Positions 1 through 35,036 of a stretch of 35,036 nucleotides of DNA are shown here, in pieces; positions within the stretch are counted from its first letter, which is position 1; each line of letters begins with the position of its first letter. Under the pieces are notes generated by a model. It saw only the letters and a list, made by a program, of their open reading frames with translations, was not told the origin of the DNA and did no database searches. This stretch comes from an uncultured Bacteroidales bacterium. GTDB taxonomy: Bacteria; Bacteroidota; Bacteroidia; Bacteroidales; Muribaculaceae. The position numbers were made by a program, and so were the translations under genes. Location of the stretch: the NCBI GenBank assembly GCA_902787185.1, contig CADAFP010000021.1:1-35036 (forward strand), read 5' to 3'.

Positions 1-142
1 CCAGACCCTGGGTACCGCCAACGACAAGTGGATTCCCCGCTGGCAGTGCATCTCCAAGTGGTGGGCAAGCATCGTGTTTATCCTCTTTGCTGTAGAGGCT
101 ATCTATTTCACGCTTCACTTCACCGGCGTTATCAATTGCTAA
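1..142 (+). CDS. frdC: Fumarate reductase/succinate dehydrogenase cytochrome b subunit, C-terminal fragment
   Basis: Only the last 46 codons lie in the window; the frame opens at base 2 and stops at 140-142. The fragment has one hydrophobic helix (around SIVFILFAVEAIYFTLHF) and a short polar tail, as expected for the final transmembrane helix of the diheme cytochrome b subunit that anchors the complex and exchanges electrons with menaquinone. The assignment rests mainly on position: it is 35 bp upstream of the flavoprotein gene, and C-A-B is the usual Bacteroidetes order. Confidence 0.8.
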   Translation, partial: QTLGTANDKWIPRWQCISKWWASIVFILFAVEAIYFTLHFTGVINC

Positions 143-177
143 TCGCTGAGTATTAACCTATTAAATTTGTAACACAA

Positions 178-2269
178 ATGGAAGAAACCAAGATCAACGC
201 TCAGCCCATCGATTCCAAGATTCCCGAGGGACCCATCGCTGAGAAGTGGACAAACTATAAGGCTCACCAGAAACTCGTCAACCCCGCCAACAAGCGCCGC
301 CTCGACATCATTGTCGTGGGTACCGGTCTGGCTGGTGCGTCGGCAGCTGCCACGCTGGGCGAGATGGGATTCAACGTGCTGAACTTCTGCATCCAGGATT
401 CACCCCGCCGCGCTCACTCGATCGCTGCACAGGGTGGTATCAACGCAGCCAAGAACTATCAGAACGACGGTGACTCGGTTTACCGCTTGTTCTATGACAC
501 CGTCAAGGGTGGTGACTATCGCGCCCGTGAGGCCAACGTTTACCGCCTGGCCGAGGTGTCGAACAATATCATTGACCAGTGCGTGGTATCGCCTGGCCGA
601 GGTGTCGAACAATATCATTGACCAGTGCGTGGCACAGGGCGTTCCCTTCGCCCGCGAGTACGGCGGCCTGCTGGCCAACCGCTCGTTTGGTGGCGCTCAG
701 GTGAGCCGCACGTTCTACGCCAAGGGTCAGACCGGCCAGCAGCTGCTGCTCGGTGCCTACTCGAGCCTGAACCGCATGATCCATGCCGGCAAGGTGAAGA
801 GCTACAACCGCTACGAGATGCACGACGTGGTCATCATCGACGGGAGCTACAACCGCTACGAGATGCACGACGTGGTCATCATCGACGGCCGTGCCCGCGG
901 TATCATCGCCAAGAACCTGGTGACCGGCAAGCTCGAGCGCTTTGCCGCTCACGCCGTGGTTATCGCCACCGGCGGTTATGGTAACACCTACTTCCTGAGC
1001 ACCAACGCTATGGGTTGCAACTGCTCGGCTGCCATGGCTTGCTATCGCCACGGTGCTTACTTTGCCAACCCCGCCTACGTTCAGATTCACCCCACCTGCA
1101 TCCCCGTTCACGGTGACAAGCAGTCCAAGCTGACGCTGATGAGTGAGTCGTTGCGTAACGATGGCCGCATCTGGGTGCCCAAGAGCATTGAGGACGCCAA
1201 GAAGTTGCAGGCAGGCCAAATCAAGGGTAGTGACATCCCCGAGGAGGAGCGTGACTACTACCTGGAGCGCCGCTATCCCGCCTTCGGTAACCTCGTGCCC
1301 CGTGACGTGGCCAGCCGCGCCGCCAAGGAGCGCTGCGACAAGGGCTTCGGTGTGAACAACACTGGCAAGGCCGTGTTCCTCGACTTCAGCGAGGCCATCA
1401 ACCGCCTGGGCATCGACGTGATCCGTCAGCGCTACGGCAACCTGTTCGACATGTATGAGGAGATTACCGACGTGAATCCCGGCGAGCTCGCCAACGAGAT
1501 TAACGGCGTGAAGTACTACAATCCCATGATGATTTATCCCGCCATCCACTACACGATGGGCGGCATCTGGGTGGACTATGAGTTGCAGACCAGCATCAAG
1601 GGTCTGTTCGCCATCGGTGAGTGCAACTTCAGCGACCACGGTGCTAACCGCCTCGGTGCTTCGGCGCTGATGCAGGGTCTGGCCGACGGTTACTTCGTGC
1701 TGCCCTACACCATCCAGAACTACCTGAGCGATCAGATCACCGTGCCTCACTTCACCACCGACACCAAGGAGTTTGACGAGGCCGAGAAGCGCGTACAGGC
1801 CAACCTCGACCACATGATGGCCATCCACGGCAAACGCTCTGTCGATAGCATCCACAAGGAGCTGGGTAACGTGATGTGGGACTACGTGGGCATGGCACGC
1901 ACCAAGGAGAGCCTCGAGACCGCTCTCAAGAAACTCAAAGAGCTGCGCAAGGAGTTCGAGACCAACCTGTTCATCCCCGGCACCCAAGAGGGCATGAACA
2001 TCGAGTTGGACAAGGCCTTCCGCCTGCGTGACTTTATCACCATGGGCGAGTTGATTGCCTATGACGCCTTGAACCGTCATGAGAGCTGCGGCGGTCACTT
2101 CCGCGAGGAGCACCAGACCGAGGAAGGCGAGGCCAAGCGCGACGACGAGAACTTCTTCTACGTCGCTTGCTGGAAGTACAACGGCGACGACGAGACCGCT
2201 CCCACGCTCATCAAGGAGCCGCTCCATTACGAGGCCATCAAGGTCCAGACGCGTAACTATAAGTCATAA
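178..2269 (+). CDS. frdA: Fumarate reductase/succinate dehydrogenase flavoprotein subunit, frame broken by a tandem duplication
   Basis: Flavoprotein subunit catalysing fumarate-succinate interconversion in the membrane-bound menaquinol:fumarate reductase complex. The first 135 or so codons (from ATG 178) hold the dinucleotide-binding motif [11 protein letters not shown] and the FAD-attachment region [11 protein letters not shown]. The rest, in another frame up to 2269, holds [18 protein letters not shown] and [18 protein letters not shown], all typical of the family. The frames are separated by a 46-bp tandem duplication at 541-632, which shifts the frame and stops the first reading at 621. 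A second, in-frame 45-bp duplication at 799-888 repeats 15 residues. Removing one copy of each leaves 2001 bp, an intact 666-residue protein of normal family length, so these lesions are the only defects seen. Whether they are real mutations or assembly errors cannot be told from the sequence. Confidence 0.93.
541..632 (+). repeat. 46-bp tandem duplication inside frdA (frameshifting)
   Basis: Bases 541-586 recur at 587-632 with a single mismatch (TAC versus TAT in the first codon). Because 46 is not a multiple of three, the second copy moves the reading frame by one. The duplicated segment encodes [15 protein letters not shown]. Confidence 0.95.
799..888 (+). repeat. 45-bp tandem duplication inside frdA (in frame)
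   Basis: Bases 799-843 recur at 844-888. The repeat adds a second copy of the 15 residues [15 protein letters not shown] without changing frame. The flavoprotein family has no such internal repeat, so the extra copy is unexpected in a conserved part of the protein. Confidence 0.95.
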
Positions 2270-2299
2270 TCAACCACCCTTTAAAATTCATCGAATACA

Positions 2300-3028
2300 A
2301 TGGAAACAAATATAAGTTTCAAACTTAAGGTTTGGCGTCAGAAGGACGCTCATGCTGAGGGCCGCTTTGAGACCTACGAGATGCGCGACATTCCCACCGA
2401 CACCTCCTTCCTCGAGATGATGGATATCCTCAACGAGCAACTCATCGAGAAGGGCGAGGAGCCTGTCACCTTCGACCACGATTGCCGCGAGGGCATCTGC
2501 GGTATGTGCTCGCTCTATGTTAACGGTCACCCCCACGGTCCCGCCACGGGAGCCACGACCTGCCAGCTCTATATGCGCCGCTTCAAGGACGGTGACACCA
2601 TCACCGTTGAACCCTGGCGCTCGGCAGCATTCCCCGTTATCAAGGACTTGATGGTGAACCGCAACGCCTTTGACCAGATTCAGCAGGCTGGCGGCTACGT
2701 CAGCTTCCAGACTGGCGGTGCCCGGGATGCCAACGCCATCCCCATCAGCAAGGAGGCCGCCGACGAGGCCATGGACAGCGCTACCTGCATCGGTTGCGGT
2801 GCCTGTGTCGCTGCCTGCAAGAACGGCTCGGCTATGCTGTTCCTCAGCGCCAAGGTGAGCCAGTTCGCTCTGCTGCCCCAGGGCCGTGCCGAGGCCAAGC
2901 GCCGCGTGAAGGCCATGCTCGCCAAGATGGACGAACTCGGTTTCGGTAACTGCACCAACACCGGTGCCTTGAGCGTGAAGGATTATTTGGTGTCCTTGCG
3001 GGCGCGCAGGCAGGAAACGGCCAGATAA
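2300..3028 (+). CDS. frdB: Fumarate reductase/succinate dehydrogenase iron-sulfur subunit with an aberrant C-terminus
   Basis: Electron-transfer subunit linking the FrdA flavin to the FrdC hemes. The N-terminal [2Fe-2S] domain shows CREGICGMC followed by a later cysteine (TTCQLY). The C-terminal domain shows [11 protein letters not shown] for the [4Fe-4S] cluster. The family then continues NCTNTGAC-x3-CPK, whose cysteines complete the remaining clusters, plus about 25 more residues. Here the sequence reads NCTNTGA and then changes to [18 protein letters not shown], which is antisense of the end of the convergent OPT transporter gene. Two cluster cysteines and the tail are therefore missing, and the last 46 bp overlap the OPT gene. 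Start: ATG 2300, 30 bp after frdA. Function as sequenced is doubtful. Confidence 0.92.
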
Positions 3029-4950
3029 AGGATCAGGGCGATGTACATCACGATGCCCAGCACGTTGCTGGCGGTGTCGCCCAGAGGACTGGTGTACTTG
3101 AAGCCGAAGAAGATCATCGCGGCGCTCACAACACCCATCAGGGCACCACCGGCGATGAAACCGCTGGCGAGCAGCGTGCCGCGCTCCTTGCGCTCCTTGT
3201 TGACCTCTTCATTCTTGCTGCGCGTGCTGACAAACCAGCTGATGATGGCGCCGACGAGCAGCGGGGCATTCAGCTGCAAGGGGATGAACATACCCAGCGA
3301 GAAAGGCAGGGCAGGCACCTTGAGCCAGTTGAGCAGCAGGGCGAGGATAGCACCCACACCGTAGAGTAACCAAGGCGTCTCGCCACCCATCATCAAGGGG
3401 TCGATGACGGCGGCCATAGCGTTGGCCTGAGGGGCTACCATTGCGTTGGGGCCGGTGAAACCGTAAGCCTTGTTGAGAATCATCATCACACCGCCCACGG
3501 TGGCTGCCGACACGAGGGTGCCGACAAACTTCCATGTCTGCTGCTTGGCGGGCGTGGTACCAATCCAGTAACCGATTTTCATATCGGTGACCATACCACC
3601 AGCCATCGACAAAGCGGTGCAGACCACACCACCGATGACCATGGCAGCGACGATACCCTTGTAACCGTCAAGGCCAATGGCAACGAAGATGACGCTGGCA
3701 ACGATAAGGGTCATCAGGGTCATACCCGACACGGGGTTGCTGCCCACAATGGCGATAGCGTTAGCGGCAACAGTGGTGAACAGGAAGGCGATTACCAGCA
3801 CCACGAGGAAGGCCACGATGGTCTGGACCAGATTGTGAATCACACCGACATAGAAGAACACGAAGGTCACCAGCAAGGCTGCCAACAGGGCAAACACGAG
3901 CACCTTCATCGAGATGTCGCGCTGGTGGCGCTCCACCTGCTGGCTCTGGTCCTGACCCTTAAAGGCCTGGCCTGCCAGACCGGCGGCGTTCTTGATGACA
4001 CCCCACGACTTGACGATGCCGATGATACCGCTCATGGCGATACCACCGATACCGATGTAACGGGCACCGTTGGCAAAAATCTGGTCGGGAGCCGACTGCG
4101 CCCATTCGGGACTCATACCCAGCAGGGGCACAACAACCCACCAGATGAAGGCACTACCGGCAAAGATGATAAACGCATAGGGCAGGCCGATAATGAAGCC
4201 CAGACCCAGCACTGCGGCGCCGGTATTGATTTTGAAAATCATCTTCACGTTGTTGGTGAAGCCCTCCAGCGCAGGGATAGCCTGTGTGGTGAGCACCTCT
4301 TTCCACCAGCCGAAGGTCGAGAGCAGGAAGTCATAGATACCGCCCACGAGACCGGCGATGAGCAACGGACGTGCCTGGTCACCGCCCTTCTGGCCGCTGA
4401 CGAGCACCTGGGTCGTCGCGGTAGCCTCGGGGAACGGGAACTTGCCGTGCATGTCGCTCACGAAGTACTTGCGGAACGGGATAAAGAACAGAATACCCAA
4501 GCAACCGCCCAGCAGTGAACTGAGGAAGACCTCAAGGAAGTTCACCGTGATGTCGGGATACTTGTCCTGCAGGATGTACAGGGCGGGCAAGGTGAAGATG
4601 GCACCAGCCACGATGATACCCGAAGCGGCACCAATCGACTGGATGATGACGTTCTCGCCCAGCGAGTTCTTGCGCTTGGTCACCGCACCGATACCGGCAG
4701 CGATGATGGCGATGGGGATGGCAGCTTCAAACACCTGGCCCACCTTCAAGCCCAGATAGGCTGCGGCGGCACTGAAGATAACTGCCATAATCAGACCCAG
4801 CGAAACGGAGTAAGGCGTGATCTCGGGATACGTCTTGTCGGGCTTCAGGATGGGGACATATTTCTCCCCAGGCTTCAGCTCACGAGCCGCGTTATCGGGC
4901 AACGAGATCTCGTCTTGCTGTTGTTGAACAATGTTTTCTTCGTCTTTCAT
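2983..4950 (-). CDS. OPT family oligopeptide transporter
   Basis: Inner-membrane secondary transporter of the oligopeptide transporter (OPT) family, 655 residues. A charged, Gln-rich cytoplasmic N-terminus (about 45 residues) is followed by many hydrophobic helices. The first helix region, ending [21 protein letters not shown], and the segment [20 protein letters not shown] are typical of prokaryotic OPT proteins. The C-terminus ends in a basic tail ([10 protein letters not shown]) after the last helix and looks complete. It is convergent with frdB and overlaps its aberrant end by 46 bp. Family members import oligopeptides or metal chelates; the substrate cannot be read from this sequence. 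Confidence 0.93.
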
Positions 4951-5135
4951 AAAATACTGTTGATATTTGAATTTTTAATGGTTAATCGGGTTAACAAACT
5001 GCGAAGGTAGGCAAAAATCGTTAATATGGCACCATCAATGGCCAAGAATGTGGCATATTTGTCGATTAAGAAGTATCATATAGGGCAATTTTGTAGAATA
5101 AGAGCTACTTTCCACCAAAAAAGGAATTCATTCTT

Positions 5136-5166
5136 TTTGTCCAGTGTTCGGCTTGCACTATCGTTG
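5136..5166 (+). promoter_or_regulatory. Upstream promoter-like copy (P2)
   Basis: TTTG (5136-5139), 19 bp, then TATCGTTG (5159-5166): one base away from the Bacteroidetes consensus TAnnTTTG. The -7 end lies inside the 22-bp repeat shared with the downstream promoter, so it is probably a duplicated and partly decayed promoter. Confidence 0.4.
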
Positions 5167-5277
5167 CCTATTGGCGAAGATAGGCTGCGCCTCAACAATG
5201 CTCAAATAAATTTGGATAATTTTGCCTGCGCCTCAGCCATTGAAAACAAGTTTTCATGTCATTCGGCTTGCTCAAAA

Positions 5278-5309
5278 TTTGGCATTGTGTTCGGCTTGCA
5301 CTATCTTTG
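5278..5309 (+). promoter_or_regulatory. Promoter of the secreted-protein gene (P1)
   Basis: TTTG (5278-5281), 20-bp spacer, TATCTTTG (5302-5309). This is an exact match to the Bacteroidetes housekeeping promoter pattern and lies 28 bp before the ATG at 5338. Confidence 0.7.
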
Positions 5310-5337
5310 CGGTGTAAACGGTTAATAATTGAATGTT

Positions 5338-6150
5338 ATGATTAGGAGATACATAATGCTGGCCATTGCGGCCATCGCGATGATAGGGACCCTCAACGCC
5401 CAGGACATCCGTTGCGACGAGCAGGTCGCGCTCGAAGACCTCGCCGCCTATTTGGACACGACGCGCAACGTCGATCCGCACGTCAAGTTGTTCTACGGCA
5501 ATTTGGTCAACAACCCCACCCATAGCTACCGCATCGAGCATCTGGACCTGGGGTTCAACGGCTGTACGGGACGCGTTGATGAGCAGGTCATCCTGGCCGA
5601 CGGCACCCGTCGCGACAACGTCTTCATCTTCAACGAGCAAGGCTTGCTCACCCAGTCCATCATCCAGGGTAGCAAGGGCGTGAAGACCGAGACCAACTAC
5701 ACCTATTCCTTTGATGAGGTGCTGGGCTTCACCCTCAAGCAGAGCCAGAGCAAGAACCGCACCATCAAGTATGCCCCCATCTATGGCGAACACGGGCATC
5801 GCACGTCGCTCAAGGGTGACAATGGCACGCGTCAGGACTTCACCTTCAACGAGCGTGGACAGCTCTCCAAGCGCGTCATCTCTCCCGTCAAGGGCGACAA
5901 GCGCACGCTGCTCTACCAGGACGGTTATGTCGTGCGTGAGGAAACAGGCGGCAAGGTGCTGCGTTACCATTACGACTTTGACACGGCCACGGGCAAGAAA
6001 TTCCTCATCGCCATCAAGGAAATGAAAGGCAACGACGTGGTGCATGAGCGCACCTTCGACTACGACATCGACACCCACGGCCGTTATACCACCGTCAAGG
6101 TTTCCCTCGACGGCAAGCCCCAGATGACCATCACCCGCAGCTACCGCTAA
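5338..6150 (+). CDS. Secreted hypothetical protein with YD-like strand repeats
   Basis: A 270-residue protein not assigned to a named family. It starts with an apparent signal peptide (MIRRYIMLAIAAIAMIGTLNA, cleavage likely before QDI). The mature part is rich in short beta-strand-like segments such as FTFNERGQLSKR, YSFDEVLGF and YHYDFDTATGKK, reminiscent of YD/RHS-type repeats, suggesting an extended beta structure in the periplasm or on the cell surface. ATG 5338 is preferred over TTG 5329 because the signal peptide follows directly. It lies 28 bp behind a good promoter and about 180 bp before the porE-like gene. Only two cysteines-worth of redox chemistry can be excluded; no catalytic motif is visible. 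Confidence 0.8.
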   Translation: MIRRYIMLAIAAIAMIGTLNAQDIRCDEQVALEDLAAYLDTTRNVDPHVKLFYGNLVNNPTHSYRIEHLDLGFNGCTGRVDEQVILADGTRRDNVFIFNEQGLLTQSIIQGSKGVKTETNYTYSFDEVLGFTLKQSQSKNRTIKYAPIYGEHGHRTSLKGDNGTRQDFTFNERGQLSKRVISPVKGDKRTLLYQDGYVVREETGGKVLRYHYDFDTATGKKFLIAIKEMKGNDVVHERTFDYDIDTHGRYTTVKVSLDGKPQMTITRSYR

Positions 6151-6182
6151 ATTTGACTTATTAATATTTTTTCTTTGATTTC

Positions 6183-6197
6183 TCGCGCGTAGCGCGA
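6183..6197. repeat. Short GC-rich inverted repeat
   Basis: TCGCGC (6183-6188) and GCGCGA (6192-6197) flank a 3-base loop in an otherwise AT-rich spacer after the secreted-protein gene. There is no downstream T-run, so it is only a weak terminator candidate. Confidence 0.35.
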
Positions 6198-6329
6198 TTA
6201 TCTGTAGAGGAATTAGTTTTCAACGTTCATTTCATGGGAAAGAGCGCATTTCCCGGTTACATCGTCGGTCACACAATAAAAAGGCTTGTTTTCACGTTTT
6301 TACTGTTAAAGCAATTGCAATTCAGATTC

Positions 6330-8327
6330 ATGAAACGGATACTCTATATCATGGTGGGGCTGATGCTCACCTCGGTGGTGTTGTCGCTGGCGTCGTGCAA
6401 GGGCCCGAAGCTCAAAGAAGCCGGCGAGGCCTATGACCGCGGCGAGTACTTTGACGCCGCAACCATCTACCGCAAGCTCTATAACCGCTATAACCGCAAG
6501 GAGGACGCCTGGCTGCGTGGCGAGTTGGCCTTCCAACTGGGTATGTGCCACCTGAAGCTCAACCAGGGCAACCGTGCCACCTCGGCCTTCCAGAATGCCA
6601 TCCGCTACGAGTATGATGGTTCGACGTTGATGCTGCGTCTCGCACAGGCCCAACAGCGCGAGGGACAATATACCGCCGCCATCAACAGCTATAGAGCCTA
6701 TCTGGAGCAAGACCCCGAGAGTTGGGAAGCGTTGGTGGGCATTCAAGGCTGCGAACAGGCTCCCAAGTGGAAGGAGGAAGGTTCGCGCTACATCGTCAAG
6801 CAGGCCAAACTGTTCAACTCGCGCCGTGCCGACTATAGCCCGATGTTCCTCGACAGTAAGATGGAGTACCTGTATTTCACATCGACCAACGAGAAGGCCC
6901 TGGGTACACTGCGTAGCGAAATCACCGGCACCAAGAAGGGCGACATCTTTTTCTCCAAGCGTGACGAGAAGGGAAAATGGTCACGTCCTGAACTCGTGGA
7001 AGGTGGCTTGAACACCGAGCACGACGAGGGCGCTCCGGCCTTCGCCCCCAATGGCCAGACAATGTATCTGGCGCGTGCCGTGCGTCAGGACTGGCCCACC
7101 AATGTTGAAATCTACACCAGCAGCCGCAGCGAGGCTCAATGGAGTGCCCCGCAGAAGTTTGAAATCACCGCCGACACGCTGAGTAACTACAGCGACCCCT
7201 TTGTCAGCCCTGATGGCGACTGGCTCTACTTTGTCAGCGACATGCCGGGCGGCCAGGGCGGCACCGACATTTGGCGCATCAACCTCAAGGACAAGCACGG
7301 TACCCTCGAGAACCTGGGACCGCAAATCAATACCAAGGGCAACGAGCGTTTCCCCAACGTGCGCACCGACAGCTTGCTGTACTTCGCCAGCGACGGACAC
7401 CCCGGCATGGGTGGCCTGGACCTGTTCTTGGCGACGCTGCAGCCGCGTGACGAGAACGACAAGACGGCATTGGACCGCTGGGCCATCTCCAACATGGGTG
7501 TGCCGATGAACTCGGCTGCCGACGATTTCGGCATCACCTTTGGCGAGGGCGAGAGCGGTTACTTCTCCAGCAACCGTGGTGACGCGCGCGGTTATGACCA
7601 CCTTTTCAGTTTTGTCAAGCCCGACCTGCAAATCTGGATTTCGGGCTACGTGGTAGACAAGGACGATGAGCCGGTGCCCAATGCGGTCATCCGCATCGTG
7701 GGCGATGACGGCAGCAATCAGAAGACCGCTTCCAAACCCGACGGCTCCTTCCGCTTTGACCTGCAGCGCGGCGTCAAGTATGCCATGCTGGCGAGTGCCG
7801 ACGGTTACCTCAATGGCCGACAGGAGTTTGAGAGCGACACCACCGAGGAGGATGCCGAGTATAATGTGGACTTCGTCCTCGCCGCCATGTTCAAGGCTCA
7901 GATTGTCGAGAACATCTTCTATGACTTTGATAAGGCCGTGCTGCGCGACGAGTCCAAACTCGCCTTAGACAGCCTGGTGATGTTGCTGAAAGACCATCCC
8001 AATATCGTTGTCGAGATGGCATCACACACCGACCGCGTGGGCAGCGAGAAGTATAATCAGGGCCTCTCACAGCGGCGCGCCCAGAGTGTGGTGGATTACC
8101 TGATTGCCAACGGCATCCCCAAGGAGCGCCTCAAACCTGCCGGTTACGGTGAGTCGCGTCCCAAGACGGTGACCAAGCGCATCCACAGCCAGTATCCCCA
8201 GTTTGAGGAAGGCGTCACGCTTGACGTGGAGTTTATCAAGACATTGAGTAAAGAGGACCAGGAGGCTGCCGACCAAATCAACCGGCGAACAGAGTTCCAA
8301 GTCCTCGACACCACCTACGAATATTGA
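6330..8327 (+). CDS. porE: PorE-like OmpA-family lipoprotein of the type IX secretion system
   Basis: A 665-residue lipoprotein with the domain order of PorE, the T9SS periplasmic component: lipoprotein signal with lipobox Cys23 (LSLASC), TPR-like helices (about 25-150), a PD40/WD40-like beta-propeller (about 168-427, with motifs such as SPDGDWLYFVSD and YFASDGHPGMGGLDLF), a carboxypeptidase-regulatory-like beta domain (about 435-520), and a C-terminal OmpA peptidoglycan-binding domain (about 525-640, NIFYDFDKAVLR to LKPAGYGESRP). Known PorE proteins are of similar length (about 670 residues) and tie the trans-envelope T9SS machinery to peptidoglycan. ATG 6330 is chosen because it starts the lipoprotein signal; an upstream in-frame ATG at 6234 would bury it. 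The gene stands alone here, as porE often does. Another OmpA/TPR/PD40 paralogue is possible. Confidence 0.85.
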   Translation: MKRILYIMVGLMLTSVVLSLASCKGPKLKEAGEAYDRGEYFDAATIYRKLYNRYNRKEDAWLRGELAFQLGMCHLKLNQGNRATSAFQNAIRYEYDGSTLMLRLAQAQQREGQYTAAINSYRAYLEQDPESWEALVGIQGCEQAPKWKEEGSRYIVKQAKLFNSRRADYSPMFLDSKMEYLYFTSTNEKALGTLRSEITGTKKGDIFFSKRDEKGKWSRPELVEGGLNTEHDEGAPAFAPNGQTMYLARAVRQDWPTNVEIYTSSRSEAQWSAPQKFEITADTLSNYSDPFVSPDGDWLYFVSDMPGGQGGTDIWRINLKDKHGTLENLGPQINTKGNERFPNVRTDSLLYFASDGHPGMGGLDLFLATLQPRDENDKTALDRWAISNMGVPMNSAADDFGITFGEGESGYFSSNRGDARGYDHLFSFVKPDLQIWISGYVVDKDDEPVPNAVIRIVGDDGSNQKTASKPDGSFRFDLQRGVKYAMLASADGYLNGRQEFESDTTEEDAEYNVDFVLAAMFKAQIVENIFYDFDKAVLRDESKLALDSLVMLLKDHPNIVVEMASHTDRVGSEKYNQGLSQRRAQSVVDYLIANGIPKERLKPAGYGESRPKTVTKRIHSQYPQFEEGVTLDVEFIKTLSKEDQEAADQINRRTEFQVLDTTYEY

Positions 8328-8331
8328 CAAC

Positions 8332-8360
8332 AAAAAAAACCGCCTCACATGAGGCGGTTT
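8332..8360. terminator. Bidirectional intrinsic terminator between porE-like gene and ugd
   Basis: An 11-bp stem (AAACCGCCTCA / TGAGGCGGTTT, 8337-8347 and 8350-8360). On the minus strand it is followed by eight T residues, making it a strong terminator for the ugd homologue; on the plus strand only TTTC follows. It sits between the two convergent stop codons. Confidence 0.85.
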
Positions 8361-8377
8361 CTTGTTGATGATAGCAC

Positions 8378-8409
8378 CTATAGCGTCTATAGTATCTATA
8401 GCATCTATA
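8378..8409. repeat. 9-bp direct repeat tract
   Basis: Three units CTATAGCGT, CTATAGTAT, CTATAGCAT followed by CTATA lie between the terminator and the ugd stop codon, so they would be transcribed as the ugd 3' untranslated region. Confidence 0.8.
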
Positions 8410-8419
8410 AAACTGTAGC

Positions 8420-9733
8420 CTATCGGCCGATGCAGTGGTAGATGAATCCCATGTCGGTGAGCTCGTCGCCGTCATACACGTTGCGGCCGTCGATAATGAG
8501 AGGGGTTTTCATCAGTTTCTTGACCGTCTGCCAGGCGGGGATGCGGAACTGGCGCCATTCGGTCAACAGCAGCACGGCATCAGCACCCTTCACGGCATCA
8601 TACATGTCCAGGCCGCAATACACATTGCTCCAGCGGCGCTTGGTGGCGTTCATTGCCACGGGGTCATAAACGCGCACGTGACAGCCGGCCTCCATCAGCA
8701 GGTTGATGGTGTCGATGGCGGGCGCGGCACTCATGTCGTCGGTCTCGGGCTTGAAACTCAGTCCCCACAGGGCAACGGTCTTGCCCTCAAGGTCGCCCTT
8801 GAAGTAGTTGTTGAGTTTCTTGAACAGGATGCGCTTCTGCCGGTTGTTGACGTTCTCGACGGCCTTGAGGATTTCCATCTCATGGTTGTGCTCACTGCCT
8901 ATCTTGATCAAGTCGTTGATGTCTTGGGGGAACAGCGTGCCGCCATAACCGCAGCCCGGGAAGATGTACTTGGGGCCAATGCGGCTGTCGCTGCCCACAC
9001 CGTGACGAACCGTGTTGACGTCGGCACCCACTATCTCGCACAGGTTGGCAATCTCGTTCATGAAGCTCACACGGGTGGCGAGCATCGAGGTGGCTGCATA
9101 CTTGATCATTTCGGCCGTGCGGGTGTCGGTATAGATGACGGTGCGGTTGTTGTGCATGAGGATGCTGCGGTACAGCCTTTCCATCGCCTGCCGCGCGCTG
9201 GCGGTCTCGGTACCGATGACGATGCGGTCGGGCTTCATGAAGTCCTTGATGCCGTTGCCCTCGGTGAGGAAGTCGGGATTGCTCGCAACGTCAAATTTGA
9301 TATCGCTATGGCGCGCTTCCAGAGTCTCGCTGATGATTTTGGTCACATGCTGGGCAGTGCCCACGGGCACGGTTGACTTGATGACAAACACGCTATAGCG
9401 GGATATGTACTGGCCGAAATCCTTGGCAATCTCCAAAATCGGCGTCAGGTCGGTCGAACCGTCCTCGCTGGCAGTGGTGTCGATGGCGCAGAAGACGAAA
9501 TCCTGGTCGATGAATCCCTGCTTGTAATCACTCGAGAAAGTGAGCCGCTTGTCGTTGACGTTGCGGTTGATCATGTTGTCCAAGCCTGGCTCGTAGATGG
9601 GGATGGCCCCATAGACCAGGCGGTTAATCTTCTGGCTGTCGCGGTCCACGCACGTCACGTTGACTCCCAGGTCGGCAAAGCAGGTGCCGCTCACCAACCC
9701 TACATATCCTGTACCTACTATCGAGATATTCAT
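8420..9733 (-). CDS. ugd: UDP-glucose 6-dehydrogenase homologue with substituted catalytic residues
   Basis: A 437-residue protein of the UDP-glucose/GDP-mannose dehydrogenase family, which oxidises UDP-glucose to UDP-glucuronate with NAD for capsule or LPS sugars. The N-terminal Rossmann motif MNISIVGTGYVG, the KSTVPVGT segment, the central helix (KYAATSMLATRVSFMNEIA) and the C-terminal UDP-binding domain (LWGLSFKPETDDMSAAPA, RVYDPVA) are all present. The active site is not normal. The usual GGSCFPKD reads GGTLFPQD, so the nucleophilic Cys is Leu267 and the following Lys is Gln270; the conserved Asn of KYAAN is Thr215; the Glu of NPEF is Asp154. The fold is intact but the standard two-step oxidation should fail, so it may be an inactive or changed-function paralogue. 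No sugar-pathway genes flank it. Confidence 0.88.
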   Translation of the reverse strand: MNISIVGTGYVGLVSGTCFADLGVNVTCVDRDSQKINRLVYGAIPIYEPGLDNMINRNVNDKRLTFSSDYKQGFIDQDFVFCAIDTTASEDGSTDLTPILEIAKDFGQYISRYSVFVIKSTVPVGTAQHVTKIISETLEARHSDIKFDVASNPDFLTEGNGIKDFMKPDRIVIGTETASARQAMERLYRSILMHNNRTVIYTDTRTAEMIKYAATSMLATRVSFMNEIANLCEIVGADVNTVRHGVGSDSRIGPKYIFPGCGYGGTLFPQDINDLIKIGSEHNHEMEILKAVENVNNRQKRILFKKLNNYFKGDLEGKTVALWGLSFKPETDDMSAAPAIDTINLLMEAGCHVRVYDPVAMNATKRRWSNVYCGLDMYDAVKGADAVLLLTEWRQFRIPAWQTVKKLMKTPLIIDGRNVYDGDELTDMGFIYHCIGR

Positions 9734-9782
9734 AGTTTGCTATAATTATTCTCTGAAAAGGTTTTAATTGGTAATGAATTGG

Positions 9783-9790
9783 CAAATATA
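9783..9790 (-). promoter_or_regulatory. Putative -7 element upstream of the ugd homologue
   Basis: On the minus strand TATATTTG matches TAnnTTTG, 49 bp before the ugd ATG. No -33 TTTG is found at the right distance, so this is a weak call. Confidence 0.35.
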
Positions 9791-9918
9791 CGAAGATTTT
9801 ATCAAAAAATCTTGTGTTGTCCATTAAAAATTGCTAAGTTTGCCATCGTAAAAAGAAGTACTGCTCTTATTAGCCAAATAATTAACTTGTTTAACCAACA
9901 ATAAATCGTATTGAAACT

Positions 9919-10611
9919 ATGAAAAAGTATTTAGCTGAAATGGTAGGCACAATGGTCCTGGTCCTCATGGGCTGTGGCGTAGCCGTTAGTCTGGGTTGCG
10001 ACCCTGTTGCCAACATCCCCGCTGTTGTGGGCACTGCACTGGCATTTGGCCTTGCCGTTGTTGCCATGGCCTACACCATCGGCGGCATCAGCGGATGCCA
10101 CATTAACCCCGCCATCACGCTGGGTTGCTTCCTGAGCGGACGCATGAGCGCCAAGGATTGCGGCATGTACATCCTTTTCCAGGTGATTGGAGCCTTTATC
10201 GGCTCAGCACTGCTCTACTGGCTCACCAGCAACGTGATGGGCATGGAAGGCACTGGAGCCAACGACCTGCAAGAAGGGGTTTCGGTCATGGGCGGCCTGC
10301 TCGCCGAGATTATCTTCACCTGCGTGTTTGTGCTTGTCGTTTTGGGTGCTACCGCCAAGACCAATGGCGCCACCAACAATTTTGCCGGTTTGGCCATCGG
10401 TCTGTCGCTGGTACTCGTTCACCTGGTGTGCATCCGTTACACGGGCACTTCGGTAAACCCTGCACGCTCAATCGCTCCCGCAGTGTTCCAGGGTGGCTCC
10501 GCTCTCGCTAACCTGTGGATCTTCATCGTCGGCCCGCTGGTGGGTGGCGCTCTCGCTGCCTGCATCTGGAAGATCATCGACTGTGACTGCAGCACCAAGA
10601 AAGGCGAATAA
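9919..10611 (+). CDS. aqpZ: Aquaporin Z-type water channel
   Basis: A 230-residue MIP-family channel for passive water movement through the inner membrane. It has six hydrophobic segments and two re-entrant NPA motifs (HINPAITLG, Asn63-Ala65; SVNPARS, Asn180-Ala182). By alignment with the E. coli protein the selectivity filter would be Phe43, His168, Thr177 and Arg183, the narrow water-specific set rather than the wider glycerol type. It is divergent from the ugd homologue and followed after 51 bp by the DUF4332 gene in the same direction. Confidence 0.95.
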   Translation: MKKYLAEMVGTMVLVLMGCGVAVSLGCDPVANIPAVVGTALAFGLAVVAMAYTIGGISGCHINPAITLGCFLSGRMSAKDCGMYILFQVIGAFIGSALLYWLTSNVMGMEGTGANDLQEGVSVMGGLLAEIIFTCVFVLVVLGATAKTNGATNNFAGLAIGLSLVLVHLVCIRYTGTSVNPARSIAPAVFQGGSALANLWIFIVGPLVGGALAACIWKIIDCDCSTKKGE

Positions 10612-10662
10612 TCAATTTGAAACCAACTTTATGTTTCACACTTAACATTATCTTATAGCATT

Positions 10663-11070
10663 ATGACTTATCGCATTATTGACATTGAGGGCATTGGCGA
10701 AGCCTATGCACCCAAACTGCATGCCGAGGGCATCAAGACCGTTGAACAACTGCTCGAATGGTGCGGTACCCCCAAGGGCCGCAGACGCCTTGCTGAACAG
10801 ACCGGCATCAGCGAGAAACTGATCCTGAAGTGGACCAACCATGCCGACCTGTTCCGCATCAAGGGCATCGGCCCGCAGTTCGCCGAGTTGCTCGAGGCTG
10901 CCGGTGTGGATACCGTCAAGGAGTTGCGCAATCGCGTTCCCGCCAACCTCGCCGCCAAGCTGGCTGAGGTCAACGAGCAGAAACACCTGTGCCGCCGCGT
11001 ACCCGTTGAGAGCGAGGTGGTGCGCATGATTAACCAGGCTAAGGAACTCGATCCCCGCATGACCTATTAA
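10663..11070 (+). CDS. DUF4332 helix-hairpin-helix protein
   Basis: A 135-residue cytoplasmic protein without signal peptide. Two helix-hairpin-helix-like motifs are visible: IEGIGEAYAPKLHAEGIKTVEQLLE near the N-terminus and IKGIGPQFAELLEAAGVDTVKELRN in the middle. This pairing is typical of DUF4332. Helix-hairpin-helix motifs bind nucleic acid backbones without sequence specificity, so DNA or RNA binding is plausible but unproven. It probably shares a transcript with the aquaporin gene 51 bp upstream, although no functional link is known. Confidence 0.85.
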   Translation: MTYRIIDIEGIGEAYAPKLHAEGIKTVEQLLEWCGTPKGRRRLAEQTGISEKLILKWTNHADLFRIKGIGPQFAELLEAAGVDTVKELRNRVPANLAAKLAEVNEQKHLCRRVPVESEVVRMINQAKELDPRMTY

Positions 11071-11098
11071 CGCTACAGGCCATAGCCATTAACACAAA

Positions 11099-11134
11099 CA
11101 AGCCGTCAGGTCCCGAAAAGGATGTGACGGCTTG
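11099..11134. terminator. Intrinsic terminator after the DUF4332 gene
   Basis: A 10-bp perfect stem (CAAGCCGTCA / TGACGGCTTG) with a 16-base loop between the convergent DUF4332 and dus genes. The T-rich tails on both sides are short and interrupted, so it may work moderately in both directions. Confidence 0.65.
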
Positions 11135-11157
11135 CTTTATGTGTGGGTGGGAAGTGA

Positions 11158-12120
11158 CTACTGATGCTTGCGCTGGTAGAATGCCATGTTCTCAACACTG
11201 GCGAGTGCGGCAGCAGCGGCATTCTGGTACTGGTCGATGGTGTGGGACTTGCGGATGGCTTTCTGCAGCTTGTGGTCGGTATCGGGCAGGAAGGTCTGCC
11301 AGATGTCCTGCAGGTGACGGACCAGTTGCGCCTCGCCACCGTTGAGCACTTCGGTGTAACCGTCCACGAGCAGGTCGTGGAAGCGTCGGTAATCGTCGGC
11401 TGCGGTATCAGGCGCCAGCATACCCGGGTCGGCGGCGAGTCCGCTGCCCACCATCACTGCCTCTAGTGCGGGATAGCGGTCAACCGTCTGGTGGATATCC
11501 TCGACGGTGTACAGACTGCCGTTATACACCACGGGCCACGACGCGGCGGCAAGCATCGCCTCAAATTGCTCGATGTCCAGTTCGCCCTTGTACTGTTGCT
11601 TGCCCGTGCGGGGATGCACGGTGATGCTGACGGGCCTGATGATGTCCATCAGGGGCAGGATGTCGCGCCACTGGTCGTTGCGGTCCCAACCGATGCGCAT
11701 CTTCACGCTATAGCTCACATCCTCGACCGTGGCCAGCGCCTGGAACAGGGCTTCGGTCAAGTCGGGATAGGCCAGCATGCCTGAGCCCTTGCGGTGCAGG
11801 GCGATGGGCGGGAAGGGGCATCCCAGGTTGATGTCGATGCGGTGGTAACCCCTCTGCTTGAGGGCATCAACCATCATCAGGGCATGGTTGGGCTGGCAGG
11901 CGAGAATCTGGGGGATGAGTGTGGTGCCCTCGTTGCGCTCGGGGTCCACGTCACGCAGGTCCTTGCGACGCACCTCGCCATGCTCCACACGCATGAAGGG
12001 GGCATAATAGGCGTCCACAGCGCCAAACACCTCGTGCTGCGCCATGCGCCACACGTTGTCGGTCACTCCTTGCAGCGGTGCCGCAAGCACCGTTATTTGC
12101 TTGTCATTTACCTGTATCAT
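11158..12120 (-). CDS. dus: tRNA-dihydrouridine synthase
   Basis: A 320-residue flavoenzyme of the Dus family, which reduces uridines in the tRNA D-loop using NADPH and FMN. Family hallmarks are the N-terminal APLQGVTDNVWR segment, the catalytic Cys in NLGCPFP, the KGSGM motif, KMRIGWD, VHPRTGKQQYKG, and the phosphate-binding MVGSGLAADPG. The length is normal. It is the last gene of the minus-strand run and starts only 9 bp after the sialidase stop codon, so it is probably co-transcribed. Which uridine it modifies cannot be told from sequence alone. Confidence 0.93.
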   Translation of the reverse strand: MIQVNDKQITVLAAPLQGVTDNVWRMAQHEVFGAVDAYYAPFMRVEHGEVRRKDLRDVDPERNEGTTLIPQILACQPNHALMMVDALKQRGYHRIDINLGCPFPPIALHRKGSGMLAYPDLTEALFQALATVEDVSYSVKMRIGWDRNDQWRDILPLMDIIRPVSITVHPRTGKQQYKGELDIEQFEAMLAAASWPVVYNGSLYTVEDIHQTVDRYPALEAVMVGSGLAADPGMLAPDTAADDYRRFHDLLVDGYTEVLNGGEAQLVRHLQDIWQTFLPDTDHKLQKAIRKSHTIDQYQNAAAAALASVENMAFYQRKHQ

Positions 12121-12129
12121 ATTATTTCT

Positions 12130-13566
12130 TTAGGTATCTTGAGTAAATATCATATCGATGAGGAATACCACATCGGCGATGGAGACTTCATTATCGTTGT
12201 CAACATCGGCAACCGAATGGTCCTCAGCGCTACATTCGTCAAAAATGAGGTCGATTAAATACATCACGTCGGCAATGCCGACAATTCCGTCATGATCCAC
12301 ATCACCGGGCTCTTGAGGGGATACAGGGACTGTACTGACATACTTGCCATCGGTGATGGCCTCGATGTTGAGCTGTTGGAACAGCAGGTCATAGGCAGAG
12401 TTGTTTGTATTATCGTTGCAGTCCTCGTAGAAGAAGGCAATGTTGCCATCTTGCAGGGCCGTCATCGTGGAATAGGCCGAATAGCGGCTGGTCACCTGAT
12501 AGCACTGCCAACCCTGTGCAAAGTCGCTCGGCTCGTCATAGTTGCTGACGTCGAGCAGCGGTTTGTAATAGATGCTCACCCGCTGGCGCCCCTTGCCGCG
12601 CGGTACCGACTGCAGTGCCAGGTGCATTTTGCGGCCATCGCTGATGCGCTGAACAGGCACGATAATCAATTCGCCATTGCATGAGCAGTCCTGGCTGTAA
12701 GTGCCCGTTCGGGCGTTGTTACTGATGGCCATTTCTCCCCATGAGGCGGTGGCATAATGGTAGATGTTGAATAGCCTGCCATTGGTAGAGGTTTGTTTGG
12801 AGCGGCAACTCAGCAGCACGTCGCCGTTGGGCAACTCTTCTACCTTTGCCTCATCGCCAAAGGGGGCCACTGTCGGCCTGGCACCTGGTCCTCCCAAGGC
12901 CTGCCACGTCAGCCCGAAGTCATCGCTGTACAGCACCAGGCAACCTACGTTCGACGGCCCGTCAATGGCCGAGTAGATGCGGTAATGGCTGCCCCGCTTG
13001 ATGAGGCGGCTCTGGCATATCCTGCCGCTGGAGAAAAAGAGGCTATTCACCTCGGGATAGCTATTAAAGATGCCATAGATGTCGTTGGTCACGTCGCTCT
13101 CCTGCCATGTCGAGCCATGGTCATCGCTGGTGTAGCGTCCCACCCTCAAGGGGTTGTCGAGCGTGGATTGGAGAAAACCCTGAGTGCCCGAGGCACACAT
13201 GACGAGCAAGCGCCCGGTCTTGCGGTCCACGACAGCGGCGGCGTCACCATGGCTGTCGTGGAAACCCTGCTGCAATCCGTCACCGTCGGCTATCATGAGG
13301 GGCAAACCCCATGTCATGCCGCCGTCATCGCTCACCCTGCCCAGGATGTCGATACCCTGGTTACCACCGATGTCGTTGTTGCTGGCGTGCCTGTCGTCGG
13401 CTATGGCCAGCAGGCGGCCGTCATTGAGTTGCACAATGGCGGGAATGCGGTAATAGTGGCCTGTGGCATTGTCGGTGTCAAACACGACCGATTGGGCATC
13501 GGCATGTATGGTCGGGGTGACTCCCATCAGGAGCAACAATAAATAGTGGAGATGCTTTGTAATCAT
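12130..13566 (-). CDS. Secreted exo-alpha-sialidase (GH33-type) with C-terminal dockerin-like domain
   Basis: A 478-residue exported BNR-repeat sialidase, expected to release terminal sialic acids from mucin or other host glycans. It has a signal peptide (first 24 or so residues), the substrate-binding Arg in YYRIPAIV (Arg40), the DDRH segment (58-60), and three Asp-box motifs (SDDGGMTW 79-86, SDDHGSTW 147-154, SDDFGLTW 214-221), which mark a six-bladed propeller. LLSCRSKQ and FFYEDC supply later active-site candidates. The last 60 residues hold two calcium-loop/helix repeats (DVDHDGIVGIADVMYLIDLIF and DVDNDNEVSIADVVFLIDMIF, each quoted only to its core here), the pattern of a type I dockerin. 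No T9SS tail is present. It lies 39 bp after cutC and 9 bp before dus, with no sialic-acid catabolic genes nearby. Confidence 0.9.
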   Translation of the reverse strand: MITKHLHYLLLLLMGVTPTIHADAQSVVFDTDNATGHYYRIPAIVQLNDGRLLAIADDRHASNNDIGGNQGIDILGRVSDDGGMTWGLPLMIADGDGLQQGFHDSHGDAAAVVDRKTGRLLVMCASGTQGFLQSTLDNPLRVGRYTSDDHGSTWQESDVTNDIYGIFNSYPEVNSLFFSSGRICQSRLIKRGSHYRIYSAIDGPSNVGCLVLYSDDFGLTWQALGGPGARPTVAPFGDEAKVEELPNGDVLLSCRSKQTSTNGRLFNIYHYATASWGEMAISNNARTGTYSQDCSCNGELIIVPVQRISDGRKMHLALQSVPRGKGRQRVSIYYKPLLDVSNYDEPSDFAQGWQCYQVTSRYSAYSTMTALQDGNIAFFYEDCNDNTNNSAYDLLFQQLNIEAITDGKYVSTVPVSPQEPGDVDHDGIVGIADVMYLIDLIFDECSAEDHSVADVDNDNEVSIADVVFLIDMIFTQDT

Positions 13567-13605
13567 AATGCCAAATGCCTGTTGACAGGTCTTGATAGAG
13601 GGTGA

Positions 13606-14358
13606 TTAGTCGAGGAGTTGGGCGATGGTATCGGCAACGCGGCGTGGGGTGGTGTAGTCGAGTGATGCCTCGTTAGCGCCGGGACGGCCCATATACAGGT
13701 TGGGATTGACATACTGCATCGCGCTGGGACGGGGCTCTCGTGCCGAGAAATGGAACTCGTGCAACCCCGTCGCCTCGTGGAGCGCGCGGATGTTCTTCTC
13801 GGTCACACCGCTGCCGGCCATGAGGATGATGCGTCCTGCGGCCTGACGGTTGAGGCGGGCCAGTAGTTCCACACCGTCGATTGCCTTGGGTTGCTGTCCC
13901 GAGGTGAGGATGCGGTCAAAGCCCAGGCCAATGATGTCTTCCAACGCTTGGCTGGGGTCGGCCGCCCGGTCAAAGGCACGGTGGCATGTCACGCTCATCC
14001 CAGCGGCACACTCCATCAGATAGCGGTTCTTCTCGATGTCGATGCTGCCGTCGCTGCGCAAGCAGCCAAACACCACGCCATCCACACCCAACTCACGGCA
14101 CGCGGCGATATCGGCGGCCATGCGTTCCACCTCCAGGTCGGTGTACAGGAAATCGCCGCCACGGGGGCGGATGATGACATGAAGGCGCGTCGTCGTGAGA
14201 ACGCGGCGCGCCACTTTGATTTCGCCATAGCTGGGTGTCGTGCCACCCTCGGGGATGCCTGCGCACAGTTCCACGCGGTCGGCTCCACCTTGTTGTGCCG
14301 CCAAGCAGGATTCCACCCCGTTGGCGCACACTTCTACCATGAACTCTTCCCGCTTCAT
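13606..14358 (-). CDS. cutC: CutC family protein
   Basis: A 250-residue TIM-barrel protein of the CutC family, historically linked to copper homeostasis although its biochemical role is unsettled. Recognised by VEVCANGVESCLAAQQGGADRVELC at the N-terminus (shown here only as VEVCANG and ADRVELC), then IRPRGGDFLYT, DGVVFGCL and MAGSGVTEKN. It is cytoplasmic and of normal length. It starts 18 bp after the GYF_2/CD225 gene and precedes the sialidase by 39 bp, so it probably belongs to one transcript. A second in-frame ATG at 14340 (MVEVCANG) is an alternative start. Confidence 0.92.
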   Translation of the reverse strand: MKREEFMVEVCANGVESCLAAQQGGADRVELCAGIPEGGTTPSYGEIKVARRVLTTTRLHVIIRPRGGDFLYTDLEVERMAADIAACRELGVDGVVFGCLRSDGSIDIEKNRYLMECAAGMSVTCHRAFDRAADPSQALEDIIGLGFDRILTSGQQPKAIDGVELLARLNRQAAGRIILMAGSGVTEKNIRALHEATGLHEFHFSAREPRPSAMQYVNPNLYMGRPGANEASLDYTTPRRVADTIAQLLD

Positions 14359-14376
14359 CGCAGTGATAAACGCTTA

Positions 14377-15027
14377 TCAGAAGCTATAGAGGGAACCGAT
14401 GGAGCCTTCCTGAATCTGTTGCCACAGTCCATTGTCGGACATCAGACGAATGCCGCTGATGACAGACCAGACCACCATCACAACGACGGTGATGAGGACC
14501 CATTTCTTGGCTGATGCCGATGCGGCCTCGGCTCCGGCGGTGTCGCCTCTCATATATTTGGCCTTGACACTATTGGCCTTGAAGATGGCGATGATGCCGG
14601 GAATGATACCGATAAAGTTGCACAGACACAGCAGTGACAAGACGGTGACAAGAACCGATTCGGTAAGCCATGTTTTGGGCATAATCCTTGACTGCTGCTG
14701 GTTGCTGGGGCCATATTGCGGCGGAGCATAGGGCTGATTGGGCTGGCCATAGGTCGTGGGTTGCTGTTGGCCCGTGCCAAAAGGCGGGGTCTGAGGCAAC
14801 TGCGAGGGCGGCGCCACTGGCGGCAGCTGCATGTCGATGCCGCCTCCACCAGGGGTGTAGGGTGTTCCCGAGAGAATGGCCATGAGCTCGGGCACTTGGC
14901 CCGCCGACATCCAGTTGGCCATGCCTTCGGCCCATACCAGTGAGTTAATGGTCAATCCGTGAGCCAGCAATTCATTGGGCTCAAACGGCCCCGCAGGCTG
15001 TCCGTTTTCTGCAATGTAGTACTTCAT
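14377..15027 (-). CDS. GYF_2 (DUF4339) and CD225/dispanin membrane protein
   Basis: A 216-residue protein. Residues 1-55 (MKYYIAENGQPAGPF to LVWAEGMANWMSAGQV) form a GYF_2/DUF4339 domain, thought to bind peptides. A Pro/Gln-rich linker (about 65-115) follows. The C-terminal part has two hydrophobic helices in a CD225/dispanin arrangement: a first helix with the polar stretch SLLCLCNFIGIIPGIIAI, a conserved loop SVKAKYMRGDTAGAEAASASAKKW, and a second helix (WVLITVVVMVVWSVISGI). This combination is common in Bacteroidetes; its function is unknown. It is 58 bp after the asparaginase stop codon and 18 bp before cutC. Confidence 0.85.
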   Translation of the reverse strand: MKYYIAENGQPAGPFEPNELLAHGLTINSLVWAEGMANWMSAGQVPELMAILSGTPYTPGGGGIDMQLPPVAPPSQLPQTPPFGTGQQQPTTYGQPNQPYAPPQYGPSNQQQSRIMPKTWLTESVLVTVLSLLCLCNFIGIIPGIIAIFKANSVKAKYMRGDTAGAEAASASAKKWVLITVVVMVVWSVISGIRLMSDNGLWQQIQEGSIGSLYSF

Positions 15028-15085
15028 AACGCTTCAGATATTTAATGATTTTACGATGATTTGCAAAATGATGTTTTGTTGAAAA

Positions 15086-16120
15086 TCAAGGGATAGAGAC
15101 CTCGCCGCACAGGTCGCTGGCCATGTATTTCTTGACCATGCTGGCTGAGTAGCCCATGCCGAAGAGGAACATCAGCTTGGTGATAGCCGCCTCGCTGGTC
15201 ATGTCAAAGCCGCTGATGACGCCAGCCGAGGTCAGCGAGTTGCCCGTCTCGTAGAGGGAGCAGTTCACGCCGCCGTTGACGCATTGTGTCACGTTGACGA
15301 TGACCAGGCCACGTTCCACAGCCTGGCGGATGCACTCGATGAACCAGGGATGGCTGGGGCTGTTGCCCGCGCCATAGGTCTTGAGGACGATACCCTTGAT
15401 GCCTGGGGTGTGCAACAAGTAGTCCAGCGTCTGCTTGGTCATGCCCGGGTTGAGCTCGAGGAACATGACGTTGGAATCCATGTCGGTGCACACCTTGAGG
15501 GGGCGTGGCGGCATCTGCCGCAGGTAGGGGGTGTTATACTCGATGTCGAGGCCTATTTCGGCCAGCTCGGGATAATTGAAGCTCTTGAACGCATTGAAGT
15601 TGTCGGCGCTCATCTTGGTGGCACGGTTGCCGCGCCACAGGTAGTTCTCGAACAGGATGGCCACCTCCTGAACGCGCGGGCGCCCACGTTCGTCACGGGC
15701 AGCGGCGACCTGCAGTGCGGTGATGAGGTTTTCCTCGCCGTCGGTACGCACCTCGCCGATGGGGAGCTGCGAGCCGGTGATGATGACGGGCTTGCACAGG
15801 TTCTCGAGCATGAAACTCAACGCCGATGCCGTGAAGGCCATCGTGTCGGTGCCGTGAAGGACGACGAAGCCGTCGTAACGGTCATAATGCTGCTCGATGG
15901 TCAAGGCGATGTCGCGCCAGTGCGAGGGATCCATGTTGGAACTGTCGATGGGCGGCTCAAACTGGTAGTTGTCGATGATGTAGTCCAGTTTTTTGACCTT
16001 GGGCACATTGTCCATCAGGTGTGAGAAGTCAAAAGGCTGCAGGGCGTGCGTCTCGGGATTCTCAATCATGCCGATGGTGCCGCCGGTATAGATGATGAGT
16101 ATTTTGGGTCGGTTGTTCAT
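15086..16120 (-). CDS. ansA: L-asparaginase, type I
   Basis: A 344-residue asparaginase that hydrolyses asparagine to aspartate and ammonia. Both catalytic threonine regions are visible: ILIIYTGGTIGMI at the N-terminus and VLHGTDTMAFTASAL, with the Lys replaced by the usual downstream segment and ITGSQLPIGEVRTDGEENL following. There is no signal peptide, which favours the cytoplasmic type I enzyme. ATG 16120 is chosen since the family begins just before KILIIYTGGT; the open frame continues 21 codons upstream into the end of the esterase gene. The gap to the esterase is 19 bp. Confidence 0.93.
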   Translation of the reverse strand: MNNRPKILIIYTGGTIGMIENPETHALQPFDFSHLMDNVPKVKKLDYIIDNYQFEPPIDSSNMDPSHWRDIALTIEQHYDRYDGFVVLHGTDTMAFTASALSFMLENLCKPVIITGSQLPIGEVRTDGEENLITALQVAAARDERGRPRVQEVAILFENYLWRGNRATKMSADNFNAFKSFNYPELAEIGLDIEYNTPYLRQMPPRPLKVCTDMDSNVMFLELNPGMTKQTLDYLLHTPGIKGIVLKTYGAGNSPSHPWFIECIRQAVERGLVIVNVTQCVNGGVNCSLYETGNSLTSAGVISGFDMTSEAAITKLMFLFGMGYSASMVKKYMASDLCGEVSIP

Positions 16121-16139
16121 AGTCGTTGTGAGATTGAGG

Positions 16140-17036
16140 TTATTGCTCCAGGATGCGCTCACCGCGTGCAAACGCTTTGTCAAAGAAGAGCAGGTGATAA
16201 TCGAGCGAGTTCACCCAGTAGTCCCAACTGTGGCGGCCGGGACGCACGGTGAAGTCATGGTCGATGCCCTTCTCGACAAGTTGCTCATGCAGGGCGATGT
16301 TGTTCTTGATGAAGATGTCGTTCAAGCCGTCGTCAAACATGATGTTCTGGGCGGGCTTGAGGGGAGAGTCTTTCACCTGGTCCACCAAGTTGCATACGGC
16401 ATGGTCGCGCCAGCGCTGCAGGTTGTCGTCGCGGTTGCCCAGGCGGTCCTTGATGTGCCAGCTGTCGGGGTATTGGGTGATGTCCATGCACCCGCTCATG
16501 CTGCCGCATGACCAGAACACGTCAGGATGCCTGAATGCCAGGAACAGCGCGCCGTGTCCGCCCATGCTCAGGCCCGTGATGGCCCGCATGTAGCGGTTGG
16601 GACGTGTGCGGTAGTGGCTGTCGATGTATTCCACCAGCTCCTTGCTCACATAGGTCTCGAACTGCATTTTCGGGTCCACTGGCGAGTCAAAGTACCAGCT
16701 GTCCTGCCCGTCGGGGCACACGATGATGATGCCGTGCTGGTTCGTCAAGGCATCCAGGTTTGCCTTGCGTGGCCAATCGTTGTAACAGCCCTGTGCGCCA
16801 TGCAGCAGGTAGAGCACGGGATAGGTCGCTTGTGTGCTGTCGAAGTACTCTGCGGGCACAATGACCGTATTCTTGATGGTGCGGCCCATGGCCTGGCTCA
16901 TCACTTCGATGGTGTCGCCTTGCGCGGGAGGTGTTGTCACGGCAGGCTGTGCTGTCGTGCGCGGGCAGGCCGCAGCGGTCATGAGCATGATGCCGAAGAT
17001 GAGCATCAGCGGTTTCAATGTCGTTTTTATCTTCAT
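16140..17036 (-). CDS. Exported alpha/beta-hydrolase (putative esterase, EstD/FrsA-like)
   Basis: A 298-residue putative esterase. The N-terminus is a signal peptide, and AAAC at residues 21-24 could be a lipobox. The catalytic core is an alpha/beta-hydrolase of the putative-esterase family (related to esterase D and feruloyl esterases): LYLLHGAQG, nucleophile Ser157 in TGLSMGGHG, an acidic candidate in FDDGLNDIF (Asp235-240) and His269 in PGRHSWDYW. It probably cleaves acyl esters, perhaps on glycans, outside the inner membrane; the substrate is unknown. Its start overlaps the tadA stop by 4 bp, indicating co-transcription and translational coupling. Confidence 0.87.
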   Translation of the reverse strand: MKIKTTLKPLMLIFGIMLMTAAACPRTTAQPAVTTPPAQGDTIEVMSQAMGRTIKNTVIVPAEYFDSTQATYPVLYLLHGAQGCYNDWPRKANLDALTNQHGIIIVCPDGQDSWYFDSPVDPKMQFETYVSKELVEYIDSHYRTRPNRYMRAITGLSMGGHGALFLAFRHPDVFWSCGSMSGCMDITQYPDSWHIKDRLGNRDDNLQRWRDHAVCNLVDQVKDSPLKPAQNIMFDDGLNDIFIKNNIALHEQLVEKGIDHDFTVRPGRHSWDYWVNSLDYHLLFFDKAFARGERILEQ

Positions 17037-17500
17037 CGCTCTTTGGTCTTAATCGGTCGTTTCTTCTTGAAAAAGTCGGTCATCAGCTTGCTGCACTCCT
17101 CGGCGAGGACGCCGCGCGTGACGGTCGTCTTGGGGTGGAAGGGAGACTCACAATGGGTGTGGTAGCCCCGTTTGTCGTCGTCGGCACCATAGACGATGCG
17201 CGAGATTTGGCTCCATGCCAGTGCTCCGGCACACATCAGGCACGGCTCGACGGTGACATAGAGGGTGCAGTCCACCAGATACTTGCCGCCCAGCGTTGCC
17301 GCTGCGGCGGTGATGGCCTGCATCTCGGCATGGGCCGTGACGTCGGTCAGGGCCTCGGTAAGGTTGTGGCCACGCCCGATGACGCGTCCCTTGCTCACAA
17401 TGACGGCCCCGATGGGCACCTCGTCGCGTTCGAGCGCCTTGTGGGCCTCGTCGAGCGCCATGCGCATATACTTGATGTCGATATCTTGGTTCTTTTCCAT
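17033..17500 (-). CDS. tadA: tRNA adenosine(34) deaminase TadA
   Basis: A 155-residue zinc deaminase that converts A34 of tRNA-Arg(ACG) to inosine. The zinc and catalytic residues are His57 and Glu59 in AHAEM, and Cys87 and Cys90 in EPCLMC. The N-terminal VPIGAVIV motif and a lysine-rich C-terminus fit the family. Its ATG overlaps the TGA of the upstream LRR gene (ATGA at 17499-17502 read on the minus strand), and its own stop overlaps the esterase start. Being an essential gene, it gives the run a housekeeping core. Confidence 0.95.
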   Translation of the reverse strand: MEKNQDIDIKYMRMALDEAHKALERDEVPIGAVIVSKGRVIGRGHNLTEALTDVTAHAEMQAITAAAATLGGKYLVDCTLYVTVEPCLMCAGALAWSQISRIVYGADDDKRGYHTHCESPFHPKTTVTRGVLAEECSKLMTDFFKKKRPIKTKER

Positions 17501-18669
17501 CAGTACACAATCACTTTACGCACGGTGTCACCCACTTTCACGATATACACGCCCTGTTCGGGCAGGGAAATCCAGTTGCGGTCATACTGTCGCTTGTACC
17601 ACAGGATGCCGTACGCGTCATAGATATAGGTCCACAACCTGCGTGTGTTGCCCTCGATGTAGATGGTGCCGTCAACCACCACGATGGAGATTTTGTTCTC
17701 GGGGCTGTCTTCCTCGATTTCCTCGATGGCGTCAGGCTCAGCCGTGGCGACCAGTTGCAGGTCTTCCTCGTCATACATCAGTGTGGTGGGAACCACCAGG
17801 TAGTCGGTGCTCAGGGCACCAATGGGCAGGAAATAGCGGTCAGCGGCAGTGATGGCCATCAGGTAGCCGTCGGGACCATAGATTTTGTATGCCAGACCGT
17901 TGTCCAGTGACAGCGCCGTCCAATTTCCGCCGAGGTTCTCCTGCTGCATGGCAGGGACCGAAGTCAACCCCTCGTCAATCCACAGCGAGAAGGTGTTCTC
18001 GTCGCCCCACAGCGGGTCGTCGCCGTAGTTATTTGTGGTAGAGGCGTCGGCAAGCAACACGTGCACGCCGCTGCAGCCCTCAAAGGCGTCGTCGTCCATC
18101 GTGAGGGGTGGGGTGACGGCGTCACTGTAGATTTCCTGCAGGTAGTTGCAGTAGCGGAAAGCCCTGTTGCCGATGGTAATCAGCGAGGCGGGCAGGTAGA
18201 TGGCCTGCAGTGCCGAGCAGTCCTCAAAAGCCCCCGTGCCGATGTCGGTGACTCCCTCGGGGATGACCACATTGCGCACAGCGGTGCCAGCGAGCATGAA
18301 TTTGCTCACGGTTTTGAGCCCCAAGGGCAGGGTGATGCTGTGCAGGTCCTCGGCGTCGGCAAAGGCCGCATCGCCAATGCGGGTGATGCTGTTGGGAATC
18401 TGAATCTCGGTCACATGGGACTGCCAGAAAGCCCTCGGGGCGATGGCGGCGACTTCATAGTTCACCCCGTCGCAATAGACCTTCTCGGGCAGGATGATGC
18501 ATCCCTGGTAGCGGTTCTCACCCTGCTGCCAAGCCGAAGTCACTTCGACTTGTGTATCGTTGATGATATTATAGAAGATGCCGTTAGCCTCAATGTCTTG
18601 GGCCTGGACTCGTGAGCCCAAGCAAGCCATCAAGGCGATTAACGTCAATATGTTCCAGATGATTCTCAT
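17500..18669 (-). CDS. Secreted BspA-type leucine-rich repeat protein with T9SS sorting tail
   Basis: A 389-residue exported protein. A signal peptide (MRIIWNILTLIALMACLGSRVQA) precedes an LRR_5/BspA-type repeat region (about 70-200), with units such as VTEIQIPNSITRIGDAAFA and AIYLPASLITIGNRAF. A middle region follows. The final 70 or so residues end LPEQGVYIVKVGDTVRKVIVY, the usual pattern of a type A T9SS sorting domain (GVYIVKV...KVIV). The protein should therefore be carried to the cell surface by the T9SS, agreeing with the porE-like gene in this window. BspA relatives bind host or bacterial surfaces; that role is inferred only. It starts 1 bp after the murF-alr stop codon. Confidence 0.87.
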   Translation of the reverse strand: MRIIWNILTLIALMACLGSRVQAQDIEANGIFYNIINDTQVEVTSAWQQGENRYQGCIILPEKVYCDGVNYEVAAIAPRAFWQSHVTEIQIPNSITRIGDAAFADAEDLHSITLPLGLKTVSKFMLAGTAVRNVVIPEGVTDIGTGAFEDCSALQAIYLPASLITIGNRAFRYCNYLQEIYSDAVTPPLTMDDDAFEGCSGVHVLLADASTTNNYGDDPLWGDENTFSLWIDEGLTSVPAMQQENLGGNWTALSLDNGLAYKIYGPDGYLMAITAADRYFLPIGALSTDYLVVPTTLMYDEEDLQLVATAEPDAIEEIEEDSPENKISIVVVDGTIYIEGNTRRLWTYIYDAYGILWYKRQYDRNWISLPEQGVYIVKVGDTVRKVIVY

Positions 18670-18670
18670 A

Positions 18671-21160
18671 TTATTCGCGGTAATATACTCTCTTGACGCG
18701 GGGTGACACGCTGGTGAGTATCTCGTAGGGGATGGTGCCGCGCGCTTCGCTCAACTGCTCGACGGGGACGTGCTCACCAAATATCTCGACCGTATCGCCC
18801 ACCTTGCAGGGAACGTCGGTCACGTCGATCATCACGGCATCCATGCACACGGTGCCGACGGTGGGGCAGAGCTTACCGCCCACCCACATGCTCACGCGGC
18901 CGTTGCCAAAGTGACGGTCGAAGCCGTCGGCATAGCCTATGGTTACCGTGGCGATGCGGCTGTCGCGCTGCAGCACGCCCTGACGGCCGTAGCCGATGGT
19001 GGTACCGGCGGGCCAGTCCTTGATGCTGATGATGATGGAGCGCAGCGCCGAGACGGGCATGAGCGTGTCTTCACTGCCGTCAAACAGGGTGCGGATGCCG
19101 TACAGCCCGATGCCGATGCGCACCATGTCGTACTGCCGCTCGGGGAAACGCACGATGCCGCTGGTGTTGAGGGCATGCCGCATGATGTGGTGGTCAAACT
19201 CACGCTGCAGCATGTCGCCACACTCGTCGAAGTAGTCAAACTGCATCTGGGTGTAGTCGTCTTGGGCAGGGTCGTCGGCAACGCTCAAGTGGGTGAATAC
19301 CGACGCGGGCTTGACCACGTCTTGTCCCTTGAGCAGGGAGATGAGCTCTGGAATCTGTTGGCGGGTGAATCCCAGGCGGTGCATGCCGCTGTCAATCTTG
19401 ACGTGGATGGGGAAGCCCTGGATGCCATAGCGCTTGCCCTCCTTGATGAGGTCACGGGCCATGTCAAGGTTATAAAGTTCGGGTTCCAGACGGTACTGGA
19501 ACATCGCCTTGTAGTTCACGCCGTTGGGGTTGAGCACGATGATGGGCATGGTGATGCTCGCCTTGCGCAGTTCCACGCCTTCGTCCTGCACGGCTACCGC
19601 CAGGTAGTCACAACCGCAGTCCTGCAGCGTCTTGGCAATCTCGTAGCTGCCGGCACCGTAGCCACTGGCTTTGACCATGCCGATGGTTTTGGTCTCGGGC
19701 ATGATGAGTGACTTGAAGAACTTGAAGTTGTGAACCAGGGCATTGAGGTCCACCTCCATGACGGTGATGTGCTGTTTGGCCTCCAGCAGGTCGATGATCT
19801 GGCTGAAGCCGAACGTCGGGTCACCCTTGATGAGCACTGTCTCCTCCTCAAAGTCACCCTTGGCAAAATCATTGATGAACTCCTGGGTATCGTTGTAGAA
19901 GCGCGCCTGGGGCATCCAGTCAAAGTAGTGGCTGTAGTGGCACATTTCCTTGCCGATGCCAATCAAGTGGCCAACGCGTTTGGTCTTGAGCAGTTCACTC
20001 ACGCGGATGTACAGCTCGTCGCCGCTGTAGCTCTCGTTGCTCAGGTCGCTCAGGATGGCCGTACACTTGCGGTTTCCCGCGCGGCGCGTCATGAAGTTGA
20101 GTGCGGGCGTCAGCGAGTTGTAATCGCTGGTGTAGCTATCGACGATGACGGTGCAGTTGTTCACACCCTCGATGACGTTGAGGCGTGTCCCCACAGGTGT
20201 GAGCGCGGCCATGCGTTGGGCGATGACCTCGTGGCTCAGCCCCAAGTGCAGGAGCACCGCCAGGCAGGTGATGGCATTGTCCAAGTCGCGGTCGGCGGCA
20301 AAGGGGATGGTGATGGAACTGGGGTCGCCGTCATGGGCATAATAGATGGTTGTTGAGCGTTCTGAACGGTCGATGCGGTCCACCTGCAGTGGTGCGGGGC
20401 TGTGATTGCAGGACCAGGACATCGATAGGGCGATATCGGTCTCGAGCAGCGGCGCGATGGTGTGTGTCACCAGCGGGTCGTCGGCGCAATAGACGATGCA
20501 ATCGCAGTTGAAGAGGATTTTGGCCTTTTCACTCGCTTTCTCCTGCATGGACTCGAAGCCGTCGTTGTGCTCACTGCCCAAATTGGTGATGATGCCGATG
20601 GTGGGGCGTATCATCGCCTGCAGGTTGTCCATCTCGCCCACCCGTGAGATGCCGGCCTCGATGATGGCGAGGTCGGTGTTGTTGTCGATGTCCCACAACG
20701 ACAGGGGAACGCCAATCTGCGAGTTGTAGCTGCGCGGCGAGCGCACGATGCGGTAGTCGTCCTTGAGCAGTTGGTAGAGCCATTCCTTGACCGTGGTCTT
20801 GCCGCGGCTGCCAGTGATGCCGATGACGGGCAACTCGCGGAAACGGCGCCTATGGTAGGTCGCCAGCGCCTGCAGCGCATCGAGCGGCGATGCCACGTTG
20901 AGGTAATTGGCGCCTTGGCAGTCGGGTAGGGGGAAGTAGTCGGAAGAGACGACGAAGTTGCGCACTCCCTTCTCGTAGAGGTCAGGGATATAGTTGTGGC
21001 CGTCTCCAGCCTCGGTGCGCAGGGCGAAGAAGATGGTCTCTTCGGGCACGGTGAGCGAACGCGAGTCGGTGAGCAGATAGCTCACGATGGAGTCCTCGTC
21101 GATAATGTGTCCGTCTTTAACTTCCAGGACGTTTGATATTTCGGTGATTGAGTAGTTCAT
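18671..21160 (-). CDS. murF-alr: Fused MurF ligase and alanine racemase
   Basis: An 829-residue bifunctional protein typical of Bacteroidetes. The N-terminal half (about 1-455) is the MurF ligase that adds D-Ala-D-Ala to the UDP-MurNAc-tripeptide: it has LLTDSRSL, the ATP loop ITGSRGKTTVKEW, and TNLGSEHNDGF. The C-terminal half (about 460-829) is a PLP-dependent alanine racemase producing D-alanine: PLP lysine in GMVKASGYGAG, then IHVKIDSGMHRLGF, VRIGIGLYG, catalytic Tyr in TIGYADGF and VGTVCMDAVMIDVTD. The fusion couples D-Ala supply to peptidoglycan precursor synthesis. The gene begins 31 bp after the GSCFA stop and is followed immediately by the LRR gene. Confidence 0.96.
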   Translation of the reverse strand: MNYSITEISNVLEVKDGHIIDEDSIVSYLLTDSRSLTVPEETIFFALRTEAGDGHNYIPDLYEKGVRNFVVSSDYFPLPDCQGANYLNVASPLDALQALATYHRRRFRELPVIGITGSRGKTTVKEWLYQLLKDDYRIVRSPRSYNSQIGVPLSLWDIDNNTDLAIIEAGISRVGEMDNLQAMIRPTIGIITNLGSEHNDGFESMQEKASEKAKILFNCDCIVYCADDPLVTHTIAPLLETDIALSMSWSCNHSPAPLQVDRIDRSERSTTIYYAHDGDPSSITIPFAADRDLDNAITCLAVLLHLGLSHEVIAQRMAALTPVGTRLNVIEGVNNCTVIVDSYTSDYNSLTPALNFMTRRAGNRKCTAILSDLSNESYSGDELYIRVSELLKTKRVGHLIGIGKEMCHYSHYFDWMPQARFYNDTQEFINDFAKGDFEEETVLIKGDPTFGFSQIIDLLEAKQHITVMEVDLNALVHNFKFFKSLIMPETKTIGMVKASGYGAGSYEIAKTLQDCGCDYLAVAVQDEGVELRKASITMPIIVLNPNGVNYKAMFQYRLEPELYNLDMARDLIKEGKRYGIQGFPIHVKIDSGMHRLGFTRQQIPELISLLKGQDVVKPASVFTHLSVADDPAQDDYTQMQFDYFDECGDMLQREFDHHIMRHALNTSGIVRFPERQYDMVRIGIGLYGIRTLFDGSEDTLMPVSALRSIIISIKDWPAGTTIGYGRQGVLQRDSRIATVTIGYADGFDRHFGNGRVSMWVGGKLCPTVGTVCMDAVMIDVTDVPCKVGDTVEIFGEHVPVEQLSEARGTIPYEILTSVSPRVKRVYYRE

Positions 21161-21191
21161 GATGTTTTGGTCTTTAGTCCTTAGATGGTTG

Positions 21192-22169
21192 TTATTGCCT
21201 GAAGGCTTGAAGTTCAGGATTATCGGCTAAGTAGGGATATTCCTTGATGAGGTTGTGAACGACGGTAGCGGTGTCGGCGTTGAAGCGGTCCACCATCTCG
21301 CGGTTGGCGCTCATGGGACGGTGCTGCAGACGCTTGTGGATGCGCTCGCAACGGGCTACGGCCAGGGCGCTGCGGTCGTCGAGGTAGGTCGCTTGGAAGG
21401 CCTGCCAGATGTATTCCACAGCCATGTCGCTCGGATGCACCATGTCGCTGCTGTAGAAGCGGTAGTCGCGCAGGTCGTCCAGCATAATCTCATAAGCCGG
21501 GAAATAGTCGCAATAGTCGCTGTGGGCGGCCATCGCCTCATGGATGGCGACGCGCAGCAGGGCCTTGCTCAACGAGTTGGTGTCCAAGCCGTCGGCAATG
21601 TGGCGGATGGGGCTCACCGTGAGGATGACGCGCAACTCGGGGTTGAACGCATGAACACGCGTGAGCAGGTCGTCGAGTGCCTGAACCGCCTCGCCTGTGG
21701 TGACCATCTTGCGGGTGAACTCATGCTGCGGCACCTTATGGCAGTTGGCGACGACCTCGCCGGTGGAACGCAGGCGATAGACCATCGCTGTTCCCAGGGT
21801 CACTGTGAGCAGGCTTGCGCGCTTGAGGGCGTCGTGGCCCATCTCGATGCAACGGCTCATGTGGTCGATGGCCGCCTGCTTGTCGGGCAACGAGTGGCGC
21901 GAGTGGAAGTCATAACTGTTCCACACGCCGCCCTGCATGAACAGGTCCTGTCCCGCAACGGGTTGCCCCGCCATGAGTAGTGTCACGCCACGGGTGATGC
22001 TCATCGGGTTGTAAAGCGTGCCCATGGGGTTGACCGTGGCATTGATGAAAGCCCCGTGCATCTTGGCACCGATGTTGTCGCTGAAGCATGAGCCCAGCAG
22101 CACCACGCTGTCGCTGTGGTGGAGCCATCCGCGGTTCTCGCCCGTCTTCACTGTTGTCCTAAACTCCAT
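21192..22169 (-). CDS. GSCFA domain protein
   Basis: A 325-residue protein of the GSCFA family, named for the LLGSCFSDNIG motif seen here at residues 24-34. The conserved NPMGTLYNP, DFHSRHS and HPSDMAVEYIW segments are also present. The family is related to SGNH/GDSL hydrolases and may remove or transfer acyl groups; its substrate is not established. ATG 22169 gives the family-typical N-terminus MEFRTTV; the open frame extends 37 codons further upstream without homology and would run over the promoter. It leads the long minus-strand run. Confidence 0.9.
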   Translation of the reverse strand: MEFRTTVKTGENRGWLHHSDSVVLLGSCFSDNIGAKMHGAFINATVNPMGTLYNPMSITRGVTLLMAGQPVAGQDLFMQGGVWNSYDFHSRHSLPDKQAAIDHMSRCIEMGHDALKRASLLTVTLGTAMVYRLRSTGEVVANCHKVPQHEFTRKMVTTGEAVQALDDLLTRVHAFNPELRVILTVSPIRHIADGLDTNSLSKALLRVAIHEAMAAHSDYCDYFPAYEIMLDDLRDYRFYSSDMVHPSDMAVEYIWQAFQATYLDDRSALAVARCERIHKRLQHRPMSANREMVDRFNADTATVVHNLIKEYPYLADNPELQAFRQ

Positions 22170-22199
22170 CTGTAAACTTAAAATGGTTGTTTTAACTTG

Positions 22200-22230
22200 C
22201 AAAGTTAGTGCAAACCGAGCGGAATGCCAA
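22200..22230 (-). promoter_or_regulatory. Promoter of the GSCFA-murF-alr run
   Basis: On the minus strand: TTG (22228-22230), 20-bp spacer, TAACTTTG (22200-22207), a good match to the Bacteroidetes promoter. The -7 box is about 30 bp before the GSCFA ATG at 22169. A start here could feed the ten-gene run down to 11158, although internal promoters are likely. Confidence 0.6.
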
Positions 22231-22316
22231 GAAAAAACTGCATTTTTTGATGCCTCACGATGCGTCAAGGCCTCACGCAATTCCGTTATGTCGCTCAGTT
22301 TCTTGAGTTATCCCTC

Positions 22317-22385
22317 TTATGACACACCACCTGCCCCCAGGATGTGGTCGATGATGGCAGTGACATCGGCAACGCTGTGGCCATT
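22317..22385 (-). pseudogene. Remnant of a dockerin-domain gene (last 22 codons)
   Basis: Read on the minus strand, the frame gives NGHSVADVTAIIDHILGAGG then Val-Ser and a stop. The core SVADVTAIIDHILG matches the second helix of the dockerin repeats found in this window on the sialidase and on the large LRR protein. The calcium loop is shortened (NGH instead of NGDG) and everything upstream has been replaced by the divergent promoter of the thioredoxin-like gene. It is best read as the surviving 3' end of a deleted secreted-protein gene that once preceded the GSCFA gene. Confidence 0.6.
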
Positions 22386-22398
22386 TTTTTCGGCTTGA

Positions 22399-22430
22399 TT
22401 TGGCGGGATGAGAAAAAAAGAGTAATTTCG
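22399..22430 (+). promoter_or_regulatory. Promoter of the thioredoxin-like lipoprotein gene
   Basis: TTTG (22399-22402), 20-bp spacer, TAATTTCG (22423-22430): one mismatch to TAnnTTTG. It lies 38 bp before the ATG at 22469. Confidence 0.6.
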
Positions 22431-22468
22431 CACGTTTTTTGACAATGACTTAATACATAACACGTGAT

Positions 22469-23551
22469 ATGAAGAAGATTTTTTTGATGATCGTTGTGTT
22501 GGTGGCCTTGACGGCCTGCAATGGCAATAAATTCCAGGTGGACGGCAGCATTGAGGGTGCAACCGATTCCGTATCGATGGTTCTCGAGCAGTCGAGCAAC
22601 GGCGAGTGGTTCATTGTAGATACGGTCAAGGTAGGGAAGGACGGCAAGTTCAGCGTGAGCGCCCCCGCCCCCGAGGTGCCCTGTATCTTCCAGTTGCGCA
22701 TCGGCGACCAGTCGATCTGTTTCCCCATTGATAGTCTCGACCACTTGACCATCACGTCCAAGATGCCCAATTTTGCCAGTGATTACACTGTCAAGGGCAG
22801 CGAGCATGCCGAGCAGATCATGGCCATCGACAAGCAGGCGATGAAGTTTGCCAAGGGCAATGCCGCCCCTGGCGAGCTGGACCGTTGGAAACTCGAACTG
22901 TCCAAGCAGATTGTCGCTGACCCCAGCGGTATCGTGGCTTATTATACCATCAACAAGTACATCGGCAGCCAGCCGTTGTTTGACCCGATGAATGACAATG
23001 ACCTGCGCATTATCGGCGCGGTGGCCAATGCCTTTAATTCCTTCCGTCCCAACGACCCGCGCACGGAGTATCTGGTGAATCAGCTGCTTGACGGACAGCG
23101 TCGCCGCCGCTCGTTGAATGCTCCGACGGATACCGTGTATGCCGACGTGGCCTCGCTCATCGACATCAAGTTGCAGGACAACAACGGCAAGGAGTACAGC
23201 CTGTCGCAGGTGGCTGCCAGCAACAAGGTCGTGCTGCTGGACTTCACCGCCTATATGACTGAGGTTTCGCCGCAGCTGAACAAACTGCTCAACGACATTT
23301 ACCAGGCCTATCACAGCCGCGGTCTCGCCATCTATCAGGTGAGCTTGGATAATGATAACGTGGCTTGGGGCCAGGCTGCCAAGAATCTTCCGTGGATCAC
23401 CGTCCTCGACCCCAATGGTGTGGATTCCCAGACGGTAGGAGCCTACAACGTGACAGGCATTCCCACTACCTTCGTCATCCGCAACAGTGAGATTGTGGAG
23501 CGTGTAGAGGACGCAACCCGGCTCAAGGCCGCCGTCGCTAAGTACTTTTAA
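22469..23551 (+). CDS. DUF4369 and thioredoxin-like lipoprotein lacking the CxxC pair
   Basis: A 360-residue lipoprotein (lipobox LTAC, Cys17). The N-terminal part (about 20-125) is DUF4369-like (FQVDGSIEGATDSVSMVLEQ), followed by a helical linker, then an AhpC/TSA-thioredoxin-like domain (about 220-360). The cis-proline loop is present (TGIPTTFVI), but the redox motif is absent: the expected WCxxC position reads FTAYMTEVSPQLN. The protein therefore cannot act as a normal thiol oxidoreductase and may be a binding or scaffold protein in the periplasm. Similar redox-dead relatives occur in Bacteroidetes. It stands alone behind its own promoter. Confidence 0.88.
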   Translation: MKKIFLMIVVLVALTACNGNKFQVDGSIEGATDSVSMVLEQSSNGEWFIVDTVKVGKDGKFSVSAPAPEVPCIFQLRIGDQSICFPIDSLDHLTITSKMPNFASDYTVKGSEHAEQIMAIDKQAMKFAKGNAAPGELDRWKLELSKQIVADPSGIVAYYTINKYIGSQPLFDPMNDNDLRIIGAVANAFNSFRPNDPRTEYLVNQLLDGQRRRRSLNAPTDTVYADVASLIDIKLQDNNGKEYSLSQVAASNKVVLLDFTAYMTEVSPQLNKLLNDIYQAYHSRGLAIYQVSLDNDNVAWGQAAKNLPWITVLDPNGVDSQTVGAYNVTGIPTTFVIRNSEIVERVEDATRLKAAVAKYF

Positions 23552-23554
23552 GGC

Positions 23555-23710
23555 TTTAGGCATTAGGCATTAGGCGTTAGGTTTTAGGCGTTAGGCGTTA
23601 GGTTTTAGGCGTTAGGGTCCCTAAGGTCCTTAAGGCCCTTAATTCCTCACTCCTAACTCCTCATTCCTCATTCCTCATTCTCATCCTCATCCCTAATGCC
23701 TAATGCCTAG
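23555..23710. repeat. Large degenerate inverted-repeat element
   Basis: The left half is a tandem of TTAGGC(A/G) units (such as TTAGGCATTAGG, then TTAGGCGTTAGG); the right half begins as tandem CCTCATTC units and ends CCTAATGCCTAATGCCTAG. The outer arms (23557-23574 and 23692-23709) pair over 18 bp without mismatch. Short nested palindromes (AGGGTCCCT, AAGGTCCTT) occupy the centre. It starts right after the thioredoxin-like stop codon and may act as a terminator or a mobile REP-like element. Confidence 0.75.
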
Positions 23711-23787
23711 AATAAAAAATTAATTCAATAAGTGAAGATTTTCTTGAATTTTCCTTATGATTTATCGTTTTTTTAGAAAAAATGTTG

Positions 23788-23795
23788 TAACTTTG
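23788..23795 (+). promoter_or_regulatory. Putative -7 element of the Lrp-family gene
   Basis: TAACTTTG followed by GCAGC matches the Bacteroidetes -7 box, but no clear -33 TTTG is present. It would give a leader of about 115 bases before the ATG at 23917. The rest of the 206-bp stretch after the inverted-repeat element is AT-rich and shows nothing else. Confidence 0.45.
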
Positions 23796-23916
23796 CAGCG
23801 TCGCAAGTGGCCATAATTTTATAAAAGGCACCTTGATGGCTGATAATGAGTGTGTTAAAAAATTTTCACAGTAACTGATATTCATACTAAATACTATATA
23901 TAAATAATTATTGATC

Positions 23917-24399
23917 ATGGCAACGAAACTTGATTCACTCGATTACAAAATCTTGAAAATGCTGTCGCTGAATGCGCGCAAGCCCTATTTGGAAATCGCC
24001 CGTGCATGCAATGTCTCGGGAGCAGCTATTCACCAGCGTATTCAGAAACTTTACAACATGGGAGTCATCAAAGGCTCCATTTCGCTCATTGACCCCGCAT
24101 CGGTAGGCTATCAGACTTGTGCTTACATCGGTTTCTTCTTGAACGACCCCTCCAAGTTTGATGAGGTTGTGGCAAGGCTCAAAACTGTCCCCGAGGTAGT
24201 GGAGTGCTACTTCACCACCGGCAAGTATGACCTGTTCATCAAGTTGTATGCCCAGAACAACGACCATCTGTTGCAGGTCATCCACGACCGCTTCATGAAG
24301 ATGGGGTTGGGACGCAGCGAAACGCTCATCACCTTCAAGGAAGTGTTTAAACGCCAGATTCCCATCGACCCCGAAGGCGATGGAACACCGGCAGAGTAA
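23917..24399 (+). CDS. Lrp/AsnC family transcriptional regulator
   Basis: A 160-residue regulator. The N-terminal winged helix-turn-helix (LDSLDYKILKMLSLNARKPY, with the recognition region VSGAAIHQRIQKLYNMGVI) is followed by a RAM/AsnC ligand-binding domain (about 70-150) including VPEVVECYFTTGKYDLFIK, the usual amino-acid effector and oligomer interface. Family members sense amino acids and control metabolism. ATG 23917 (MATKLDS) is preferred to the upstream TTG. It has its own terminator and is probably monocistronic. Confidence 0.93.
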   Translation: MATKLDSLDYKILKMLSLNARKPYLEIARACNVSGAAIHQRIQKLYNMGVIKGSISLIDPASVGYQTCAYIGFFLNDPSKFDEVVARLKTVPEVVECYFTTGKYDLFIKLYAQNNDHLLQVIHDRFMKMGLGRSETLITFKEVFKRQIPIDPEGDGTPAE

Positions 24400-24411
24400 C
24401 AAAAGAAAAAC

Positions 24412-24437
24412 GGGGGCGATATTGTCGCCCCTTTTTT
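24412..24437 (+). terminator. Intrinsic terminator of the Lrp-family gene
   Basis: Stem GGGGCGA / TCGCCCC (24413-24419 and 24425-24431) with a 5-base loop and six T residues directly after it. Confidence 0.9.
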
Positions 24438-24484
24438 AATAGGTTTCAATCAGGTATCACACAAAAAAAAGATTATTCAGGACA

Positions 24485-25282
24485 ATGGAAAACATGACGA
24501 CAAGAGAATTCAGCCAACAGGAATTACAATGGCTGGATAGCGCGAGACAGATGGGTCGTGAGGCTGGAGAGGTGCTGAAAAGCTACTTCAGACGCCGCGA
24601 CCTGAGTATCGAGGACAAAGGGAACGCCTATGACATCGTCACCGAGGCCGACAAGGGCAGCGAGCGGCTGATTTTGGATCACCTGCACCGCTGCTATCCC
24701 GACGATGCCGTCCTCAGCGAGGAGAGTGGCGACGACCACCGTCAGGCTCGTTGCCAGTGGGTCATCGACCCGCTCGACGGCACGGTGAACTACAGCGCCG
24801 GGCTTGCCACCTACTGCATCTCCATCGGATTGAAGGTGGATGGCGAGACACGCATGGGCTATGTCTATGCCCCGACACTCGACGAGGAGTTCTATGCCAT
24901 CAAGGGCAAGGGCGCTTATGGCCCCTATGGGCGACTGCAGGCCAAAGCGACGACCGAGTTGCAGCGTGCAGTCATCTCGACGGGTTTCCCCTATGACAAA
25001 GCCACCAACCCCGATAACAACCTGGACCGCTTTGCCCAGGTTATGCCCCGCGTGAGGGGCATCCGCCGGCTCGGGTCGGCTGCCATGGACCTGTGCTATG
25101 TCGCCGCGGGCTGGCTCGACGGCTACTGGGAGTTGAACCTCAAGGAGTGGGATGCCTGTGCCGGCGAACTCATCGCCCTCGAGGCTGGAGCCGTCGTCAA
25201 GCGCTACCGCAACGACCACGGCATCTGCATCCTCGCCGCCTGCCCCGCCATCGCCCCGCAACTCCTCAATCTGGTAGAGTGA
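24485..25282 (+). CDS. Inositol monophosphatase family phosphatase
   Basis: A 265-residue Mg-dependent, Li-sensitive-type phosphatase. Metal-binding motifs are EES (Glu79-Glu80), the DPLDGT signature (Asp95, Asp98, Gly99, Thr100) and the C-terminal EWDACAGELIALEAGA segment (Asp near residue 220). Relatives hydrolyse inositol-1-phosphate, nucleotide bisphosphates or sugar phosphates; the sequence does not decide among these. ATG 24485 is used; a second ATG three codons later is an alternative. It follows the Lrp terminator and so needs its own promoter. Confidence 0.92.
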   Translation: MENMTTREFSQQELQWLDSARQMGREAGEVLKSYFRRRDLSIEDKGNAYDIVTEADKGSERLILDHLHRCYPDDAVLSEESGDDHRQARCQWVIDPLDGTVNYSAGLATYCISIGLKVDGETRMGYVYAPTLDEEFYAIKGKGAYGPYGRLQAKATTELQRAVISTGFPYDKATNPDNNLDRFAQVMPRVRGIRRLGSAAMDLCYVAAGWLDGYWELNLKEWDACAGELIALEAGAVVKRYRNDHGICILAACPAIAPQLLNLVE

Positions 25283-25337
25283 CCGCCCTATAGCGAAAAA
25301 ACTAAAAACTAAATGCTATCAGCTGAATGCTTTTTAC

Positions 25338-25345
25338 TATCTTTG
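25338..25345 (+). promoter_or_regulatory. Orphan -7 element before the KilA-N-like remnant
   Basis: TATCTTTG followed by CAC matches the -7 consensus, without a recognisable -33 box. It may be the promoter left from the gene whose remnant follows, or may now serve trpS, whose ATG is about 314 bp downstream. Confidence 0.35.
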
Positions 25346-25363
25346 CACTCCTAATGGCACTGA

Positions 25364-25638
25364 AATGGCAAAAAAGCTGAAGAGGCTGATGTGTTGAATG
25401 TAGCCATGTTTGGCATGACGGCCAAGCAATGGCGAGAGGCAAATCCAGATTTGAAAGGAAATATTCGTGATGATGCCACCGTTAACGGATTGATATGTTT
25501 ATCTAATTTAGAGAATATTAATGCCGTTATGATTAATGAGGCGTTCCTCAGCAAGAGCGACTTTTCAAATTGAATCAGATTGCCATTCATCAAATGGAAG
25601 TGCTTGAAGGGTATAACAAAAGAGATTTACTAAGATAA
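25364..25638 (+). pseudogene. C-terminal remnant of a KilA-N-type phage/antirepressor-like gene, frameshifted
   Basis: The first frame reads AEEADVLNVAMFGMTAKQWR, then ANPDLKGNIRDDATVNG, then LICLSNLENINAVMINEAF, and ends at 25573. A second frame continues QQERLFKLNQIAIHQMEVLE to a stop at 25636-25638. Joined by one frameshift near 25545-25556, these match the C-terminal region of KilA-N-type Bacteroidetes proteins (ADLLNxAxFGxTAKQWRxxNP...LSNxExxNA), recalled from general knowledge and not searched. The N-terminal KilA-N domain is gone. The lower GC content than neighbours fits a decayed phage or mobile-element gene. Confidence 0.6.
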
Positions 25639-25658
25639 GAATATTTGACGATTTGAAT

Positions 25659-26735
<1,077 letters not shown>

Positions 26736-26736
26736 T

Positions 26737-26839
26737 TTAGTCCATAGTCCTTAGTCCTTAGTTTCTAGTTATTACAAGAATTACAAGAAGGCGGATGCCA
26801 ACTAGAAACTAGAAACTAGGGACTAGAAACTAGAAACTA
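26737..26839. repeat. Inverted and direct repeat element between trpS and the YgjP-type gene
   Basis: The right half is a tandem of ACTAGAA-type units (AACTAGAAACTAG repeated, broken once by GGG); the left half contains AGTCCTTAG twice and TTTCTAGTT. AGTTTCTAGTT (26759-26769) pairs with AACTAGAAACT (26810-26820). It resembles the element at 23555-23710 in layout but not in sequence. It may terminate trpS and be part of the leader of the next gene, whose ATG is only 7 bp away. Confidence 0.65.
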
Positions 26840-26845
26840 AAAACG

Positions 26846-27556
26846 ATGAAGGGTTACATCGAGGACGAGGAATTCGGAAAGATTTATGTGGAACTGCGCT
26901 GGGGCATGACCTCGGTGCGGTTCACTTATCACCCCGACGGTAACCTGTTGATGCGTGCCCCGTTGGGCGTTTCGGTCGCTGACTTGCAGCGCATGGTGGA
27001 GGCCAACCGTGAGCAATTGCGGCGGCTGCCACGCCCCGAGGGAGTGGCGTTTCACATGGGGCAGACTATCGACTGCTTCGGGTGCCGAGTCGTCATTGAG
27101 CCGCAAAACACCCATCCGGGTTATATCCTTAACCGTTGGGAGGGTGATACGCTTCACTTGTGCCCGCATGCGAGCGCCAACCTGGACGATGACGCCGTCA
27201 AGCACACGATCTCTAAGGTCATTGGCCGCGCCATGGAAGTGAAGGCCGAAAAAGTGCTGCTGCCCTTTGCCCGTGAGGTGGCCGACCAGTTGGGACTGAC
27301 ACCTGCAGGCTTTGAAATCGGCCGCGGGATGCGCAAGTTGGGGCATTGCACGGCCAAGAAGGTCATCCAACTCTCCCGTAATCTCATGTTCCTGCCCGAG
27401 CCGCTGGTGCGCTACATCATCTGCCACGAACTGGCACACCTCACCCACATGAACCACTCTCCCCAGTTCCACGCCCTGTGTGACCAGTACTGCGGGGGAC
27501 AAGAAAAAGCCCTCGAGAGGCAGCTGCGGCAGTTCCGTTTCCCCATCCTGAAGTGA
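26846..27556 (+). CDS. YgjP-like (DUF45) metal-dependent hydrolase
   Basis: A 236-residue protein of the YgjP/DUF45 family, related to SprT and M48 peptidases. The zinc site is HELAH (His194, Glu195, His198) with third ligand His204 in HLTHMNHSPQFH. The N-terminal half shows the beta-rich VRFTYHPDGNLLMRAPLGVS segment. It is soluble, with no signal peptide, and close to the usual family length of about 230. Substrates are unknown; a co-transcribed partner is not evident, since trpS is separated from it by the repeat element. Confidence 0.9.
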   Translation: MKGYIEDEEFGKIYVELRWGMTSVRFTYHPDGNLLMRAPLGVSVADLQRMVEANREQLRRLPRPEGVAFHMGQTIDCFGCRVVIEPQNTHPGYILNRWEGDTLHLCPHASANLDDDAVKHTISKVIGRAMEVKAEKVLLPFAREVADQLGLTPAGFEIGRGMRKLGHCTAKKVIQLSRNLMFLPEPLVRYIICHELAHLTHMNHSPQFHALCDQYCGGQEKALERQLRQFRFPILK

Positions 27557-27714
27557 ACTGTGAAATTGGCGAATTCAGCGAGAGGTATCCGCTCAAATAG
27601 CGAATTATAAAAAAAATGAAGTTTTTGGCGAAAAAAAACGCTGTTTTTGTGTAGTTTTTTGGCTCTCATGTGCGTCTAAAAATCAAAATGTATAACCAAT
27701 TAATACGATACGCT

Positions 27715-29490
27715 ATGAAACATTACCTACGCTCAATTTTGTTCGCCATGATGACGATCCTCGTGCCTGCGTTGGCTCAGGCACACGACTTTGCGGTAGA
27801 TGGCATCTACTACAATATCACCAGTGACAACGAAGTGGCTGTCACTTATCCGGGATCAACCTCTTCTTCAGTGGCCTATTCTGGCGAGATTATGATACCC
27901 CGGACGGTCACCTACAACGGAAAAACCTATAACGTCACCAAAATCGGCAAGAATGCATTCATGGATTGCTATAACCTCAAAGGGGTGAACATCGCCAACT
28001 CGGTCACTACTATTGGTGATGCTGCTTTTGCATTTTGTGATGGTTTAACAAGCATCATCATTCCCAACTCGGTCACCGACCTCGGTAATATGACGTTTAT
28101 ATATTGCCAGTGGCTGCAGAGTGTAACAATCAGCAACTCGGTCGCCGCTATTGGCGATGATACATTCTTCGGGTGTTCTTACCTGTGGGATGTGTCGATT
28201 CCCAGTTCTGTCACACGTATCGGCAATTCTGCGTTCTATGGATGCTACTTGTGGAACTTGACGATTCCCAACTCTGTCACTTACATTGGTGATTTTGCGT
28301 TTGCTAACTGCACCGGACTGTCGGATTTGACCATATCCCATTCTACCGCCACCATCGGTGACTATGCGTTCAGTAATTGCAATGGTCTGACGACCATCAC
28401 CATCCCCAGTTCGGTCAGCAAGATAGGCAAGAATCCGTTCGCTGGCTGCACCACTTTGAAGAGCATCACGGTCGAGAGTGGCAATACCAAATATGATTCC
28501 CGTGAGGGCTGCAATGCGATTATCGAGACAGCGACCAACAAGTTGATATCAGGTTGCTATCGCTCAACCATCCTGGGTTCAGTCACTTCCATCGGTGTTT
28601 ATGCGTTCGATGGCAGTATTGGCCGATCGAGCGTCACCATTCCCAAGTCGGTCACCAACATTGAGGGAAACCCCTTCACTAACTGCTCGGGTCTGGATCG
28701 TATCACGGTCGAGAGCGGTAATCCCAAATATGATTCCCGCGATGGCTGCAATGCTATCATCGAGACAGCGTCCAACAAGTTGATATCAGGTTGTATTCAC
28801 ACGACGATTCCCAGTTCGGTAACTGCCTTAGGTGACGAGTCATTTCAAGGCTGTGAAGGCATGACCACAATCAACATCCCCAATACAATCACCAGTATAG
28901 GGGAGGGAGCCTTCTATGGCTGCACCGGACTGAAAAGCGTGGCCATCCCCAACCAGGTTAAGGTCATCGAGGACTATGTGTTCACCAACTGCTCAAACTT
29001 GGCCAGTGTCACGATGCCCAAAACCATCACTTCTATTGGTGATTTCGCGTTCCACTATTGTTCAAAACTGACCAGTATCGACATTCCCGCTTCGGTTACT
29101 TCCATTGGTGACTATGCATTTGAACAATGCACCAGTCTGACTGAGGTGTATAGCTACATCAAGGCTCCTGCCGACATGACAGTAGGAGATGATGCCTTTG
29201 CACTCTATAGCATGAATTACACGGGGCGCACCCTGTATGTGCCTGCAGGCAAGAGTGCAGCCTACAAGGCCGATCGCAGGTGGAACCGCTTCTTCCGCAA
29301 CATCGTTGAAATGGAAGATGAGAACCCTGGCGACGTGAACGGCGATGGCTCGGTCAACATCAGCGACGTGAGTCTGGTCATTGACGCCATCTTGAGCGGT
29401 GGTGAATTCAACAGCGCTCTTGACGTGAATGGCGACGGCTCGATCAACATCAGCGACATCAACGCCATCATCGCCATCATCCTGCAGTAA
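27715..29490 (+). CDS. Large secreted BspA-type LRR protein with C-terminal dockerin-like domain
   Basis: A 591-residue exported protein. A signal peptide (MKHYLRSILFAMMTILVPALAQA) precedes about 18 LRR_5/BspA-type units of roughly 23 residues, for example VTTIGDAAFAFCDGLTSIII. Two longer inserts (28461-28560 and 28701-28800) carry nearly the same stretch, YDSR(E/D)GCNAIIETA(T/S)NKLISGC, 240 bp apart, a sign of internal duplication. The last 55 residues form two calcium-loop repeats, DVNGDGSVNISDVSLVIDAI and DVNGDGSINISDINAIIAII, a type I dockerin. Unlike the LRR protein at 17500 it has no T9SS tail, so the two are retained by different means. ATG 27715 is selected because it begins the signal peptide; upstream in-frame starts at 27670 or 27688 lack one. 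Confidence 0.9.
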   Translation: MKHYLRSILFAMMTILVPALAQAHDFAVDGIYYNITSDNEVAVTYPGSTSSSVAYSGEIMIPRTVTYNGKTYNVTKIGKNAFMDCYNLKGVNIANSVTTIGDAAFAFCDGLTSIIIPNSVTDLGNMTFIYCQWLQSVTISNSVAAIGDDTFFGCSYLWDVSIPSSVTRIGNSAFYGCYLWNLTIPNSVTYIGDFAFANCTGLSDLTISHSTATIGDYAFSNCNGLTTITIPSSVSKIGKNPFAGCTTLKSITVESGNTKYDSREGCNAIIETATNKLISGCYRSTILGSVTSIGVYAFDGSIGRSSVTIPKSVTNIEGNPFTNCSGLDRITVESGNPKYDSRDGCNAIIETASNKLISGCIHTTIPSSVTALGDESFQGCEGMTTINIPNTITSIGEGAFYGCTGLKSVAIPNQVKVIEDYVFTNCSNLASVTMPKTITSIGDFAFHYCSKLTSIDIPASVTSIGDYAFEQCTSLTEVYSYIKAPADMTVGDDAFALYSMNYTGRTLYVPAGKSAAYKADRRWNRFFRNIVEMEDENPGDVNGDGSVNISDVSLVIDAILSGGEFNSALDVNGDGSINISDINAIIAIILQ

Positions 29491-29508
29491 AAGGAAATCC
29501 AATATATA

Positions 29509-29624
29509 ACACCTGAACTATCTGGGATTTCTGATAATCAGATTTCTCAGATAGTTCAGTTGTTTATTGAATGGTTGTTGAGTTGTTGTTTAGTGGATGG
29601 TGACCTGGGTGGCGCCGAAGCCGT
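29509..29624. repeat. Direct repeat copy A: duplicated smr 3' end and terminator hairpin
   Basis: 116 bp nearly identical to 31227-31346. It contains the hairpin at 29513-29559 and, on the minus strand, the last ten codons of the smr gene (GFGATQVTIH and stop). It differs from copy B by a 3-base deletion, two substitutions and a one-base deletion, and the T-run next to the hairpin is lost. It lies just beyond the stop codon of ATPase 1. Confidence 0.93.
29513..29559 (-). terminator. Hairpin (duplicate copy) downstream of ATPase 1
   Basis: CTGAACTATCTG and CAGATAGTTCAG (12 bp arms) enclose the inner palindrome CTGATAATCAG. Read on the minus strand it follows the ATPase 1 gene, but the flanking T-tract seen in copy B is replaced by TTATATATT, so terminator strength may be reduced. 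It could also serve the plus-strand LRR gene. Confidence 0.6.
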
Positions 29625-29641
29625 TGTGTTCAATCATCTCA

Positions 29642-30853
29642 TCAATACAGGAAGCCGAAGAGCCAAAGGGGGATTTTGTTGCCAATGGTATATTCTTCGT
29701 CGTCTGCAGCAATATAGCCGTTGGTAACACCGGCCAATTGTTTATTGCCCTTGGATGGTCCGCCGACCTCAATTGTAAAGGTGTGGTCAATCGTAAAGTC
29801 TGCTGCTGTCTTGCTGTATTCAATCTGGTGTGACATGGACAACTGGTTGACAAAAAACACTTCACGCTCTGTCCCAGTGTTGACCGATACTGACAAGGTG
29901 TGCAGCAGATTTGTATTCTCGATATAGATTTTGTCGGGCTTCTGCATCCGTTTAACAGTTGACATGTCACTATATAGCAGATTGATGAGCCTCGATTCGT
30001 GCAAATATTGTAAATATTGCAATAATGTTGTTCGGGCGATGCCCGAGAGGCTTGATAATTTGGTGGTGTCAAGAATATATGGTAATCCTGAAGAAAGCGT
30101 GACCAGCAATGCTTGAATTTTGCGGATGTTGCCCACATCCAAGCGGCGCATCTGCGGCAATTCGCTCTCGATAGTTATGTTGACGACATTTTCAATTCGT
30201 GTATAATAGCTTTCGGCTCCCTCTATCAGGAAAGGATAGTAACCTTGTTTCAGGTATTGTTGGAAAAGAGCAAGAGGGCGCATGATTACATTTACCTCGT
30301 GACAAAGATCATTGCCGTGAGTTAATACATCATCAAGTGTGATGGGGTCAAATTTATGGTGATGAAACATAGCAATGTACTCTCGGAATGATAGACCCTG
30401 CATCTCATAAGAGATACAGCGGCGTGATAGGTCTGCTTCACCTTCCATCATGTTGATGAGCGACGAACCGCTCAATACCAGTTTCAAGTCAGTAAACTCA
30501 TCATAGGCATTCTTCACCTCTCGGCTCCAGCCCTCGTACTTGTGAACCTCATCGATAAATAGGTTTTTACCGCCCATCTTGTGGAACTGCTCAATGAAAT
30601 CCAGCAGACGATGAGTGGCAAAATAAATGTTGTCAAGGCTGATATAAAGCACTGTGGATGTGTCGGTAGGACCAAATTGTTCCAAAATGCGTTGTAGCAT
30701 CAATGTGGTTTTGCCTACCCCTCTTTGCCCCTTGATCATGATCAGTCGGTCATTCCAATTGATGGTATTCATCATGCCTCTGACAAAATCCAGGTTTACG
30801 GTTCGCATCCGATTCAAGTGACGGCTCTTTAGTTGCTCCATAAATACGCTCAT
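29642..30853 (-). CDS. AAA_14/DUF4143-type ATPase (ATPase 1)
   Basis: A 403-residue P-loop ATPase. Walker A is GQRGVGKTT (42-50), Walker B LFIDEVH (98-104), and a sensor-like LKLVLSGSS follows. A winged-helix-like middle region (about 245-300) precedes a C-terminal DUF4143-like domain, whose end (FTIEVGGPSKGNKQLAGVTNGYIAADDEEY to IPLWLFGFLY) matches the common Bacteroidales form and shows that the gene is complete. These ATPases occur in many copies per genome; their job is unknown, and links to mobile elements or nuclease-like activity are only inferred. It is AT-richer than the flanking genes, lies between two direct repeats, and has an elaborate promoter with phased palindromes. Confidence 0.9.
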   Translation of the reverse strand: MSVFMEQLKSRHLNRMRTVNLDFVRGMMNTINWNDRLIMIKGQRGVGKTTLMLQRILEQFGPTDTSTVLYISLDNIYFATHRLLDFIEQFHKMGGKNLFIDEVHKYEGWSREVKNAYDEFTDLKLVLSGSSLINMMEGEADLSRRCISYEMQGLSFREYIAMFHHHKFDPITLDDVLTHGNDLCHEVNVIMRPLALFQQYLKQGYYPFLIEGAESYYTRIENVVNITIESELPQMRRLDVGNIRKIQALLVTLSSGLPYILDTTKLSSLSGIARTTLLQYLQYLHESRLINLLYSDMSTVKRMQKPDKIYIENTNLLHTLSVSVNTGTEREVFFVNQLSMSHQIEYSKTAADFTIDHTFTIEVGGPSKGNKQLAGVTNGYIAADDEEYTIGNKIPLWLFGFLY

Positions 30854-30871
30854 TTTACTGTTTTACGGCAG

Positions 30872-30902
30872 CAAAGATAGTAAAAGTGTTTGATGTAGCA
30901 AA
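30872..30902 (-). promoter_or_regulatory. Promoter of ATPase 1
   Basis: On the minus strand: TTTG (30899-30902), 19-bp spacer, TATCTTTG (30872-30879). Exact matches to both consensus boxes, 19 bp before the ATG. Confidence 0.8.
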
Positions 30903-30975
30903 CACTTTTAATTGAAAATCGTTTTGCGCTTCAAACATTTTTCAGGTAAAATCGTTTTTCGTATCAAACGATTTT
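30881..30975. promoter_or_regulatory. Three palindromic operators phased at 33 bp
   Basis: Palindrome 1 (30881-30910) has perfect 12-bp arms TAAAAGTGTTTG / CAAACACTTTTA around 6 bp and overlaps the -33 box and spacer of the ATPase 1 promoter. Palindrome 2 (30914-30943) has 11-bp arms with 9 pairs. Palindrome 3 (30948-30975) has perfect 10-bp arms AAAATCGTTT / AAACGATTTT around 8 bp. Their centres are at 30895.5, 30928.5 and 30961.5, exactly 33 bp apart, about three helical turns, so dimers would bind on one DNA face. Half-sites share AAA-NN-GTTT. Confidence 0.8.
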
Positions 30976-31220
30976 GCTGATTCTTTTGCTCATAGTGGAT
31001 AATTAGTGGGAATGAAAACTGTAACGACGTTTTTATAAAAACAACCTTTAGTGTCAGGGGAAGATATTCAAAATCGGCATAATTCTCTATATATGAGTTG
31101 GATAAGCATTTTGCTGTATCATGGGCTTGGCTTATGCCTCGAAGAGGCAGGTCGGGTCGAAGACTCGACTTTTATGGAAAACACCCTCCTAACATCAGCG
31201 ATGTTTCCCCGGACTCTAAT

Positions 31221-31277
31221 GAAAAAACACCTGAACTATCTGGGATTTCTGATAATCAGATTTCTCAGATAGTTCAG
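31221..31277 (-). terminator. Intrinsic terminator of the smr gene
   Basis: 12-bp arms CTGAACTATCTG / CAGATAGTTCAG (31231-31242 and 31266-31277), inner palindrome CTGATAATCAG, followed on the minus strand by GGTGTTTTTTC. It is 34 bp after the smr stop codon. Confidence 0.75.
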
Positions 31278-31346
31278 TTGTGGTTTATTGAATAGTTGTT
31301 AGAGTTGTTGTTTAGTGGATGGTGACCTGGGTGGCGCCGAAGCCGT
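31227..31346. repeat. Direct repeat copy B: smr 3' end and terminator
   Basis: 120 bp matching 29509-29624. This copy is the functional one: it holds the real smr stop codon (31312), its last codons and the terminator hairpin with a T-run. The two copies bracket a 1602-bp segment carrying ATPase 1. Confidence 0.93.
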
Positions 31347-32388
31347 ATTCGCGGAAGCTGGCGTCCTGGGCCGTGCAGCGCGGGTAGCGGCGCTTGAGCT
31401 CGCTCAGCAGATGCTGGCGCAGTTTGCCCTCGCCCTTGCCGTGGATGAAGACGATGCGCTGGCCGTGCTTGTTGATGTTGGCGTCCATCACCTCGCGGAA
31501 CTTGTCCATCTGGTACTCGAGGATGGCGCCGGGCGTCATGCCGCTCAGGTTATCCATCAGCGAGGCGATGTGCAGGTCCTGCACGATGATGCCGTTGTTG
31601 TCGGTCTTCTTCTGCACGGGTTTGCGCTGGGGACGGTCCAGGCGCTTTTTCTCCTTCATGGCACGTTCCAGCTCGCCGCTGTCGATGCGCATCATGCGGG
31701 CGGGACGGTCGTTGGTCACAATCTCCACCGCGATGACGGGCACGTCAAAGTAGGGATTCTCGTGGAAACAGTGCACCTTGTAGAACTTGGTCACGTCCAG
31801 CCGCTGCTCGATGAGGGCTGGATTTTTCAGCTTGAAACCTTTGCCCTGCTTGAAGGCGACATACTGCACGGCGATGTGCGTCATGCCATTCAGGTCGTCG
31901 TGGCCGAACTCCTCGAGCTGCACCTGGATGTTGGGCTCCACGATGCCATGGTAGCGCGTCTGCCACTCGCCGTCACCGTCGCCGCGTGTCATGTAGGTGA
32001 AATACAGGAAGTAGTTCGAGTCGTTAACCAGCGAGGCATAGAACGTGGTGGTGTTCAGGTGCTTGATTTCGCGGGCCTCATAGCCCAACACGACGTTGAG
32101 CACCTCGCCCTCGGGCGTCTCCTCGATGGGCAACACGGGCTCTTCGACGACTTTAGGCTTGGGGGCGGGTTTGTCGGGCTCCACCTGGCGGGTGCGTATG
32201 TCCAGGGGCCGGTCATAGGCCGACGCCTTGGTGCCCGCCTGGCCCACAACGACCAGTTCGCGCTCCAGCGAGGGACGCTCAAAGCCATCCTCGTCTTCCA
32301 CATAGACGGTCTTGCCGTCAATCCTCGTCACGCGTCCACCTCCCACATCATTCAGGAAGCGCACAATATCGTTAATCTTTACATTCAT
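31312..32388 (-). CDS. DUF2027 and Smr domain protein
   Basis: A 358-residue Bacteroidetes protein. The N-terminal DUF2027 region (MNVKINDIVRFLNDVGGGRV onward) resembles the small beta domain found before Smr domains. A Pro/Lys-rich linker (about 75-100) and a central beta-rich region follow, and the last 85 residues form an Smr domain with the motif VFIHGKGEGKLR and end GFGATQVTIH. Smr domains (as in MutS2) bind branched DNA or collided-ribosome mRNA and can be nucleases; which applies here is unknown. It is 77 bp downstream of ATPase 2 but has its own promoter. Confidence 0.9.
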   Translation of the reverse strand: MNVKINDIVRFLNDVGGGRVTRIDGKTVYVEDEDGFERPSLERELVVVGQAGTKASAYDRPLDIRTRQVEPDKPAPKPKVVEEPVLPIEETPEGEVLNVVLGYEAREIKHLNTTTFYASLVNDSNYFLYFTYMTRGDGDGEWQTRYHGIVEPNIQVQLEEFGHDDLNGMTHIAVQYVAFKQGKGFKLKNPALIEQRLDVTKFYKVHCFHENPYFDVPVIAVEIVTNDRPARMMRIDSGELERAMKEKKRLDRPQRKPVQKKTDNNGIIVQDLHIASLMDNLSGMTPGAILEYQMDKFREVMDANINKHGQRIVFIHGKGEGKLRQHLLSELKRRYPRCTAQDASFREYGFGATQVTIH

Positions 32389-32414
32389 GGTGATTTCGTT
32401 TATTTTTTAGGCTG

Positions 32415-32445
32415 CAAAGGTACAATTTATTCTTTTCATGACCAA
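32415..32445 (-). promoter_or_regulatory. Promoter of the DUF2027-Smr gene
   Basis: On the minus strand: TTG (32443-32445), 20-bp spacer, TACCTTTG (32415-32422), 26 bp before the ATG. Confidence 0.65.
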
Positions 32446-32465
32446 TTCTTTCTCAGGGCGTCTTG

Positions 32466-33593
32466 TTATCGGAACAGGAGCAGTTCCTCGATGTTGTCAC
32501 GATGGATGACGGTGAATGTGGCATTGGGATAGGCATTGCGGAAAGACAAGGGCGCTGAGCACTTGCGTTTGGGGTTCCACTTCAGTTCAAAGGCATTGAG
32601 TTGGCCGTCTTTTTCTTCGAGATAGTCTATTTCTTGCTGGGTGGTGTTACGCCAGAACCAACTATTGGCATAGTCGCCAGTGTACTCCTTGCGTTTGACG
32701 CACTCGGATATGACATAATTCTCGAACAGAGCTCCCACGTCGTCACGGTTCTCCACTTGGGAAAAGTTGCCGATGATTGCATTCCTGATACCGTTGTCAT
32801 AGAAGAATATCTTGCGGCTGCTTTTCAACTCGTTGCGCAGGTTGCGACTGAAGGACCCCAAGCGGAAAATGATATAGGCTTGCTCCAGAATGGTCACATA
32901 ATTGGCAATAGTCTTGGCATCCAGGTCGCACAGTTGAGCCAATTCGTTAAATGATACCTCTGAGCCTATTTGGTAAGCTAATGCCTGTAGCAGTTTCGCC
33001 AGTTTGTCTGGCTTATGGATTTTGTCAAACTCAAGGATGTCTTTATATAGATAACTCTGTGTGAGTTCACGCAGAATCGCAATCTCGTCGCCCTGATGTG
33101 TCACGACATCGGGATAACTGCCATAGACCATCCTGTGGGGTATCATCCGCTTCTCCTCAAGCAGGTTTGTTTCGCCGACCAACTCTGTAAACGAGAGCGG
33201 GAACAATTTGTATTCCCATTTTCGGCCAGTGAGCGGTTCATTGATTTTATTGGCAAGGTCAAATGACGAGCTGCCTGACGCCAACAGTTGGACTTCGGGC
33301 ATCTGGTCGGTAATCAATTTCAATTTGATGCCGATGTTTGAAATTCGCTGGGCTTCATCAATCACGACAATACGAGAAGTTCCGATGATGGCCTTCAAAC
33401 GCGTGGATGTGATGTTTTCAAACAAGCCACGCACGTCAGGATCATCACCGCTCATCCACAAGACGTTATCCTCTGATTCTAGCAGTTGGCGAAGCAGCGT
33501 GGTCTTGCCTACACGCCTCGCACCCATGATGACAATAGCTCGGCCGCCAAATAACTGTTTACGGATTCTTTTTTCAATGCTGCGCGTAATCAT
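32466..33593 (-). CDS. AAA_14/DUF4143 ATPase (ATPase 2)
   Basis: A 375-residue P-loop ATPase. Walker A GARRVGKTT (24-32), Walker B IVVIDEAQ (75-82), sensor LLASGSSS. A winged-helix segment (about 215-255, FNELAQLCDLDAKTIANYV) precedes the DUF4143 domain, whose EIDYLEEKDGQLNAFELKW stretch has the E...D...ExK layout of a PD-(D/E)xK nuclease-like fold. This protein is only distantly similar to ATPase 1, so the two are not a recent duplication. Such genes are often treated as orphan or mobile genes; function is unknown. Its promoter carries a palindrome and three 32-bp phased repeats. Confidence 0.92.
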   Translation of the reverse strand: MITRSIEKRIRKQLFGGRAIVIMGARRVGKTTLLRQLLESEDNVLWMSGDDPDVRGLFENITSTRLKAIIGTSRIVVIDEAQRISNIGIKLKLITDQMPEVQLLASGSSSFDLANKINEPLTGRKWEYKLFPLSFTELVGETNLLEEKRMIPHRMVYGSYPDVVTHQGDEIAILRELTQSYLYKDILEFDKIHKPDKLAKLLQALAYQIGSEVSFNELAQLCDLDAKTIANYVTILEQAYIIFRLGSFSRNLRNELKSSRKIFFYDNGIRNAIIGNFSQVENRDDVGALFENYVISECVKRKEYTGDYANSWFWRNTTQQEIDYLEEKDGQLNAFELKWNPKRKCSAPLSFRNAYPNATFTVIHRDNIEELLLFR

Positions 33594-33618
33594 ATCAAAA
33601 TCAATTGTTTTTCAGGCG

Positions 33619-33650
33619 CAAAGATATGGTCTTTTTACCATAAATCCAAA
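33619..33650 (-). promoter_or_regulatory. Promoter of ATPase 2 with overlapping palindrome
   Basis: On the minus strand: TTTG (33647-33650), 20-bp spacer, TATCTTTG (33619-33626), 26 bp before the ATG. The palindrome TATGGT-CTTTTT-ACCATA (33625-33642) fills the spacer and touches the -7 box, so a bound protein should block transcription. Confidence 0.75.
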
Positions 33651-33651
33651 A

Positions 33652-33740
33652 TAATCATGATTTTTTGGGAATCGTTTCCACAAAAATCGTGATTTTTATG
33701 GAATGTAATCCGCAAAAAACGTAATATTCATGGAATTTGA
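33652..33740. repeat. Three direct repeats phased at 32 bp upstream of ATPase 2
   Basis: The core ATCATGATTTTTTGGGAAT, ATCGTGATTTTTATGGAAT and AACGTAATATTCATGGAAT recur so that GGAAT falls at 33668, 33700 and 33732, exactly 32 bp apart. Each unit starts with a short palindrome (ATCATGAT; AAAAATC-GT-GATTTTT; a weaker third). They lie just upstream of the -33 box and look like operator sites. Confidence 0.75.
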
Positions 33741-33855
33741 CATAAGTGGGTGGGTGGTTTTTGATGGGTGGAGTTGCGAAATGAGGCGGTATTATAGAAT
33801 ATTGTGGGGGTGGATTGCGTTATTCAGGTAATGAAACTAATAAATTGAGATAGAC

Positions 33856-34311
33856 ATGAGAAAGATTATCTTATTATTTGTATTGATGACGGGTTTGGGC
33901 GTTGCCCATGCCCAGGATGTGGTTGAGGTGGCTCCTGCACAGATTACCGAGGTCGAGGGTTTTAACCCTGCTGCCAAGCGGGTCTATGCCCAGCTGTCGT
34001 GTGAGGAACAGTTGTTTAGCACCAAGGTGAAGGTGTCGATTGATTTCGGCCAGAGCACGTCGTGGCTGACCTCGATGAGCGAATCGCGCCTGGTGGACAA
34101 GAACGGCAAGGAAATCAAGTTCAACTCGATGATTGACGCGCTGAATTACCTGACGCAGTTCGGCTGGCGTTTTGCCCAGGCCTACGTTGTCCCCAGGGGC
34201 ACTCGCGATGAGGTTGGCGGCACGACCTACTGGATTCTCTACAAGGACGTGGACGACTATAGCCAGATTAGCGAAGGCTTCACCACCAGGCGTCAACGAG
34301 GCGGCAACTAA
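33856..34311 (+). CDS. Small secreted hypothetical protein
   Basis: A 151-residue protein of unknown family. A signal peptide (MRKIILLFVLMTGLGVAHA) is followed by QDVVEVAP. The rest mixes beta-strand segments and a helix; TYWILYKDVDDYSQISEGF lies near the C-terminus. It has a single cysteine and no lipobox, so a soluble periplasmic or outer-surface protein is likely. The 115 bp upstream contain no consensus promoter that I can identify. No functional prediction is justified. Confidence 0.75.
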   Translation: MRKIILLFVLMTGLGVAHAQDVVEVAPAQITEVEGFNPAAKRVYAQLSCEEQLFSTKVKVSIDFGQSTSWLTSMSESRLVDKNGKEIKFNSMIDALNYLTQFGWRFAQAYVVPRGTRDEVGGTTYWILYKDVDDYSQISEGFTTRRQRGGN

Positions 34312-34470
34312 TTCCACCCAAATACCATCACCAAAACACTGCTGCTTTAACAATTCACCTCTGCAACAAAAACAGGCAACTTGAACAACAAAAGGTTGTC
34401 AAAGTTGACCCTAATTGTTGTTCAAGTTTCTCTGAAAACCAGCTAACAGCTAATCGCTAAATGCTTATTC

Positions 34471-35036
34471 TCACTTCTTGGGGAGCGGGATTATGACAGC
34501 CTTCTCCACGCCCCATCCGTCATCACCATTGAAACTAACATAGATGTGCGGGTCGTCAACTTTATCGACATGGCGTTCATGTCCATCCAGAAGGCAGTCC
34601 CCGTTTGTCGTTTTTATAAAGCTCTTTGATGTGGTCAATGACAATTTGTGAATCGAACAATGCTGCATCATCATTATCGTCATCACTATCGCCATCGTTT
34701 CCACCATCATTTCCGCCGTTGTTTCCACCGTTAGAGCCACTGGTGTTGCCGCTGGTTGAACTGCTGCCACTGGCACCGGTACCTGCATTTGAACTGGCAC
34801 TTGAGCTGGCGGTCTGATGTCCTCCAAGGTCACTTGTTCCACCCTTGTGCTGTTGATTGATTATCTCGACGGCTTCATCGATGGTCTTGCCCTCGTCAAG
34901 CAGGGTTTTCGCCAACTCCAGCCGCCACGCCTGATTCTCGCGGTTGTCTGCCTTCAACTTGCGGTATTTTTCCAACTGCCACTTATAAACGAGATCACTC
35001 CACTCGTTTGTCCATTCCTTGTAATTCTCGAATATA
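34471..35036 (-). pseudogene. Hypothetical gene with low-complexity linker, apparently frameshifted and cut by the window edge
   Basis: The open frame enters from the right edge (IFENYKEWTNEWSDLVYKWQ, then LEKYRKLKADNRENQAWRLE), so the true start lies outside; the TTG at 34975 is not needed as a start. A charged helical part is followed by a Ser/Gly/Asn/Asp-rich linker (about 34680-34830), then ALFDSQIVIDHIKELYKNDK, RGLPSGWT and a stop at 34577-34579. A neighbouring frame continues from about 34597 with DGHERHVDKVDDPHIYVSFN, GDDGWGVEKAVIIPLPKK to a stop at 34471. The composition of this tail looks like real protein, so a single frameshift near 34580-34600 is likely. The family is not recognised. 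Confidence 0.55.

Follow-up and report, generated by a model that had tools for sequence, protein, structure and literature searches.

Probable insertion of a single ATPase gene, with long target duplication, at the 3' end of a DUF2027-Smr gene in an uncultured Bacteroidales bacterium

Organization of the smr locus

The window (the whole stretch of DNA analysed, 35,036 nucleotides, forward strand) is contig C21 of a 3.2-Mb assembly of an uncultured Bacteroidales bacterium of the family Muribaculaceae. The assembly consists of 102 contigs, is 80.9% complete and is presumably a metagenome-assembled genome (MAG). An insert of 1601 bp at 29625-31225 is flanked by direct repeats of 117 and 121 bp. 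The features are the following.

27670-29490, plus strand: BspA-type leucine-rich-repeat/dockerin gene, adjacent to smr, in convergent orientation, at the empty site (as found in the relative G074)
29508-29624 (117 bp): target duplication, copy A (orphan), with hairpin and a copy of the last ten smr codons and stop
29508-29564: terminator-like hairpin of copy A, now 3' of ATPase 1
29625-31225: inserted unit, 1601 bp, 42% G+C
29642-30853, minus strand: ATPase 1, 403 aa; AAA+ domain (AAA_14), winged-helix-like middle part (by eye), PD-(D/E)XK-like C-terminal domain
30854-31225, minus strand: upstream region of ATPase 1, inside the unit, with palindromic operator-like repeats (by eye)
31226-31346 (121 bp): target duplication, copy B, continuous with the intact smr gene
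31226-31282: terminator-like hairpin of copy B, downstream of smr
31312-32388, minus strand: target gene smr, DUF2027-Smr protein, 358 aa
32466-33593, minus strand: ATPase 2, AAA_14-DUF4143, 375 aa; another gene of this kind, located 5' of smr

Copies A and B are 96% identical, share identical blocks of 56 and 45 bp, and differ by one substitution, a 3-bp indel and a 1-bp indel. The longest exact repeat within 29001-32500 is 56 bp, compared with 14 bp or less in 200 shuffles. The smr end inside copy B comprises the last ten codons and stop (GFGATQVTIH*). Both hairpin copies fold to about -32 kcal/mol (z -5.6). Throughout the assembly, direct-orientation matches to the 121-bp repeat occur at these two places only (19/19 candidates scored); two further matches are the hairpin palindromes' own reverse strand. 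No target repeat was found around ATPase 2.

ATPase 1 is the single gene of the core, preceded by 372 bp and trailed by 17 bp within it; the one other core reading frame of at least 90 aa, of 182 aa, overlaps ATPase 1. The palindromes upstream of the gene may act as operators. G+C content is 42% in the core, 60% in smr and 54.5% in the window. Terminal inverted repeats of the unit were not found, inverted arms of at least 25 nt near its ends being the target-repeat hairpins only.

The initial annotation had described ATPase 1 and its regulatory region as bracketed by direct repeats that hold the last smr codons and the terminator hairpin and leave smr whole. The bracketing is confirmed, with a shift of one base in the coordinates, and the ten codons and stop are present in both copies. 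Integrase and transposase genes, which it had reported missing from the interior, were not found in 29625-31225 by the open reading frame list and a Pfam domain search. As far as transposons are concerned, it was right that their target duplications are much shorter than these repeats.

Proteins of the locus and matches to candidate defence families

In Pfam, ATPase 1 matches AAA_14 with 97 bits and DUF4143 with 19.8 bits, below the cut-off of 28.1. Its structure model has a pLDDT of 90.9, with Cdc6/Orc1, RFC and RuvB as the best PDB rows; the AAA_14 match and the model together place a P-loop AAA domain in the protein. The matches listed in a fold search with the whole model were AAA+/STAND-type ATPases, so the C-terminal domain was modelled alone. 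Residues D352, E362, K368 and Q372 are invariant in 18/18 aligned family members and are predicted to be catalytic. A PD-(D/E)XK-type nuclease domain is probably common to the AAA_14-DUF4143 and DUF1016 proteins (by Pfam name for DUF1016, by the model of the C-terminal domain for DUF4143).

Members of all three families considered here (AAA_14-DUF4143, ATPase_2, DUF1016) match candidate defence families of PADLOC. ATPase 2 matches PDC-S01 over nearly its full length (E 4.6e-165), and ATPase 1 matches part of the same model (E 3.8e-27, no cut-off shown). The ATPase and the nuclease of the pyrH and dnaX loci described below match PDC-S27 (E 1.1e-194) and PDC-S02 (E 2.3e-129), respectively.

Empty sites at smr in related genomes

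The smr gene was found in 99/101 examined genomes of the genus. The insert occurs at none of the 29 best-matching relatives' smr loci by DNA comparison, and no protein match to ATPase 1 was found in the stretches compared; the only DNA matches to the insert at these loci are of 30 and 37 bp, both in L031. The nearest relative examined, G074, has an Smr protein 97% identical to that of the window. Its locus aligns colinearly with the window on either side, with 90.5% identity across smr and part of the hairpin. The interval from the end of smr to that of BspA contains, in G074, one full hairpin and a partial hairpin-like stretch, and no ATPase. As a control, direct repeats of at least 60 bp were sought at the smr loci of the 29 relatives and at six other loci; none was found. 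The comparison of the smr locus that the initial annotation had proposed thus yields an empty site, and its description of a mobile one-gene cassette is supported.

The region 3' of smr is often occupied: 6/29 relatives have another P-loop protein there, about 400 aa long and of the AAA_14-DUF4143 type.

Further cases in the same genome

The search of the genome gave 23 AAA_14 matches. Target-like repeats bracket five genes of the genome, ATPase 1 among them. At the C16 locus a gene for a 476-aa ATPase_2 protein is bracketed by a 156-bp repeat (97% identical). Its target is pyrH (UMP kinase), the repeat covering its final 12 codons, the stop and a further 115 bp. Repeat positions of about 98-154 resemble a short sequence frequent in the genome; the coding end does not, and the full repeat occurs genome-wide at this locus only. 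In relatives the 476-aa ATPase_2 is absent from 29/29 pyrH loci (1.5 kb compared; 267-303 bp in three), and G095 retains both flanks. The pyrH end is present in three copies, the other two being 97% and 80% identical to the first. Two successive insertions have probably hit this end, because the older, 80% copy lies beyond the next gene, a DUF4143 gene also present in G095.

At C36 (L053) a 473-aa ATPase_2 gene is bracketed by a 65-bp hairpin repeat that occurs only twice in the genome. At dnaX a 65-bp duplication of the promoter region surrounds a DUF1016 nuclease gene; at the dnaX loci of 29 relatives the promoter region occurs once and no DUF1016 was found by DNA or protein (282 bp compared in one).

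A total of 397 kb of the genome, not picked for ATPases, contained seven repeat pairs at four loci. Two of the four bracket a single gene of this class: a DUF1016 gene, and one for a 375-aa protein weakly resembling ATPase_2 (30.5 bits, cut-off 33.2).

Cases elsewhere in the genus and beyond

In G016 a 91-bp bidirectional terminator is duplicated around an AAA_14-DUF4143 gene, between kinase-like and amylase-like genes. G027 has a single copy of this terminator at the same place, and in G059 the flanks of the insertion site are 107 bp apart. In G083 a 40-bp repeat around a DUF4143 gene covers the last 39 bases of a tRNA-Leu gene. The same DUF4143 gene follows tRNA-Leu and the next 60 bp in G077 and G079, where a second copy of the tRNA-end core was not found. 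Accordingly, the original repeat was probably about 100 bp long and decayed differently among the three genomes. In Runella defluvii DSM 17976, an isolate, the repeat (L205) consists of the final 13 codons of a SUI1 gene together with its stop.

ATPase genes of G100, G029 and G052 are 91-92% identical in DNA at unrelated loci. All that they have in common is the gene and 86-155 bp upstream, with no alignment past the stop codon, and no bracketing repeat was found in the stretches scanned. Near-identical units at unrelated loci disfavour a shared attachment site. An empty-site search for G052 matched an adjoining multi-copy stretch and a repeat of 520-540 bp.

In 800 kb of G004, 12 repeat pairs were found, one of them a 398-bp repeat around a DUF4143 gene. 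The other pairs surround genes for a transposase, an LRR protein and a glycosyltransferase, as well as some that match nothing in Pfam.

Altogether, about twenty genes of the AAA_14/DUF4143, ATPase_2 or DUF1016 families, from this genome, the genus and across Bacteroidota, lie between target-like repeats of 35-190 bp. Targets covered by the repeats are gene ends (smr, pyrH, tRNA-Leu and a SUI1 gene), one gene start, the dnaX promoter, and terminators. Duplicated gene ends, which the initial annotation had suggested seeking around other DUF4143 genes, were found around such a gene at tRNA-Leu and around ATPase genes at pyrH and SUI1, and the same layout around other genes of the class could explain how DUF4143 ATPases spread, as it had proposed.

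Frequency of bracketing repeats and choice of cases

GTDB loci were the best 80 of 262 confirmed, found with the family alignment and mostly from Bacteroidota; 69 of the 80 (more than 600 bp on both sides) and 39 of 40 DUF4143 loci of the genus were scored. For GTDB loci, bracketing was defined by a repeat of at least 25 bp and at least 85% identity, and controls were same-size intervals shifted by 3.2 kb. Bracketing repeats occurred at 10/69 GTDB ATPase loci and 1/104 control intervals (one-sided Fisher P 5e-4) and at 12/39 genus DUF4143 loci and 0/39 shifted controls (one-sided Fisher P 9e-5), in sets of loci that come from homology searches and include relatives with shared history (L312 and L323 represent a single locus from two species, and L261 and L296 coincide).

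By reading, three of the 12 genus brackets are target-duplication-like (L302, L320, L326). Six are operator-like palindrome arrays on both sides (a single locus seen in two species accounts for two of these), two are dispersed repeats (L322, L324) and one is a 27-bp match. Among the ten GTDB brackets, that of L221 is a paralogue's end, and one copy at L215 lies 1.3 kb from the gene.

Counted among the roughly twenty cases were repeats with a gene end, promoter, terminator or other sequence not looking dispersed: the window, L050, L053, L055, C3:73483, L082, L091, L242, L246, L302, L320, L326, L154, L163, L172, L189, L194, L205, L209 and L218. A convincing gene end lies within the repeat in the window, L050, L154, L163, L205 and L326. 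The L091 repeat includes the last codon and stop only, that of L194 a gene start and that of L055 a promoter. Genome-wide checks of uniqueness cover the repeats of the window, L053 and L050; empty-site evidence covers the window, L082, L050 and L055 and, in part, L242.

Interpretation and alternative explanations

The layout is very probably the product of an insertion at the smr 3' end with long target duplication. This reading is carried by the unit and its content, the duplicated target, the empty sites and the recurrence with unrelated targets. Counted against it is the lack of a repeat at 59/69 GTDB and 27/39 genus ATPase loci and at the G100, G029 and G052 units, so that age or other routes must account for repeat-less loci; some of the bracketing repeats, moreover, are of other kinds. 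Insert ends also vary: 20-1281 bp of insert precede the start, and the other end lies anywhere between 7 bp into the repeat and 433 bp past the stop. Inspection of the junctions by eye showed no common end motif, which is unlike an enzyme acting on defined ends. Three rival origins of the layout are all improbable, in differing degree. The circle route favoured in the initial annotation would involve a circular form that carried the smr end and integrated there by site-specific or homologous recombination, with the repeats as attL and attR. It has the layout of integrative elements on its side (gene end restored, second end distal) and one case at a tRNA 3' end. However, the cases have unrelated targets, one of them a gene start and another a promoter, repeat length varies from 35 to about 190 bp, near-identical units lie at unrelated sites, no integrase gene was found inside the unit, and the nearest ATPase relatives within the genus (69-71% aa identity) are found at other loci, with no flank of at least 200 bp in common with the window; a circle is accordingly very unlikely. 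Still less credible is an origin from two dispersed terminator or palindromic repeats that flank the gene by chance or recombined to bring it in. Hairpin-like sequences do lie 3' of smr in many relatives, operator-like palindrome arrays surround some other DUF4143 genes, and L322 and L324 are explained in this way; yet the window repeat contains smr codons and has two direct matches in the (incomplete) assembly, the L053 hairpin repeat occurs only twice in its genome, and the pyrH, SUI1 and tRNA-Leu repeats include gene ends. Least credit of all is given to an assembly artefact or a tandem duplication with later divergence. The genome being a MAG speaks for an artefact; the copies differ at three places, though, and the structure recurs in other assemblies, that of the Runella isolate included. 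Tandem duplication, the main alternative in the initial annotation, is disfavoured by relatives that are empty rather than duplicated. Nor is the ATPase found at smr in all relatives, an outcome that the annotation had named as contrary to its view: it is missing in 29/29, and hence the repeats are younger than the genes.

By insertion with long target duplication, the ATPase 1 gene and its upstream region alone would have entered at the smr 3' end. About 117-121 bp of target would have been copied, so that smr retained its end and hairpin and the ATPase gene gained a copy of both. Most likely, either two strand breaks arose at the target, tens to about 190 bp apart, or a polymerase at one break switched to an ATPase template and then back to an upstream point. 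Subsequent copying would leave the target stretch on both sides of the unit. What is said here of the enzyme, the cutting geometry and the vehicle between cells we infer from this arrangement. A donor copy of the window unit was not found. A search for a plasmid vehicle gave 36 records with a relative, all below 60% identity, and a search for a phage vehicle two records.

Two views of the enzyme are compatible with the insertion, and host capture with selection is about as likely as self-insertion by the ATPase protein. According to the former, host repair captures fragments at staggered breaks or by template switching, and the ATPase genes are well-retained passengers, through defence or addiction. 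It has close to an even chance. Insert ends are not fixed, the same signature is found in several families (AAA_14-DUF4143, ATPase_2, DUF1016), all three have candidate-defence matches, and published cargo consists of restriction-modification genes. Against it, shifted control intervals are hardly ever bracketed, two of the four repeat loci in 397 kb bracket this gene class (one weakly ATPase_2-like), and a PD-(D/E)XK-type nuclease domain is probably common to AAA_14-DUF4143 and DUF1016 proteins. According to the latter, the protein plausibly moves its own gene, and the AAA+/PD-(D/E)XK protein itself might be the source of the breaks, at somewhat less than even chances. Rpn-style template switching, as given in the parts of PMC5350276 drawn on here, offers a model for such a protein inserting its own gene. 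The full proposal is more doubtful: the AAA+/winged-helix/PD-(D/E)XK protein would be the insertion enzyme and each gene an autonomous one-gene mobile element without fixed ends; it would open the target by a pair of nicks separated by tens to hundreds of bases, with a preference for gene ends and terminators, and its own gene would be copied in, the long duplication keeping the target gene whole.

Significance and comparison with known systems

One signature ties genes matching PDC-S01, PDC-S27 and PDC-S02 to a mode of movement reported for restriction-modification genes. It explains undamaging landing at the ends of important genes (pyrH, dnaX, tRNA-Leu) and points to a way in which one of the most common candidate antivirus genes of microbes may spread with no transposon. 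An empty site together with a long repeat is a simple sequence test, applicable to all genomes, and the enzyme behind insertion with long target duplication becomes testable in a single-gene system. Should self-insertion be true, a very abundant prokaryotic candidate defence family would be a new class of selfish element, harmless on landing. The general pattern across candidate defence genes is of more interest than the window case alone.

Insertion sequences and transposons are similar in that a target duplication flanks the mobile unit. They differ in that duplications here are of 35-190 bp and variable, with no terminal inverted repeat or transposase found. Integrases acting at tRNA genes or other gene 3' ends likewise leave a duplicated segment that restores the gene end; here, in contrast, no integrase and no common attachment site were found, and a gene start and a promoter are among the targets.

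Single-gene PD-(D/E)XK nucleases (Rpn, YhgA-like) are described in the parts of PMC5350276 drawn on as raising RecA-independent recombination, with template switching proposed. The likeness lies in single-gene PD-(D/E)XK nucleases tied to gene movement, with autonomous movement discussed there; those parts of the paper describe neither an AAA+ domain, as in the present proteins, nor a target repeat. A text search of the paper gave 'duplication' once and neither 'staggered' nor 'joint'. PDC-S01 and PDC-S27 are described in parts of PMC12988326 as ATPase domains fused to PD-(D/E)XK domains, and PDC-S01 is ranked there as the fourth most common defence across prokaryotes. For the PADLOC PDC families, the portions of published accounts used here give no movement mechanism and no target duplications. 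Searches of the open-access literature yielded no paper on DUF4143 ATPases with direct repeats, none on AAA-family ATPases with target site duplication in Bacteroides and, among the matches listed, no title on insertion with target duplication for DUF1016/YhcG. Literature on long target site duplication in the same kind of search deals mostly with eukaryotic elements.

The nearest published counterpart is insertion with long target duplication, reported for restriction-modification genes after related genomes had been compared (Nobusato et al. 2000; Furuta et al. 2010, via PMC1643837, PMC3031569 and PMC3874152). In the parts of this literature drawn on, some of these units are said to move without linkage to any known mobile element, and no mover is named. 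Shared with the present cases are long, variable target repeats (117/121 bp in the window, 35-190 bp in others), relatives with one target copy and no insert (G074, G027, G095 and those at dnaX), and a window unit with no known mobile element. Differing are the cargo, here a single ATPase-PD-(D/E)XK or DUF1016 gene instead of restriction-modification genes, and the hosts, here mostly Bacteroidota; restriction-modification cargo is typical of published cases and lies outside the definition used here. The cases match a known mode of insertion, that with long target duplication, carrying a new cargo: single-gene ATPase-PD-(D/E)XK proteins.

Insertion at gene ends

The 3′ side of smr (DUF2027-Smr gene, 31312–32388, minus strand; the 31312 side in the window) is an insertion hot spot: it carries DUF4143 ATPases of a different subfamily in 6 of 29 relatives (loci L011, L018, L021, L022, L026 and L027) and BspA or other genes in other relatives among the 29. 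The opposite side of smr bears a second AAA_14-DUF4143 gene:

32466–33593, ATPase 2, 375 aa

It is also present in G057 (95% amino acid identity) and missing in G074, a closer relative, where unrelated sequence occupies the place. G074 has a second, partial hairpin-like stretch between the full hairpin and smr (locus L144, near 4520–4640), perhaps left behind by a previous insertion.

On contig C16 of G000, the genome of the window, the pyrH end is duplicated over 156 bp around a 476-aa ATPase_2. A third, older copy of this end lies past the neighbouring DUF4143 gene (L137, 15126–15238); therefore, one gene end was probably hit by successive insertions. Positions 98–154 of the pyrH repeat contain a 30–50-bp CACGCTAAGGCGCGAAG-like sequence that occurs at more than 20 places across G000, apparently a dispersed intergenic repeat.

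Repeats flanking other DUF4143 genes

Palindrome arrays of 56–65 bp flank DUF4143 genes at L296, L309, L312, L314, L315 and L323 (L312 and L323 are one locus in two species), one directly 5′ of the start and one directly 3′ of the stop codon. The two sides of each ATPase are nearly identical; arrays of different ATPases mostly differ. The arrays are perhaps operators that also serve as unit ends.

In the single-contig genome G004, a DUF4143 gene lies between 398-bp direct repeats of 95% identity (L112/L113, G004:C1:417406–420450), which may belong to a dispersed element. At L136 / G052:C31:28832–34395, the 92%-identical ATPase unit has a multi-copy element on one side and a single copy of a 520–540-bp direct repeat on the other. 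Locus L302 is a possible nested insertion. Its stretch 3741–4428 (ATPase orientation), between ATPase and target repeat, holds a third repeat copy and a reading frame, both degenerate; by eye, the frame resembles RhuM.

Related ATPases (72% DNA identity) are inserted beside the same amylase-like gene in the close species G027 (L132) and G016 (L133), but on opposite sides of it, each site being empty in the other species.
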